Shown here one piece after another: positions 1-64,000 of a stretch of DNA of 64,000 bases. The stretch is from contig DP000238.1 in assembly GCA_000200715.1 (NCBI GenBank), forward strand, positions 1,660,849 to 1,724,848, in the 5' to 3' direction. Numbering within the stretch: position 1 is the stretch's first letter; every line of letters starts with the position of its first letter. This DNA comes from Cenarchaeum symbiosum A. Lineage in GTDB: Archaea > Thermoproteota > Nitrososphaeria > Nitrososphaerales > Nitrosopumilaceae. The notes under the pieces are model-generated. The model worked only from the letters and a program-made list of their open reading frames with translations. It was not told where the DNA came from and did not search any database. Made by a program: the position numbers and the translations under genes.

Positions 1-692
1 AGGCAAAGGCCGCTGAGGGTTCCGCAGAGCCCGGGAGCGCCGCAGAGCCTGAGGCAAAGGCAGCAGATCCCGGGAGCGCCGCAAAGGCCGCAGAGCCTGA
101 GGGTTCCGCAGATCCCGGGGCAAAGTCAGGCTCGGCGCGCGAGGCAGCAGAGATAGCAGAAAAGGAGGCAAAGGCCGCTGCCGCCAGGATGGAGGCCGCG
201 AGGGAGGCGGCTGACGCGGAGATCGAATCAGAATACCAGGGCATTGCAAAGGGGCTCAAAGTGGATAAAGAATCAGAGACCTTTACCGACAAGAGGAGCG
301 GGGAGACCATATTCAACCGCGTGCTGGGTGAGCCGGAGTTCTGGCTGGACAAGGGGGACCGCGTGCCGACAGTCCCCGTGCTCAGCGACGAGCAGAAGGC
401 GGAGATATCGAGAAGGGTCGAGGTGCCGACCGACCAGACTCCCCGGTACGAGCCAAAGCATGTATTGAGCAAGGAGTTTGCCGGCACATCAAACTATGAG
501 ATGGGGCTCGGCGAGGTCAGGGAGGAGGCCGAGCAGAAGCTGCAAAGATTATCGGATTCTGGCGCCGGCGGCGACGCCATCCGCAGGGCCGAGGAAGACC
601 TGAGAAAGCTCGACTGCATGTACGAGAACTACCACCTGGGAATGAACGTCTTCAGGACTGCAAAGGGCGGAAGGGACAGGGCCAAGAAATAG
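1..692 (+). CDS. Ala-rich repeat protein, 3' part (5' end outside window)
   Basis: The frame is open from base 3 to the stop at 690-692, so the gene begins upstream of the window. The first ~60 visible residues are a low-complexity Ala/Glu/Pro/Gly segment in which variants of AAEPEGSADPGS recur. It continues into a charged Ala/Glu helix-like stretch and then a ~150-residue non-repetitive domain ending in a basic tail (KGGRDRAKK). An internal ATG at 189 could be a start, but the upstream frame has the same composition and no stop. I do not recognise the C-terminal domain. It ends 8 bp before hemA and may be cotranscribed with it. Confidence 0.6.
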   Translation, partial: AKAAEGSAEPGSAAEPEAKAADPGSAAKAAEPEGSADPGAKSGSAREAAEIAEKEAKAAAARMEAAREAADAEIESEYQGIAKGLKVDKESETFTDKRSGETIFNRVLGEPEFWLDKGDRVPTVPVLSDEQKAEISRRVEVPTDQTPRYEPKHVLSKEFAGTSNYEMGLGEVREEAEQKLQRLSDSGAGGDAIRRAEEDLRKLDCMYENYHLGMNVFRTAKGGRDRAKK

Positions 693-700
693 GTGCCCCC

Positions 701-1771
701 ATGGCGGAAAACAATTTTGACATAATATGCGCGCGGATCACCTACAAGACGGTCCCCCTGTACAAGCTTGCGCGCTTTTCATTCAAGGATGTGCCGGCGG
801 CGCTTGCCGAGTTCAAAAAGATCCCCGGCATCTCCGAGGTTTTGATACTGCAGACCGGCAGCCGCGTCGAGGTCTTCATGGTGGTTCCAAGGGAATCCGA
901 TGCGCCCGACGTGCGGAGTTCCGCGGGGCAGGGGCTGACAATCAAGCAGATAGAGGATATATGGATAGGGCTCACCGAGCCCGACCAGTACGACCTTGAC
1001 CACTTTGACCAGACGCTCGGGGTGTACAGGAATGCAGAAGCGTGCGTCCACCTGCTGAGGCTGGCAGCGGGCCTCGAATCGGTGGTGGTGGGCAAGTCGG
1101 AGATCCACGACGAGATAAGGTCCGCCGAGGCGGCAGCAAAAGAGGCGGGCGCCTCGGGGGAGGTGCTCGGGCTGCTGTTCGATACGGCCCTCCGGATAGG
1201 ATCCAGGATAAGGGAGTCGACGGGGATAGGCGAGGACATACAGACCATAGGGGACATAGCCGTCAGGATGGCAGAAGAGGGCGCCGGCATGGCCGGCAAG
1301 AAGATCCTGTTGATGGGGACCGGCAGCACGGCCGCGCTTGTGGCCAAGGCGATGGAGGCAGGCGGGCATGCATTCGAGGTGACCAGCAAGGAGGCCGTAC
1401 GGGCCGAGGGCTTTTCAAGCATCCTCGGGGGGACGCCCGTCGGGTTCACGGATGTAATGGCCGACTTTGGCAGGTTTGACATCGTCTTTGTGGCCACTAC
1501 AGCCGACTATCACGTGCTGACGGAATCCGTGATCGGGCGCGGCATGAAGGACAAAAAGACAGGCACCATGATCCTTGACATATCCCAGCCAAGGGCGGTC
1601 AACGAGGACATATCCGGGCTCCCGGGCGTCAAGCTCATGTTCAGGGACCATATAGCTGAACACGAGATGGAGGGCCTCAGGGCCCGCATGGCGAAGATGC
1701 CGGCGGCAGACGCCATGGTGGCCAAGGAGGCGCCGGTCCTGGGCGCCATGATGGCCATGCACCGGGGCTAG
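701..1771 (+). CDS. hemA: Glutamyl-tRNA reductase (catalytic Cys position is Gly)
   Basis: The 356-aa product matches GluTR, which reduces glutamyl-tRNA(Glu) to glutamate-1-semialdehyde, the first committed step of C5 tetrapyrrole synthesis. Visible are the conserved GLESVVVGKSEI segment (near residue 125), a Rossmann loop LLMGTGSTAA (~200-215) for NADPH, and an ILDISQPRAV segment typical of the family. The usual catalytic motif is TCNRxE; here residues 52-57 read TGSRVE, so the thioester-forming Cys is Gly53 and the Asn is Ser. The frame is intact around it. Family assignment is secure; the catalytic implication is inference. Confidence 0.92.
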   Translation: MAENNFDIICARITYKTVPLYKLARFSFKDVPAALAEFKKIPGISEVLILQTGSRVEVFMVVPRESDAPDVRSSAGQGLTIKQIEDIWIGLTEPDQYDLDHFDQTLGVYRNAEACVHLLRLAAGLESVVVGKSEIHDEIRSAEAAAKEAGASGEVLGLLFDTALRIGSRIRESTGIGEDIQTIGDIAVRMAEEGAGMAGKKILLMGTGSTAALVAKAMEAGGHAFEVTSKEAVRAEGFSSILGGTPVGFTDVMADFGRFDIVFVATTADYHVLTESVIGRGMKDKKTGTMILDISQPRAVNEDISGLPGVKLMFRDHIAEHEMEGLRARMAKMPAADAMVAKEAPVLGAMMAMHRG

Positions 1772-1837
1772 CCGGGAATGGCACCTGCCCGCGGGGGATT
1801 CTCAACGTTTTTATTTTATATTCCTAGAATGCCCCCG

Positions 1838-2008
1838 ATGACAAAACTGCGGTGCGCCGACTATGGCTTCGAGTGCGAGTTTGTTGCAGAAGGCGAGGTG
1901 GATTCTGTGGTGGATACGTTCGGAACGCACATGGAAGAGGAGCACGGCATCGGCTACAACAGGGAGGCCCTGATGCAGGTAATACTCCGCCAAAAGAACG
2001 AGGCCTAG
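1838..2008 (+). CDS. DUF1059-like small protein
   Basis: Small protein of about 56 aa beginning MTKLRCADYGFECEF, with a Cys pair and a later HMEEEHGIGY segment. The C-x-x-GFEC-F and spaced His pattern resembles DUF1059 proteins, whose function is unknown. An AT-rich TATA-like stretch at about 1809-1822 lies ~25 nt before the ATG at 1838, which argues for a leaderless start there rather than the in-frame codon at 1778; ATG 1829 is a second possibility. It is separated from hemA by its own promoter. Confidence 0.7.
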   Translation: MTKLRCADYGFECEFVAEGEVDSVVDTFGTHMEEEHGIGYNREALMQVILRQKNEA

Positions 2009-2110
2009 CCGTATACGGTGTGGCTGTCGTGCAGGGGCCCTTTCTACGTGCCCCGGCAATAGTACGATTCTTGGCGGCATGGCTGCCGCGGGGCCATTTT
2101 CCGCGCTATA
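2003..2110 (-). repeat. Degenerate copies of the downstream flavin-reductase 3' end
   Basis: The spacer after the stop of the reductase gene resembles pieces of that gene's own last ~90 bases. Positions 2062-2087 match the gene's 2128-2157 (GTACGATTC...GGCAT.GCTGCC) with small gaps. Positions 2026-2050 match about 2170-2205 (GTCGTGCAGGG...CCCTTTCT.CACGTG type). Positions 2003-2016 repeat the stop-codon region. This suggests old imperfect tandem duplication of the 3' end. Confidence 0.5.
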
Positions 2111-2121
2111 CAGCAGACGGG

Positions 2122-2961
2122 CTAGCCGTACGATTCATACTTGACGGCATAGCTGCCGTCTTCCTTTTTGTCGTGCAGGGTCACAAAGCCCTTTTTCTCC
2201 ACGTGTTCCATGACCCCGTCTATCGTCCCCTGGTAGCCGCAGATGTATATCATGGTGTTCTCCGGCGTTATCTCTTCCCCCACCAGCTCCTCTAGAGGCG
2301 AGCGCCCCTCCTTGCCAGGCTTGAAGAATGATTCCACCCTGCCCGTGTGCCCGGACCACGACCTGTTGAACCTCTCCTTGGGCCGGCTTATGGCGGCCCT
2401 GTACTTGAAGTTCCAGTCGTTACTATCAGCGCTATCATATTCGAGCCCCGTAAAGTGGGACTTGTAGCTGAGCTCGTCCACATAGCTGGCACCGTGAAGA
2501 ACGATGATCTCCCTTTTGTCGCCGGTGGAGCGCAGGTGGTCTGCAAATGCGACAAACGGGGCGATCCCCGTGCCCCCGCCCACGCAGATGATCCTCCTGT
2601 TGTCGGGCCTGCCGTCGGGCAGCTTGTAATCGATGGTCAGCGCGTTGCCGGTGGGCATCCCCATCTGGACCGTGTCCCCCTCGCTTGCATAGAAGAGCTC
2701 GGTGGTGACCCGGCCTGGCAGCGGCTTTCTGACCCACCTTATGACGAACTCAAAGTACTTGCGGTTGCCCGGGTGCGAGGCGATGGAATATGCCCTCCTG
2801 ACGAGCTTGTGGTTCTCCGAGGGTATGCCCATGCCCAGGGTGAGAAACTGCCCCGTCTGGTACTCGGGCATGTCGCGGCCCTCCGGGACCAGCCGTATTA
2901 TCACAAGGTCCTCCCTGAGCAGCTCGATGTAGGTGATCCTTGCCGGGACGTCCGTTACCAT
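2122..2961 (-). CDS. Ferredoxin/flavodoxin-NADP reductase family protein (paralog 1)
   Basis: A 279-aa FNR-superfamily flavoenzyme. The FAD-binding motif RAYSIAS lies near residue 56 and the NAD(P)-binding motif GGGTGIAPF near residue 128; the C-terminal part includes YICGYQGTIDGVMEH, the usual cofactor-domain end of the family. It likely moves electrons between NAD(P)H and a ferredoxin or flavodoxin. A very similar paralog is at 45028-45873. A TATA-like element (about 2985-2995, minus strand) is ~27 nt before the ATG, divergent from pccB. Physiological partner is not evident. Confidence 0.88.
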   Translation of the reverse strand: MVTDVPARITYIELLREDLVIIRLVPEGRDMPEYQTGQFLTLGMGIPSENHKLVRRAYSIASHPGNRKYFEFVIRWVRKPLPGRVTTELFYASEGDTVQMGMPTGNALTIDYKLPDGRPDNRRIICVGGGTGIAPFVAFADHLRSTGDKREIIVLHGASYVDELSYKSHFTGLEYDSADSNDWNFKYRAAISRPKERFNRSWSGHTGRVESFFKPGKEGRSPLEELVGEEITPENTMIYICGYQGTIDGVMEHVEKKGFVTLHDKKEDGSYAVKYESYG

Positions 2962-3062
2962 GCATGACCCCCGGTACCCCGTTGATTAAAATATTTCCAA
3001 ATTTCCGCGGGCGGATTTGATCCGGCAAAATAATATATGCATGGGACCGGCCCTGCGCAGGC

Positions 3063-4610
3063 ATGCATTCTGAAAAGCTTGACAAGCGCTCGGCCAACAA
3101 CAGGTCCGCCCTCATGGGGGGCGGGGAGGCCAGAATCGAGGCCCAGCACGGCAAGGGCAAGCTCACCGCCAGGGAGAGGATAGCCATCATGCTCGACGAG
3201 GGGAGCTTTACGGAGGTGGACTCGCTGGCGACCCACCACTACCACGAGTTCGACATGCAGAAGAAAAAGTTCTTTGGGGACGGGGTTGTCGGCGGGTACG
3301 GCAGGATAGACGGCAGGAAGGTCTTTGTCTTCGCGTACGACTTTACCGTGATGGGCGGCACGCTCAGCCAGATGGGCGCAAAAAAGATCACAAAGCTGAT
3401 GGACCATGCAGTAAGGACAGGCTGCCCCGTGATAGGGGTCATGGATTCAGGGGGGGCCCGTATACAGGAGGGGATAATGAGCCTCGACGGGTTTGCGGAC
3501 ATATTCTACCACAACCAGCTTGCATCCGGGGTGGTGCCCCAGATCACAGCTAGCATAGGGCCGTCGGCGGGGGGCTCCGTGTACTCGCCCGCCATGACGG
3601 ACTTTGTGATAATGGTCGAAAAGTCGGCCACCATGTTCGTCACGGGGCCCGACGTGGTGCAGACGGTCCTCGGCGAGTCCATCTCGTTTGAGGACCTCGG
3701 CGGCGCCATGACCCACGGGTCCAAGAGCGGCGTGGCCCACTTTGTCGCAAAGAACGAGTACGATTGCATGGACTATATCAGGAAGCTGCTCTCGTTTATC
3801 CCCCAGAACAACAGGGAGGAGCCGCCGGTAGTAAAGACTGCCGACGACCCCGACAGGCTCGACCACGGCCTTATCGGAATGATCCCCGAGAACCCGCTGC
3901 AGACCTACGACATGAAAAATGTGATACACTCGATAGTGGACGACCGCACGTTCCTTGAAGTGCACGAAAACTTTGCCACGAATATCATAGTAGGGTTCGG
4001 CCGGTTCAACGGCAGGGCCGCAGGAATAGTGGCCAACCAGCCGGCCAGCCTTGCGGGCGCGCTCGACATAGACGCGTCCAGCAAGGCCGCAAGGTTCATC
4101 CGGTTCTGCGACGCGTTCAACATACCGGTGATCACCCTTGTTGACACCCCGGGGTACATGCCCGGCTCCGACCAGGAGCACGGCGGGATAATCCGGCACG
4201 GCAGCAAGCTCCTCTTTGCATACTGCGAGGCCACCATCCCCAAGATAACGCTGGTAATAGGCAAGGCCTACGGGGGGGCCTACATAGCCATGGCCAGCAA
4301 GAACCTGGGAACGGATATCAACTATGCGTGGCCTACCGCCCGCTGCGCCGTGCTCGGCGCAGAAGCTGCCGTAAAGATAATGAACCGAAAGGACCTGGCT
4401 GCGGCATCCGACCCCGAGGGGCTCAAAAAGGAGCTGATAGGCAACTTTGCCGAAAAGTTCGACAACCCGTACGTTGCCGCGTCCCACGGGACAGTGGACG
4501 CCGTAATAGACCCCGCAGAGACCCGCCCCATGCTGATAAAGGCGCTCGAGATGCTCTCGTCCAAGCGCGAGGGCCGCATTTCCAGAAAGCACGGAAACAT
4601 AAACCTGTGA
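3063..4610 (+). CDS. pccB: Acetyl-/propionyl-CoA carboxylase, carboxyltransferase subunit
   Basis: The 515-aa product is a carboxyltransferase of the PccB/MmdA type with the crotonase-like N and C halves; the oxyanion and CoA motifs GGARIQEG and GGAYIAMASK are visible. It transfers carboxybiotin CO2 to acyl-CoA. It overlaps the biotin carboxylase gene (stop TGA inside GTGA at 4607) and is followed by the biotin carrier gene. In Thaumarchaeota this enzyme carboxylates acetyl- and propionyl-CoA in the 3HP/4HB carbon-fixation cycle (established for the group). TATA-like AATAATATATG lies ~30 nt upstream of the ATG. Confidence 0.95.
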   Translation: MHSEKLDKRSANNRSALMGGGEARIEAQHGKGKLTARERIAIMLDEGSFTEVDSLATHHYHEFDMQKKKFFGDGVVGGYGRIDGRKVFVFAYDFTVMGGTLSQMGAKKITKLMDHAVRTGCPVIGVMDSGGARIQEGIMSLDGFADIFYHNQLASGVVPQITASIGPSAGGSVYSPAMTDFVIMVEKSATMFVTGPDVVQTVLGESISFEDLGGAMTHGSKSGVAHFVAKNEYDCMDYIRKLLSFIPQNNREEPPVVKTADDPDRLDHGLIGMIPENPLQTYDMKNVIHSIVDDRTFLEVHENFATNIIVGFGRFNGRAAGIVANQPASLAGALDIDASSKAARFIRFCDAFNIPVITLVDTPGYMPGSDQEHGGIIRHGSKLLFAYCEATIPKITLVIGKAYGGAYIAMASKNLGTDINYAWPTARCAVLGAEAAVKIMNRKDLAAASDPEGLKKELIGNFAEKFDNPYVAASHGTVDAVIDPAETRPMLIKALEMLSSKREGRISRKHGNINL

Positions 4611-6094
4611 TCGGATTGATTGAAAAAATTCTCATAGCAAACAGGGGCGAGATAGCGCTAAGGGTGATCAGGACCTGCAGGGCGCTCGGCCTTGGGTCGG
4701 TGGCAGTATACTCCGACGAGGACTATAACGCGCTGCACGTCAAAAAGGCATCCGAGTCATACCACATAGGCGGGGCGGCCCCGGCTGAATCCTACCTCAA
4801 CCAGCAGAGGATCATAGAGGCGGCGCTCTCCTCCGGCGCGGATGCCATTCACCCGGGATACGGCTTTCTCTCGGAGAACGGCGAGTTTGCCGCGCTGTGC
4901 GAAAAGAACAGGATAAACTTTATCGGCCCTTCCGCCAAATCGATGAACCTGTGCGGCGACAAGATGGAGTGCAAGGCCGCAATGCTCAAGGCCGATGTGC
5001 CCACGGTTCCCGGCAGCCCGGGCTTGGTGGGCAGCGCCGACGAGGCGGCCGGCATAGCGTCAAAGATAGGCTATCCTGTTCTGCTCAAGTCGGTCTTTGG
5101 CGGGGGCGGCAGGGGCATCCGCCTGGCTGAAGACGAGGGCGGGCTCAGGGGCGGATATGATTCTGCCACAGCAGAATCGATAGCGGCTGTAGGCAAGTCG
5201 GCCATACTGGTGGAAAAGTTCCTCAAGAGGACCCGCCATATAGAATACCAGATGGCGCGCGACAAGCACGGAAACGCAGTCCACATATTCGAAAGGGAGT
5301 GCTCGATACAGAGAAGAAACCAGAAGCTCATCGAGCAGACCCCCTCGCCTGTAATGGACGAGGATACCCGCAAGAGGATAGGCGATCTGGTGGTCAAGGC
5401 AGCCGAGGCCGTCGACTATACCAACCTGGGAACGGCAGAGTTTTTGCGCGCGGATTCCGGCGAGTTTTATTTCATAGAGATCAACGCGAGGCTGCAGGTG
5501 GAGCACCCCATAACGGAGCTGGTCTCGGGGCTGGACCTAGTCAAGCTGCAGATAGACATAGCAAACGGCGAGCCCCTGCCCTTCAAGCAGAATGACCTGA
5601 GGATGAACGGCTACGCCATAGAGTGCAGGATAAACGCAGAAGATACGTTTCTTGACTTTGCGCCGTCGGTCGGGCCGGTCCCGGACGTCAAGCTGCCATC
5701 CGGGCCGGGCGTGCGGTGCGACACATACCTGTACCCTGGATGCACAGTCTCGCCGTTCTATGATTCTCTGATGGCAAAGCTGTGCACCTGGGGGGCGACA
5801 TTCGAGGAGTCAAGGCTCAGGATGCTGGGCGCCCTCGGCGACTTTTACGTGGAAGGAGTGGAGACATCCATCCCCCTCTACAAGACGATAATGGCATCCG
5901 ACGAGTACAAAAACGGCGAGCTCTCCACGGACTTTCTCTCCAGGTACAATATCATAGACAGGCTGGACAAAGACATCAAAAAGGAGAGGGCCGCAAACGG
6001 CGAGGCTGCAGCAGCCGCCGCCATAATGCACTCGGAGTTTCTATCGAGCAGGGCGGGCGGGAACAGCGGAACCGCATGGAAGGGAGGCGCATAA
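4607..6094 (+). CDS. accC: Biotin carboxylase subunit of acyl-CoA carboxylase
   Basis: ATP-grasp biotin carboxylase, 495 aa from GTG at 4607 (TTG at 4616 is an alternative). It opens with IEKILIANRGEIA, the hallmark N terminus, has the ATP-binding glycine loop GGGGRGIRL near residue 165, and the catalytic segment EINARLQVEHPITE near residue 290. It carboxylates biotin on the carrier protein with bicarbonate and ATP. The open frame extends upstream to 4328 inside pccB, but that part is pccB read out of frame. The GTGA overlap implies translational coupling. Confidence 0.95.
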   Translation: MIGLIEKILIANRGEIALRVIRTCRALGLGSVAVYSDEDYNALHVKKASESYHIGGAAPAESYLNQQRIIEAALSSGADAIHPGYGFLSENGEFAALCEKNRINFIGPSAKSMNLCGDKMECKAAMLKADVPTVPGSPGLVGSADEAAGIASKIGYPVLLKSVFGGGGRGIRLAEDEGGLRGGYDSATAESIAAVGKSAILVEKFLKRTRHIEYQMARDKHGNAVHIFERECSIQRRNQKLIEQTPSPVMDEDTRKRIGDLVVKAAEAVDYTNLGTAEFLRADSGEFYFIEINARLQVEHPITELVSGLDLVKLQIDIANGEPLPFKQNDLRMNGYAIECRINAEDTFLDFAPSVGPVPDVKLPSGPGVRCDTYLYPGCTVSPFYDSLMAKLCTWGATFEESRLRMLGALGDFYVEGVETSIPLYKTIMASDEYKNGELSTDFLSRYNIIDRLDKDIKKERAANGEAAAAAAIMHSEFLSSRAGGNSGTAWKGGA

Positions 6095-6095
6095 T

Positions 6096-6605
6096 ATGAA
6101 ATACGAGATAGAAGACGCGGGCTCCTTCGAGGGCAGGATGGCGGCAAACCCCGGAAACGGAGAATACACACTGGAGATAAACGGAAAAGAGGTGCGGCTC
6201 AAGGTAATATCGATGGGCCCCCGCGGGATGGAGTTTCTGCTGGACCAAAAGTACCACTCGGCAAGATACCTGGAGAGGAGCACATCCGGCATTGACATGA
6301 TAATCGACGGAACGCCCGTCAGGGCAGGCATGCATGCAGATTTAGACAAGATAGTCTACAAAAATTCGGGCGGCGGGGGAGGCGGCGGCCCCGGCATTGC
6401 CCTGCGGAGCCAGATACCAGGCAAGGTCGTATCATTGGAGGTATCCGAGGGGGACGAGATAAAGAAGGGCGACCCCGTGGCGGTCCTTGAGTCAATGAAG
6501 ATGCAGGTGGCCGTCAAGGCGCACAAAGACGGCACGGTAAAATCCGTCAGCATAAAGGAGGGCGGCAGCGTCGCAAAGAACGACGTCATCGCCGAGATAG
6601 AATAA
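6096..6605 (+). CDS. accB: Biotin carboxyl carrier protein
   Basis: A 169-aa biotin carrier. The biotinylation motif ESMKMQ places the acceptor Lys at residue 135 in a C-terminal biotinyl/lipoyl domain, after a short Gly-rich linker (GGGGGGG near residue 90). The ATG is one base after the accC stop, completing a pccB-accC-accB operon. It shuttles carboxybiotin between the two catalytic subunits. Confidence 0.95.
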   Translation: MKYEIEDAGSFEGRMAANPGNGEYTLEINGKEVRLKVISMGPRGMEFLLDQKYHSARYLERSTSGIDMIIDGTPVRAGMHADLDKIVYKNSGGGGGGGPGIALRSQIPGKVVSLEVSEGDEIKKGDPVAVLESMKMQVAVKAHKDGTVKSVSIKEGGSVAKNDVIAEIE

Positions 6606-6610
6606 AAAAC

Positions 6611-7081
6611 CTAGTTTCCCTTTAGAAAGCCCTTGATCTCTGAATAGTTGGGCTCCTTGAGGGGGTCTTCTGAGACCCACTTGTACCCGATGGTCCCGTC
6701 CTCCATTATGACAAAGACCGAGCGCTTGGCCGCGTTGTAGTCCTTTACATGGAGCAGGTCCGGCATGAGTATGTCATAGTCGCGGATGGTCCTGCTGGTA
6801 TAGTCCCCCAGGACAGGAAAGCCGAGGTTGTGCTTTTCGGCAAAGGCCTTGTTTGCAAACGGGCCGTCGTTGCTGATCGCTACCACCTGCGCCCCGAGCT
6901 TGGAGATTTCATCCCATGAATCACGGAACGTGCATAGCTCGGTCTCGCAGACAGGCGAGCTTGCCGCCACAAAGAACGACAGGACGACCTTTTTGCCCTT
7001 GAACTCGCCGAGCTTCCTCATCTTCAGATCGGTATCCACCAGCTCAAAGTCCGGCGCCTTGTCACCTATGTTGAGTGCCAT
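6611..7081 (-). CDS. Peroxiredoxin (AhpC/TSA, PrxQ/Bcp-like)
   Basis: A 156-aa thioredoxin-fold peroxidase. The peroxidatic Cys is C45 in SSPVCETELC, and C50 at the PrxQ-type spacing could be the resolving Cys. The usual Thr of the TxxC motif is replaced by Ser. The N terminus GDKAPDFEL is typical of the family. It reduces hydroperoxides with a thiol donor. It is convergent with accB, with only 5 bp between stops. Confidence 0.9.
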   Translation of the reverse strand: MALNIGDKAPDFELVDTDLKMRKLGEFKGKKVVLSFFVAASSPVCETELCTFRDSWDEISKLGAQVVAISNDGPFANKAFAEKHNLGFPVLGDYTSRTIRDYDILMPDLLHVKDYNAAKRSVFVIMEDGTIGYKWVSEDPLKEPNYSEIKGFLKGN

Positions 7082-7196
7082 GGAGCGGGCAGGGGCGCCC
7101 CCGTATTAAGAACTTTGCAGGGCCAGGCTTTGCACAAAAAACCCTTCGGAGATTCTGAATACCTTTTTATAGCATTCCCTTAAATCCGATACTGCC

Positions 7197-7571
7197 TTGG
7201 TGGGGGAAGTGGCAGGCAGCTACAGTACTGTCCTGCTGATGTTTGGGTTTGCGGCCGGTGCGACGGCCCCCGCATTGCTGATCTCTAGGATGATCTCCCC
7301 CAGGTCAGGCGACAACCCCGTCAAGTACCTGCCCATGGAGTGCGGCCAGGTCCCCAAGGGCGAGGGGCGGACACACTTTATGATGCAGTATTACGCGTAC
7401 ATCCTGATGTTCGTGGTATTTGATGTCATGGCGATCTTCCTGTACGCATGGGGTGGGACAATACTGCACCTGCCAAAGACCGCCACCCTCCCGGTGATAG
7501 CGTTCCTTGGGATAATGTTCGCGGCAATGTCGTTTGCACTGTACCAGTCAAGGAGACGGGACATATGGTAG
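7197..7571 (+). CDS. nuoA: Complex I subunit NuoA
   Basis: A 124-aa membrane subunit of NADH dehydrogenase-like complex I, with the conserved Y-x-P-M-ECG segment (KYLPMECGQVPKG) and three hydrophobic segments. The TTG at 7197 (or GTG at 7200) lies ~29 nt after a TATA-like TTTTTATAG, suggesting a leaderless first gene. It opens an 11-gene operon running to 17785. Confidence 0.93.
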   Translation: MVGEVAGSYSTVLLMFGFAAGATAPALLISRMISPRSGDNPVKYLPMECGQVPKGEGRTHFMMQYYAYILMFVVFDVMAIFLYAWGGTILHLPKTATLPVIAFLGIMFAAMSFALYQSRRRDIW

Positions 7572-7577
7572 GGGTGA

Positions 7578-8108
7578 GTGCAGTTGCTTAAGGATGTAGT
7601 AACGCCCCAGAACGCTAACGTCCTGATGGGCAAGCTTGGCGACATACTGGAAAAGGCCATAGACAAGCCGCTCGGCTATGCGATAAACTGGGGCAGGATA
7701 TGGTCCCTGTGGCCGGTCCACATAGAGACCGCCTGTTGCAGCGTGGAGTTCGGGGCGGCATCCGGCCCGAAATATGATGTCGAGAGGTTCGGGATAATAG
7801 AGGCGTTCGGATCCCTCAGGCAGTGCGATTTGATTGTGGTCCAGGGGACGATAACAAGAAAGATGGCCCCGAGGCTGCGCCTGGTATACGACCAGATGCC
7901 CGAGCCGAAATATGTCATAGCAATGGGGGCGTGCGCGATAACCGGGGGTCTCTACTTTGATTCCTACAACGTTCTCCCGGGGATAGACGGCGTCCTGCCG
8001 GTAGACGTGTACGTTCCAGGCTGCCCGCCCAGGCCCGAGACCCTCATACAGGGCTGCATGCTGTTACAAGAAAAGATCAAGAGAATGAGGGCCAGGAAAG
8101 AAGTATGA
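7578..8108 (+). CDS. nuoB: Complex I subunit NuoB (cluster N2 subunit)
   Basis: A 176-aa subunit that, with NuoD, binds the terminal 4Fe-4S cluster N2 next to the quinone site. The motif ETACCSVEFGA near residue 52, a GACAITGG segment and the later PGCPPRPE supply the four conserved Cys. The GTG start sits 6 nt after the nuoA stop; the stop overlaps the nuoC ATG. Confidence 0.94.
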   Translation: MQLLKDVVTPQNANVLMGKLGDILEKAIDKPLGYAINWGRIWSLWPVHIETACCSVEFGAASGPKYDVERFGIIEAFGSLRQCDLIVVQGTITRKMAPRLRLVYDQMPEPKYVIAMGACAITGGLYFDSYNVLPGIDGVLPVDVYVPGCPPRPETLIQGCMLLQEKIKRMRARKEV

Positions 8109-8917
8109 GCGCGGAGAGTGGGGAGGCCCCCGCCAAGCCTGCAGAGAGCAATCCTGCAGCATCCGCGGACAAACCGGCAGAGAGCAAGCTTGCCGCGGAC
8201 AAACCTGAAGTAAAACCCGCAGCACCACCCGCGGACAAACCTGCAGAGGTAAAACCTGCCGCGGACAAACCTGAAGTAAAACCCGCAGCACCACCCGCGG
8301 ACAAACCTGCAGAGCTAAAACCTGCCGCGGACAAACCGGCGGAAACCAAACCGGCAGCACCACCCGCGGACAAGGCCGCTCCCCCAAAACCAGCAGCGCC
8401 GCCCGCCAAGGAAGAAGAGAAGCTGCCCGAGTTTGAAAAGGGGCTCACTGACAGGATTACTGAAAAGTTCGGGGACAGGGCGCAGGTCTCGTTTGTACAG
8501 CCCAGAAGGACGCGCATAATGGTAAAGAGCCCCGACATCAAGGAGGTGGCCGAGTTCATCCGGGACGAGCTAAACTTTGACCATGCAGAATCTGTCGCAG
8601 GCGTGGATTACCCAGAGAACGGGGAGATCGAGGTGGTATACCACTTGGGATCGTACCTGGACCCGTCCCTGTCGGGGCAGGTGCTGGCCCTTGCGACGCG
8701 CGCCCCAAGAGAGGATGTGCCGGACCCGGGAAACGACTCGACGCGGCTTCCCAGCCTCAGGGATGTATTTTACAGCGTGGAATTCCACGAGAGGGAGTGC
8801 TTTGAGATGCTCGGCGTATACTTTGAGGGCCACCCGGACAACCGGAGGCTCCTGCTGCCTGAGGACTGGGCTGACCTGCCCCCCCTCAGAAAGGACTTTG
8901 CGATAAAGGGGCGGTAG
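8105..8917 (+). CDS. nuoC: Complex I subunit NuoC with Ala/Pro/Lys repeat extension
   Basis: A 270-aa protein. The C-terminal ~165 residues are a NuoC (30-kDa) domain, ending with HPDNRRLLLPEDWADLPPLRKDF, part of the peripheral arm near the quinone site. The first ~100 residues are a low-complexity extension built from variants of ADKPEVKPAAPP, repeated several times and visible as near-identical DNA repeats at 8190-8360. This extension is not part of canonical NuoC. The ATG overlaps the nuoB stop (ATGA). Confidence 0.92.
   Translation: MSAESGEAPAKPAESNPAASADKPAESKLAADKPEVKPAAPPADKPAEVKPAADKPEVKPAAPPADKPAELKPAADKPAETKPAAPPADKAAPPKPAAPPAKEEEKLPEFEKGLTDRITEKFGDRAQVSFVQPRRTRIMVKSPDIKEVAEFIRDELNFDHAESVAGVDYPENGEIEVVYHLGSYLDPSLSGQVLALATRAPREDVPDPGNDSTRLPSLRDVFYSVEFHERECFEMLGVYFEGHPDNRRLLLPEDWADLPPLRKDFAIKGR
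8185..8400 (+). repeat. Tandem repeats encoding the NuoC N-terminal extension
   Basis: Imperfect direct repeats of about 69 nt (CCTGAAGTAAAACCCGCAGC recurs at about 8210 and 8270, followed each time by ACCACCCGCGGACAAACC). They encode DKPEVKPAAPPADKPAE units. Copy number could vary between strains. Confidence 0.75.
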
Positions 8918-8919
8918 GC

Positions 8920-10059
8920 ATGAGCAGACAACTAGCACCCGGACTGGAAATAGAAAAGGCGGACGACCGCATAATGACGCTCAATGTGGGCCCGCAGCAT
9001 CCAGGCTCTGGCCACATGAGGCTTGTCGTAAAGATAGACGGCGACTACATAGTCAGCTGCGACCCGGACCCCGGGTACGTGCACCGCGGCGAGGAGAAGA
9101 TGGCGGAATACAGGAACTTTGTCCTCAACATTCCCCACCTGGAGAGGCCCGTCATACATGATTCGTGCAACATACTGTACCCGTACTGCCTTGCCGCCGA
9201 GGATATAATCGGCGTCGAGGTGCCCGAGCGCGCGAAATACGTCAGGGTGATAGCGTCGGAGCTCAACAAGTGCATCTACATCCAGTACTGGCTGGCCATA
9301 TACGGAATATTCCTAGGGCACTCGACCATGTTCATGTGGCCGGCAGGCGACCGCGAGCTGCTCATTGATTTAATGGAGAAGCTCACGGGCGCCAGGGTCA
9401 CCCACGCGTACTTTGTGCCCGGCGGAGTCCGCAATGATCTTCCCGCAAATTTCGAGGACGTATGCCTCAGGCAGGTCAACTATTTTGAAAAGCGCATAAA
9501 GGAGTACGCCGATATCTTTTACGACAACCCGATACTCAAGGCAAGGACCGTCGGAACCGGCGTGCTGTCCAGGCAGGATGCGGTAAGGTTTGGAACCACC
9601 GGCTCTGTCCTGCGCGCAAGCGGCGTCGACTTTGACCTGCGGAAGCGCGAGCCGTACGACGCGTACGAGGAGATGGACTTTGAGACGCCCGTCCTCAAGG
9701 AGGGCGATTCATACGCGCGCTCCAAGGTGCCGTGGCTCGACATGATGGAGAGCTGCAGGATCATAAGGGACGCGCTGTCCAAGATGCCAAAGTCCGGGAA
9801 AGTCAGGACCAAGCTAAAGCCCAACCCCAAGGGCAAGCTGCCCCACGAGGAGGTCTACCGCAGGGTGGAATCCGGCAGGGGCTCGCTCGGGTGCTATATC
9901 GTATCCGACAGAAAGCCCGAGCCGTACAGGATAAAGCTCAGCGTGCCCTCGTTTAGGAACCTCATCTGCCTGCCCAACCTGCTCCGCGGCGAAAAGCTCG
10001 GCAACATGCCGGCAGTCTACTGGAGCCTCAACTATTGGCCCGTGGAGGCCGACCGGTAA
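8920..10059 (+). CDS. nuoD: Complex I subunit NuoD
   Basis: A 379-aa 49-kDa-type subunit related to hydrogenase large subunits; the N-terminal LNVGPQHPGSGHMRL motif contributes to the quinone cavity, and the end matches the family C-terminal NYWPVEADR-like region. It is separate from NuoC, unlike the NuoCD fusion of E. coli. Two bp separate it from nuoC and its stop overlaps nuoH. Confidence 0.95.
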   Translation: MSRQLAPGLEIEKADDRIMTLNVGPQHPGSGHMRLVVKIDGDYIVSCDPDPGYVHRGEEKMAEYRNFVLNIPHLERPVIHDSCNILYPYCLAAEDIIGVEVPERAKYVRVIASELNKCIYIQYWLAIYGIFLGHSTMFMWPAGDRELLIDLMEKLTGARVTHAYFVPGGVRNDLPANFEDVCLRQVNYFEKRIKEYADIFYDNPILKARTVGTGVLSRQDAVRFGTTGSVLRASGVDFDLRKREPYDAYEEMDFETPVLKEGDSYARSKVPWLDMMESCRIIRDALSKMPKSGKVRTKLKPNPKGKLPHEEVYRRVESGRGSLGCYIVSDRKPEPYRIKLSVPSFRNLICLPNLLRGEKLGNMPAVYWSLNYWPVEADR

Positions 10060-11357
10060 TGTCCACGATAGCGCCAAAGTTCCGCCTGGGCTATTTCATC
10101 AAGGCGGTAACCGACAACATATTCTGGTCGATAATAATACTGACGCTTGCCGGAATCCCCCTCATGCAGATAATACTATTCTATGTCGACCTGCCGGTAG
10201 TCGACGGCGAGCTGGTCAACCCGTTTCTTGCGCTGACCTGGCTCTCGCACCCCGACAGCGCTTTGCCCCTGGTAAAGGCCCTGCTGTATACTGACTTTTT
10301 CAGGATTGCAGTATTCCCGGGCTTTGGGTTTGCGGCGCTGCTGGCCGCCGGAACCATATTCGTAGAGCGAAAGATGCTAGCCAAGCTGCAGCTCAGGGTC
10401 GGGCCGTTTTACTGCGGCAAGGTCGAAGGCCTGCTCCAGCTCATGGGTGACGGCCTCAAGCTGATATCAAAAGAGATAATCATACCCGCAAAGGCCGACA
10501 AGCCCATCTTCATCGCCGCGCCGATACTCTTCGTGGGCACGGCTGCAGCATTCGTGGCGCTCATACCTGTGGCCCCGGGCTGGGTGGTGGCTGATGTCGA
10601 CATGGGCCTGATCGGGGTCTTTGCGGTCATAGGCTTCTTTCCCATAATTACAATACTCTCCGCGTGGTCGGCAAACAGCAAGTTTCCCTTCATAGGCGGG
10701 ATAAGGGCCCTGCACCAGATGGTCTCGTTTGAGATCCCCCTGATACTCTCATGTCTGGGCGTTGTAATACTGACTGGAACATTCAACCTCTCCGAGATAG
10801 CCGCAAGCCAGTCGTTCTTTCCGTGGATAGTATTCCTGCCCATTGGCGCAATCGTGTTCATCATATGCGCCTTGGCCGAGCTCGAACGGATCCCCTTTGA
10901 CCTGCCCGAGGCAGAAAGCGAGATAGTCGCAGGATGGCTCACCGAGCTCTCCGGCATGATGTACGGTTTGGTCCAGCTGGGATCATACGTAAAGCTCTAT
11001 GCGTTTGCGGGCCTCTTTGTCGTGCTGTTCCTCGGTGGGTGGAGCGGCCCGATCATCTGGCCGCCCCTCGAGGAGCAGCTGATCAACGACGGCATAAACC
11101 TCGGCCCCGTATCCGCGGCGGTCCCCGGGCTGCCGTTTTTCTCGATAGAGTTCTTTAGCGCCGTGATATGGTTTGTATTAAAGACGGCCGCGGTAATATT
11201 CTTCATACTATTGCCCCGGGGCGTCTTCCCCAGAATCAGGATAGACATGCTGCTGCAGATCGGCTGGTACAAGCTGATCGGCCTGGCGTTCGTTAACATC
11301 TTTATAGCACTCGGTTTGCTCTACGCCGGTGTAATAGGGCCGGGAGGATTGATTTGA
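10059..11357 (+). CDS. nuoH: Complex I subunit NuoH
   Basis: A 432-aa multi-spanning membrane subunit that joins the hydrophilic arm to the proton-pumping arm and lines the quinone chamber. Visible motifs are ERKMLAKLQLRVGP and the acidic loop ELERIPFDLPEAESE. The ATG at 10059 overlaps the nuoD stop (TAATG). The C-terminal part is extended by an extra hydrophobic region relative to the ~330-aa bacterial form. Confidence 0.94.
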   Translation: MSTIAPKFRLGYFIKAVTDNIFWSIIILTLAGIPLMQIILFYVDLPVVDGELVNPFLALTWLSHPDSALPLVKALLYTDFFRIAVFPGFGFAALLAAGTIFVERKMLAKLQLRVGPFYCGKVEGLLQLMGDGLKLISKEIIIPAKADKPIFIAAPILFVGTAAAFVALIPVAPGWVVADVDMGLIGVFAVIGFFPIITILSAWSANSKFPFIGGIRALHQMVSFEIPLILSCLGVVILTGTFNLSEIAASQSFFPWIVFLPIGAIVFIICALAELERIPFDLPEAESEIVAGWLTELSGMMYGLVQLGSYVKLYAFAGLFVVLFLGGWSGPIIWPPLEEQLINDGINLGPVSAAVPGLPFFSIEFFSAVIWFVLKTAAVIFFILLPRGVFPRIRIDMLLQIGWYKLIGLAFVNIFIALGLLYAGVIGPGGLI

Positions 11358-11854
11358 CGGGCACAGCAAGCGGTATAATAAAGGCGCTCAACTCGGGCAT
11401 AAAGCATCTCGCCGTCAAGCGGTTCACTCTGCGCTATCCAGAAGAGAAGCTCAAGTTTGTCGGGGACGGCTACCAGTTTGACCCGACTACCGGCGTGGGC
11501 ATAGCGGGCCTCAAGGGGAGGCACATGCTGTTCCATGACCACTGCACGGGCTGCCAGCTCTGTGCGATAGCCTGCGAGGGCATAGCCGAGGCCATATCGA
11601 TGGTAAAGGTCCCCGAGACATGGAAGCAGAACAAAAAGGCGATCATGCCACAGATTGACTACGGCAAGTGCGTGTTCTGCGGGCTGTGCGTGGATGCGTG
11701 CCCGTTTTATGCCCTATACATGACAAACGACTACGAGCTCTCCTCGTACACCAAGGAGGCGCTCATCTATACGCCGGCGCAGCTGCAGGTAAAGCCCAGT
11801 GTCGCGCAGGATGCCGAGATCGTGATTGACGACCGTGGTGCTACGCATGGCTGA
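11354..11854 (+). CDS. nuoI: Complex I subunit NuoI (2 x 4Fe-4S)
   Basis: A 166-aa ferredoxin-like subunit with two 4Fe-4S motifs, CTGCQLCAIACEG (~residue 59) and CVFCGLCVDACPF (~residue 104), carrying electrons toward N2. The TTG start overlaps the nuoH stop (TTGA). With NuoEFG absent, it is the most distal iron-sulfur subunit encoded here and a likely entry point for reduced ferredoxin (inference). Confidence 0.94.
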   Translation: MTGTASGIIKALNSGIKHLAVKRFTLRYPEEKLKFVGDGYQFDPTTGVGIAGLKGRHMLFHDHCTGCQLCAIACEGIAEAISMVKVPETWKQNKKAIMPQIDYGKCVFCGLCVDACPFYALYMTNDYELSSYTKEALIYTPAQLQVKPSVAQDAEIVIDDRGATHG

Positions 11855-12359
11855 TGCTGCATTCCTGGCGCTATCGGTAGTGACCATCGGCTCTGCCATT
11901 GCGGCGCTCGAGATGCGCTCGCTGATATACAGCTCGATTGCCTTGATGGGGACGCTGGGCGGGATAGCGGGCTTTTTCTTCCTGCTCGATTCGCCATTTG
12001 TGGCGCTATTCCAGATAGCCGTCTACGTGGGATCGATAGCCGTCCTGATACTGTTTACAGTAATGCTCGTCAAGAGGGAGCTGATATTTACAAAGGTCGA
12101 GGACCGCAGGCGCAGGCTCGCAGGCGTCGGCCTCATGCTGGTATTCATGACGGCAGTAGGGGGGATATTCCTGGATTCCGGCATAAGGGCAGTCACCGAG
12201 GGAGGCGGCCCCGTCGACTTCACCGAGGTGGGGGCGGACTTTTTGACATATTACTGGCCGGCGCTGATACTGATGGCGCTGATCCTTGCGGGCTCAGTCA
12301 CGGGCTCGCTGGTACTGGCAAGGAGGGAGGATGTAGAGGATGAGCAACGAGCTAGTTGA
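11847..12359 (+). CDS. nuoJ: Complex I subunit NuoJ
   Basis: A 170-aa membrane subunit with five hydrophobic segments. It shows the family-conserved AVYVGSIAVLILFTVML region. ATG 11847 overlaps the nuoI stop and is preferred over an upstream TTG at 11826. Confidence 0.9.
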   Translation: MADAAFLALSVVTIGSAIAALEMRSLIYSSIALMGTLGGIAGFFFLLDSPFVALFQIAVYVGSIAVLILFTVMLVKRELIFTKVEDRRRRLAGVGLMLVFMTAVGGIFLDSGIRAVTEGGGPVDFTEVGADFLTYYWPALILMALILAGSVTGSLVLARREDVEDEQRAS

Positions 12360-12645
12360 CTTTGCGCTGGTGTCGGTGGCGCTGCTGGCCATCGGGATAT
12401 ACGGGCTTGCAGTCAAGCGCAACTTTATCCGGATGCTCTTTGCAGTCGAGATAGTCATAAACGCGGCCAACCTCAACCTTGTGGCGTTTGCGAGGTTTCT
12501 TCCGCACAGCGGGGGGCAGACCTTGGCGCTATTCTCGATAGCGATAGCTGCAGCCGAGGTGGCAGTCGGCCTATCGCTTATAATAGTCGCATATAGAATG
12601 TACAAAAACGTGGACGTATCCGAGTTTAGGAGCCTGAAGGGATAA
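12340..12645 (+). CDS. nuoK: Complex I subunit NuoK
   Basis: A 101-aa three-helix subunit with the conserved membrane-embedded Glu in FAVEIVINAANL and a second acidic site in AAAEVAVGLSL. It overlaps nuoJ by 20 nt; its stop overlaps the nuoM ATG. Confidence 0.93.
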   Translation: MSNELVDFALVSVALLAIGIYGLAVKRNFIRMLFAVEIVINAANLNLVAFARFLPHSGGQTLALFSIAIAAAEVAVGLSLIIVAYRMYKNVDVSEFRSLKG

Positions 12646-14207
12646 TGGAGTATGCTCTTCTACAGGCGGTCTTCCTGCCCCTGCTGCTCTCCCCCGTGGC
12701 GTATATCCTGGGCAAAAGGGCCGGGGTCAATGTAACCACGTGGTTTACGTTCGGCGTTCTGGCATATTGTGCCGTGCTGGTGGTCATGGTCGCCCTCGAG
12801 GGGACATACGAGGAGCGCTATCCGTGGACGAGCCTGTTCGGCGAGTTCGGCCTGCTGATGGACGGGCTGGCCGCGCCGTTTGCCATAATGATATACGTGA
12901 TAAGCGCCGTTCTTGCGCTCTACTCCAAGCCGTACATGGTACACAAGTTCAGGGAGATGTACGAGGAGTCCCGCGGCAGGGCGGGCGGTTCCGGCGGCGC
13001 AGGCCAGTCGACCGAGATGGTATCGTCAGGCGGAATGGACGAGTATGTAAACAGGCAGTCGGGTACGTACTTTGCGCTATTCCTGGTCTTTGCAATGGGG
13101 ATGCTGGGGACGATACTCTCCACCAACCTGATCGAGTTCTACATATTCTTCGAGGTAATGCTCATACCCGCCTTCTTCCTCGTGGCCTTCTGGGGCGACG
13201 GGCCGCGGAGAAAGATCGCCCTCATGTTCTTTTTCTGGACCCACGTGGGCGCCGTCGTACTCCTGCTCGGCTTTCTGTCGATAGGGCTGAGCGTGGGCAG
13301 CTTTGACTTTGCCGACATACAGGAATCCGTCATTCCCCCGGACATTGCGTTTCTGGCGGCTGTTGCAATAGCCATCGGCCTTGGCGTAAAGCTGGCCGCA
13401 TTCATGTTCCACATATGGCTGCCCTGGGTGCACGGGGCGGCGCCAACGCCGATCAGCGCCCTGCTGTCCCCCGTGATGATAGGGATTGGCGCCTACGGGA
13501 TATTCCGGCTGATCATAGAGTTTCTGCCGTTGCAGTACGGGGAGCTTGCCATCTGGTTCCACGTATGGGGCCTTGTCACCATGATATACGGGGGGGCCAT
13601 GGCCCTCATGCAAGACGACCTCAAGAGGCTCCTTGCATATTCGAGCATAAGCCAGATGGGGTACCTGTTATTCGGGATAGGCACGTATTCCACCCTCGGG
13701 CTCGCCGGCGCAGAGATGATGTATGTGACACATGCCCTCGGCAAGGGGCTGCTCTTCATGACTGCAGGGGTTCTCATTGTACAGGCGGGCACAAGAAGCA
13801 TCTCAAAGCTTGGCGGCCTGGCAGGCAAGATGCCGATAACTGCCGTCTGCGCGGTTATAGGGGCGCTGACCATAATGGGGATACCCCCCACCAGCGGCTT
13901 TATGGGCGAGTGGATCATATTTTATGGCGCGCTCGAGACTGCTATAGAAGAGGGCTCGACGCTCCGGATGGTAACGTTCGGCCTCGGCCTTGTTGCCACC
14001 GCGCTGACCATGTCGTACATGCTCTGGATGCTCAAGAGGGTATTCTTTGGCAAGACCCCCATCGGCCTCGCAAAGGTAAAGGAGGCAAGCTGGTACATGA
14101 CCGCCCCCATGATGGTGCTCGCCGGCTTTACAATAGTGCTCGGGATATACCCCGACATATTCCTCGAAGGGATAATACCTTACATGGAAGGGGTGCTGGG
14201 GGCCTAG
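12645..14207 (+). CDS. nuoM: Complex I antiporter-like subunit NuoM
   Basis: A 520-aa Mrp-antiporter-type subunit with many TM segments. The conserved LPWVHGAAPTPISALLSPVM channel segment, the DDLKRLLAYSSISQMGYLL motif and the membrane Glu in FEVMLIPAFFLV are visible. A hydrophilic insert around residues 105-130 is rich in Gly/Ser. In this operon nuoM precedes nuoL, the reverse of E. coli. Confidence 0.94.
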   Translation: MEYALLQAVFLPLLLSPVAYILGKRAGVNVTTWFTFGVLAYCAVLVVMVALEGTYEERYPWTSLFGEFGLLMDGLAAPFAIMIYVISAVLALYSKPYMVHKFREMYEESRGRAGGSGGAGQSTEMVSSGGMDEYVNRQSGTYFALFLVFAMGMLGTILSTNLIEFYIFFEVMLIPAFFLVAFWGDGPRRKIALMFFFWTHVGAVVLLLGFLSIGLSVGSFDFADIQESVIPPDIAFLAAVAIAIGLGVKLAAFMFHIWLPWVHGAAPTPISALLSPVMIGIGAYGIFRLIIEFLPLQYGELAIWFHVWGLVTMIYGGAMALMQDDLKRLLAYSSISQMGYLLFGIGTYSTLGLAGAEMMYVTHALGKGLLFMTAGVLIVQAGTRSISKLGGLAGKMPITAVCAVIGALTIMGIPPTSGFMGEWIIFYGALETAIEEGSTLRMVTFGLGLVATALTMSYMLWMLKRVFFGKTPIGLAKVKEASWYMTAPMMVLAGFTIVLGIYPDIFLEGIIPYMEGVLGA

Positions 14208-14208
14208 C

Positions 14209-16284
14209 ATGGCCACAGAGATACTGGGGATTGCGCTGGAGGGCGGCGCGTATGCCGCCTGGCTGGTCTGGATCCTGCCGTTTGTTGCGGCCCTGATAAT
14301 GCCCGCGGTGGGAAAGGGCTCGAAAAAGGCCACCAACTATGTGGCTGTCGGCTTTGCACTGATGAGCGCGCTATCCGCCGCGTCGCTGCTGCCTGCAGCG
14401 CTCGAGGCGCAGGAGGTGCACGACCAGATAGGCTGGATAAACTCGATAGGGATCAAAGCCGGCGTGCTTGCAGACCCGCTTGCGGTAATAATGGCCAATG
14501 TAGTCGGCTGGATCTCGTTCCTTATCATGATATACAGCACCGGGTACATGAAGGGCGACCGGAACATGGTCCGGTTCTGGTTCTGGATGATGTTCTTTAT
14601 CGGGTCGATGCAGCTCATAGTCCTATCGGACAACCTCCTCCAGATGTTCTTTGGATGGGAGGGTGTCGGGCTCGCGTCGTACGCGCTGATAAGCTTCTGG
14701 TATAGGGACAAGAAAAAGGACCATGTAGGTCAGGAAGGCAGGACCTCCTTGGGCCTGCTGGACTATTACTCGCCGACACACGCGGGTATGAAGGCCTTCA
14801 TCATGACCAAGGTGGGCGATGTCATGATGATCGCCGGCATGCTGCTCATATTCGTATTCGCGGGGACTTTCGGATTCAAGGAGCTGCTCGCCGATACAGC
14901 CTGGGCATCGGCCATGTCGGCCCAGGGCCTGCTGATACCTGCCGCCGTGCTTCTCTTCGGGGGCGCGGTGGGCAAGTCGGCCCAGTTCCCGCTCAACGAG
15001 TGGCTTCTAGAGGCCATGACGGGGCCCACGGCGGTATCCGCGCTCATCCACGCGGCAACAATGGTAAAGGCGGGCGTCTTCCTTGTGGCAAGGCTCGGGC
15101 CGCTCTTCTTTGCACTGGGGGCGGCAGGGATACTCGCCGACCAGTTCTTTGAGATAATAGCCTGGACGGGGGCCGTAACCGCCCTTCTGCTGGCAAGCCA
15201 GGGCATGGCCAACCCCGAGATAAAAAAGGTGCTCGCATATTCGACAGGGTCCCAGATAGGCTACATGATGATGGCGCTCGGCGTGGCAGGGCTCTCCGAC
15301 AGGTTTGTAGACGGGTATACGGCGGGCTTTTTCCATCTGATATCGCATGCAATGTTCAAGGCGTCGCTCTTCATGGCGGCGGGATCACTCCTGCACATAG
15401 TGGGGTCGCGCTTTATGACGGATATGGGCGGCCTCCGCAAGCACATGAAAAAGACGTACGCGTTCATGTGGGCAGCCGGCCTCGCCCTAATGGGCGCCCC
15501 GTTTATCACAACCGGCTTTTGGAGCAAGGATGCGATATTTGCAGCAGTATACGAATCAGGCAACACCTGGGCGCTGCCCATATTCATAATTGCCGTGCTG
15601 ACTGCGGTGATCACCGCGTTCTATACCACAAGGATGATCGGCATGGTATTCTTTGGAAAAAAGAGCGCCCATATAGAAAAGATGGAGGCAGGCGGAGGCC
15701 GCATCCACGAGGCCCCGCTCTCCATGTGGGCCCCCTACGGGATACTGGCCGCCCTTACCATAGGCCTCGGGGTCATCGGCCTTACCTTCGAGGGCGGGAT
15801 ACACCACCTGTTTGAAGAGTACCTGGAGCATTCGTTTGGCATACACACTGCGGGGCATGCTGCAGCATCAGTCCTGCCGGGCTTTTTATCCGAGCTAAAC
15901 CCGGTCGCCCTTGGCGCGTCGCTTGGCGCATTTGCGACAGGGATTGGCCTTGGCTATATCTTCTACATAGGGCGCTGGGTGGATCCCGTGCGCTTTGTCA
16001 ACTCGAACATACTGTTCTATTCGATACACAAGGTTCTCCTGAACAGGTGGTACCTCAACGCGATGATCTACTGGGCGTTTGTGGTCGCGCCACTGTGGCT
16101 GGCGAGGGGCGTATTCCGGTACTTTGAGAGGACCGCCATAGACTATGGAATGAACACGGGATTCGAGAGGGCGGTGGGATGGAGCGCCAGGGTCGTGCAG
16201 GGGACCCAGACAGGGGTGGCCCAGTCGTACCTGTTTGTATTTGGAGCGGGGATACTGTTCGTAGCCCTGATATTGCTGATGTAG
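14209..16284 (+). CDS. nuoL: Complex I antiporter-like subunit NuoL
   Basis: A 691-aa antiporter-like subunit with the extended C-terminal region typical of NuoL. FGWEGVGLASYALISFWY and the channel segment LLEAMTGPTAVSALIHAATM identify it. It starts 1 nt after the nuoM stop. It forms the distal proton-translocating unit. Confidence 0.95.
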   Translation: MATEILGIALEGGAYAAWLVWILPFVAALIMPAVGKGSKKATNYVAVGFALMSALSAASLLPAALEAQEVHDQIGWINSIGIKAGVLADPLAVIMANVVGWISFLIMIYSTGYMKGDRNMVRFWFWMMFFIGSMQLIVLSDNLLQMFFGWEGVGLASYALISFWYRDKKKDHVGQEGRTSLGLLDYYSPTHAGMKAFIMTKVGDVMMIAGMLLIFVFAGTFGFKELLADTAWASAMSAQGLLIPAAVLLFGGAVGKSAQFPLNEWLLEAMTGPTAVSALIHAATMVKAGVFLVARLGPLFFALGAAGILADQFFEIIAWTGAVTALLLASQGMANPEIKKVLAYSTGSQIGYMMMALGVAGLSDRFVDGYTAGFFHLISHAMFKASLFMAAGSLLHIVGSRFMTDMGGLRKHMKKTYAFMWAAGLALMGAPFITTGFWSKDAIFAAVYESGNTWALPIFIIAVLTAVITAFYTTRMIGMVFFGKKSAHIEKMEAGGGRIHEAPLSMWAPYGILAALTIGLGVIGLTFEGGIHHLFEEYLEHSFGIHTAGHAAASVLPGFLSELNPVALGASLGAFATGIGLGYIFYIGRWVDPVRFVNSNILFYSIHKVLLNRWYLNAMIYWAFVVAPLWLARGVFRYFERTAIDYGMNTGFERAVGWSARVVQGTQTGVAQSYLFVFGAGILFVALILLM

Positions 16285-16297
16285 GTGTGATGGATAG

Positions 16298-17785
16298 ATG
16301 ATAGAGCTTACCTCGACCCCGATAGTGATAATGGCCGTGCTCGGCTCGGTAGGCGTGCTGCTGCCGCTTCTGGGCATGGCCAGAAAGGATACAGGCTCCA
16401 CATTCTATGCCGTGATAGCCTTTGGCGCGCTTGCCGCATCTATAGGGTACGTGGCGTACCAGGTGATAACAGAGCAGGTGCTGCCCGCAGCCGTATTCGG
16501 CGAGGATGTGATCTCGGACGACATGTTCGGCGGGTTCTTTGCAATAGCGATGCTGGTGATAGCCGTCATGACGACTGTCGGCTCGATAAACTATATGAGA
16601 AAGCTAAAGCACCATGCGGTGTATTATTCGCTGATACTGCTCTCCGCGATAGGGATGATCCTCGTCGCATACTCGACGGACTTGGTCATGCTGTTTGTCG
16701 CGTGGGAGCTGATGAGCATACCGACGTACGTCCTTGCCGGATTCAACAAGTCAAACCCGCGGTCAAACGAGGCGGCGATAAAGTACTTTTTGTTCGGGGC
16801 GCTCGCGTCGGCCGTGATAATATACGGGATATCCATCGCATACGGGATAACCGGCTCTACAAACATAGCCGAGGTGATCCAGGGCTTTGCCGTCCTTGAC
16901 GCGGAGCTAATACCGCTGGGCCTGCTGGCAGTCGGGCTATTCATAGCGGGCTTTGGCTTCAAGATGGGCATCGTCCCGTTCCACATGTGGCTGCCTGACG
17001 CCTACCACGGCTCGCCCCCGCCGGTGGCGGCGCTGCTTGCCGCAGGTACGAAAAAGGCGGGCTTTGCGGCCACCTTCCGGGTGGTCGTCATGGGGACGGT
17101 CGCGCTCAGCATCGACTGGACGCTGGCACTGGGGATAATCGCCGTGATTACAATGACCGTTGGAAACGTGGCGGCTATAATGCAGAGGGATCTATCCAGG
17201 ATGCTGGCCTACTCCAGCATAGGGCACGCAGGCTACATACTGATAGGCCTGGCAGTGGCGCCCTTCTCGTCGGTGGGCGTCTCCGGGGCGATGCTGCACA
17301 TTCTGAATCATGCCGTGATGAAAGGCGCCGCATTCATAGCTGTAGCGGGGATAGTCGCGGTCCTGGCCACCACCCAGCTGGACAAGCTCAAGGGACTCGG
17401 AAGGAGGATGCCGATTACATCGCTTGGCCTTGTGATATCGCTCTTTGCGCTCGCAGGAATACCGCCGCTCAACGGCTTTTGGAGCAAGCTGATGCTGTTC
17501 GGAGGGGCGCTCGACGCGGGTCCTGTCGCACCGTGGGCCCCGTGGCTTGCCATAGCCGGGGTATTGAACAGCGCCCTCTCGCTTGCCTTTTACGGCTGGA
17601 TCATGAGAAAGATGTACTTTGAGGGCGAGGGCGAGAAGAGGGTATCCGAGCCGAGATCGGTGGTGGCAGTGATGATATTCTCGATAATATTCATGGTGGG
17701 CTTTGGTGTTTACCCGGAGCCGCTGATACAGCTGGCCGAGAGCGCAGCCCCCGTGCTGGCGCCGGGCGCCGGCATCATGCCTTGA
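16298..17785 (+). CDS. nuoN: Complex I antiporter-like subunit NuoN
   Basis: A 495-aa third antiporter-like subunit, with AWELMSIPTYVLAGF, FHMWLPDAYHGSPPPVAALL and QRDLSRMLAYSSIGHAGYIL motifs. It closes the nuo operon. Its 3' end overlaps the convergent idsA gene by 11 bp. Confidence 0.95.
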   Translation: MIELTSTPIVIMAVLGSVGVLLPLLGMARKDTGSTFYAVIAFGALAASIGYVAYQVITEQVLPAAVFGEDVISDDMFGGFFAIAMLVIAVMTTVGSINYMRKLKHHAVYYSLILLSAIGMILVAYSTDLVMLFVAWELMSIPTYVLAGFNKSNPRSNEAAIKYFLFGALASAVIIYGISIAYGITGSTNIAEVIQGFAVLDAELIPLGLLAVGLFIAGFGFKMGIVPFHMWLPDAYHGSPPPVAALLAAGTKKAGFAATFRVVVMGTVALSIDWTLALGIIAVITMTVGNVAAIMQRDLSRMLAYSSIGHAGYILIGLAVAPFSSVGVSGAMLHILNHAVMKGAAFIAVAGIVAVLATTQLDKLKGLGRRMPITSLGLVISLFALAGIPPLNGFWSKLMLFGGALDAGPVAPWAPWLAIAGVLNSALSLAFYGWIMRKMYFEGEGEKRVSEPRSVVAVMIFSIIFMVGFGVYPEPLIQLAESAAPVLAPGAGIMP

Positions 17786-24940: not shown

Positions 24941-25555
24941 TTAACGGGTCCGCCCTTCCACCTGCCGCATGACATCCCCGGGGATAAGGCCCGCCGCATG
25001 CAGGCTGCGGGCCACCTCGAGCGCGCCGGCCAGCCTGTGCAGTTTTATGCCTTCGGCGCCCAGGCGCCCTTCTGCGCCCTCCATCCTGTCTATGACCACA
25101 AACGCGTCGGTGACTATGGCCCCGGCGGCCCGGAGCGATTCTGCAGCCCTGATCACCGAGCCCCCGGTGGTGGCCACATCGTCTATTATGAGCGCCCTCG
25201 CGCCATACCTGACTATACCCTCGACGGTCCTGCCGGTCCCGTGGCCCTTTGCCGCAGCCCTGGCGTATACAAGCGGCTTGACGGCCTCGATGGCCAGGGC
25301 CGATGCCACCACCAGCCCGCCCGTGGGGATGGAGGCCAGCGTGTCGAACCTGTCTAGGCCCACTTCGGATATGACGGAATCAAGGAGGCCCCTTATCATG
25401 CCGCGGAACTGGTGGGGGTGGCTCGGCACCGACCGCAGGTCGAAATAGTAGGGGCTGCGGCCCCCTCCTGAGAGCTCAAAGTCGCCGAATTTGACGGCCC
25501 CGCTCGAATGCAGGAACGCAGAGAACCCGTCTACAAACCCCATGGGATACCCCAT
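24941..25555 (-). CDS. pyrE: Orotate phosphoribosyltransferase
   Basis: A 204-aa type I phosphoribosyltransferase with the PRPP-binding motif ALIIDDVATTGGSV and an N-terminal KFGDFELSGGGRSPYYFDLR substrate region. It makes OMP from orotate in pyrimidine synthesis. A second Met (residue 5) is an alternative start. It is divergent from the LarA-like gene. Confidence 0.93.
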   Translation of the reverse strand: MGYPMGFVDGFSAFLHSSGAVKFGDFELSGGGRSPYYFDLRSVPSHPHQFRGMIRGLLDSVISEVGLDRFDTLASIPTGGLVVASALAIEAVKPLVYARAAAKGHGTGRTVEGIVRYGARALIIDDVATTGGSVIRAAESLRAAGAIVTDAFVVIDRMEGAEGRLGAEGIKLHRLAGALEVARSLHAAGLIPGDVMRQVEGRTR

Positions 25556-25594
25556 CCCGCTGGATTTATTTTGGTTTGTGTTGGCACCCCTGGC

Positions 25595-26668
25595 GTGCCC
25601 GAGATATGGCTCAGCTACGGCTCGGCGGACGTTGTACTTGACATAAGGGCCGAGAACCTGGAGACCAACATAACCGCCGGGGGCGGCTCGATGGAAGGGG
25701 CCGATATAGACGAGAGGCTAGGCCAGCTCGGCCCCATAGAAGAGCTTGCCGTGCTAAACGATTCACCTGCCGTCCGCGAGGTGATATCGAGGATATTTAC
25801 CGCGTGTACAGCCCGGTCCGGCCCCCCGCCAAGGGTCCTGGCGGCAGGCGGGGCCGCAGGGGGGATCGGATCCGCCCTGCCCGAGGGCGCCAAGGCGGAG
25901 GCATTCGACGGGCTGCCCGGGGGATCAGGCAGGGTATTTCTTGCCGAGATGGGCCTCGACGGGCTGTTCGGGTACGAGACTGTATCGACAAGGCTGCTCC
26001 GCATGTCGGGGCCGGCAGGCATGCTGGCGGCCTATTCGAGGCGCCAGGGCAACCTGCCCGCACCCGGGCAGGTGGTGCCGCCAATGGATGAGGCAAAAAA
26101 GCATGTAGACGGGCTCGAAACAAGATGCATAGAGGTGGCGGCAGGGCCGGGCGGCATATACGGGATGGAGACCGGCCACCCGTCAAAGACCGCCTCGCTC
26201 TCCGGCGCATTCGAGTCTGCTGCAATAAGGGAGTCTGCGCGCACAAAGTCTATGATAATAAGCACGGGATGGGGGGCTGCCGGCGGCACCCTCTCCGGGG
26301 CGCTAGGCTCGCTGTGGAGCTGCATGCCGGCGGTAGCCCCGGGCGGCCTTGCCGTGCTCCTGGCCGAATCAAGGCAGGGGACGGGCTCAGAGGCAGTCCA
26401 GCGGCACATAGAGGGGAGGCTCGGAGTTGATTCCCTTAGAAACCCCCCAGAGTATGTCTCCGGCATGGAGGACCTGCTGTTTTTGACAGAGTCGCGGGGC
26501 TCCTTCCAGATGTGCCTTGTATCCGCGCTGCCCGAGTTTTATGCAAAGGCACTCGGCATGGTGCCGATAAATGGCGCGGGGCCCGCGCTCGAATACATAC
26601 TCAATACGCAGGGCCCCCGGCAGAAGGTCACTGTCGTATCAGACGGGGCGCGCGTGCTGCTAAGGTAA
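25595..26668 (+). CDS. LarA-like (DUF2088-type) protein
   Basis: About 357 aa from GTG 25595 (MPEIWLSYGSADVVLD). The N terminus resembles the YGxGxxxLxI start of LarA-type proteins, the C-terminal half has PGGLAVLLAESRQGTGS and the end has VTVVSDGARVLL, patterns I associate with lactate racemase-like proteins. The Ni-pincer His-rich segments are not obvious, so racemase activity is not claimed. TATA-like TTTATTTTG is ~27 nt upstream of the GTG, arguing against the longer frame from 25508. Its end overlaps the convergent M50 gene. Confidence 0.55.
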   Translation: MPEIWLSYGSADVVLDIRAENLETNITAGGGSMEGADIDERLGQLGPIEELAVLNDSPAVREVISRIFTACTARSGPPPRVLAAGGAAGGIGSALPEGAKAEAFDGLPGGSGRVFLAEMGLDGLFGYETVSTRLLRMSGPAGMLAAYSRRQGNLPAPGQVVPPMDEAKKHVDGLETRCIEVAAGPGGIYGMETGHPSKTASLSGAFESAAIRESARTKSMIISTGWGAAGGTLSGALGSLWSCMPAVAPGGLAVLLAESRQGTGSEAVQRHIEGRLGVDSLRNPPEYVSGMEDLLFLTESRGSFQMCLVSALPEFYAKALGMVPINGAGPALEYILNTQGPRQKVTVVSDGARVLLR

Positions 26669-27754
26669 AATGGATGCGGGCAGCGGCGCGCACAATACTG
26701 CAAGCCCGACCACGGCGGCAAACGCCATCATCCTGCCGCGCGGCAGGGGCGATATATCGTCGAGCGGCATCGCGCCCGGGTTGCGGGAGCTGAGCAACAG
26801 TATGAACATCGCCATTATCCAGTAGCCGAGAAGCACCAGCACGCCCATGCTGGCATAGGTCGCATACCTGTGCCACTTTGCCCCGAGGAGCGTCCGCGCC
26901 ATGTGCCCGCCGTCGAGCTGCCACGCTGGCAGCAGGTTCAAAAACGTGATCAAAAACCCTATCCATGCAGCAAATAGAACGGGGGTCATCAGCACCTCCT
27001 GGCCCTCGCCCCCCTTGCCGAAGAGCCCCAGCATTGCGGTCATCAGGAGGGGCTCGCCCTGCTGCCACTCGACGAGCCTCGACTCCGCGTGGAGCTGCTC
27101 GGCAAGATCCATGGGTATCACGGGGGCCTCGTACGCGCCATAAAGGCAGACAAGTATTGTTATCACCAGGCCGGCGATGGGCCCCGCTATCGCTATATCA
27201 AAGAGGATCTCCCTGTTGATTGTAAGGCCTCTTGACTGGATGAACGCCCCAAAGGTGGGTATCCCGTATATCGGTATCCCGGGTATAAAGTAGGGCCATG
27301 TCGTGCGCAGCTTGTGCCACTTTGCCGCCACGAGGTGCCCCGATTCGTGTATGCCCAGTATCCCCAGCAGCGAGAGCGTGTATATCCCGGCCATCTCCAG
27401 CGGGTCGCCCACTTCGATTATCGAGTTTGCCGTCTCCGTCCTAAAGTACCCGTCGATCATGACAAAGGCGACGACCACCGCGAATAGAATCCGCGGGGTC
27501 CACGACTTTGAGAGCCACTTGCGCTGCTTACGCGGCGGGAACCGTGTGACCACCACGCTGAGCCCGTCGGGGCCGGACTCGAGCCTGCAGATGAGATCGC
27601 GCTCCTCGAGCTGCTGTGCAAGCAAGACGAACTTTGACTTGAAGTCGCTGTCGGCCACCAGAAAGCGGAGCATGTCCGGCTGCCGGTCCATGTCCGTTAC
27701 CTCGAACTTTGAGGTGACGATGGCGACCACCTCTTCCACGGTGGGATCGCTCAT
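26660..27754 (-). CDS. Site-2-type (M50) membrane metalloprotease
   Basis: A 364-aa protein. After a soluble N-terminal ~95 residues comes a polytopic membrane domain with the zinc motif HESGH in GILGIHESGHLVAAKWH (~residue 142) and the third ligand motif LLPAWQLDGGH near residue 280. It likely cleaves membrane-anchored substrates by intramembrane proteolysis. It overlaps the convergent LarA-like gene by 9 bp. Confidence 0.9.
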   Translation of the reverse strand: MSDPTVEEVVAIVTSKFEVTDMDRQPDMLRFLVADSDFKSKFVLLAQQLEERDLICRLESGPDGLSVVVTRFPPRKQRKWLSKSWTPRILFAVVVAFVMIDGYFRTETANSIIEVGDPLEMAGIYTLSLLGILGIHESGHLVAAKWHKLRTTWPYFIPGIPIYGIPTFGAFIQSRGLTINREILFDIAIAGPIAGLVITILVCLYGAYEAPVIPMDLAEQLHAESRLVEWQQGEPLLMTAMLGLFGKGGEGQEVLMTPVLFAAWIGFLITFLNLLPAWQLDGGHMARTLLGAKWHRYATYASMGVLVLLGYWIMAMFILLLSSRNPGAMPLDDISPLPRGRMMAFAAVVGLAVLCAPLPASILP

Positions 27755-27778
27755 TGCCCTGCTGCGCTTGCACGGGGA

Positions 27779-28864
27779 TTAATGGTTTGCGCGGCTCCTC
27801 CCCCCTGCATACCTCAGTATGGCCAGCGCCGAGCCGTCCATCTCGAGCCTGCTTATCAGCGCCGGCGCGGAGACAAACTCGGTCCTGGCGCCTGTTCCCT
27901 CGGCGAGCTCCAGCATCGCCGATATCCTCCTAAACTGGGGGCCCGTGTGGTACTCGGCGGAGACTATGAGCGTCTCTACCGCCCCCCTCTTTAATGCGGC
28001 AAGTATAGCCCCGTTGCTGTGCGCGGCCAGGCCCTCCCTGACCAGGTCCTCGTATCTGCGCATTATCCCCTCGACCCTTCTCCTCCTGAGCCTGTACAGG
28101 CGGGCGATCATCCTCCTGTGGATCTCTTGTTCCGGGGTGGACTTTGAGACCCCCTCGATTATCCGGCACCTGCCGAGCACCCCTGCGCGCATGATCCCCT
28201 CAAGGCCGGTCTTGGCCTGGCCGGGCCCGCCTATCAGGACCAGGTCCGCGCCACCTGCCATCTCCGATACCTTTCCCTCCACACGGGAGAGAAAGGCGCG
28301 TATCCCCCCCTGCCTGGCGCGGAGAAACCTCTTCTGGCTCTGCCCGCCCTTTTTGTGCCGGCCCTGCAGGTGCGTGCCCAGCCGCTCCTCTGCAGTCACC
28401 TTTCCGCCGGTGAACTCGCGGATCCATGCGGACTGCTGGTCCAGCACCACCAGGACGACCCTGCGGCCCGTCTTGAGTATGTCGCGGACCGGCTTGGTGT
28501 ACGGCCGCCTGCCCTGCACGCACATGTGGGGCAGCCTCATCGAGACAGCCATTGCCGATATCCTGACCGTCCCTCCCTCCATCCAGCCAAATACGCACGC
28601 GGTCCTCGAAGAACCGCCCAGGGGTGCGGGCGCGCCGCCCGGCCGCATTAGCGCCTCCGCCATCCCGCCTGCTATTTCACGCGCCCCCGGAAGCCCCCCC
28701 AGCCGGGAGGCCGCCTCGCGCCTTTTCCCGTGCCTGTAGTATATCGATACGCACGGGGATCCCGCCTTTTTGAGCCCGTGCAGGAACTGGTTTACGGCGA
28801 GCCACTCCCGCGGGGGGACCTCGGGGGTGCGGGCCTTCATGGGCCCGCGCGCGGCAGGTCCCAA
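27779..28864 (-). CDS. eRF1/Vms1-like protein with GGQ motif
   Basis: A 361-aa protein with a central KKGGQSQKRFLRAR segment matching the GGQ loop of release factors and of the VLRF1 domain of Vms1-type peptidyl-tRNA hydrolases. A later segment AALKRGAVETLIVSAEY resembles the eRF1 C-terminal (L7Ae-like) domain. The N-terminal stop-codon recognition domain of aRF1 (NIKS) is not seen, so a ribosome rescue role is more likely than canonical termination. The exact start is uncertain; an ATG eight codons in also fits. Confidence 0.7.
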   Translation of the reverse strand: MGPAARGPMKARTPEVPPREWLAVNQFLHGLKKAGSPCVSIYYRHGKRREAASRLGGLPGAREIAGGMAEALMRPGGAPAPLGGSSRTACVFGWMEGGTVRISAMAVSMRLPHMCVQGRRPYTKPVRDILKTGRRVVLVVLDQQSAWIREFTGGKVTAEERLGTHLQGRHKKGGQSQKRFLRARQGGIRAFLSRVEGKVSEMAGGADLVLIGGPGQAKTGLEGIMRAGVLGRCRIIEGVSKSTPEQEIHRRMIARLYRLRRRRVEGIMRRYEDLVREGLAAHSNGAILAALKRGAVETLIVSAEYHTGPQFRRISAMLELAEGTGARTEFVSAPALISRLEMDGSALAILRYAGGRSRANH

Positions 28865-28909
28865 TTTATCACTTTAAAAATTAAAATTTGGCGGGCGCGC
28901 ACCGGAATC

Positions 28910-29416
28910 ATGCAGGTGGGGCTGAGGCAGGTGGGCGACTGCACGCTGAGGCGCGCCGAGCCGGGCGACCTCATACCGGTCATGGAGATCAACCTCAAGA
29001 CGCTGCCGGAGCATTATTCGGACTATTTCTACGAGAGCCTGCTCGCGGAGCTGCCCGAGGCGTTCCTGCTCGGAGAGTCCGCCGGCAGGGCCGTCGGGTA
29101 CATCATGTGCAAGCTGGAATACGGCTTTTCGAGCTTCAAAAAGCTCGGCTTTGTCAAGAGGGGCCATGTGGTCTCGGTCGCCGTCCTGCCGGAGCAGCGG
29201 AGAAGGGGCATAGGCAAGGCGCTCGTCGAGGAGGCGGTGGCCGGCGTCAGGTCCAGAAAGTGCGACGAGCTGTACCTCGAGGTCAGGTGCAGCAACACCG
29301 ACGCGGTGGGGCTGTACGAGGGCATGGGCTTTTCCAAGAGGCAGCAGCTCAAGTCATACTATCGCGACGGCGAGGACGCCTATGTGATGGCCATCGAGTT
29401 CGAGTACCCGGATTAA
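28910..29416 (+). CDS. GNAT N-acetyltransferase (RimI/Naa10-like)
   Basis: A 168-aa GNAT protein with the acetyl-CoA loop EQRRRGIGKALVEEA and the C-terminal LYEGMGFSKRQQLKSYYRDGEDAYVM, typical of archaeal N-terminal protein acetyltransferases. ATG 28910 is preceded by an A/T-rich TATA region (28872-28890). The open frame from 28730 covers the promoter and is not used. Confidence 0.88.
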   Translation: MQVGLRQVGDCTLRRAEPGDLIPVMEINLKTLPEHYSDYFYESLLAELPEAFLLGESAGRAVGYIMCKLEYGFSSFKKLGFVKRGHVVSVAVLPEQRRRGIGKALVEEAVAGVRSRKCDELYLEVRCSNTDAVGLYEGMGFSKRQQLKSYYRDGEDAYVMAIEFEYPD

Positions 29417-29446
29417 GCAATAAATACGGTGTGCCGCGGCGCGTGC

Positions 29447-29665
29447 ATGTTGGAGAGGCGCAAGGCGGCCGGGGTGCTCATCTTTGTATCATGTATAGGC
29501 GGCTTTGTGCTCTATGTGTACCTGCTGATGCTCTCCGAGTGGAGCCCGATAGTCATGCAGCTCTCGGTCCTGATGATAGCCGGCGGCATACTGGGCGTCA
29601 TATCGTGGATAGGCTACCAGATGGCCACAACAAAGCCCACTGCCTCGTCCGTTACTGACGAATGA
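29447..29665 (+). CDS. Small two-TM membrane protein
   Basis: A 72-aa protein beginning MLERRKAAGVLIFVSC with two hydrophobic helices (residues ~8-30 and ~37-58). No catalytic motif. It is the second gene after the acetyltransferase, 30 bp downstream. Function unknown. Confidence 0.6.
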   Translation: MLERRKAAGVLIFVSCIGGFVLYVYLLMLSEWSPIVMQLSVLMIAGGILGVISWIGYQMATTKPTASSVTDE

Positions 29666-30502
29666 TCACTTTGTTATGCGCGCGTCGACCACCGTCTGAT
29701 AGTACCGGGGCCCCACTGCGCGCACGATTCTTGAATCCAGCACCTCCGACGGGGCGGGAGCAGCCGCCATGTACTGCTCTTCTGCCAGCGCGCGCGCGCC
29801 GGACCGCTCGTCGGAATGCACGTGCGAGTAAAAGTGTATTATGCAGCCGCTCTTTGCGGCATCTGCCGCATCGGGAAGAAAGCCTATCGAGTCCTCCGGC
29901 AGCACCATGAGCACCCTGTCTGCTATGCCGCGGAGCTTGCCGCGGATCACCTCCCGCGCGTCCCCGGTTATCGGTACCACAGTCCCTGCCAGCTTGTTCT
30001 TGGCTGCGTTCTGCTCGCAGAGCCGCGTGGCCTCGGCGTTTGTATCTATGCTGTATACGAGGCATTTTTTCAGCCTGGCGGCAGTTATCGAGAACGTCCC
30101 TATTCCCGCAAACATGTTGACTATGGTCTCGCCGTCGCGGACCAAGGCAGCAATGCGCGCCCTCTCGGTGGAGAGCCGGGGGGAAAAAAACGCCCTCTCC
30201 ACGTCGACATCAAACCGGCACCCCGATTCCCTGTACTCGGTTATGGTGCCCTCCTCCCCTGCCAGCAGCTCGAGCCTCCTGGTCCGGTGCTCGCCCCCCA
30301 CGTCGGAGGACTGGAGGTAGACCGAGCGCGCCGGCTTGATCATACCCAGCAGGGTCTCGCCGATTATCCGCCTTTTGGGCAGGAGCGTTGCGGGGATCCT
30401 TATCACCAGGATGCCCCCGATCTGGTCGAAGGCCGAATACAGCCCTGCGGCCTCCTCCTCGGTCAGCACGCCGTCTAGTGCGCGCCTCAGCATCCGGGCC
30501 AA
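29666..30502 (-). CDS. trm5: tRNA (guanine-37-N1) methyltransferase family (Trm5-like)
   Basis: A 278-aa class I SAM methyltransferase. The SAM loop is VNMFAGIGTFSI (~residue 150), and the region LLPKRRIIGETLL plus TEYRESGCRFDVDVERAFFSPRL matches Trm5/Taw2 proteins, which methylate G37 or modify wyosine precursors. The usual N-L/P-P motif is LPEDSIG here. It ends exactly at the stop of the preceding convergent gene. TTG 30502 or ATG 30493 may be the start. Confidence 0.85.
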   Translation of the reverse strand: MARMLRRALDGVLTEEEAAGLYSAFDQIGGILVIRIPATLLPKRRIIGETLLGMIKPARSVYLQSSDVGGEHRTRRLELLAGEEGTITEYRESGCRFDVDVERAFFSPRLSTERARIAALVRDGETIVNMFAGIGTFSITAARLKKCLVYSIDTNAEATRLCEQNAAKNKLAGTVVPITGDAREVIRGKLRGIADRVLMVLPEDSIGFLPDAADAAKSGCIIHFYSHVHSDERSGARALAEEQYMAAAPAPSEVLDSRIVRAVGPRYYQTVVDARITK

Positions 30503-30685
30503 TGGCAGGGCAGCCGCGGCAGAGACCTATATCTTGCTCGGCAGGGCCCCGGATTTCCACCCCCCGGCCGCACCGCCGCTGTTTCTTTTATAGCTGAAGG
30601 GCGCTAGCAATGCCATGAACTATAATATCAGCCGGGGGGCGGCGGGCTGAGCCCCTCCGGAACCGGGCGCCTTCCCCCGTATGAA

Positions 30686-31069
30686 ATGTGGGTAAAGAAT
30701 ACCGCCTGGAAAAAGATCGACGTCATGAAGAAGAGTGACGGCCGCATATTCGGGGAGCTCCGCTCGATTGTCTCGGGTCTCTCCCGGAATCCCCATCGCG
30801 GGGTGCAGATGAGGCGCGGGCTGACCGGCTGCAAAAAGATCAAGTTTGGAAAGACCCACCGGAAGAAATTCGAGTACAGGGTGGTCTACATTGTGTTCCA
30901 TGATCTGCGCCAGGTCATCATCCTGTACGCCGGCATACGGAACGACAGCACGTACGACCGCCTGTGGGCCGACGAGAAGGCCCTCAGGAGGGGCGATGAC
31001 TGCGATCCCGCGGGCGATCTTTGTCCCGGGGGGGACCCGCCGCCCCGCGGCGGGCCTCACGCGGAGTAA
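30686..31069 (+). CDS. RelE/ParE-like toxin family protein
   Basis: A 127-aa ORF. The first ~95 residues have the compact RelE fold pattern: a basic helix pair, LTGCKKIKFGKTHRKKFEYRVVYIV, then VIILYAGIRND..YDRLW. The last ~30 are Gly/Pro-rich and probably not conserved. RelE-type toxins cleave mRNA on the ribosome. No antitoxin ORF is seen in the 180 bp upstream or directly downstream. A TATA-like CTTTTATAG lies ~95 nt before the ATG. Confidence 0.6.
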   Translation: MWVKNTAWKKIDVMKKSDGRIFGELRSIVSGLSRNPHRGVQMRRGLTGCKKIKFGKTHRKKFEYRVVYIVFHDLRQVIILYAGIRNDSTYDRLWADEKALRRGDDCDPAGDLCPGGDPPPRGGPHAE

Positions 31070-32841
31070 TAGTACCTGCCGGAGCCCTTCTGCTCCTTGT
31101 CGAGCCTGCTCCCCGCCTTGTTTATGCGGGGCCGCATGGAGTGCTCGTCGCGCCGGAACGATATGCCGAGCGAGCGGAGGAACCTGTTCATGGCCTCGGC
31201 CTTTTTCAGGGGCGCCGTGGCATGCCCCTCGGCGCCCGGCCTGCCCTCGAAGATTATCATTGTATCCGATACAAGGTCCATCAGCTGTATGTCGTGGTCT
31301 ATCACGATGGCCGACCTGCCAAACGAGCGGACGTACTTTTGCAGGAACTTTGCCACGGATATCCGGTCCTCCACGTCAAGAAACGCAGACGGCTCGTCGA
31401 GCGCGTAGACGTCGGCCTTTTGAAGAAGGCACGCGGCCACTGCAACTTTCTGCAGCTCCCCGCCCGACAGGCTGCTGAGCGCCTTGTTGTACAGCTTTTT
31501 TATTCCCAGGTGGTCCGCCACCTGCTCCTCGCCCATGCTCCCCTCGATGGGGCCGCCGTTGGCGCCGTCTAGAATGGCCACCACTTCCGCGTCTGAATCG
31601 CCCTGCAGGTACTGCGGCTTGTATGATATCCTGGCAGTCTTGGCGACCTCGCCTGAATCGGGGCTCTCCACCCCGGCGATCATCTTCATGAGGGTCGTCT
31701 TGCCCAGCGCGTTGGCGCCGGCCACACCGAGCACCTCGCCCTTTCTGACCATGCCCGGCTCTACAGACACCCGGAACTGCCCAAGCGCCTTCTCGAGGCG
31801 CGTATACGAGACTGTCTCCTCGCCCTCCTGAAAGTCGCCGGCAGTAGTGGACGCGTCGAACGTGAACTGCTTGTCCCTGAACCGGATGTTCTCTACATGA
31901 AGGTAGCCGTCAAGAAACGCGTTTATCCCGGTCTTTGCCGGCATGACCCCGGAGACTATCCCGTATACGGCAGGATCCCCGTACAGCACCTCCACATGGT
32001 CGCTCAGGTAGTCAAGCAGTGAAAGGTCGTGCTCGACGACCATCACGCTCCTGCCCGCCTCTGCCAGGCCCTGTATCACCCGCGCCACGCCCGCCCTCTG
32101 GAAGACGTCATTGTACGAGGACGGCTCGTCGAAAAAGTAGAGGTCGGCATCCCGGGCTGCAGCGGCAGCCACGGCCACCCTCTGCAGCTCCCCGCCGCTC
32201 ATCTCTTCTGTGCGGCGGTCTACGGCGCTGCCAAGATCAAGCTCCTTGATCAGCCCCGCAGCGGCCCCCCTCTCGTCGTACTTTTCGATGAGCTCGCCTC
32301 CGGTGCCGTCAAAGGCCTGGGCTACATTTTGCACCTGCTGGGGCTTGATGGACGGCCGGATCCGCCCCTCCTTTATGCCCTCAAAGTGCTGCTTCAGGTC
32401 TGTTCCCGAATAGTACCGGAGAATCTCGTCCCAGTCCGGCGGGCCGTCGTATTTGCCGAGGTTGGGCTGCAGCGCGCCCGAGAGTATGTTGATTACGGTG
32501 CTCTTTCCCATGCCGTTGCGGCCGAGCAGGCCGACCACCTCGCCCCTTCTCGGCGAGGGCAGCCTGTACAGCCGGAACGAGTTCGGGCCGTACTGGTGCA
32601 CCTTGTCCGAGGCCAGCTCCGCCGCGAGGTTCACTATTGTGATTGCATCAAACGGGCAGACCTTTGCGCATATTCCAAAGCCGTTGCAGAGGTTCTCGTC
32701 TATGCGCGCCTTGTGCGTCTCCTCGTCGATGACTATGCATTCGGCGCCCGACTTGTTGACCGGGCAGTACTTTATGCACTCCTGCCCGCACTTGCGCGGC
32801 TGGCACAAGTCATGATCGACTACTGCAACCCTGTGCGTCAT
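31057..32841 (-). CDS. ABCE1/Rli1 ribosome-recycling ATPase
   Basis: A 594-aa twin-ABC protein. The N-terminal ~80 residues have two 4Fe-4S motifs (QECIKYCPV and CNGFGICAKVCPF contexts). Two nucleotide domains follow, with Walker A GLLGRNGMGKS and GVAGANALGKT and signature sequences MSGGELQRV and LSGGELQKV. It splits post-termination ribosomes. The Walker A loops deviate slightly from GxxGxGKS in the second domain (Ala for Gly). Confidence 0.96.
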   Translation of the reverse strand: MTHRVAVVDHDLCQPRKCGQECIKYCPVNKSGAECIVIDEETHKARIDENLCNGFGICAKVCPFDAITIVNLAAELASDKVHQYGPNSFRLYRLPSPRRGEVVGLLGRNGMGKSTVINILSGALQPNLGKYDGPPDWDEILRYYSGTDLKQHFEGIKEGRIRPSIKPQQVQNVAQAFDGTGGELIEKYDERGAAAGLIKELDLGSAVDRRTEEMSGGELQRVAVAAAAARDADLYFFDEPSSYNDVFQRAGVARVIQGLAEAGRSVMVVEHDLSLLDYLSDHVEVLYGDPAVYGIVSGVMPAKTGINAFLDGYLHVENIRFRDKQFTFDASTTAGDFQEGEETVSYTRLEKALGQFRVSVEPGMVRKGEVLGVAGANALGKTTLMKMIAGVESPDSGEVAKTARISYKPQYLQGDSDAEVVAILDGANGGPIEGSMGEEQVADHLGIKKLYNKALSSLSGGELQKVAVAACLLQKADVYALDEPSAFLDVEDRISVAKFLQKYVRSFGRSAIVIDHDIQLMDLVSDTMIIFEGRPGAEGHATAPLKKAEAMNRFLRSLGISFRRDEHSMRPRINKAGSRLDKEQKGSGRYYYSA

Positions 32842-32868
32842 GTATGCTCCTGCCGGCCCGCAGCGCGG

Positions 32869-33543
32869 TCAGGCCCCGGCGCTCTCCTGCTCCCGTGCCA
32901 GTGCGTCCTTTAGGGTCCGGTCCTGGGTGACCAGTTCCATGTCGTCCCATTTCATCGCATACTTGAGCAGCGTGCAGTCGGTCATGGATAGCGGCTTGCC
33001 CTGCGCGTCCACATACCTGCCCGACTCGAATAGATCCTTTGCGTCGAGCATATAGTCTTCTGCGTGGTTGAGCTCCCGCTTTTCGACCGTGGCCATCTTG
33101 CCCAGCCTCTCCACTATCTCCTCGGATGTGAGCACCGCGCCGTACTCGTGCTTTTCCATGTGGATAGTCTCGGTCAGTATCCTGTCAAGCAGTATGAACG
33201 TTATATCCTTGTCTGTGAGCCCGTCCTTGAACTCGTTTATGCTGCTGCCGTCGAGCAGCCTGTGTATTATCATGGTATCAAGCAGGAGCACCGGCGGCTT
33301 TTTGGCAGCTGCCTTCTGGACGGTCCTGATCTCTATCTTTGGGAGCCCGTCCACTATGGCCTGCAGCTTCCCGAACAGGACGGCCTTGCCGCCGGCAGGC
33401 TCGGCCAGGAGGTTGCCGCAGAACCTGCAGTTTACGGCGCTCTTGGCCATCGAATACACGATGGTGGGCGAGCCGCACGATTCACACTCTATCTTTACAA
33501 ACCGGCTGGTGGGCTCCGGCACCTGTATGCTTGCTGCTGCCAA
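32869..33543 (-). CDS. Ribosomal protein S27e fused to a PIN-domain nuclease
   Basis: About 224 aa from TTG 33543. Residues ~6-65 are S27e: VPEPTSRFVKIECESCGS, a second CRFCG and the LAEPAGGKA tail, forming a C4 zinc ribbon. Residues ~78-220 are a PIN domain with the acidic positions in VLLLDTMIIHR, ILTETIHMEK, SMTDCTLLKYA and LVTQDRTL. There is no stop or frame change between the parts. The open frame continues upstream to 33891 without coding character. Confidence 0.75.
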   Translation of the reverse strand: MAAASIQVPEPTSRFVKIECESCGSPTIVYSMAKSAVNCRFCGNLLAEPAGGKAVLFGKLQAIVDGLPKIEIRTVQKAAAKKPPVLLLDTMIIHRLLDGSSINEFKDGLTDKDITFILLDRILTETIHMEKHEYGAVLTSEEIVERLGKMATVEKRELNHAEDYMLDAKDLFESGRYVDAQGKPLSMTDCTLLKYAMKWDDMELVTQDRTLKDALAREQESAGA

Positions 33544-33743
33544 CAGGGATGCGCCCCAACACGCCGTAATATGCCTATCGTGCGGCCCCCGCAAGGCCCC
33601 GTCCCAGGCGGGAAGCCGATCCGGGGCCCTTTTCCCCGCCTGCCAGGGCGGGATGCCCGCGCCGCATCCCCCGCGCGCGGCAGGCCCGTCGGGGGAAAAA
33701 CCGCGGAATAATAGATATATACCATCCGGCCGCCTGAATCTCA
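33544..33743. other. Divergent promoter region
   Basis: GC-rich spacer between the S27e-PIN gene and the exported-protein gene. A plus-strand TATA-like AGATATATACC at about 33711-33721 is ~27 nt before ATG 33744. No gene seen. Confidence 0.5.
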
Positions 33744-34925
33744 ATGAATAATTCAAGACAGAGACTGGTTCTGTTTGGTGCGGCCGCACTGGCAATCGCG
33801 CTCGTGGCGCCCGCATTTGCAGACCAGACAAACAATCCTGATGATGACGACGTGGCGCCCGCACCGCCCAGCATAGGCGCGGACATACCACTCACGTACT
33901 TTGGCCCCGCACCGTCCCAGGTCCAGAAGGAGCTCATAGGCCCCTACCAGCTGCTCAAGGCGGGCACTGTGGACCTTGAAAACGGGACAGTCACACTGCC
34001 CCTGTACAAGGGCAAGGTGAGGGAGGGCCCCGACACGTTCCATACAGTATGGTACATACTCACTGACACGACCGACAAGGGCAACGCTGAGGCGCTTGGC
34101 CTCAACTATTCCCCCAAGCTCACGTATGCCGAGATCGACGGCGCCGTAAGGTATGCAAAGCTGCACCACGGCGCGGAGCTCGTCTTTGCGCGCGGCATGG
34201 TAGACTTTGAGCCCGAGCGGTCGGTCACAGGGACCGGCTTCCCGCCTACGAGCTTCCAGCCCGGATCAGTGGCGGATGAGCACTATTCGCCGCTCGTCCT
34301 TGTGAGCAACGCAGGCAGGCACGTCTACAACGCGCCCATGATTGCAACAGGCGAGGACATTGAGGCATGCGACGGGGATCCCGACTATACAAAGGTGCAC
34401 GACAGGGTCGTGCGCATATGCCCCGAAGAGGGCACCGTAACCATCGAGATGACCGCGGGTTTCAGCTTTGCAAGGCCGATAATGTACATCAGCATGGACA
34501 GCAACGACGAGCTAGCAGCCTCCCTGGAGGCGGCCACCTGGGCGCCCGCCATGAGTCAGATTGACGTTGGCAGGGACGACTCCGCGTGGAGCGCCGTAGA
34601 GAGGCTCTTCGTCATGGCCAACGGCCCCACGGGTTCAGAGAACCCCGGCAGGCAGGGCCTAGACAGCGCCATACAGGATCACAAATCCCCGCTCAACGTG
34701 CTTGGCGGCATACCCACCATAGCGACCGACTACTCGCCGCTCTGGGACCTCAACTTGGGGTTCTGGACCGAGGAGGCCAAGGAGAAAGGCTATGACTTTA
34801 GGGTCACAGAAGAGTTCCAGATACTCGGACTGGTGGAGCAGGGATGGATAACGGGGCCCGAAGGCGGGCCCTACGGCAGCACCGGGATAATAGTCAATTG
34901 TCCCATCGTGTTCAGATTCCTCTAA
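33744..34925 (+). CDS. Exported protein, DUF7482-like
   Basis: A 393-aa protein with a signal peptide (hydrophobic VLFGAAALAIALVAPAFA, cleavage near residue 27) and a long acidic mature region rich in Pro, Asp and Gly. Segments such as YKGKVREGPDTFHTVWYILTD and STGIIVNCPIVFRFL recall a family of archaeal secreted proteins (DUF7482, name from memory) of unknown function. It has its own TATA element and a T-run terminator. Confidence 0.75.
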   Translation: MNNSRQRLVLFGAAALAIALVAPAFADQTNNPDDDDVAPAPPSIGADIPLTYFGPAPSQVQKELIGPYQLLKAGTVDLENGTVTLPLYKGKVREGPDTFHTVWYILTDTTDKGNAEALGLNYSPKLTYAEIDGAVRYAKLHHGAELVFARGMVDFEPERSVTGTGFPPTSFQPGSVADEHYSPLVLVSNAGRHVYNAPMIATGEDIEACDGDPDYTKVHDRVVRICPEEGTVTIEMTAGFSFARPIMYISMDSNDELAASLEAATWAPAMSQIDVGRDDSAWSAVERLFVMANGPTGSENPGRQGLDSAIQDHKSPLNVLGGIPTIATDYSPLWDLNLGFWTEEAKEKGYDFRVTEEFQILGLVEQGWITGPEGGPYGSTGIIVNCPIVFRFL

Positions 34926-34933
34926 CAGTATAA

Positions 34934-34942
34934 TTTTTTTTT
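34934..34942 (+). terminator. T-run terminator
   Basis: Nine consecutive T begin 9 nt after the stop of the exported-protein gene, as in typical archaeal intrinsic terminators. Confidence 0.6.
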
Positions 34943-34983
34943 ACCAGGCGCGGCGGCACGCCGCGCATGCGGCGTTTTGGTTA

Positions 34984-35061
34984 TGGCGCCCTCGGCGGGA
35001 TTTGAACACGCGTCTCAGCCGTGACAGGGCCGAATTCTAGACCGGGCTATACTACAAGGGC
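34984..35061 (-). tRNA. tRNA-Asp(GTC)
   Basis: Minus strand. Acceptor GCCCTTG / CGAGGGC, G73 and an encoded CCA. Anticodon arm CGGCC-CTGTCAC-GGCTG with anticodon GTC. The T stem GCGTG / CCCGC has one T:C mismatch. A73 versus G73: here G, as expected for Asp. Confidence 0.92.
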
Positions 35062-35203
35062 GCAGATGTACGCAGGGCTGCGCCCGTTTAAAAGTTTGCG
35101 AAAAACGCCCGCCCTGGATGCCGCTATATAAGCAGCCTCCGGGGGCCTCGGCCCCTTATATTCGACAAAGCCTAAATTAACGTCCCGGGGAAGTGCCGGC
35201 GGC

Positions 35204-35277
35204 GGGTCTGTGGCGCAGCCAGGTAGCGCACCGGACTTTTAATCCGGCTGTCGTGGGTTCGAATCCCACTAGACCCA
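35204..35277 (+). tRNA. tRNA-Lys(TTT)
   Basis: Acceptor GGGTCTG / TAGACCC, anticodon arm CCGGA-CTTTTAA-TCCGG with anticodon TTT, T arm GTGGG-TTCGAAT-CCCAC and A73. No encoded CCA. Confidence 0.95.
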
Positions 35278-35346
35278 CCCATCCTGACAGGCCCCGTGCA
35301 TGCCGGCCGCAAGAATAATTATCGTGCAGGACGGCGGCAGGCGGAC

Positions 35347-35942
35347 TTGCGTGTGAAATGCGATGAGGACGGGATCAGGCGGGCAGTGGACGCCGTGAGG
35401 TCTGGCGGCGTGATCGTCTTTCCCACGGATACGGTATACGGCATGGGGTGCGATCCCTATGACGCCAAGGCGGTAGGCGAGATATTCAGGATAAAGGGCC
35501 GCGACCCGGAAAAGCCGCTGCCCCTCCTGGCGCACTCGATAGGCGACCTGGAGGGGGTGGCGGCGCTTGAGGGGTACGGGGGGATGACGTCAAGGTTCTG
35601 GCCGGGCCCGCTGACCATCGTGGCGGAGCTCAGGGACGGGAGGCTGCGCAAGACGATGGGGCTAGGGGAGAGCATAGCCGTAGGGTGCCCGACGGGGGGT
35701 GCGTCCGCGGGATACTCGATGGATGCAGGCTGCTGGTTGGCACAAGCGCCAACCCCTCCGGCGCGGGCCCGTTTACGGATCCCGACAAGTGCCTTGCGAG
35801 CGTCGGGGACGTGCCGGTATTTGTCGACGGCGGGACCATACCGGGTGCGGGGGAATCTACCATAGTGGGGCTGCTCGGCGGCAAGGCCAGGATACTCCGT
35901 GAGGGGAGAATCCCGGGCTACGAGGTGCTCCGGGCGCTGTAA
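35347..35942 (+). pseudogene. sua5: Threonylcarbamoyl-AMP synthase (Sua5/YrdC), one-base frameshift
   Basis: The first frame (from TTG 35347 or GTG 35353) gives a YrdC domain with GGVIVFPTDTVYGMGCDP and SRFWPGPLTIV. After ESIAV the frame turns to low-quality sequence. The second frame, from GTG 35685, supplies VPDGG...LLVGTSANPSG and a C-terminal STIVGL...GRIPGYEVLRAL. Adding one base near 35683-35685 rejoins them as SIAV-x-VPDGG, the usual Sua5 reading. The enzyme is needed for tRNA t6A, so a sequence error is plausible. Confidence 0.85.
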
Positions 35943-35964
35943 GCCGGGGCCTGCGCGCGGCCGC

Positions 35965-37425
35965 TCACCCGGCCAGCTCGGCCGCCTTTTTTGAGAGTGT
36001 CCGAAGCCGGCTGCTCACCCTGCCGTACTGTATGTCCATTCTGCGCGAGAGGGCGTCGATTGCGGCTCCCGCCTCCTTGATCATCCTGCTCTGCTCTGCC
36101 GCGGCAGGCGAGCCCCGCGAGACCCTCCGCTTTAATGATTCCTGGACGGTTGCCGACCGGACCAGGCGCGCAACTGCCGCCGCATCGACGCCTGAGCCCC
36201 GCAGGGCCTTTTTGATCTCGGCAGGGGGCAGCCTGTCGAGCGGCTTTCCCGCCGCAGCAGCCGACTGCACCAGCTTCCCCGTGATCTTGTGCGCCTTTCT
36301 AAACGGCACGCCCTCGATGACCAGGCCCTCGGCCACGTCGAGCGCGGCCAGGTATCCGCGGGAGGCGGCCTTTCTCATGGCCGCCTTGTTTACCGTGACG
36401 GACCTTACGGCAGATTCAGCCACGGCCAGGGCACCCGAGGCCATCCTGCCCGAGCCCCAAAGGAGCGGCTTGATCTCCTGCAGGTCGCGCCCGTACCCTG
36501 TCGCAAGCCCCTTGGATGCCGCAAGCACCCCCGTCAGGTTGCCTATCGCGCGGGCCGCCTTGCCCCGGGTCAGCTCCATGATATCGGGGTTTTTCTTTTG
36601 CGGCATGACGCTCGACGGGGAGGACAGCGAGTCCGGCAGCTCGATAAACGAGAACTCCGAGGTGGACCATATCACAAAGTCCTCGGCCAGCCGGCTCAGG
36701 TTGGTCATCAGTATCGCCGCAACAGAGGCGTACTCGGCGGCAAAGTCGCGCGAGCTCGTCGCGTCGATCGAGTTCTCGACGAGCCCCTCAAACCCCAGGA
36801 GCTGCGCCGTCATGCCGCGGTCTATGGGGAGGCTCGTGCCACCGACCGCCCCCGCCCCCAGCGGGCTCTGGTTGACCCGGGGGAACGAATCGCACAGCCT
36901 GCCCGCGTCGCGGGTCAGCGCGCCGGCGTGGGCCAGCATATAGTGCGAGAACGTCCCCGCCTGCGCCTGCTGCATGTGCGTGTACAGCGGCATGACGGTC
37001 CCCGTGTGCCGTGATGCCAGCTCCAGCATGGACCTGACGAGGCCGGCGGTCTGGCCGAATATGGCGGCCGTATCGTGGCGTATCTTCATCCTCATGTCCA
37101 GCGCCACCTGGTCGTTCCGGGACCGGCCCGTGTGCATCCTGCCCCCGCTGGCGGGGCCGGCCTTGCCGATTACAAGCGATTCGATGAGCTCGTGTATGTC
37201 CTCGTGTTTCCCGTCCTGGCCGGGCCGGGCCTTTTCGAGCCCCTGCAGGGCCGAGAGGATCCTCCCCGCATCGCGCCTCCCGATGAGGCCCGTCTCGTAC
37301 AGCATGACCGTGTGGGCCTGGCTGCCCAGTATGTCATACATGATGATCTCCCCGTCATCCGAGATGGACGACACATAGTCCAGGACCGCCTTGTCAAGGT
37401 CCCTGTCCAGTCTAGACCGGTACAA
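35965..37425 (-). CDS. argH: Argininosuccinate lyase
   Basis: A 486-aa fumarase-superfamily lyase starting at TTG 37425 with LYRSRLDRDLDKAV, the usual ArgH N terminus. The active-site signature SSVMPQKKNPD lies near residue 280 and GRMHTGRSRNDQ near 108. It splits argininosuccinate into arginine and fumarate. A TATA palindrome at 37447-37454 is ~25 nt upstream. The open frame runs on to 38508, but that part overlaps other genes and is spurious. Confidence 0.93.
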   Translation of the reverse strand: MYRSRLDRDLDKAVLDYVSSISDDGEIIMYDILGSQAHTVMLYETGLIGRRDAGRILSALQGLEKARPGQDGKHEDIHELIESLVIGKAGPASGGRMHTGRSRNDQVALDMRMKIRHDTAAIFGQTAGLVRSMLELASRHTGTVMPLYTHMQQAQAGTFSHYMLAHAGALTRDAGRLCDSFPRVNQSPLGAGAVGGTSLPIDRGMTAQLLGFEGLVENSIDATSSRDFAAEYASVAAILMTNLSRLAEDFVIWSTSEFSFIELPDSLSSPSSVMPQKKNPDIMELTRGKAARAIGNLTGVLAASKGLATGYGRDLQEIKPLLWGSGRMASGALAVAESAVRSVTVNKAAMRKAASRGYLAALDVAEGLVIEGVPFRKAHKITGKLVQSAAAAGKPLDRLPPAEIKKALRGSGVDAAAVARLVRSATVQESLKRRVSRGSPAAAEQSRMIKEAGAAIDALSRRMDIQYGRVSSRLRTLSKKAAELAG

Positions 37426-37446
37426 CAGGTTGGACTCTTGAATGGT

Positions 37447-37454
37447 TATATATA
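37447..37454. promoter_or_regulatory. Symmetric TATA element shared by argH and the SufT-like gene
   Basis: The self-complementary TATATATA is centred ~25 nt from the argH start (37425, minus) and ~25 nt from the start of the divergent gene (37475, plus). Both distances fit leaderless archaeal transcripts, so one element could direct both. Confidence 0.6.
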
Positions 37455-37474
37455 GCATCGACGTTTTGCAGCGC

Positions 37475-37798
37475 ATGTCTGACGATCTCAAGCTGTTGCG
37501 CGTAAAGATCTTTGACGAGCTGTCCAAGATTGTGGACCCCGAGATCAACGCCACCATAACCGATCTCGAGCTCATCGACGAGGTGGACATAGACGGATCC
37601 AACGTCAAGGTGGACCTGCACCTTACCAGCCCGTTCTGTCCCGCGGTCTTTGGCTTCAAGATATGCCAGGACGTCCACGACAACCTCCTCACGGTTGAGG
37701 GTGTCGACGACGTCAAGGTCAACGTCTCAAACCACTTTATGGCAGAGCAGATCAACAACCAGGTAAACAACAGTCCCAAGCCCGCCCCAAAGGCATAG
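37475..37798 (+). CDS. MIP18/SufT-family (DUF59) Fe-S assembly protein
   Basis: A 107-aa protein with DPEINATITDLELIDEV and HLTSPFCPAVFGFKI, the MIP18-family core with its conserved Cys. Such proteins help deliver Fe-S clusters. The ATG at 37475 is set by the TATA element; an upstream ATG at 37442 precedes it. Its neighbour, the SDH operon, encodes Fe-S subunits. Confidence 0.87.
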   Translation: MSDDLKLLRVKIFDELSKIVDPEINATITDLELIDEVDIDGSNVKVDLHLTSPFCPAVFGFKICQDVHDNLLTVEGVDDVKVNVSNHFMAEQINNQVNNSPKPAPKA

Positions 37799-37911
37799 GC
37801 GCCCCAGGGTGGCTTATTTTTTGGACCGCATGGTATAGCTGCGCATTTTCCGCAGGCGCCCCCCGGGCGTCTTATTTTTTGAATCCCAGCATGTAGCCGC
37901 GCAGCAGCTGT
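37797..37911. repeat. Imperfect 58-bp tandem duplication covering the sdhB 3' end
   Basis: Unit 1 (37797-37854) and unit 2 (37855-37911) share AGGCGCCCC..GGG..G.CTTATTTTTTG followed by C.CAGCATG.TAGC.GCGCA-like sequence. Unit 2 includes the sdhB stop and last codons (RGYMLGFKK). Unit 1, read the same way, gives a similar RSYTMRSKK followed by TAA. T-runs in both may act as terminators for the convergent genes. Confidence 0.55.
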
Positions 37912-38648
37912 ATCCCCATGGCCGGATCGACCCCCTTGGGGCAGACCTTGCTGCACGAGCCGGCAAAGTGGCACCGCCACACTCCATGTGACTCGTCGAC
38001 CTCCTTGGTCCTCTCGTCGGCCCCCTTGTCCCGGCTGTCCGCCATGTACCGGTATGCCTGGGTCAGGGCCTGAGGCCCCGTAAATGAGGAATCTGTCGTC
38101 ATCGTGGGGCATGCAGAATTGCACAGCCCGCACTTTATGCACCCTGAAAACTGGATGAACTTTTCGAGCTCTTCGGGCGACTGCAGGGTCTCCCTTTCGC
38201 CATCTACCGGCTCCGCGCCCATGTCCCCGTTCTCGTCCATTATGTACGGCTTGACCTTGCGGTGGCTCTCGAACATGCTGCCAAAGCTCACGGCGAGATC
38301 CCTTATCACCGGGAAGTTGACCATCGGCTCTACCGTGACCACGGCGGACTGGAGCTCGTCTACCTTGGTAAAGCACGCCAGTTTTGGCATGCCGTTTATC
38401 ATCATACCGCACGAGCCGCATGTGGCCTGCCTGCACGAATACCTCACGGCGACAGAATGGTCGAGGTGCTTTTTGACGTCCAGTATCGCGTCGAGCACGG
38501 TGGTCCATTTCTCGACTGGCACCTCAAATGATGCATACTCGCGCTTTTCGCCGGCGCCGGGGTTGGACTTTGCTATCCTGAGCGTTATGCTCCTTGACGG
38601 GGAGGCGTGTGCTTGCATGCCCTCCGGGGCGAGTCCGACTGCGGCCAT
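37872..38648 (-). CDS. sdhB: Succinate dehydrogenase iron-sulfur subunit
   Basis: A 258-aa subunit with a 2Fe-2S domain (CRQATCGSCGMMINGMPKLAC), then CIKCGLCNSACPT and CSKVCPKGVDP for the 4Fe-4S and 3Fe-4S clusters. It relays electrons from SdhA to the membrane. The ATG overlaps the stop of the preceding anchor gene (TAATG). Confidence 0.95.
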   Translation of the reverse strand: MAAVGLAPEGMQAHASPSRSITLRIAKSNPGAGEKREYASFEVPVEKWTTVLDAILDVKKHLDHSVAVRYSCRQATCGSCGMMINGMPKLACFTKVDELQSAVVTVEPMVNFPVIRDLAVSFGSMFESHRKVKPYIMDENGDMGAEPVDGERETLQSPEELEKFIQFSGCIKCGLCNSACPTMTTDSSFTGPQALTQAYRYMADSRDKGADERTKEVDESHGVWRCHFAGSCSKVCPKGVDPAMGIQLLRGYMLGFKK

Positions 38649-38995
38649 TATACAACGCCGCCTGAGCTGGCTATTATAATGGTTCTCGATCCGTACAGTA
38701 TCACCGACGCCATGGCCGCTATACACCCGTACGAGACCGCCTTTTCGTACCTGCGCCCCTGCCGGAGCTCCAGCAGGACAACCCTGAGCCCGTTGAAGCC
38801 GTGCACCGACAGCAGTATGAGGATGATCTCCAGCATGCCCGCATAGGGCAGGAACTGGTAGTTGGCTATCACGCTCTCGTATTCCAGCGACTCGGCAAAC
38901 CCCTGGGTGAGCCGGAACAGTATGTGCACCGCCACCAGCGCGACGGAGCCTATGGCCGTCCCGTAGTGGATCTTCATTATGGTCCCCTCTCTCAT
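38648..38995 (-). CDS. sdhD: Succinate dehydrogenase membrane anchor (SdhD-like)
   Basis: A 115-aa protein with three hydrophobic helices (starting MREGTIMKIHYG) placed between sdhC and sdhB. Overlaps with both neighbours (ATGA and TAATG) show translational coupling. Assigned by position and topology; a second ATG (38977) is possible. Confidence 0.8.
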   Translation of the reverse strand: MREGTIMKIHYGTAIGSVALVAVHILFRLTQGFAESLEYESVIANYQFLPYAGMLEIILILLSVHGFNGLRVVLLELRQGRRYEKAVSYGCIAAMASVILYGSRTIIIASSGGVV

Positions 38996-39426
38996 GCCAT
39001 CTCACCGAACATGACGGCCATTCCGTACATCATGGCGACCGCGGCCAGGACGATCGACGAGTATATGCCTATTTTGTGCCTTGCATTGAGCGACATCGCA
39101 GGGTACGGGTAGTCGGCCCTGGCCGGCCTGCCGACGCCTATTCCGCCGTGGCCGAGCATCACGCGGATCCCGTTGCCCGTGTGAAATACGCACATGCCTA
39201 TTACTATGGTCAGCAGTATGTGGCCCTCTGTCGTCTGGGTCATCTCGAGCACCTCGCTCCAGCCGGCCCGGCCCTGCAGTATGCTGCTGGTCTCGTAGAT
39301 GTGCCCCACAAAGTAGGCGAGCAGCCCGAGGCCGCTTAGGCGCATCAGCCAGTACGCTATGCGCTCTATCCCGTACCGCCGGGGGTTGGCCATCCCCTTT
39401 ATCCCCTCGCGGTTGTCGTCCCTCAT
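38992..39426 (-). CDS. sdhC: Succinate dehydrogenase cytochrome b subunit (SdhC-like)
   Basis: A 144-aa membrane protein with three TM helices and His in YFVGHIYETSS and CVFHTGNGIRVMLGHGG, matching the heme-binding SdhC region. It overlaps the sdhA stop (TAATG). Confidence 0.87.
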   Translation of the reverse strand: MRDDNREGIKGMANPRRYGIERIAYWLMRLSGLGLLAYFVGHIYETSSILQGRAGWSEVLEMTQTTEGHILLTIVIGMCVFHTGNGIRVMLGHGGIGVGRPARADYPYPAMSLNARHKIGIYSSIVLAAVAMMYGMAVMFGEMA

Positions 39427-41137
39427 TAGTACTTCCTCTCCACGGGCTTGTAGCGCGTTATGGTCACCGGGTGCGTCTTCATCAGCGGCTCCCGCGGGTC
39501 ATGGTAGGCAAGCGTGTGGTGCAGAAAGTTCACATCGTCCCTCTTGGGATAGTCCGTCCTAGCGTGCGAGCCGCGGGACTCCCTCCTGTTGATCGCCCCG
39601 ACGAGCACCACCTCGGCCACGCGGAACATCGAGTCCACCTCCATTACATTGATGTAGTTGGTGTTGTACTCCTTGGCCCTGTCGTCGGTGTGCCTCCACG
39701 CGCTGTCCCTGAGCTGGCGGATCCGCCGGAGCCCGTCGGCCAGCCCGGCCCCGTCCCTGTACACGTGGGCCTTCTCGTTCATGACTTCCGTGAGCTCCTG
39801 CCTTATCTCATACGGATTAACGTTTCCATTCCCGCGGAAGATCCCGTCGTAGATCCTCTTCTCTTCTGCGGCCACCATGTGGTAGGGAAACTGCGGCACG
39901 GGCACGCCGCCCGTTATGTATTCTGCCGCAAGCTCGCCGGTGATCTTCCCCCACACTATGCACTCGGAGGTGGAGTTGGCCCCCAGCCTGTTCGAGCCGT
40001 GGGTGCTGTTGCAGGCGGCCTCCCCGGCGGTCCACACCCCCTGGAGTTCCGTGCGGCCGTCTATGTCCGAGTGTATTCCCCCCATCATGTAGTGGCAGAC
40101 TGGCCGTATGTCGAGCACCTCCTGCGACGGGTCTGCCCCGGAGAACTTTATCGAGATCTCCCTGATGCCGCCCAGCTTCTCCTTGATCTTCTCGTCCCCG
40201 ATGTGCCTCAGGTCGAGCTTCATGCAGTCCACGCCGGTCTCGTGCTTGAATCCCCTGCCCTCGTTGATCTCGGTCATTATCGAGCGGGAGACGATATCCC
40301 TCGGGGCAAGCTCCATCTTGCCGGGCGCGTACTTTTTCATAAAGCGCTCCCCCTTGTTGTTCAGCAGGTAGCCCCCCTCGCCGCGCGCGCCCTCGGTGAT
40401 CAGTATTCCCGAGGGGAGTATCCCGGTGGGATGGAACTGGACAAACTCCATGTCCTTGAGTGCGAGGCCCGCCCGGAACGCCATGTCCAGGCCGTCGGGG
40501 GTCGAGGAGTGGGCGTATGTAGAAAAGCTGTACAGACGCCCGGCCCCGCCGGTGGCGATTATCAGCGCCTTTGCCTTTATGATATAGAATGTGCCCGCCG
40601 GTATGTCTATTGCGGTAATGCCCAGAAAGCGCTGCCCGTCGTGTATTATCGACGTGGCAAACCACTCGTTGAAATACTCTATGTTCTCATACGCCTGGCA
40701 CGTGTCGTACAGGGTCTGCATCTCGTAAAATCCCACCTTGTCCGACGCGTACGTGGCCCGGGCATAGCTGTACCCGCCAAACGCGCGCTGGTCGATCCTG
40801 CCGTTCTTTCTGCGCGACCAGGGCATCCCCCACTTGTCAAGCTGGTATATCTGCCGAGTATCTCCATGCAGAGCCGCTCCGCCACGTCCTGGTCGGCAAG
40901 AAAGTCGCTCCCCTTGACCGTGTCGTATACGTGGGATTCAATGCTGTCGCCCTCGTCATCGGCTATCACCGCGGCTGTGCCGCCCTCGGCGGAGACCGAG
41001 TGCGAGCGCATTACCTGCACCTTTGAGATGACGGCAATCTTGATCTTGGGCGCCTTTTGCGTCGCCGATATGGCCGCCCGCAGGCCTGCCAGGCCCGAGC
41101 CGCATATGATCAGGTCATACTCGATTGACTCGACCAT
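39426..41137 (-). pseudogene. sdhA: Succinate dehydrogenase flavoprotein, one-base frameshift
   Basis: The 5' frame (41137 to about 40860) encodes ICGSGLAGLRAA and MRSHSVSAEGGTAAV, the FAD-binding and flavinylated-His regions, ending MEILGRY. The 3' frame continues IYQLDKWGMPWSRR, then RDIVSRSIMTEI and ECIVWGK to the end at 39426. Adding one base at about 40856-40859 (CTCGG to CCTCGG) gives MEIPRQIYQLDKWG, as expected in SdhA. A TATA-like ATATTTAAAC is ~27 nt before the start. An otherwise complete operon suggests a consensus error. Confidence 0.88.
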
Positions 41138-41468
41138 TCCGTCCTGACTCTCCCTCGTCGGTTTAAATATGTAGAGACGTGGGGCGCCTGCGCATCAGCA
41201 TGATATCGGAGATCATGTGAATGATGCGATCCCATATTCAATGGATCTTTCGGCACGGGGCCGGATTTCGTGCCTAGCCCGAGCTCCCACGGGGGCTCTG
41301 TCAGATTGGGGCGGCATGGCCACTCTGTCAACCCGCGGGGACATGGAATGCCATATGGTACAAGCCCGGATGATTCAAAATGAGAATTAGAGGGCAAAAG
41401 TGCCCCGATCTTTGCCGTGCAGATTGCATGCCAGCGGGCCAAAAGGAGAGAATTCCCCTAGATGATCG
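41138..41468. other. Intergenic region upstream of sdhA
   Basis: About 330 bases. The sdhA TATA-like element is at about 41158-41170. The short ORFs here lack coding character and I see no RNA gene. Confidence 0.5.
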
Positions 41469-41500
41469 GGTATTTATAATGACTCGTTACATGCTGCAAA

Positions 41501-42094
41501 ATGAATATCATCGAAAGCATTTGGAATAATTTCTTAAATGATCCAGTGGGCGTTGTTTCATCTCTTGCCACGGTTCTAGTTCTGGCATTGGCTGGGTACA
41601 TATATTTCAAAAGAGGAGCGGATGCTGAAGCGAAGTATCAAGCAAAGAGAGATGCTGAAGAAGCCAGTGCTTCCAAAAACCTGTATTTGGAGTTAAAAGG
41701 AAATTTTGAAGTTATAACTGCTAAAAAATTTCCTGACTATTGTCGTGAAATGATTATACATAATGATGACGGCACTACAAGGAATATTCGTTTTGCATTT
41801 GTGGAATTGAATCATGATTTCTATGATAGTTTGAGTGTTATTGGAATAATTCATTGCCTAAAGCCACAATTGCAACAAAGTATACAGAATGCTTACAGGA
41901 AAATTAAAAGACGCAACAAATATCTAGATGACGTTGTCAAATTATTATTATTTACTCTTGATGATGATTTAAAGATAGAGAAGAAGAAACAGGCTGAACA
42001 ATATCTTGGTTGGATTAGTGACATCGAACGCCAGCTAGAAAGGGACATTCCAGTTATAACAAAAGAATTGAAAAAACAATTTGAGAATGTTTAA
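41501..42094 (+). CDS. AT-rich hypothetical membrane-anchored protein
   Basis: A 197-aa protein: one N-terminal TM helix (VVSSLATVLVLALAGYIYF, ~residues 18-37), a short coiled-coil-like Ala/Glu/Lys segment, then a mixed domain and a Lys/Glu-rich helical C terminus. Codon use is strongly A/T-ending, unlike every neighbour. TATA-like TATTTATAAT is ~25 nt upstream. It meets a 44-aa minus-strand gene tail to tail (4-bp overlap). No family recognised; likely acquired. Confidence 0.65.
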   Translation: MNIIESIWNNFLNDPVGVVSSLATVLVLALAGYIYFKRGADAEAKYQAKRDAEEASASKNLYLELKGNFEVITAKKFPDYCREMIIHNDDGTTRNIRFAFVELNHDFYDSLSVIGIIHCLKPQLQQSIQNAYRKIKRRNKYLDDVVKLLLFTLDDDLKIEKKKQAEQYLGWISDIERQLERDIPVITKELKKQFENV

Positions 42095-42225
42095 TCTATT
42101 TCCACATCAGTTCTATAATTGCTTCGTTTTGTTTCAAAGTAGTCAGGCAGATGACCTAATGGAGTGCCCCCGGTAGATGCAACCTCCTCCTTCTCCTCCT
42201 CTTTCTCTTCCTTCAATTTGGACAT
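42091..42225 (-). CDS. AT-rich 44-aa Lys/Glu-rich peptide
   Basis: ATG 42225 to TAA 42091 encodes a peptide that starts MSKLKEEKEEEKEEV and ends in RTDVEID. A minus-strand TATA-like TTTATAG lies ~25-30 nt upstream at about 42250-42256. Codon use matches the AT-rich gene opposite it. Function unknown; convergent overlap suggests they arrived together. Confidence 0.5.
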   Translation of the reverse strand: MSKLKEEKEEEKEEVASTGGTPLGHLPDYFETKRSNYRTDVEID

Positions 42226-42256
42226 ATTAATAATAACACATAATACTCTATAAAGG

Positions 42257-42532
42257 TTTCATGCGGGGACGTGTATGCGTCCCCTTCAGACGGCAGGGAC
42301 ATGCCGAATCCACCCCAGATACTCGACAAGATTTCATGGGGGGCAGTACATGTCTCCTCGGTATGACAAAATCGGGCGGGGCGAACCGCTGCACGACGCG
42401 CAGCGCCCCCGCGGGACGCCAAATGCGCCTGCCGTACCGCCGGGGGCGTGCCGCATGCATCTGGACACGCAGCCTGCTGCATGACAGGGCCCCGGCTGGA
42501 TTCCGGGCGCGGCCAAGGCCTGCCAAAAAGAG
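42257..42532. other. Intergenic region with a hairpin
   Basis: About 275 bases without a gene. A perfect 7-bp hairpin GGGGACG / CGTCCCC with a 6-nt loop lies at 42265-42284. GC content returns to the genome norm here, marking the right border of the AT-rich island. Confidence 0.5.
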
Positions 42533-42537
42533 TTTAT

Positions 42538-42553
42538 ATATCGCTAGCGATAT
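42538..42553. promoter_or_regulatory. 16-bp perfect palindrome over the PadR-gene promoter
   Basis: ATATCGCTAGCGATAT is a perfect palindrome whose left end overlaps the TATA-like TTTATATA (42533-42540) and which ends ~10 nt before the PadR ATG. PadR proteins bind such palindromes, so autorepression is likely (inference). Confidence 0.6.
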
Positions 42554-42563
42554 TTTGTGGATA

Positions 42564-43067
42564 ATGTCCGAGTGGTTTCAGAGGGTCGGAAGCTCAATCC
42601 CGAGGGGCTTTTCAAGATATTTCATACTGGAGGTACTGCAGGAGAGCCCGTGTACCGGCAAGGAGATCATCGACCATGCCACCAGAAAGAGCGAGGGCGA
42701 CTGGAAGCCCTCCCCGGGGCTAATCTATCCCCTGCTCGGCAGGCTTCTCGACGAGGGCATGGTCGAGGAGACGGGCGGCGGCAAGTACGGGATCACGGAA
42801 AAGGGCAAGGCCACGGCACAGGACGTGGGCAAGATACACGAGGCGGTTAGAAAGCAGCTCGACGTGCTAGCCAGGGTCGGCAACGCCGGCAGGTTCGTGG
42901 CAATGGACCTGCTGGAGAGGATCACTGTCATGGGCACCATGCTGAGCGCCAACGCGTCAAATATGACCGATCAGGAGGTGCGGGGATATAGAAAGTTCCT
43001 CGAGACCGAGCTTGAAAAGGTCTGCGGCAGGCCCCCCAAGGGCGGAAAGGAGATAAAGATAGAGTGA
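42564..43067 (+). CDS. PadR-family transcriptional regulator
   Basis: A 167-aa protein with a winged-helix domain: ILEVLQESPCTGKEIIDH, PSPGLIYPLLGRLLDEGMVEE and GGGKYGITEKGK, followed by a helical C-terminal dimerisation region. The ATG at 42564 is 24-30 nt after the TATA-like TTTATATA; the upstream open frame from 42261 is not used. The palindrome in its promoter is a probable self-operator. Effector unknown. Confidence 0.87.
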   Translation: MSEWFQRVGSSIPRGFSRYFILEVLQESPCTGKEIIDHATRKSEGDWKPSPGLIYPLLGRLLDEGMVEETGGGKYGITEKGKATAQDVGKIHEAVRKQLDVLARVGNAGRFVAMDLLERITVMGTMLSANASNMTDQEVRGYRKFLETELEKVCGRPPKGGKEIKIE

Positions 43068-43083
43068 CCCCGCCCGTCCAGCC

Positions 43084-43329
43084 ATGATAGGCAAGCGGGA
43101 TGCCGCCGATGTGGCGGATGCACTGGGCAAGAACCTCCAGGGGGTGGCAAACAACCAGGCCAACTTTGAGGGGCTGCCCGACACGTTCTGGGGATACTAT
43201 GCAAAGGGCCACAGCGGCAGCGGGAGCTTTGGGGTATTTGTGGCATATTCCGAGGATGACGCCGACATCAACGGGCTGATAAAGATCTACGAGGAATGGG
43301 CCGCCCGGAACAGATCAGAAACAGATTAA
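43084..43329 (+). CDS. Hypothetical small protein
   Basis: An 81-aa protein beginning MIGKRDAADVADALGKN, 16 bp after the PadR gene. Mixed polar composition with GYYAKGHSGSGSFGVF; no motif recognised. Probably cotranscribed with padR. Confidence 0.6.
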   Translation: MIGKRDAADVADALGKNLQGVANNQANFEGLPDTFWGYYAKGHSGSGSFGVFVAYSEDDADINGLIKIYEEWAARNRSETD

Positions 43330-43354
43330 GCGGGCCGCAGTACGCCCGCCCGCC

Positions 43355-44212
43355 GTGAAGCTTCGAAGCATGCTGTCCCGCAGGGGCCCGCTGGTGGTCC
43401 CCGGAGTCTACGACGCCCTTGGCGCCAGGATAGCCGAGAAGGCAGGCTTTGGGGCGATCTTCCAGACCGGATACGGCACGGCGGCATCCCTCCTGGGAAT
43501 GCCAGACTATGGCTTTATCGGCGCCGCCGAGACCGTATCCAATGCAAGAAGAATCTGCGGGGCGGCCTCTGTGCCAGTTCTTGTGGACGCCGACACCGGA
43601 TACGGCAACGCGCTAAGCGTCTGGAGGCTAGTAGGGGAGCTCGAGGCGGCCGGCGCGTCGGGCATGTTTCTCGAGGATCAGAGGTGGCCCAAGAGGTGCG
43701 GCCACATGGGCGGCAAGGAGGTCGTGCCGTACGAGGAATATGCAGAGAAGCTCGGGGCCGCAGTCGACGCAAGAAGCAGCAGGGACTTTGTCATAGTGGC
43801 CAGGACCGACGCGAGGGCGACAGAAGGCCTTGATGCGGCCATAGAGCGGGGCATACAGAACAGAAAGAACGGCGCCGACGCCGTCTTCATCGAGGCGCCC
43901 GCGTCCGCGGAAGAGATGAGGATCATCGGCAGGTCGATAAGGGCGCCGCTGGTTGCAAACATGATCGAGGGCGGCCGCACGCCGACTGCCTCTGCTGCAA
44001 CACTGGACAGGATGGGCTTTAAGCTGATCCTCTACCCGCTATCCATGCTGTACGCGAGCTCCTTTGCCGCTCTCAGGGCAATGAAGGAGCTCAAAAAGAA
44101 GGGCAGCACAAAAGCGCTGGAGGGCGAGATGATGGAATTCGACGCCTTCAACGACCTGGTGGGCCTGTCCCGGATGGCCGAGCTTGAGGGCAGGTACGGC
44201 CGGGATAAATAA
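43355..44212 (+). CDS. Isocitrate lyase/PEP mutase-family enzyme (PrpB-like)
   Basis: A 285-aa TIM-barrel enzyme with VDADTGYGNALSV and the catalytic KRCGHMGGKEV loop; a later EAPASAEEM and VANMIEGGRTP. This matches methylisocitrate lyase, PEP mutase or oxaloacetate decarboxylase members; the KRCGH Cys favours the lyase group. Start is GTG 43355. It follows the PadR gene set. Confidence 0.82.
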   Translation: MKLRSMLSRRGPLVVPGVYDALGARIAEKAGFGAIFQTGYGTAASLLGMPDYGFIGAAETVSNARRICGAASVPVLVDADTGYGNALSVWRLVGELEAAGASGMFLEDQRWPKRCGHMGGKEVVPYEEYAEKLGAAVDARSSRDFVIVARTDARATEGLDAAIERGIQNRKNGADAVFIEAPASAEEMRIIGRSIRAPLVANMIEGGRTPTASAATLDRMGFKLILYPLSMLYASSFAALRAMKELKKKGSTKALEGEMMEFDAFNDLVGLSRMAELEGRYGRDK

Positions 44213-44236
44213 AAAATCGCGGTAAAGAGCCGCCGA

Positions 44237-44527
44237 CTATTGGGAGACGTTTCTCTTTACTTCAATCTCGATTGTCGAAACATTCCTTGTCTTGCCGTCG
44301 TTTGACTCCAGAGTCTCCGAACCAATGCGAATGTCACCGATCTTGTATCCGGCATTCTCGGTCTTGCGCGATATGATCTGTGCAACGTCAACGGCGCGAC
44401 CGATGCTCATGCCTCTTGCTTTTATGCTTACGGTAGGCAAGTTGGCCAGCTGGATCAGCGTCGATGTTACGTACGCCATCAGAGGCTTCTTGCCGATGAA
44501 TATTGTGTCCCGTGTTTCGTTCGACAT
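44237..44527 (-). CDS. alba: Alba DNA/RNA-binding protein
   Basis: A 96-aa protein with IFIGKKPLMAYVTSTLIQL and IKARGMSIGRAVDVAQI, the Alba core with the lysine-containing loop. It coats DNA and binds RNA in archaea. Convergent with the PrpB-like gene. Confidence 0.95.
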   Translation of the reverse strand: MSNETRDTIFIGKKPLMAYVTSTLIQLANLPTVSIKARGMSIGRAVDVAQIISRKTENAGYKIGDIRIGSETLESNDGKTRNVSTIEIEVKRNVSQ

Positions 44528-44659
44528 GCCGCTTGGTCGGATCCGCTATAATTTAAAGCTAAGAACCCGATTTTGCGAAAATCCGGAACTCATCTAAAAG
44601 GATCATGGACGATTGATCCATTTCCGCGGGTGCCGCAGGGCGGGGCACGCACTATTTGA

Positions 44660-44736
44660 TGGTGGACCGAGAGGGATTTGAACCCTCGATCTCGCCCATG
44701 CCAAGGGCGCATCCTACCAGACTAGACGACCGGCCC
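44660..44736 (-). tRNA. tRNA-Ala(GGC)
   Basis: Minus strand. Acceptor GGGCCGG / TCGGTCC contains the G3:U70 Ala identity pair. Anticodon arm CGCCC-TTGGCAT-GGGCG with anticodon GGC; T arm GAGGG-TTCAAAT-CCCTC; A73 and encoded CCA. Confidence 0.95.
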
Positions 44737-44742
44737 GCGAAA

Positions 44743-44760
44743 ACCGGGCATGATGCCCGG
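44743..44760. repeat. Palindromic hairpin upstream of tRNA-Ala
   Basis: CCGGGCAT and ATGCCCGG flank a single base, a few nucleotides before the tRNA-Ala 5' end on the minus strand. It may be part of the precursor 5' leader. Confidence 0.35.
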
Positions 44761-45027
44761 CTCTTGGGGATCTCTTGCCTGATTATTTACGTCTATATGC
44801 GCCAAGGCAGGGCCGCGGCAGGCGGCCCGCGCCCCTGGCGCTGGCGCCCCGCATGCCCGCACCGGAGGGGCGCCGCAAAATCCCCGGACACTATACAGGA
44901 CGCCGCCTGTTCCCGGTATCCGGGATGAGGGCAGGGGGCCTTTCCCCGGCTGAACTGCGAAAGCTTGGACTAATCCGGGCCAAGACACAACAAAAAACAT
45001 TTAAGCATAGAAATCAAGAATAGCGGG

Positions 45028-45873
45028 TTGGTAACAGACAACAAGGCGACGGTAACCTACGTGCAGCTTCTAAAGGAGGACCTTATGATCATGCGGTTTG
45101 TGCCAGACGATGGCGCCGTCCCGGAGTACAAGGCGGGCCAGTTCACGACGATCGGCCTGCCGGTAAAGAGCGAGGGCGGCAAGATCATCAGGCGTGCCTA
45201 CTCGATAGCATCGCATCCAGAGAACCGCAACTATGTGGAGCTGTTCATACGCTGGGTGAGAAAGCCCGTCCCCGGGCGCCTCACCACCGAGCTATTCGAC
45301 ATAAAGGAGGGCGACGAGATAGGCTGGCTCAAGCCGACGGGGCGCGCCCTGCTGGTCAACGACGAGATGCCTGACGGCAGCCCCGACAAAAGGAGGATAG
45401 TCTGCATAGGCGGCGGCACCGGGATAGCGCCGTTTGCCGGAATGGCCCAGCACTTTCATGCGACCGGCGACAAGAGGGAGATCATAGTCCTGCACGGGGC
45501 AAGCTACATCGACGAGCTCGCGTACAAGAACCTGTTCACCAGGCTGGAATACGAGAGCCTTGACAAGGGCGCCGACAAGTGGAACTTTAGGTACAGGGCG
45601 TCGATAAGCAGGCCCCAGGAGTGGTTCAACAGGTCCTGGGGCGGCCAGAAGGGCCGTGTGGAGGCCTTCCTCAAGCCTGGCGAGGGCGGGACCTCGCCGC
45701 TGGAGGAGATGACGGGGGAGAAGATCACCAAGGAGAACACGATATTCTACATCTGCGGGTGGCAGGGGACCATCGACGGCGTCATGGCCCACCTGCAGCC
45801 CAAGGGGCTGGTCCGGATGCACGACAAGCGCGCAGACGGGAGCTTTGAGGTCAAGGACGAATCCTACGGGTAG
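45028..45873 (+). CDS. Ferredoxin/flavodoxin-NADP reductase family protein (paralog 2)
   Basis: A 281-aa paralog of the 2122-2961 product with the same RAYSIAS and GGGTGIAPF motifs and a closely similar C terminus (YICGWQGTIDGVMAH). Start is TTG 45028, ~22 nt after a TATA-like CATTTAAGC. Roles of the two copies cannot be separated from sequence. Confidence 0.88.
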   Translation: MVTDNKATVTYVQLLKEDLMIMRFVPDDGAVPEYKAGQFTTIGLPVKSEGGKIIRRAYSIASHPENRNYVELFIRWVRKPVPGRLTTELFDIKEGDEIGWLKPTGRALLVNDEMPDGSPDKRRIVCIGGGTGIAPFAGMAQHFHATGDKREIIVLHGASYIDELAYKNLFTRLEYESLDKGADKWNFRYRASISRPQEWFNRSWGGQKGRVEAFLKPGEGGTSPLEEMTGEKITKENTIFYICGWQGTIDGVMAHLQPKGLVRMHDKRADGSFEVKDESYG

Positions 45874-45922
45874 GCACGGCCCCTCTATAAAGAAATAATA
45901 TTGCCGCATCCGGCCGCTCCAC

Positions 45923-45996
45923 GGGGACGTGGGTTAGCTTGGTATACTGCCAGCCTCGGGCGCTGGAGATCATGGGTTCGAATCCCATCGTCCCCA
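45923..45996 (+). tRNA. tRNA-Pro(CGG)
   Basis: Acceptor GGGGACG / CGTCCCC, anticodon arm CCAGC-CTCGGGC-GCTGG with anticodon CGG and G37, T arm ATGGG-TTCGAAT-CCCAT, A73. Confidence 0.94.
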
Positions 45997-46040
45997 TGCA
46001 ATTAGACGGTTGAAATAGGACGCCGCGTGCGCAACGCTGA

Positions 46041-46645
46041 TTGACGACCGCCCTATATCTGGCCCACCTCAACCCGGTCACCAGCGCCCACGTGGAGATA
46101 ATCAGGGAGCTGCAGTCCCTCTCCGACAAAGTGACCGTAATGCCGGTGATCTTCCTCAGGGGGGAGAGGGAGGTAAACAGTAGGAGCTTCCCCTTTGGCT
46201 TTGGGGCCAGGAGGGACATGCTAAGGGCCGTCTTTGGGGATGCCATAGAGGTGTCGCGGAACTATACTTTTCATTCCCCGTTCTCGGGGTATCTGCCCCC
46301 CTGCTCTCTCGGCGCTCGTGGGGGCTCAGAAAGGGCATACTCGAGGGGATGGACAGGGACTATTTCACGTATACAGGAGACAGGGCGGAAGGGTGGATGC
46401 TCAGGCTGTACCGGCTGAGGCCAAAGATCGGCAGAAGGAGGGAGGTCTCGGCCACTTCCGTAAGGGAGAGGATCTATGGCGCGGCATCCGGCGGGGATTC
46501 TTCCTGGAAGGATGATGTCCCGCCGGGGGTGGCCGGGGTCATAGAGGAGAACTGGGGCGTGGTGGAGAGGTTCGCCGGCGCCGAGGACCTGACCCGGAGA
46601 ATAGCCGGCATGAAGTTTCCAAGCGAGGGGTACGGCGAGGCATAG
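46041..46645 (+). pseudogene. Nucleotidyltransferase (cytidylyltransferase-like), one-base frameshift
   Basis: The first frame has YLAHLNPVTSAHVEII, the HxxP-xxxH nucleotide-binding motif, and ends VSRNYTFHSPFSGYLP. The second frame resumes LEGMDRDYFTYTGD, then SATSVRERIYGA, the second conserved motif. Adding one C to the C6 run at 46277-46282 joins them as GYLPPLLSRRSW. It resembles archaeal NMN/pantetheine-type adenylyltransferases; substrate not assignable. Start is TTG 46041. Confidence 0.72.
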
Positions 46646-46697
46646 CCTGCGCGGCAGCATGAAATAGGTTAATTATGCCTGCCCTTCAAACGTTCCC

Positions 46698-47615
46698 GTG
46701 GGGTCTCCGCGCTTTGGGCTGATATGGTTCGACGGAAAGTTTGTGCCGGTGGACAAGCCGCTGGTCACCCTGACGACCCATGCGATACACTACGGGACGT
46801 CGGCATTCGAGGGGATCCGCGCCTACTGGGACTCGGACGAGCTCCGCATATTCAGGCTGCGCGATCATGTGAGGCGCCTCCGGCGCTCGGGGGCCTACTA
46901 TTCCATGCGGCTCCGGTATACTGACAGGGAGCTCATGGATGGAATGGCCGGCCTCTGCAGGAGGAACCGCGTGAAGGAATCGTGCTATATCAGGCCGTTC
47001 TACTTTGTGGGCGAGCACGGGATAAACCTGCATGTAACCCGGGCTGCGCCGACGCATGTGGCAATGCTGGTGCTGCCCCTGCGGGATATCTTTGACAAGG
47101 GCGGGATATCAGCAGAGATAGTCGGGCGCAGAAAATTCTCGGACCTGTCGACCCCCGTGCAGGCGAAAATGGGCGGCAACTACCTCAACTCGATAATAGC
47201 CACGCAGGAGGCAAAAAGGGGCGGCTTTGACGAGGCCATACTGCTCGACCACAGGGGGGACGTGAGCGAGGCCCCAGGCGAGAACATATTCGTGGTAAAG
47301 GGAGGCAGGCTGCACACGCCCCCGTCCTCCTCGTCCGCGCTCGACGGGATCACCCGCGATACGGTAATGAGGCTCGCAGAAGACCTCGGGTATTCTGCGT
47401 CAGCAAGGAGGATAAGCAAGGAGCGGCTCCTTGGGGCAGACGAGGTATTTCTGACGGGAACGGCTGCCGAGATAGTCCCCGTGGTCCGGATAGGAAAAAA
47501 GAGGATCGGCAGGCGGCCCGGCCCCATAACAGAGGAGCTCATGCAGGAGTATCAGAGGACGGTGGCAGGAAGGAACCCCAGGTATTCCCGCTGGCTGACA
47601 GGTGTGTATGGTTGA
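46698..47615 (+). CDS. ilvE: Branched-chain amino acid aminotransferase
   Basis: A 305-aa class IV aminotransferase with THAIHYGTSAFEGIRAY, the PLP Lys in KMGGNYLNSI, and EAPGENIFVVKGG. Final transamination of Val, Leu and Ile. GTG 46698 is ~25 nt after a TATA-like TTAATTATG. Its stop overlaps the next gene (TTGA), starting a four-gene operon. Confidence 0.93.
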   Translation: MGSPRFGLIWFDGKFVPVDKPLVTLTTHAIHYGTSAFEGIRAYWDSDELRIFRLRDHVRRLRRSGAYYSMRLRYTDRELMDGMAGLCRRNRVKESCYIRPFYFVGEHGINLHVTRAAPTHVAMLVLPLRDIFDKGGISAEIVGRRKFSDLSTPVQAKMGGNYLNSIIATQEAKRGGFDEAILLDHRGDVSEAPGENIFVVKGGRLHTPPSSSSALDGITRDTVMRLAEDLGYSASARRISKERLLGADEVFLTGTAAEIVPVVRIGKKRIGRRPGPITEELMQEYQRTVAGRNPRYSRWLTGVYG

Positions 47616-48547
47616 GGGTCGCGCAGATAGGCACCGGCGGGTGGGGCAAGAACCACACAAGGGTGCTCTCCGAGATTGGCGCGCTGGCGGCAGTCTGCGA
47701 TAGGGATGAATCAAGGGCCTCAGAGTACGGGGAAAAGCACAAGGTGCCCCATTACACCTCGGTGGATGCCCTGATAGAGCGGGGGGAGTTTGATGCGGCC
47801 GTGATATGCACGCCGACTGCGACTCACGCGGAGGTTGCCGGGCGGCTCATATCCGCGGGAAAGCACGTCCTTGTGGAAAAGCCCATGACGTACCTTGCAT
47901 CCGACGGCGAGAGGCTCGCAGAAGCGGCCAGAAAGAACAAGGTCCTGCTGACATGCGGGTATATCGAAAGGTTCAACCCAGCTGTCGAGGAGGTCAGAAA
48001 GATGGTAAGATCCGGCTCGTGCGGCGATCTTGTCATGCTCGAGTTCCACCGCGAGAACAGGATGCCGCCGCACATAAAGGATGTGGGGATAATATACGAC
48101 ACATCCGTCCATGATATAGACACGGCCATGTGGCTGTTTGGCGGCACCCCGCAGGTGGTATTTGCAAGGGCCGGCAGGATAAGGCACGAGCACGAGGACT
48201 TTGCGTCCATCATGCTCGGGTTTGAAGGCGACAGGGTGGCGGTGATCTCGTCGAACTGGATAACGCCCGCCAGGGTGAGGACCTTCAACGCGGTGTGCAC
48301 CGAGGCGATAATATCGTCGGATTTCATATCCCAGGAGGTGAGGACCACCAGGGAGGGATCCACCGAGGTGGCCGGGGGCGGCGGCGAGGAGCCGCTGCTC
48401 AGGGAGATCCGCTCGTTTATCGGGGCGGCCGAGGGGAAAAACGAGCCCGTCGTGAAGGCCCGGGAGGCGGTCAACGTGACACGCATAGCCGAAGCAGCAC
48501 TTTTATCAAGCAGCAGGGGCGTGCCGATCTACTTGGAGCTGGAATGA
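47612..48547 (+). CDS. Gfo/Idh/MocA-family oxidoreductase (WlbA-like)
   Basis: A 311-aa NAD-dependent sugar oxidoreductase with RVAQIGTGGWGKNH and VEKPMTYLASDGE, the catalytic EKP motif. It is followed by a Trm112-like and a hexapeptide acyltransferase gene. With that acyltransferase it resembles the enzymes making acetylated amino-sugar nucleotides (WlbA/WlbB), so sugar-nucleotide oxidation is likely. Confidence 0.85.
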   Translation: MRVAQIGTGGWGKNHTRVLSEIGALAAVCDRDESRASEYGEKHKVPHYTSVDALIERGEFDAAVICTPTATHAEVAGRLISAGKHVLVEKPMTYLASDGERLAEAARKNKVLLTCGYIERFNPAVEEVRKMVRSGSCGDLVMLEFHRENRMPPHIKDVGIIYDTSVHDIDTAMWLFGGTPQVVFARAGRIRHEHEDFASIMLGFEGDRVAVISSNWITPARVRTFNAVCTEAIISSDFISQEVRTTREGSTEVAGGGGEEPLLREIRSFIGAAEGKNEPVVKAREAVNVTRIAEAALLSSSRGVPIYLELE

Positions 48548-48813
48548 AGCGCAACATGGTGGAGATACTGGCGTGCCCCATGGACAAGCACCACCCCCTT
48601 GAGCTGTTCGAGTGCGGCTCCGACGGGGACAAGGTGCTAGAAGGGGCATTATACTGCACAGAGTGCTCGAGGTTCTATCCGATAATAGACGAGATCCCCG
48701 TGATGCTGCCCGACGAGCTGAGGGACAAGGAAGAGGAGATGGAGTTTCTCAAAAAGAACAGGGAAAGCCTTCCGGAGAAGGTGACCGGCAGCGCGTCGCC
48801 CTGGCACCTGTAA
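48544..48813 (+). CDS. Trm112-like zinc protein
   Basis: An 89-aa protein with VEILACPMDKHHPLELF and CTECSRFYPIIDEIPVMLP, the Trm112 pattern that activates tRNA and protein methyltransferases. The second CxxC is present; the first Cys is in ACPMDK only. ATG overlaps the upstream stop (ATGA). Confidence 0.8.
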   Translation: MKRNMVEILACPMDKHHPLELFECGSDGDKVLEGALYCTECSRFYPIIDEIPVMLPDELRDKEEEMEFLKKNRESLPEKVTGSASPWHL

Positions 48814-48817
48814 AGGC

Positions 48818-49294
48818 ATGAACCACATCTCGGAGAGCGCAAAGCTGGGCAAAAACGTGAGCGTCTGGCATTTTGCATATGTCGGGGATGGCGCCGAGCT
48901 TGGTGACAATGTCAGCGTGGGCTCGCTGGCCCATGTGGATTCCGGCGTAAAGGTGGGCGAGAACACAAGGATAGGTGGGCTTGCGTTCATCCCGCCGCGC
49001 ACGATAATAGGCAGGGACGTCTTCATCGGCCCCGGCGCCGTGCTGGCCAACGACCCCTACCCGCCGAGCGGCAGGCTGGGGGGGACCACGGTCGAGGACG
49101 GGGCCGCCGTGGGCGCCGGCGCGGTGGTCGGCGCGGGCCTCAGGATAGGCAGGCGCAGCGTAATAGGGATGGGCTCGGTGGTTACAAAGGATGTGCCCAG
49201 CGGGGTGGTGGTTGCAGGCAACCCGGCCCGGGAGATGTACAACAGGGAGGAATACGACAAAAAGATGTCCCGGTGGGCAGGCTCTCAGCCCTGA
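48818..49294 (+). CDS. Hexapeptide-repeat acyltransferase (WlbB-like)
   Basis: A 158-aa left-handed beta-helix protein with repeated [LIV]G-x-x units (LGDNVSVG, IGRRSVIGMGSVV) and the ending VAGNPAREM. Likely an N-acetyltransferase for an amino-sugar nucleotide, acting with the adjacent oxidoreductase. Its 3' end overlaps the convergent small membrane gene. Confidence 0.87.
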   Translation: MNHISESAKLGKNVSVWHFAYVGDGAELGDNVSVGSLAHVDSGVKVGENTRIGGLAFIPPRTIIGRDVFIGPGAVLANDPYPPSGRLGGTTVEDGAAVGAGAVVGAGLRIGRRSVIGMGSVVTKDVPSGVVVAGNPAREMYNREEYDKKMSRWAGSQP

Positions 49295-49521
49295 ACCCTG
49301 CGGAAGATCCACCTTTTGACGCCCGTCAGTATGAGCACCCAGGCGGCCACCAGAGCTACTGCAACTGCCGCCTTGGCGCCAGACGTGATGATCCCGTCGA
49401 GCTCCCCGTAGCCTGACACGGTAAGGGGCCCGAGCAGTGCTACCACTATGCCTCCTCCCGCTAGGATGAGGGCCCACATGGCCACGATAAACGCGATTAT
49501 CGAGCGCATTTTCAGGGCCAC
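49285..49521 (-). CDS. Small two-TM membrane protein
   Basis: A 78-aa protein with two hydrophobic helices (AFIVAMWALILAGGGIVVALL and AAVAVALVAAWVLIL) and a basic C terminus RRVQG. Overlaps the GT4 gene by 10 bp at its start. Function unknown. Confidence 0.6.
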   Translation of the reverse strand: MALKMRSIIAFIVAMWALILAGGGIVVALLGPLTVSGYGELDGIITSGAKAAVAVALVAAWVLILTGVKRWIFRRVQG

Positions 49522-50501
49522 GCCGCCGTCATTGCTGCGGTGATCACCGCCAGAATACCAGAGAATGCCGCAAGCAGGAATATGCTGCGCGCCACCTCCG
49601 CCTCTTTCATGGGGCCGCGGGCCAGTATGAGCCGCACCAGTGTAACGGGGGCGCCCTTTTCGCGCGTGGCCCGGAGGTGAAAGTCGTCGGTCGTCTCGAC
49701 GGGCCTTGCCTTGATCTGCCGGTGCTCCACTATGCGGCGCATGCTCGACAGGAACAAAAACGAGTTGATCACGGCCGGCAGCAGAGCAACTGCGGCTATT
49801 ATCTCCACGCCGCCTGCAAGCGCTATGGCGCCGTACATTGCGCCAAGTGCGAGAGCCCCGGAGTCCCCGGGGAATATCCTGCTCGGATTCTTGTGATACC
49901 TGTAGAACGCAAGCGCCACCAGGGGGAGGGGCATGCTGACTGCCGCCATCTCATAGTTTCCGATGATGACAAGCGAGATGGTCAGCGCCGCCCCCGCTAT
50001 CACCATGAAGCCGCTGGATACCCCGTTGAGCACATCTATCGAGTTTATGGTATTGCCCGTTATCGGGATCATCAGGGCGGCCACGGCCAGGTACAGTATC
50101 GGTATGTGCACGCTGCCAAACAGCGGGAAGGACAGGTGTGGGTCGTACGCGCCAAGGACTATGATCGGCGCGGATGCGGCGGCCAGCGCCAGCGGCTTGA
50201 ACCAGCCGCTCATCACCCTTCTGTCATCAAGCAGGCCTGCCGCAAATGCCCCCGCGGTGGTGGCCGTTATGGCGAGCACCTCGACCGACTGGAACGCAGC
50301 GTACAGGACTGCCTCTGCCGCAAGTATCCCCGCCATTATCGATATGCCGCCCGGGCGGGCGACCATGACGCGGCCCGGCTTGTTTACATCCCGGACCGAC
50401 AGGTCCCTGCGCCTGAGCCACCCTATCAGCGGGGGCGTCATAAAGAACACGGTAAAGAACGCGGCGGGCGCCGCAAGCGCCGCCAGCAGCCAGGCTTCCA
50501 A
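49512..50501 (-). CDS. GT4-family (MraY/WecA/AglH-like) phosphoglycosyltransferase
   Basis: A 329-aa polytopic protein with GLLDDRRVMSG and a Lys/His-rich cytoplasmic loop including YRYHKNPSRIFPGDSGALALG, the family signature. It likely transfers HexNAc-1-P to dolichyl phosphate for N-glycosylation. The TTG start follows the hel308 stop directly. Confidence 0.87.
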   Translation of the reverse strand: MEAWLLAALAAPAAFFTVFFMTPPLIGWLRRRDLSVRDVNKPGRVMVARPGGISIMAGILAAEAVLYAAFQSVEVLAITATTAGAFAAGLLDDRRVMSGWFKPLALAAASAPIIVLGAYDPHLSFPLFGSVHIPILYLAVAALMIPITGNTINSIDVLNGVSSGFMVIAGAALTISLVIIGNYEMAAVSMPLPLVALAFYRYHKNPSRIFPGDSGALALGAMYGAIALAGGVEIIAAVALLPAVINSFLFLSSMRRIVEHRQIKARPVETTDDFHLRATREKGAPVTLVRLILARGPMKEAEVARSIFLLAAFSGILAVITAAMTAAWP

Positions 50502-52625
50502 CTATCCGCCCTTCCGCAGCTGCGACTTTATGTTGTTTGCCAGGGTCGCGCCTATTCCCTCCACGCGGGAGAGCCTCTCGACGGGTACTGCAGCCAGGTC
50601 CCCGGGGCCCTTGATCCCGCCCCGGAAGAGCCTCCTGGAGCGGACCCGCCCTATCCCCTTTATGGATACAAGCGGGACGAGCTCCGCCTTTATCCCGTAT
50701 GCCACGCGGCTGCGCAGAACATCCAGCTCGCCCAATAGGTCGGGCCTCTCCTGGTGCTTGGAGATCTCCCATATGCAGCGGAGCAGCCAGCCGGACGACT
50801 CGACCATCCTGTGCACATCGCCTGATTCGAACTTTAGATCTTCGGCCAGCTTCGCCTCGGGCGATTCGCCTATCCAGCGGTGCAAGGCCAGCAGGCCCCG
50901 GCCGCACTCGTAGGAATAGACGGGCCGCAGGAGCTCCCCCCTTCCCGCCTCGAGCATCATCTCGGCCACTTCATGGTCCTTTTGGCGCAGTGCAAAGCGC
51001 GGCATAAACTCGCTGCATTCGCTGACAAGGTGGAGAAACCCCAGGGTGTGCATCCTGCCAGGCGAGGCTTCCCCCACTGCATCCCGGAGCGTGACGGCGG
51101 TCATGGGGTCCATGTACAATCTAGAGACGAGCCTGCCCATCTTTGTTGCAGCAAGCCGGCCGCCGCGGCGCCCGAGCATTCCCTCTTCTTGCAGGAACCG
51201 CAGCGCGACGGCCACCGAGAATTTTACGGTGGACTCGCCTGACTGCTGGCCCCCCAGCGTGCCGAGGAAAAATTCCGTGACATCATCCTCCTTTATTCCC
51301 GGGGATGTCGTCACAAGACTCAGCACATGGATTCTTAGCGCCCTGTCGTCGACCATTGCTGACCGTATGGGCTCCGGCTCGCCGCCGATATACCGGTCGA
51401 ATATCTCGTCGGCGTTGACACCTCCCACCACTATTGCCTCGCCCGACTTGTCGTACTGGGGGCGCCCCGCCCTGCCGCAGAGCTGCTTGTACTCTAAAAT
51501 GCTGATGGGCTCGCTCATCCCGCTTGATGAATTGTACCTCATTACGCTCGATATTACGACCCGCCTGGCCGGCAGGTTGACGCCGGCTGCAAGCGTCGGA
51601 GTCGACGCGAGCAGCCTTATCCTGCCTGAACGAAACTCCTCTTCGACCACCGACCTGCAGTCCTGGTTGAGCCCCGCGTGGTGGAACGCCGCGCCCTTTT
51701 CTACAAGCTCGGCCAGAGTCTTTGCCAGCTTTGTCTCGCCGCCAGACGAGATGATCTTTTTGGCTGCTGCTGCAAGCTTGGCAGCATCTGCCCCCTTTGC
51801 TTCTGGTATTACGGCAGAGGCCTTTGCTGCAAGCGACGCAGAGCGGGCCCTTGTGTCCGCGAATATGAGCGACTGGCCGCCCTCCGCCACCGATTCGGCT
51901 GCAAGATCCACTGCCGGGCCGCCGCCAGTCGCCGCCACCTCGTGCCGGCTCCCGTCGCCCATGGCAACCTCGCCGTCCTGGTAGACGCCTTCCGACAGCG
52001 GGACCGGCCTCCACGTGCTGTGCACAAGCGTGCAGTCGAGCCACCCAGCTATCTCGTCGGCGTTTGAGATGGTCGCGCTCAATGCCACCACCTGGGGGCT
52101 GCTCCGGAGCCCCCTCAGCTTTGTAAGCACCATCTCGAGGGTGGGGCCCCTGCTGCGGTCGCCTATCAGGTGGATCTCGTCGGCTATGACCAGGCCCACC
52201 TCGTCCATCCAATCCGGCCTGCGGCGTATCAGGGAGTCCATGCGCTCGTTGGTGAGGACAAGTATGTCGTTGTTCCCAAGGCTCCGGCCCGCCTTCTCAA
52301 AGTCGCCCGTCGAGACCCCGACCCGGACCGGCCTGCCCAGCGGGATCCCCCCGATCTTGCCAAACTCGGCAAACTTTTCAGCTGCAAGGGCCCTGAGCGG
52401 GCTCAGATAGACGGCCTTGCCGCGGTTCCGGGAGAGGTGGCTGATCATGGCAATGGCCGCTATCAGCGTCTTGCCGCTGGCGGTAGGTGCCGAGACCAGC
52501 ACGCTCTTGCCGTCCGTGAGCCCCGCCTTGGCGGCGGCTGCCTGCGGGGGGTACAGCTTTTTGTATCCCTCGCCCTCCAGGAACTCTATGGCGGGGCGCG
52601 GTATGTCGAGCTCAGAGATCCTCAT
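50502..52625 (-). CDS. hel308: Hel308/HelQ-type DNA repair helicase
   Basis: A 707-aa Ski2-like helicase: Walker A APTASGKTLIA, DEIH box in VIADEIHLIGD, SATISN motif III and LCGRAGRPQYD motif VI, with C-terminal ratchet and helix-hairpin-helix (SIKGIGRVRSRRLF). It remodels stalled forks. The ATG overlaps the mcm stop (ATGA), making an operon with the replication genes. Confidence 0.95.
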   Translation of the reverse strand: MRISELDIPRPAIEFLEGEGYKKLYPPQAAAAKAGLTDGKSVLVSAPTASGKTLIAAIAMISHLSRNRGKAVYLSPLRALAAEKFAEFGKIGGIPLGRPVRVGVSTGDFEKAGRSLGNNDILVLTNERMDSLIRRRPDWMDEVGLVIADEIHLIGDRSRGPTLEMVLTKLRGLRSSPQVVALSATISNADEIAGWLDCTLVHSTWRPVPLSEGVYQDGEVAMGDGSRHEVAATGGGPAVDLAAESVAEGGQSLIFADTRARSASLAAKASAVIPEAKGADAAKLAAAAKKIISSGGETKLAKTLAELVEKGAAFHHAGLNQDCRSVVEEEFRSGRIRLLASTPTLAAGVNLPARRVVISSVMRYNSSSGMSEPISILEYKQLCGRAGRPQYDKSGEAIVVGGVNADEIFDRYIGGEPEPIRSAMVDDRALRIHVLSLVTTSPGIKEDDVTEFFLGTLGGQQSGESTVKFSVAVALRFLQEEGMLGRRGGRLAATKMGRLVSRLYMDPMTAVTLRDAVGEASPGRMHTLGFLHLVSECSEFMPRFALRQKDHEVAEMMLEAGRGELLRPVYSYECGRGLLALHRWIGESPEAKLAEDLKFESGDVHRMVESSGWLLRCIWEISKHQERPDLLGELDVLRSRVAYGIKAELVPLVSIKGIGRVRSRRLFRGGIKGPGDLAAVPVERLSRVEGIGATLANNIKSQLRKGG

Positions 52626-54715
52626 GTCCTATTGTAGCAGCCAGGCGACGACTCGTATATGGCCGATTCCCTGCTCATCCGCTCTATATACCGCTGGGCC
52701 TCCTTGTCGTTGAACTTGCCGGACCGGACGAGCTCCGCCACAAGATCCTTTTCCTGCACGGGCCTTTTCGTCGCCTCGCCGGCGCCGGGCTTTTCGAGCT
52801 CGCTTAGCACGTCCATGAACAGCTGCATCTTGGAGACCTCGCTGCGGGGCTTGCCGTGCAGGACGCCGACGTCGACCTTGCCTGTGGTCACGTCCACACC
52901 CGCGTCGTTGAGCATTATCTTCATCAGCTGTATGGCCCTTTCCGCGTCTTCTTCCTCGACGCGGCTCTTCATGAGCAGCCGCGCCCTTGCCGTGGACAAC
53001 CTGATCAGCCCTTCGAGCTGCCTCGGTGTGACTGTGATCATGTCGGGCGAATCGACGTGCCTCATCTCCAGGTAATAGTCGATTATCTTTTTCTCCGCCC
53101 CGGGGCTCAACAATGGGTCGTGCCTCTTTGCAAACGAGAGATACTTTGTGAGCGTGTCTGGGTCTATAAGCGAACGGGCGTCGGTGCCGCCTGGCGTGTG
53201 CAGGTTGATTATATGCTGGGCTATGTTCCTGTCGCGCTCCTCTGACGGCGTGTCCTTTACGACAAAGATGAGGTCAAAGCGGGTCAGCAGGGGCACTGGC
53301 AGGTTGACGTTGTCGGTGATGTTCTTGTAGGTGTCGTACTTGCCGTACATCGGGTTTGCCGCTGCCAGTATGGACGTCCGGGCGTTGAGGGTGGCTACTA
53401 TCCCGCCCTTGGCAATGCTTGCGGACTGCTGCTCCATGACCTCGTGGAGGGCGCTCCTGTCTTCTGGCTTCATCTTGTCGAACTCGTCTATGCAGACGAG
53501 CCCCTGGTCGCCGAGCACCACCGCGCCCGCCTCGAGCATCATTATTCCGGACTTGTCGCGCACGACAGCGGCAGTCAGGCCGGCGGCAGTCGAGCCCCTC
53601 CCGGAGGTGTACAGGCCGCGCGGCGCGATCAGCGCGCAGAACTTGAGCATCTCGCTTTTTGCCGTGCCGGGGTCGCCCACCAGGAATATGTTGATGTCCC
53701 CGCGTATCTTGCTGCCGGTGCCCAGATGCCTCTGCGTGGAGCCGACTATCAGCAGGAGTATCGCCTCCTTTATGAGCTCCTGGCCCTTGATATGAGGGGC
53801 AAACGAGTTGATGAGATCCTTGTAGATGTCCTCTCCGCGGGAGAGCAATCTTATCTGTTTTTCCTCCTCGGGGGAGATCTCTTCCCTCTCGGACCTGCGG
53901 GAGGCCTTGGCGCCGCGCCCGCCGAGAAACTCCACGTTGTTGCCGTCTATGCGGAGCCTGTACAGCCCGCTGTTCATGCCGAGGCCCGTCACGTGCTCCT
54001 GCTCGATCCTGACAACCCCGGAGAGTATTATGCGGTCGCCCGGCCGCGCGCTGTCCACTAAATCCTGCTTGATTGCCACCTCGATATAGTGCGGAAGCTG
54101 CCCCGGTGGGAGGTCTTCTGGCAGCTCCTGCATCCGGAGTATCTGAAAGTCTATGAACTTGCTCGATTCCGGCTTGGGCTCAAGCTCGCGGTGGCTGCAC
54201 TTGGGGTCGGAGCACCGGGTGGGCGGCTTGACCCCCATGCCCTTGAGTAGGACCACTGTAGTGCGGTGCCCCTCGGGGCACGAATAGACGAGCTCCTTGG
54301 CGAGCGGCTTGACCTCGGATGCGCGCACCACCATTCCGGATACGCTGGTCATCTTGTTGATTATGTCGGCGTTGATCTCCCGCAGGCTCCTCTGGACCGG
54401 ATAGTTGGTCACCCTCGCCCGTATGTCCTCGCGGACGGACGCGGCATACCACGGGAACCTCTCTTGGAGCACCTCCGCTATGGCCCGGGAGAATGCGGCG
54501 AGCACCTCGTCGGGGTTCTCGTTGAACCGCGAGTCGATCTCCGGGGAGGAGACAAGGTCGTTATAATCGACCGTGATGTACTGGGTGCCGAGCGGCATCA
54601 TCTGGTCTATCTGCTCCACATAGGGGTAGGCGCCCTGCCGGTCCTTGTGCTGGGCAATAAACGACCTTACCAAATCGGAGAGGCCGGATTCCGAGTACTC
54701 TGGGGGGGCGGTCAT
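52622..54715 (-). CDS. mcm: Replicative helicase MCM
   Basis: A 697-aa MCM. N-terminal OB domain includes zinc-ribbon Cys (CPEGHRTT and CSDPKCSH), the AAA+ core has Walker A GDPGTAKSEML, Walker B VCIDEFDKM and the arginine finger in LTRFDLIFVV. A winged-helix region ends the protein. It unwinds the fork with GINS. It overlaps the GINS stop (ATGA). Confidence 0.97.
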   Translation of the reverse strand: MTAPPEYSESGLSDLVRSFIAQHKDRQGAYPYVEQIDQMMPLGTQYITVDYNDLVSSPEIDSRFNENPDEVLAAFSRAIAEVLQERFPWYAASVREDIRARVTNYPVQRSLREINADIINKMTSVSGMVVRASEVKPLAKELVYSCPEGHRTTVVLLKGMGVKPPTRCSDPKCSHRELEPKPESSKFIDFQILRMQELPEDLPPGQLPHYIEVAIKQDLVDSARPGDRIILSGVVRIEQEHVTGLGMNSGLYRLRIDGNNVEFLGGRGAKASRRSEREEISPEEEKQIRLLSRGEDIYKDLINSFAPHIKGQELIKEAILLLIVGSTQRHLGTGSKIRGDINIFLVGDPGTAKSEMLKFCALIAPRGLYTSGRGSTAAGLTAAVVRDKSGIMMLEAGAVVLGDQGLVCIDEFDKMKPEDRSALHEVMEQQSASIAKGGIVATLNARTSILAAANPMYGKYDTYKNITDNVNLPVPLLTRFDLIFVVKDTPSEERDRNIAQHIINLHTPGGTDARSLIDPDTLTKYLSFAKRHDPLLSPGAEKKIIDYYLEMRHVDSPDMITVTPRQLEGLIRLSTARARLLMKSRVEEEDAERAIQLMKIMLNDAGVDVTTGKVDVGVLHGKPRSEVSKMQLFMDVLSELEKPGAGEATKRPVQEKDLVAELVRSGKFNDKEAQRYIERMSRESAIYESSPGCYNRT

Positions 54716-55230
54716 TTCTCCCCGCCCATTATGCGCCCAGTAAACCCGGAGCTTATCTCGTGCAGCTTTACATAGAACTCCCTCTCCTCGACGGTCATCT
54801 TTGAGGAGAGCTCGGCCGTCAGCTTTGACGAGTCCGCCAGGCGGACTATCTTGCCGTGCCTCTTGCGCAACAGCGAGTACAGCATGCTCTCCACCTTGTC
54901 GTAGTCGGTCTCGGGCAGCTTCTTCATGTACGCCCTGAGTCTTATGTAAAAGTGCTCATCAAGCGTGGAGATCTCAAACTCGCCCTGGACGTTCTCCTTG
55001 ACTATCGCCTGCTTGAGCTCTACCACCATGTCCTGCTCCTGGATCTGCCCGTACTTTTCCCCCTCGAGTATGGCCGCCACATACCGGGGCAGGTTCATGA
55101 CCTCGCCCTCCCTGGCCTTTATCTTTGTGCCGGCGACGTCCACATCCACCGCGCTCTCAAAGGTGAACTTGACCTCGGCTAGCTCAAAGCCCGTCACATG
55201 CACCCCCTCGCTGTCCGCGATCCGGATCAT
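54712..55230 (-). CDS. GINS complex subunit
   Basis: A 172-aa protein with an N-terminal beta-domain and a helical A domain (DEHFYIRLRAYMKKLP, VESMLYSLLRKRHGKIV), typical of archaeal Gins51/23. It links MCM with the replisome. TATA-like CTATATAAAAAG (55250-55260, minus strand) is ~24 nt upstream of the ATG, which lies at the head of the replication operon. Confidence 0.88.
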   Translation of the reverse strand: MIRIADSEGVHVTGFELAEVKFTFESAVDVDVAGTKIKAREGEVMNLPRYVAAILEGEKYGQIQEQDMVVELKQAIVKENVQGEFEISTLDEHFYIRLRAYMKKLPETDYDKVESMLYSLLRKRHGKIVRLADSSKLTAELSSKMTVEEREFYVKLHEISSGFTGRIMGGEK

Positions 55231-55260
55231 TCTGCGGCCGGCCCCCTTTTTATATAGACC

Positions 55261-55304
55261 ATATTATACGGTTCTTGTGTGGTACGGATCATACTGTACG
55301 GTAC
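55261..55304. promoter_or_regulatory. TACGG repeats between the GINS and RFC genes
   Basis: ATAtTaTACGGTtC (55261-55274) recurs as ATAcTgTACGGTaC (55291-55304), with a third TACGG at 55283. They lie just upstream of the GINS TATA element. Possible operator or origin-related element. Confidence 0.35.
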
Positions 55305-55351
55305 TCGGTCCTGACATATAGTTTTATCCGTGCAGTGTAAAATTTTTAACC

Positions 55352-55368
55352 CCGCGGCTAAACCGCGG
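55352..55368. repeat. CCGCGG inverted repeat
   Basis: CCGCGG-CTAAA-CCGCGG, two 6-bp self-complementary blocks with a 5-nt spacer, upstream of the rfcS TATA element. Could form a hairpin. Confidence 0.35.
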
Positions 55369-55416
55369 CCCCCGCGAGCGCACTCATTTATTTAGTGGGG
55401 GATCAAGCCCGATCTC

Positions 55417-56364
55417 ATGCCCGAAATCATGTGGGTAGAAAAGTACAGGCCCAAAAAGCTCGCCGATGTGGTGGACCAAAAGGAGATCATCGGCAGCATA
55501 GAGGCCCTCCTGAAGAATGCGGGAGAGATGCCCCACCTGCTGTTCTCGGGATCTGCAGGCGTGGGCAAGACCACCACCGCGCTCTGCATAGCAAGGCAGG
55601 TGCTCGGGCCCCACATACAGGACAACCTGCTGGAGCTCAACGCGTCTGATGAGCGCGGGATAGGCATGGTCCGGGACAAGGTCAAGAGGTTCTCTAACTT
55701 TGCCGCCTTCGAGGAGATCCCCTTCAAGATAATCATACTAGACGAGGCCGACGAGATGACCGCCGACGCCCAGACGGCCCTCCGGAGGACCATAGAGGAT
55801 GCGTCGAAGATATGCAGGTTCATAATCGTGGCCAACAACATATCAAAGATAATAGACCCGATACAGAGCAGGTGCGCGGTATACAAGTTTACGTCGATAC
55901 CGGAAAAGGAAGCCATGGCCCAGCTCAAAAAGATAGCAAAGGGCGAAAAGGCCAGCATAGACGAGGAGGGCCTCAAGGAGGTCTACGAGCAGTCGGAGGG
56001 GGACCTCAGGCATGCCATCAACATACTGCAGGCGGCGGCAAGCTCCGGGGCGGTCACGGCGGAGAGCGTCAGGACGTCGGCGGGCCAGGCAAGAAAGGGC
56101 GATGTCGACGGCATACTCAAGCGCGCGCTGGCAGGCGATCTTTCCGGGGCCAGGGAGAGAATGGTGGAGCTGATCAAAGTGTACGGCATGTCCGAGTCGG
56201 ATTTTCTAAAGTATGTGAGCGCGGCAGTATTCAGGTCGGGCGCCGGCGACCCCGGCGCGATACTGCGCATTATAGCGGAATACGATTACAGGATACTGTC
56301 TGGCGCAAACCCCGAGATCCAGCTCTCCGCAATGCTGGCGGAGCTTGGCAGCCTGGGAAAATAG
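55417..56364 (+). CDS. rfcS: Replication factor C small subunit
   Basis: A 315-aa AAA+ clamp-loader subunit: Walker A FSGSAGVGKTTTAL, DEAD-like box ILDEADEMTADAQ and SRC motif DPIQSRCAVYKF. It loads PCNA. TATA-like CATTTATTTA is ~27 nt before the ATG, divergent from the GINS gene. Confidence 0.96.
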   Translation: MPEIMWVEKYRPKKLADVVDQKEIIGSIEALLKNAGEMPHLLFSGSAGVGKTTTALCIARQVLGPHIQDNLLELNASDERGIGMVRDKVKRFSNFAAFEEIPFKIIILDEADEMTADAQTALRRTIEDASKICRFIIVANNISKIIDPIQSRCAVYKFTSIPEKEAMAQLKKIAKGEKASIDEEGLKEVYEQSEGDLRHAINILQAAASSGAVTAESVRTSAGQARKGDVDGILKRALAGDLSGARERMVELIKVYGMSESDFLKYVSAAVFRSGAGDPGAILRIIAEYDYRILSGANPEIQLSAMLAELGSLGK

Positions 56365-56371
56365 TTCTGGT

Positions 56372-56458
56372 TGGCGCAGAGAGGGGGATTTGAACCCCCG
56401 TGCGATTGCTCGCACAGGCTCTCAAGGCCCGCGCCATGCCGGGCTAGGCGACCTCTGC
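56372..56458 (-). tRNA. tRNA-Ser(TGA)
   Basis: Minus strand. Acceptor GCAGAGG / TCTCTGC; anticodon arm CGGGC-CTTGAGA-GCCTG with anticodon TGA; a long variable arm GTGCGA-GCAA-TCGCAC as for class II tRNAs; T arm GGGGG-TTCAAAT-CCCCC; G73 and encoded CCA. Confidence 0.95.
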
Positions 56459-56527
56459 AGTATACACGTGCCGCGGCCCGTTAAAATTTGTTGAGTAGAA
56501 TAAAACTAGTAAAAAATGGCTGTTGGA

Positions 56528-57061
56528 CTAGTCGTGTGCGTGCGGGTTCTCGGAGCCTGACTTCATCTGGACGAACGTACCGTCCGCCTTTTCGTGATGC
56601 TCCAGATATGACGGCTCGATCAGTATGGCCTGATTTGGGCAGGCCTCCTGGCACGCCATGCACTGGGTGCAGTCATGCTCCCTGATGGGCTGCGACTTGT
56701 CCGACTTGTCCAGGCGCTCGTCCTGCTCGACGAGGCCCGTACCTGCATAGGTGTCGTTTAGGGCAGAGTCTGCGGAGGTGTCCTTTTCAGTCCTGTACCA
56801 CTGGTATACCTGGACCGGGCAGACGCTCATGCAAGCGCCCTCGGCGGTACAGTCATCCCAGTCTACGGCTACTGTTGTGCCATGGACGCCCAGCGGGACT
56901 ATCTCCTCGCCGTGCGCCGCATATGCAGCCTTGACCTCCTCGTTCTCAGCCGCGACACCCTTTTTGCCCTTGCCCCAGATAAAGTGCTTGTTCTCCCCGT
57001 CTGAATGGAGAGTCTTGCCCGCTACCTCGAGGTTTTCGACAAATTTCGGATCGATTGGCAT
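56528..57061 (-). CDS. Zinc-type dicluster ferredoxin 1
   Basis: About 177 aa from MPIDPKFV (57061). An N-terminal extension with HSDGENKHFIWG matches the zinc-binding N region of Sulfolobus-type ferredoxins. Two cluster motifs are CTAEGACMSVCPV and CTQCMACQEACPN. It is a low-potential electron carrier, plausible partner of the FNR-like enzymes or NuoI. A tandem paralog lies upstream. The 13-residue extension upstream of 57061 is AT-rich promoter sequence. Confidence 0.92.
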   Translation of the reverse strand: MPIDPKFVENLEVAGKTLHSDGENKHFIWGKGKKGVAAENEEVKAAYAAHGEEIVPLGVHGTTVAVDWDDCTAEGACMSVCPVQVYQWYRTEKDTSADSALNDTYAGTGLVEQDERLDKSDKSQPIREHDCTQCMACQEACPNQAILIEPSYLEHHEKADGTFVQMKSGSENPHAHD

Positions 57062-57127
57062 GAGGAGGATACGAAATGTAGAATATTTAAAGTTAAACAA
57101 ACTTAGTTTGGACTAAAATATCAAGCG

Positions 57128-57643
<516 letters not shown>

Positions 57644-57747
57644 CTATTTAAAGCTAGATAGGCGGGCAGGGCCGCGAGTAGTGCAGATCCACAGGTCCCC
57701 GCACCGACAGCCCTACGTTCATATTTTTTGAATCCGCTGCGGAGGCT

Positions 57748-58413
57748 GTGGACATATTCAAGTACGACGTGTACAGGGGGCCGAACATCGGGATATACAC
57801 CAGCGCAAACGACGAAAAGATCTTCCTGCCGAGGGGGTTTGCCAAGGCCAAGGCGGCCCGGCTCGAGGGGTACCTGGGGGCGGAGGCGCTGTATACATCG
57901 GTGGCCAATACCAGGCTGATGGGCACCCTCATGGTGCTGAACAACAGCGGGATCATCATGCCCAGCACGATCTCGGAGATCGAGTACGAGTTCTACAAAA
58001 AGCATACAGACCTCAACGTGGTGGTGCTTGACACAAAGTTCACCGCGCTGGGAAACATGATCAGCGTCAACGACAGGGGCGGGGTGGTCTCGCCGGTATT
58101 CCCCAGGGAGGAGGTGAGGATAATAGCCGACGCGCTGGGAATAGAGGTCATACAGCGCAGGATAGCCGGGTACAACCAGGTGGGCGCCATGATGGTGGCA
58201 ACCTCCGGCGGGGGGATAATACACCCGGAGACCGACGGCGAGGATGTCAAGAGGATCTCGGAGGTGATGGGCGTGCATATGGAGCCCGCGACGATCAACG
58301 GGGGGATCCCGTTTGTGTCGTCGGGGCTGCTTGCAAACAAGAAAAGCGTTGTTGCGGGATCCTTTACCAGCGGGCCCGAGATTATGATGCTTACCCGCGC
58401 GTTTGCCGGCTAG
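57748..58413 (+). CDS. eif6: Translation initiation factor 6 (aIF6)
   Basis: A 221-aa protein with the five-fold repeat fold of eIF6: FKYDVYRGPNIGIYTSAN, NTRLMGTLMVLNNSGIIMP and TLMV-type repeats later. It binds the 50S subunit and blocks premature joining. GTG 57748 start. Confidence 0.95.
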   Translation: MDIFKYDVYRGPNIGIYTSANDEKIFLPRGFAKAKAARLEGYLGAEALYTSVANTRLMGTLMVLNNSGIIMPSTISEIEYEFYKKHTDLNVVVLDTKFTALGNMISVNDRGGVVSPVFPREEVRIIADALGIEVIQRRIAGYNQVGAMMVATSGGGIIHPETDGEDVKRISEVMGVHMEPATINGGIPFVSSGLLANKKSVVAGSFTSGPEIMMLTRAFAG

Positions 58414-59681
58414 ATATGCAGGAACTTTTCGGGGGAGGATTCCAGCTCGTCTATGTCGGCGCCGGATTCTGTGCCAGAGTCCATCTCCCTCAATACCACC
58501 CTGTTCTCTTCGAGTTCCCTGGGGCCCACTATTATTACAAAGCGTGACGCGGATGCAGACTCCATCTGCTTTTTGAGTGGGCGGCCGGCAAGGTCTATCG
58601 CTGTGGGGATATCCTTTGCGCGGAGGCGCGATGCAAGCGTGGTGGCGCGCCCCCGGACAGCATCTCCCGTATACAGGACAGATACAACAGGGGCTGGAGG
58701 GCTTGCATGCAGACCCCGCGCCTCCATTGCAAGGACGGTCCTCTCCACGCCGCCCGCCATGCCGGCGGCCCCCATGTCCTCCCGGCCAAAGGCCCGCGCC
58801 AGCGCGTCATACCTGCCGCCGCCCGCCAATGCACCCGTGCCGTGGCGCGGATCGAGGGCCTCAAAGACGGCGCCAGAATAATAGTCCAGCCCTCTTACTA
58901 TGCCGAGGTCTACAGAGACGTTGGGCACAGAGCGTGCCTCCAGTGAATCCCAGAGCTGTTTTACGTGGTCCCATGAATCAAGACTACCCGCCGCGGGGCC
59001 GACCTCGTCTGGGGTGCCCCGGGTGGAGGCAAGATCCAGGAGCTCTTCTGCGAGGGGGCGCGGCACGTCCTTGTATTCTGCCAGCAGGGCGTCCCGGGGC
59101 TTTTTTGCAGCCTTGTCGACCATCCTGAGGAGCTGGGGCAGTGCTGCGTCTGCTGCGCCGGGGCCCGAGGGGTGGTTTTTGCGGATGAACGATTCAATCA
59201 GCCCGCGGTGGCTGATCCTCATCTCGACATCGCCGAGGCCCAGGCTGCCAAAGAGGCTTGATGCAAACTCGACCACTTCTGCCTCGGATTCAACGCCGGG
59301 CCTGCCGAAGATCTCTACATTCCACTGGTGGAAGAACCTGTACCTGCCCTTTTGCGGCTCGTCATACCGGAATACGCCGCCGAACGAGCCGAACTTGGCG
59401 GGGAGCCTGAGCGACTGCTGGGAGGTGACGAGCCGGGTCAGCCCGACGGTAAAGTCGAACCGGAGCGCGACGTCCCTGCCGCCCTTGTCCTCAAAGTGGT
59501 AGATCTCCTCCCTTATGGCGGGCCCCGACTTGGCCTCGAGGGTGGAGAGCAGCTCAATCGGCGACGGGTCGACGAGCTCGAATGCAAAGGATCTTGCCTT
59601 GCGGATGAACCGCTCCCTGACCTGCTCTATCCCCGAGTACTCGGCGGTGCCAAGATCCCTCATTCCACGGGGCAGTTCCAA
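58410..59681 (-). CDS. hisS: Histidyl-tRNA synthetase
   Basis: A 423-aa class II synthetase with motif 2 FRYDEPQKGRYRFFHQWN, the His-binding GLDYYSGAVFEA and motif 3-like GGGRYDALA; the C-terminal anticodon domain ends at ~423. Start TTG 59681 (LELPRGMRDL). Overlaps the convergent aIF6 gene by 4 bp. Confidence 0.95.
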   Translation of the reverse strand: MELPRGMRDLGTAEYSGIEQVRERFIRKARSFAFELVDPSPIELLSTLEAKSGPAIREEIYHFEDKGGRDVALRFDFTVGLTRLVTSQQSLRLPAKFGSFGGVFRYDEPQKGRYRFFHQWNVEIFGRPGVESEAEVVEFASSLFGSLGLGDVEMRISHRGLIESFIRKNHPSGPGAADAALPQLLRMVDKAAKKPRDALLAEYKDVPRPLAEELLDLASTRGTPDEVGPAAGSLDSWDHVKQLWDSLEARSVPNVSVDLGIVRGLDYYSGAVFEALDPRHGTGALAGGGRYDALARAFGREDMGAAGMAGGVERTVLAMEARGLHASPPAPVVSVLYTGDAVRGRATTLASRLRAKDIPTAIDLAGRPLKKQMESASASRFVIIVGPRELEENRVVLREMDSGTESGADIDELESSPEKFLHI

Positions 59682-59740
59682 GATGATCTTGGGCCGGGAT
59701 CTGGCGATTTAAGATTTTGCCGGGGGCCCGCTTCCGCAGC

Positions 59741-59943
59741 TCAGAAGAGGCGGCCTTCCTTGTCGGATTCGGCAAAGGCGCCTGTGTAGGGGCTGGGCTT
59801 GGACTTTGGCTTGCGCTTGCGGGATCTCTTGAACAGTCCTCGCAGTCCCATGTGTGCAGTGGTCCGGGACCCTTTATGGACATTGCCCGGCCGCGGCAAA
59901 CCGTGCATGGCGGTCTTTTGTGGGACGTGCAAGCAAGCTGCAC
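59741..59943 (-). pseudogene. Small zinc-finger protein, probable one-base frameshift
   Basis: The 5' frame from GTG 59943 reads CTVCRGR...HTWDCEDCSR, a C4 zinc finger. A shift near 59832-59836 joins it to the second frame, FKRSRKRKPKSKPSPYTGAF, ending at 59741. Together they make a ~66-aa protein, finger plus basic tail, between the repeat protein and hisS. The joined reading is more coherent than either frame alone; sequence error is likely but unproven. Confidence 0.5.
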
Positions 59944-59963
59944 TTGCGGGCGCACCTGCCATC

Positions 59964-62135
59964 CTAGCCGTACAGCTTGACCAGATCCGCCCTGGCCTCG
60001 GCTAGCTGGCGCCTGATCTCTTTGATTAACCGGAGTAGGTCTGCGTCCCCGGCTGGAGGGTCGGCGGGCGGGGTGTCCTTGTACAGTGCTGCAAGATCCG
60101 CCCTGGCCTCGGCTAGCTGGCGCCTGATCTCCGTGATGGTTCGGAGCAGTTCCGCATCATTGAGTTGTCGCAGTTGCTCCTTTGCATCGGCTAGCTGCTC
60201 TTTTAGCGCACTTACCTGCTCCAAGGTTACCGGAGTTTCTGGGGCTTGAACCTGCTTGGCGTGCCCCTTTGGCATAGTGCCGCGGGGAGACTGCGGTTCT
60301 GCGGGCTTGGGTTCAGGCTTGGGTTTCTCGGGCTCCGGTTTGGTGCTGGGCTTTTCAAATCCTTTTGGCAGGGTGCCGCGGGGCGACTGTGGTTCGGGCT
60401 TCTTGGGCTCCGGCTTCTCGGGCTCTGGTTTAGCGCTGGGCTTTTCAAATCCCTTTGGCATAGTGCCGCGGGGAGACTGCGGTTCGGGCTTCTTGGGCTC
60501 TGGTTTGGTGCTGGTCTTTTCAAATCCTTTTGGCAGGGTGCCGCGGGGAGACTGTGGTTCTGCGGGCTTGGGTTCAGGCTTGGGTTTCTCTGGTTCAGGG
60601 GCGGCACTGGGTTTTTCAAATCCTTTTGGCAGGGTGCCGCGGGGCGACTGTGGTTCTGCGGGCTTGGGTTCAGGCTTGGGTTTCTCTGGTTCAGGGGCGG
60701 CACTGGGTTTTTCAAATCCCTTTGGCAGGGTGCCGCGGGGCGACTGTGGTTCTGTAGGCTTGGGCTCCGGCTTCTTGGGCTCTGGTTTAGCGCTGGGCTT
60801 TTCAAATCCTTTTGGCAGGGTGCCGCGGGGCGACTGTGGTTCGGGCTTCTTGGGCTCCGGCTTCTCGGGCTCTGGTTTAGCGCTGGGCTTTTCAAATCCT
60901 TTTGGCAGGGTGCCGCGGGGCGACTGTGGTTCGGGCTTGGGCTCCGGCTTCTCGGGCTCTGGTTTAGCGCTGGGCTTTTCAAATCCTTTTGGCAGGGTGC
61001 CGCGGGGCGACTGTGGTTCGGGCTTGGGCTCCGGCTTCTCGGGCTCTGGTTTAGCGCTGGACTTTTCAAATCCTTTTGGCAGGCTGCCGCGGGGCGACTG
61101 TGGTTCGGGCTTGGGCTCCGGCTTCTCGGGCTCTGGTTTAGCGCTGGGCTTTTCAAATCCTTTTGGCAGGGTGCCGCGGGGCGACTGTGGTTCGGGCTTG
61201 GGCTCCGGCTTGGGTTTCTCGGGCTCTGGTTTAGCGCTGGGCTTTTCAAATCCCTTTGGCAGGGTGCCGCGGGGCGACTGTGGTTCTGTAGGCTTGGGCT
61301 CCGGCTTCTTGGGCTCTGGTTTAGCGCTGGGCTTTTCAAATCCTTTTGGCAGGGTGCCGCGGGGCGACTGTGGTTCGGGCTTCTTGGGCTCTGGTTTAGT
61401 GCTGGGTTTTTCAAATCCCTTTGGCAGGGTGCCGCGGGGAGACTGCGGTTCCGCGGGCTTGGGTTCAGGCTTGGGTTTCTCGGGCTCTGGTGCGGCACGG
61501 GGTTTTTCAAATCCTTTTGGCAGGCTGCCGCGGGGGGACTGCGGCAGTTCGGCAGCGGGGTCCGGCTCCCGGACCTCCCCGGTTTCGCCGCGCGCGCCCT
61601 GCAGCCTCGCAAGATAGTCCCTCTCGTACTCTGCCAGTGTTTCGGCCTTGGGTGAGGAGGGCTCGCGCTCTGTCACCTGCCGGGGCGCCGCCTTGGGCTC
61701 CGGCCGGGCCCAGACCTGCGGCTCAATCCGCCCCGCACCCATGTTCTTGAGTATGGCCCTGTCTTCAGGCGATATGGAAAGTTTTGCATTGTCATCCCCC
61801 TTGGCGGTGCTGCGCGCGGCGGGCGGCGCCACCGGCGATATGGCCGGCAGGTGCCCCAGGTTGTCGTACTTTGCCTTGTTGTTGTCCGTCCGCAGTTGGT
61901 GGCCCGCGCCGCTCCGGACCGACCTTATGTTCTCGCCCAGCCTCCATCCGGCCAGGGACCCGTAGATTGTCACGTACGACACGCCCTTGCTGATGTCGGC
62001 CACCACGGCCTCTTTGCCAACCAGCTCGCCGGCGTCTATCTTCCCGTCCACATCCCGGTGCCTTCTAAGGGAGACCGCCTGCCGCTTGCCGTCATACTCG
62101 ACGGCGGATATCAGATAGTCGGCCCACTTTGTCAT
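59964..62135 (-). CDS. Large Pro/Lys/Glu tandem-repeat protein
   Basis: A 723-aa protein. The N-terminal ~75 residues (MTKWADYLISAVEYDGKRQA) form a small DUF3892-like domain. Residues ~200-615 are 14 units of PQSPRGTLPKGFEKPSAKPE plus a variable PEPEKPEPK linker, and one degenerate unit. The C-terminal ~110 residues hold two copies of LIKEIRRQLAEARADL-type coiled coil. Long PEK repeats suggest an elongated spacer between the two ends. TATA-like TTTATTTAATAG is ~27 nt upstream. Confidence 0.7.
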   Translation of the reverse strand: MTKWADYLISAVEYDGKRQAVSLRRHRDVDGKIDAGELVGKEAVVADISKGVSYVTIYGSLAGWRLGENIRSVRSGAGHQLRTDNNKAKYDNLGHLPAISPVAPPAARSTAKGDDNAKLSISPEDRAILKNMGAGRIEPQVWARPEPKAAPRQVTEREPSSPKAETLAEYERDYLARLQGARGETGEVREPDPAAELPQSPRGSLPKGFEKPRAAPEPEKPKPEPKPAEPQSPRGTLPKGFEKPSTKPEPKKPEPQSPRGTLPKGFEKPSAKPEPKKPEPKPTEPQSPRGTLPKGFEKPSAKPEPEKPKPEPKPEPQSPRGTLPKGFEKPSAKPEPEKPEPKPEPQSPRGSLPKGFEKSSAKPEPEKPEPKPEPQSPRGTLPKGFEKPSAKPEPEKPEPKPEPQSPRGTLPKGFEKPSAKPEPEKPEPKKPEPQSPRGTLPKGFEKPSAKPEPKKPEPKPTEPQSPRGTLPKGFEKPSAAPEPEKPKPEPKPAEPQSPRGTLPKGFEKPSAAPEPEKPKPEPKPAEPQSPRGTLPKGFEKTSTKPEPKKPEPQSPRGTMPKGFEKPSAKPEPEKPEPKKPEPQSPRGTLPKGFEKPSTKPEPEKPKPEPKPAEPQSPRGTMPKGHAKQVQAPETPVTLEQVSALKEQLADAKEQLRQLNDAELLRTITEIRRQLAEARADLAALYKDTPPADPPAGDADLLRLIKEIRRQLAEARADLVKLYG
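60290..61560 (-). repeat. Tandem DNA repeats of the PKGFEKP protein
   Basis: About 14 imperfect units of 60-90 bp, each with the block CCTTTTGGCAGGGTGCCGCG (plus strand) and a variable linker. The array has almost no stop codons in several frames on both strands, which explains the long spurious ORFs there. Confidence 0.8.
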
Positions 62136-62227
62136 TTCTACGATTCGATGATTATCCTATTAAATAAATAATAATTGCAGATGCTGCCTGCCGCCGGGCG
62201 CCCCTCCCCGGCAAGGCCCTGCAGGCG

Positions 62228-62638
62228 CTAGGATCTCTTTCCCAGTTTCCGCATGATTTTGGACCAGTCCAGGTCCTCCTCGTTGCCCTGTGCGATGGCG
62301 TTACTGTACAGCAGTTCAAAGACCCAGCTGCTTATCTCGCCCCAGATCTCCTTGAGCGTCTCCTCCTCCGTCCAGACGACGCTGGCCTTTACCGCGCTCA
62401 TCGCAAAGGTGTACCTAGCGTCCTTGGTTGGATCGGTGTGCCACTTTTCGATGATCCTGTCGCAAAACTCCAGAATATCCTGTTTTGTGAGGGCGAGCCT
62501 CTCCACGTCCACGGGGCCGGTGTCCCTATGGGAGTCCCTGGGTGTGTGCTGCGGGACATCCCCCCCGCGTGTGGTGCCGGACGTGTAGTCGGATCCATAG
62601 CCGGGGCCCCGATCTGATCCCTGTCCATCCATGTACAT
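62228..62638 (-). CDS. Hypothetical protein
   Basis: A 136-aa protein with a Gly/Asp/Ser-rich N-terminal third (MYMDGQGSDRGPGYGS) and a helical domain after residue 45 (VERLALTKQDILEFCDRII, then TFAMSAVKASVVWTEEETL). No family recognised. It lies between two repeat-containing genes on the same strand. Confidence 0.55.
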   Translation of the reverse strand: MYMDGQGSDRGPGYGSDYTSGTTRGGDVPQHTPRDSHRDTGPVDVERLALTKQDILEFCDRIIEKWHTDPTKDARYTFAMSAVKASVVWTEEETLKEIWGEISSWVFELLYSNAIAQGNEEDLDWSKIMRKLGKRS

Positions 62639-62657
62639 GCTCCCTAGATGCCTGTTA

Positions 62658-64000
62658 TTACTCTAGCCCACGCCGCCAGTGGGAGCCTGCAAGACGGCGC
62701 CCAAGGCCGATGCCTACGGCCGCCGGGGCGGCTACATACATGCCCAGGTTGAGCGATATCACCGCGATTCCCAGCCCGAGCACCTGCTGCTCTGATCCCT
62801 CCTCGGCCAGTGACATTATCGACAGGGTAGCAAGCATCGGGGTGATGAGGAGCCGGACCGCCTCGCGTACCTCGGGGCTTCCCCTCTCGAGGTCCGCCAC
62901 CGCCGGCGAGAATGCATAGTATGCGGTGTTGAACGCCGACATGAACGCCGAGCCCGACGCAGTCGACATGAGCGTGCCGTCCCTTACCTCGCGGAGCTGC
63001 TGCACCTGCGGCGCCAGCTCCGAGCCGTATGCGGCTGTGGCGATCAGGCATCCGCCGCCCCGTGAATCATCAGCCGGTATAATCTCCGGCTCGTCCTCCA
63101 TTACAGGGCCCTGATCTACAATCACGCATTCTCCGCCCATCAGCTCCGTGCCGATCCCGCATTCGCCAAAGCCGGGATCCCGGAACACGGGCTCTTCGAG
63201 CCCCACCGCCTCGTATATCGACGGGTATTCCGGATAGCTTTCATCAAACCACTCTGCGTATCCCGGCTCATCGTTGTACCTGTCTATGTAGCTCTGCGGA
63301 TCCTTGTCCTCGTCTACAAACGGTGCTATATCCATGCGCGGCGCCGGCTCTTCGAGCCCCACCGCCTCGTATATCGACTGGTACTCCGGATAGCTTTCAT
63401 CAAACCACTCTGCGTATTCTGGCTCATTGTTGTACCTGTCTATGTAGCTCTGCGGATCCTTGTCCTCGTCTACAAACTGGGCTATGCCGAGCTCGGCCGG
63501 GGCGCGGCTGGGCTCGTTCCGGGTCGGGGCAGGCGCCGGATCCGCCCGCCGCGGCTCGTCATCCGGCTCGTCCTCTTGTTCTAAAACGGTGATCATGATT
63601 GTCTCCCTATCAGTGAGCGGCCCCTTTTCCACCACTATGTCGAGGGAATGAGAGAGTCCGCTGCTGTGCCCCTGATTGTCGGAGGGGGTCCAAGAGAACC
63701 TGCCGGTGGACTCGCCGATCTCTGCCCCCGCCGGGACCCCGCCTTCCAGGCGATACGAGAGATCCCTTAACGAGCGGTCTGTGACGCTGACGGTAAACGA
63801 GAGCTCCTCTCCCACGCTAGCTTCCTTGTTCCCGATCTGGTTGAGGGCCAGATCAAAGTCGGGCACCAGAACCACCTTATCGCCGTCATATTGCAATTGT
63901 ATAGTTATGCCCTCGGCTTCCGACTGGTTCCCCGTTATGCCGGTTGCGTTGTACACTCCAATTCTGTCAAAGATCTCACTAACCCGAAAGTTGTTGCTGG
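62658..64000 (-). CDS. CFI-box surface protein with Ig-like domain (5' end outside window)
   Basis: The frame is open from 64000 to the stop at 62658, so the N terminus lies beyond the window; GTG 63956 is an internal possibility. A putative Ig-like (cadherin-type) beta-domain (~first 130 residues) has SFTVSVTDRSLRDLSYRLEG and GRFSWTPSDNQG. A Pro-rich linker and a twice-repeated 47-residue Asp/Tyr-rich module follow. The CFI-box GGGCLIATAAYGSELAPQV and C-terminal hydrophobic segments complete it. Such C-terminal boxes are known in extracellular proteins. Confidence 0.75.
   Translation of the reverse strand, partial: SNNFRVSEIFDRIGVYNATGITGNQSEAEGITIQLQYDGDKVVLVPDFDLALNQIGNKEASVGEELSFTVSVTDRSLRDLSYRLEGGVPAGAEIGESTGRFSWTPSDNQGHSSGLSHSLDIVVEKGPLTDRETIMITVLEQEDEPDDEPRRADPAPAPTRNEPSRAPAELGIAQFVDEDKDPQSYIDRYNNEPEYAEWFDESYPEYQSIYEAVGLEEPAPRMDIAPFVDEDKDPQSYIDRYNDEPGYAEWFDESYPEYPSIYEAVGLEEPVFRDPGFGECGIGTELMGGECVIVDQGPVMEDEPEIIPADDSRGGGCLIATAAYGSELAPQVQQLREVRDGTLMSTASGSAFMSAFNTAYYAFSPAVADLERGSPEVREAVRLLITPMLATLSIMSLAEEGSEQQVLGLGIAVISLNLGMYVAAPAAVGIGLGRRLAGSHWRRGLE
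63190..63486 (-). repeat. Two 141-bp near-identical units in the CFI-box gene
   Basis: Units 63190-63330 and 63346-63486 encode FVDEDKDPQSYIDRYN and YPEYxSIYEAVGLEEP modules, differing at only a few bases. Recent tandem duplication, with a 156-bp period. Confidence 0.85.

Follow-up and report, generated by a model that had tools for sequence, protein, structure and literature searches.

A relocated ribosomal protein S27e gene joined in frame to a predicted VapC-like PIN domain in Cenarchaeum symbiosum

Cleavage of RNA on the ribosome, be it in no-go decay, in toxin action or in rRNA trimming, is normally the work of factors that visit the ribosome. Several described systems bring together elements that bear on the gene presented here. 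VapC-type PIN ribonucleases (PF01850) usually act as dimers; Nob1, a PIN_6 protein with a zinc ribbon, is associated with the 3' end of small-subunit rRNA; Utp23 and Utp24 are PIN proteins of the small-subunit (SSU) processome; and the eukaryotic ubiquitin-S27a chain is made as a fusion and then cut. S27e is counted with the universal archaeal ribosomal proteins (PMC3655853), and in yeast eS27 is one of the proteins on which the early steps of small-subunit pre-rRNA processing depend (PMC6336269). We describe a gene of Cenarchaeum symbiosum A, an ammonia-oxidising archaeon that lives as a symbiont of the sponge Axinella, within a window of 64,000 nucleotides analysed here (positions 1,660,849 to 1,724,848 of contig DP000238.1), in which S27e continues into a predicted PIN domain.

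The S27e-PIN architecture is that of a single gene (Table 1), its frame reading from 33543 to 32869 on the minus strand of the window and staying open for 224 codons. A preliminary description had S27e run into a PIN domain without a stop at 32869-33543; both the uninterrupted frame and the coordinates hold, and we add the strand, which it did not give. Translation from the TTG start yields MAAASIQVPEPTSRF, whose spacing matches the MKKDHIEIPKPSSKF of relatives (MKKDHIEIPKP), for an equal N-terminal length. GC3 values for the S27e part, linker and PIN part are 81/73/78%, coding character thus persisting through the linker, across which both other frames contain stops. One of these stops, near codon 69 in frame +1, and the existence of a single genome record would suit an assembly or sequencing artefact, in which an S27e ending near codon 69 and a PIN protein starting from an internal GTG or ATG were joined by one error. 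S27e homology, however, reaches about residue 65 without a change of frame, which makes chance read-through very unlikely and would confine any error to a few codons; the GC3 of the linker is that of coding sequence; the in-frame GTG85 and ATG91, possible separate PIN starts, have no evident Shine-Dalgarno sequence upstream; and the relocation of S27e described below is independent of any such error. A single sequencing error within those few codons of one record is improbable, and we regard the artefact as extremely unlikely.

Table 1. Coordinates of the S27e-PIN gene, its parts and associated loci (window positions unless a locus is named)
Feature	Coordinates	Strand	Evidence and remarks
S27e-PIN fusion gene	32869..33543	-	224 aa; TTG start, TGA stop; single open frame
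S27e domain, residues 1-65, zinc ribbon C20, C23, C39, C42	33349..33543	-	PF01667 1.5e-14
Linker, residues 66-84 (GLPKIEIRTVQKAAAKKPP)	33292..33348	-	coding GC3 retained; stops in other frames; low pLDDT
Predicted PIN domain, residues 85-218, putative catalytic acids D89, E125, D189, D208	32890..33291	-	PF01850 0.017; homologues; AlphaFold; Foldseek
ABCE1 (RLI) ribosome-recycling ATPase	31057..32841	-	Fer4_RLI and two ABC domains
Intergenic region upstream of fusion, TATA-like stretches	33544..33743	.	sequence reading only
Divergent gene, DUF7482 domain	33744..34925	+	PF24298 3.3e-11; N-terminus signal-peptide-like by eye
L44e locus of the window genome, S27e gone from conserved slot	L054 4669-5007 (G000:C1 1966668-1967006)	-	

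The S27e part matches PF01667 at E = 1.5e-14 (53.9 bits, above the curated cut-off of 24.5) and is matched by eS27 chains of the PDB down to E = 6.7e-13. Its CXXC...CXXC zinc ribbon is present with all four cysteines (C20, C23, C39 and C42), and 11 of the 13 S27e columns conserved in Thermoproteota are kept, the two exceptions being Val for Ile and Met32 for a near-universal His. The NCBIfam equivalog model NF001629 (PRK00415), which covers the S27e part of the fusion only, scores it at 62.5 bits, short of its cut-off of 70, marking the domain as divergent; we have therefore filed the gene as an S27e-domain fusion rather than as a standard S27e. In a phylogenetic tree, this part is fast-evolving (branch 2.4 versus a median of 0.095); a very long and weakly supported branch (82/41) places it inside the Nitrosopumilaceae, beside the genomes G132 and G180. 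A foreign origin of the S27e part was considered, its GGKA and CRFC motifs looking less like those of Nitrosopumilaceae, and an AU test on the 60 columns does not reject a position outside that family (p = 0.32). The fast evolution and the lost near-universal His suggest that this S27e may be partly degraded or altered.

The genome forms one contig of 2,045,086 bases, is 99.9% complete and carries S27e in single copy. A separate, normal S27e gene, which the preliminary description had envisaged as a point to be checked, does not exist in this complete genome, the fused copy being the sole one: searches with PF01667 and with a relative's S27e at E values up to 10 retrieved no second copy, with a weak match (E = 0.05) at 1062938. 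S27e is almost never missing in the phylum, 315 of 316 good genomes having it; the fused gene, with no second copy to stand in for it, should therefore be the one that works as ribosomal S27e. A ribosome that does without S27e, its zinc ribbon having been turned into an RNA-binding module of an extra-ribosomal PIN nuclease, would accord with the fast, divergent evolution of the S27e part and with a homologous PIN protein (L067) that has a zinc-ribbon-like C-terminus instead. The near-universality of S27e in the phylum, the lack of a second copy in this genome, and the retention of the cysteines and of most conserved columns all speak against such a loss, which we hold to be very unlikely.

The gene has also moved. 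S27e lies directly 3' of L44e for all 55 other distinct S27e sequences placed by tblastn (43 from the same family and 12 from other families of the phylum, all short stand-alone genes), but not in the window genome, where L44e keeps its conserved adenine-deaminase-like and nucleotidyltransferase-like neighbours and the slot after it is empty. The fusion is followed on the same strand, after 27 bases, by ABCE1, with which it is possibly co-transcribed. This ABCE1 is 64-73% identical to those of seven relatives, and upstream of ABCE1 in these seven we found neither S27e nor a matching PIN. The empty L44e slot and the absence of S27e and PIN from the ABCE1 loci of relatives together indicate that S27e moved upstream of ABCE1 and gained its PIN there. 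ABCE1 has been located near h44, h5-h15 and uS12 (PMC7196836); the proximity of the two genes is at most suggestive of a functional link and may be coincidence. On the far side of ABCE1, between it and a TRM5/TYW2-like methyltransferase gene, lies a 127-aa ORF (30686-31069, plus strand) with a weak YoeB-like toxin match (PF06769, E = 0.082). No antitoxin was identified for it, and it is absent at this place from relatives in which ABCE1 and the TRM5/TYW2-like gene are adjacent.

For the PIN part, PF01850 gives E = 0.068 within the whole protein and 0.017 for the domain alone; the scores of 14.2-16.1 bits fall under the Pfam curated cut-off of 23.6, so that sequence on its own is insufficient to call a PIN domain. 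Homologues and structure prediction carry the assignment further. Two homologues are 43% and 31% identical to this part, one of which (L066) matches PF01850 at E = 0.0083, and the three sequences share 30 invariant columns that include D89, E125, D189 and D208. AlphaFold models most of residues 85-218 with pLDDT of about 90; its S27e part is of low confidence, as an alignment lacking S27e relatives would lead one to expect. The top Foldseek match in the PDB is PAE0151 of Pyrobaculum (2fe1; E = 4.7e-4, probability 1.00), followed by VapC20 (5wzf), other VapC proteins, Nmd4, and Utp24-type PIN proteins of the SSU processome. The PIN domain with acidic residues of the preliminary description is thus borne out by the four acids common to the three homologues and by the predicted fold; we describe residues 85-218 as a predicted PIN fold, VapC-like, with no close family. 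A VapBC module is not apparent, since no antitoxin-like gene adjoins the fusion, its neighbours being ABCE1 and the DUF7482 gene. Nob1 was considered as an identity for the PIN and rejected: PF17146 (PIN_6) matches another locus, near G000:C1 8878-9138, and not the fusion. That locus encodes a normal Nob1, PIN and zinc ribbon included, as the preliminary description had proposed to verify, and the fusion PIN is therefore not Nob1.

Searches for the same fusion among relatives, another line raised by the preliminary description, found it in none. The genomes covered, 400 of the class, 250 of the family and 398 of the phylum, yielded no second instance, although the scan of 400 genomes of the class considered open-frame extents for stronger S27e matches only, so that other types of S27e fusion may occur. 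The S27e frames of G132 and G180, which are longer, were considered as the same fusion and rejected, their short tails lacking a PIN. G132 is another Cenarchaeum-group genome, with S27e at the ancestral place and a short Ala/Pro-rich tail; the S27e of L038 (G132:C1 1510450-1510629) and that of L035 (G180) both have Ala/Pro-rich C-terminal extensions, of about 14-18 residues. No paper on an S27e-PIN fusion was found among the open-access papers searched. With the fusion in one genome only, its conservation is no evidence of function yet.

The PIN itself occurs in three genomes in total, the window's own and two Nitrosopumilus metagenome-assembled genomes (MAGs; RKRY01000018.1 and JACNFV010000082.1), and was not found in the 397 further genomes sampled from the phylum; no relatives of it were found in phage, plasmid, viral-contig or defence collections. 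In one MAG the PIN protein (L067 1805-2740) has no S27e part and a Lys-rich N-terminus; a long stretch of it is charged, and its CPKC...CPKC C-terminus is zinc-ribbon-like, making another architecture of PIN and zinc ribbon. In the other MAG the homologue starts at a contig edge, and a normal S27e is encoded elsewhere in that genome. Such patchiness is expected of mobile toxin-type PINs and, taken with the single genome and with the weak RelE/YoeB-like ORF across ABCE1, which hints that the spot may collect toxin genes, would fit a passenger domain: a relocated S27e would have run into a stray VapC-like gene, and the PIN would be inactive or rarely active and near-neutral on an S27e that is still ribosomal. 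The retention of the four acids and of 30 columns in the three homologues nevertheless suggests selection on the fold and active site of the PIN, at least until recently, and we consider a mere passenger unlikely, though a contender.

We favor, with a probability of roughly 0.5, the reading that the only S27e of this genome, relocated and joined in frame to a VapC-like PIN, is a ribosomal S27e that tethers a nuclease to the 30S subunit. S27e would have left the ancestral L44e-S27e pair and been fused, by way of a flexible Lys/Ala/Pro linker, in frame with a VapC-like PIN endonuclease domain; its S27e part would assemble into the 30S subunit as usual, carrying the PIN along; and the tethered PIN would cut RNA on or close to the small subunit, acting either on the mRNA of stalled ribosomes or, while the 30S subunit matures, on rRNA. 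Incorporation into the ribosome, nuclease activity, the substrate and a link to ABCE1 are all parts that we infer. The suggestion in the preliminary description that such a nuclease would mature rRNA or cleave mRNA on the ribosome is, judged from the domains, compatible with the fusion. Tethering is favored by the single S27e, the empty slot after L44e, the 11 of 13 conserved columns, the invariant PIN acids, the predicted fold, the separate Nob1, the lack of an adjacent antitoxin-like gene, and ABCE1 close by on the same strand. Against it, each ribosome would carry an unrestrained nuclease, which could do harm, and the dimeric action of VapC-type PINs sits poorly with one S27e per 30S subunit; the restriction of the fusion to one genome, the fast evolution and lost His of the S27e part, and the low Pfam score of the PIN count against it as well. 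A nuclease on every ribosome would be avoided if the whole chain were cut in its linker, leaving a normal S27e in the 30S subunit and a free PIN nuclease. The linker would suit such processing, being an unstructured Lys/Ala/Pro stretch that separates two compact domains; yet we have identified no protease or cleavage motif, and to our knowledge there is no precedent for a processed S27e fusion, which we judge rather improbable, on a par with the passenger domain.

That a ribosomal gene so constant in its position should have moved is unusual by itself. If tethering is true, a nuclease that belongs to a ribosomal protein would amount to a natural experiment, showing how cells cope with and exploit an RNase that is permanently attached, and the S27e C-terminus would offer a ready-made tether for probing which RNAs can be reached from the small subunit. 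The fullest version, in which every 30S subunit of a single lineage has recently acquired, within an essential ribosomal protein, a built-in RNA endonuclease that cuts mRNA or rRNA, is a tentative proposal that we think somewhat doubtful.

Compared with known systems, the N-terminal part is closest to archaeal S27e (eS27, PF01667), sharing its four-cysteine zinc ribbon, PxP start, GGKA motif and N-terminal length; the fusion differs in having 224 aa against about 65-69, in not lying 3' of L44e, in Met32 where a His is near-universal, and in its very long branch. To VapC-type PIN ribonucleases (PF01850; PAE0151, 2fe1; VapC20, 5wzf) it is linked by the predicted PIN fold, the acidic residues and the best structural matches, but it has no antitoxin partner, is joined to a ribosomal protein, and scores under the Pfam cut-off. 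Utp23 and Utp24 resemble it in that the PIN matches their structures in pre-40S complexes; no sequence similarity to them was found, and they are not fused to a ribosomal protein. Nob1 likewise pairs a PIN with a zinc ribbon and shares a potential link to the small subunit, but its domain order and type of ribbon are different. Ubiquitin-S27a (eS31) of eukaryotes offers a parallel, in that there too a zinc-ribbon protein of the small subunit is produced as part of a fusion, with another ribosomal protein, another partner, and the fusion at the N-terminus.
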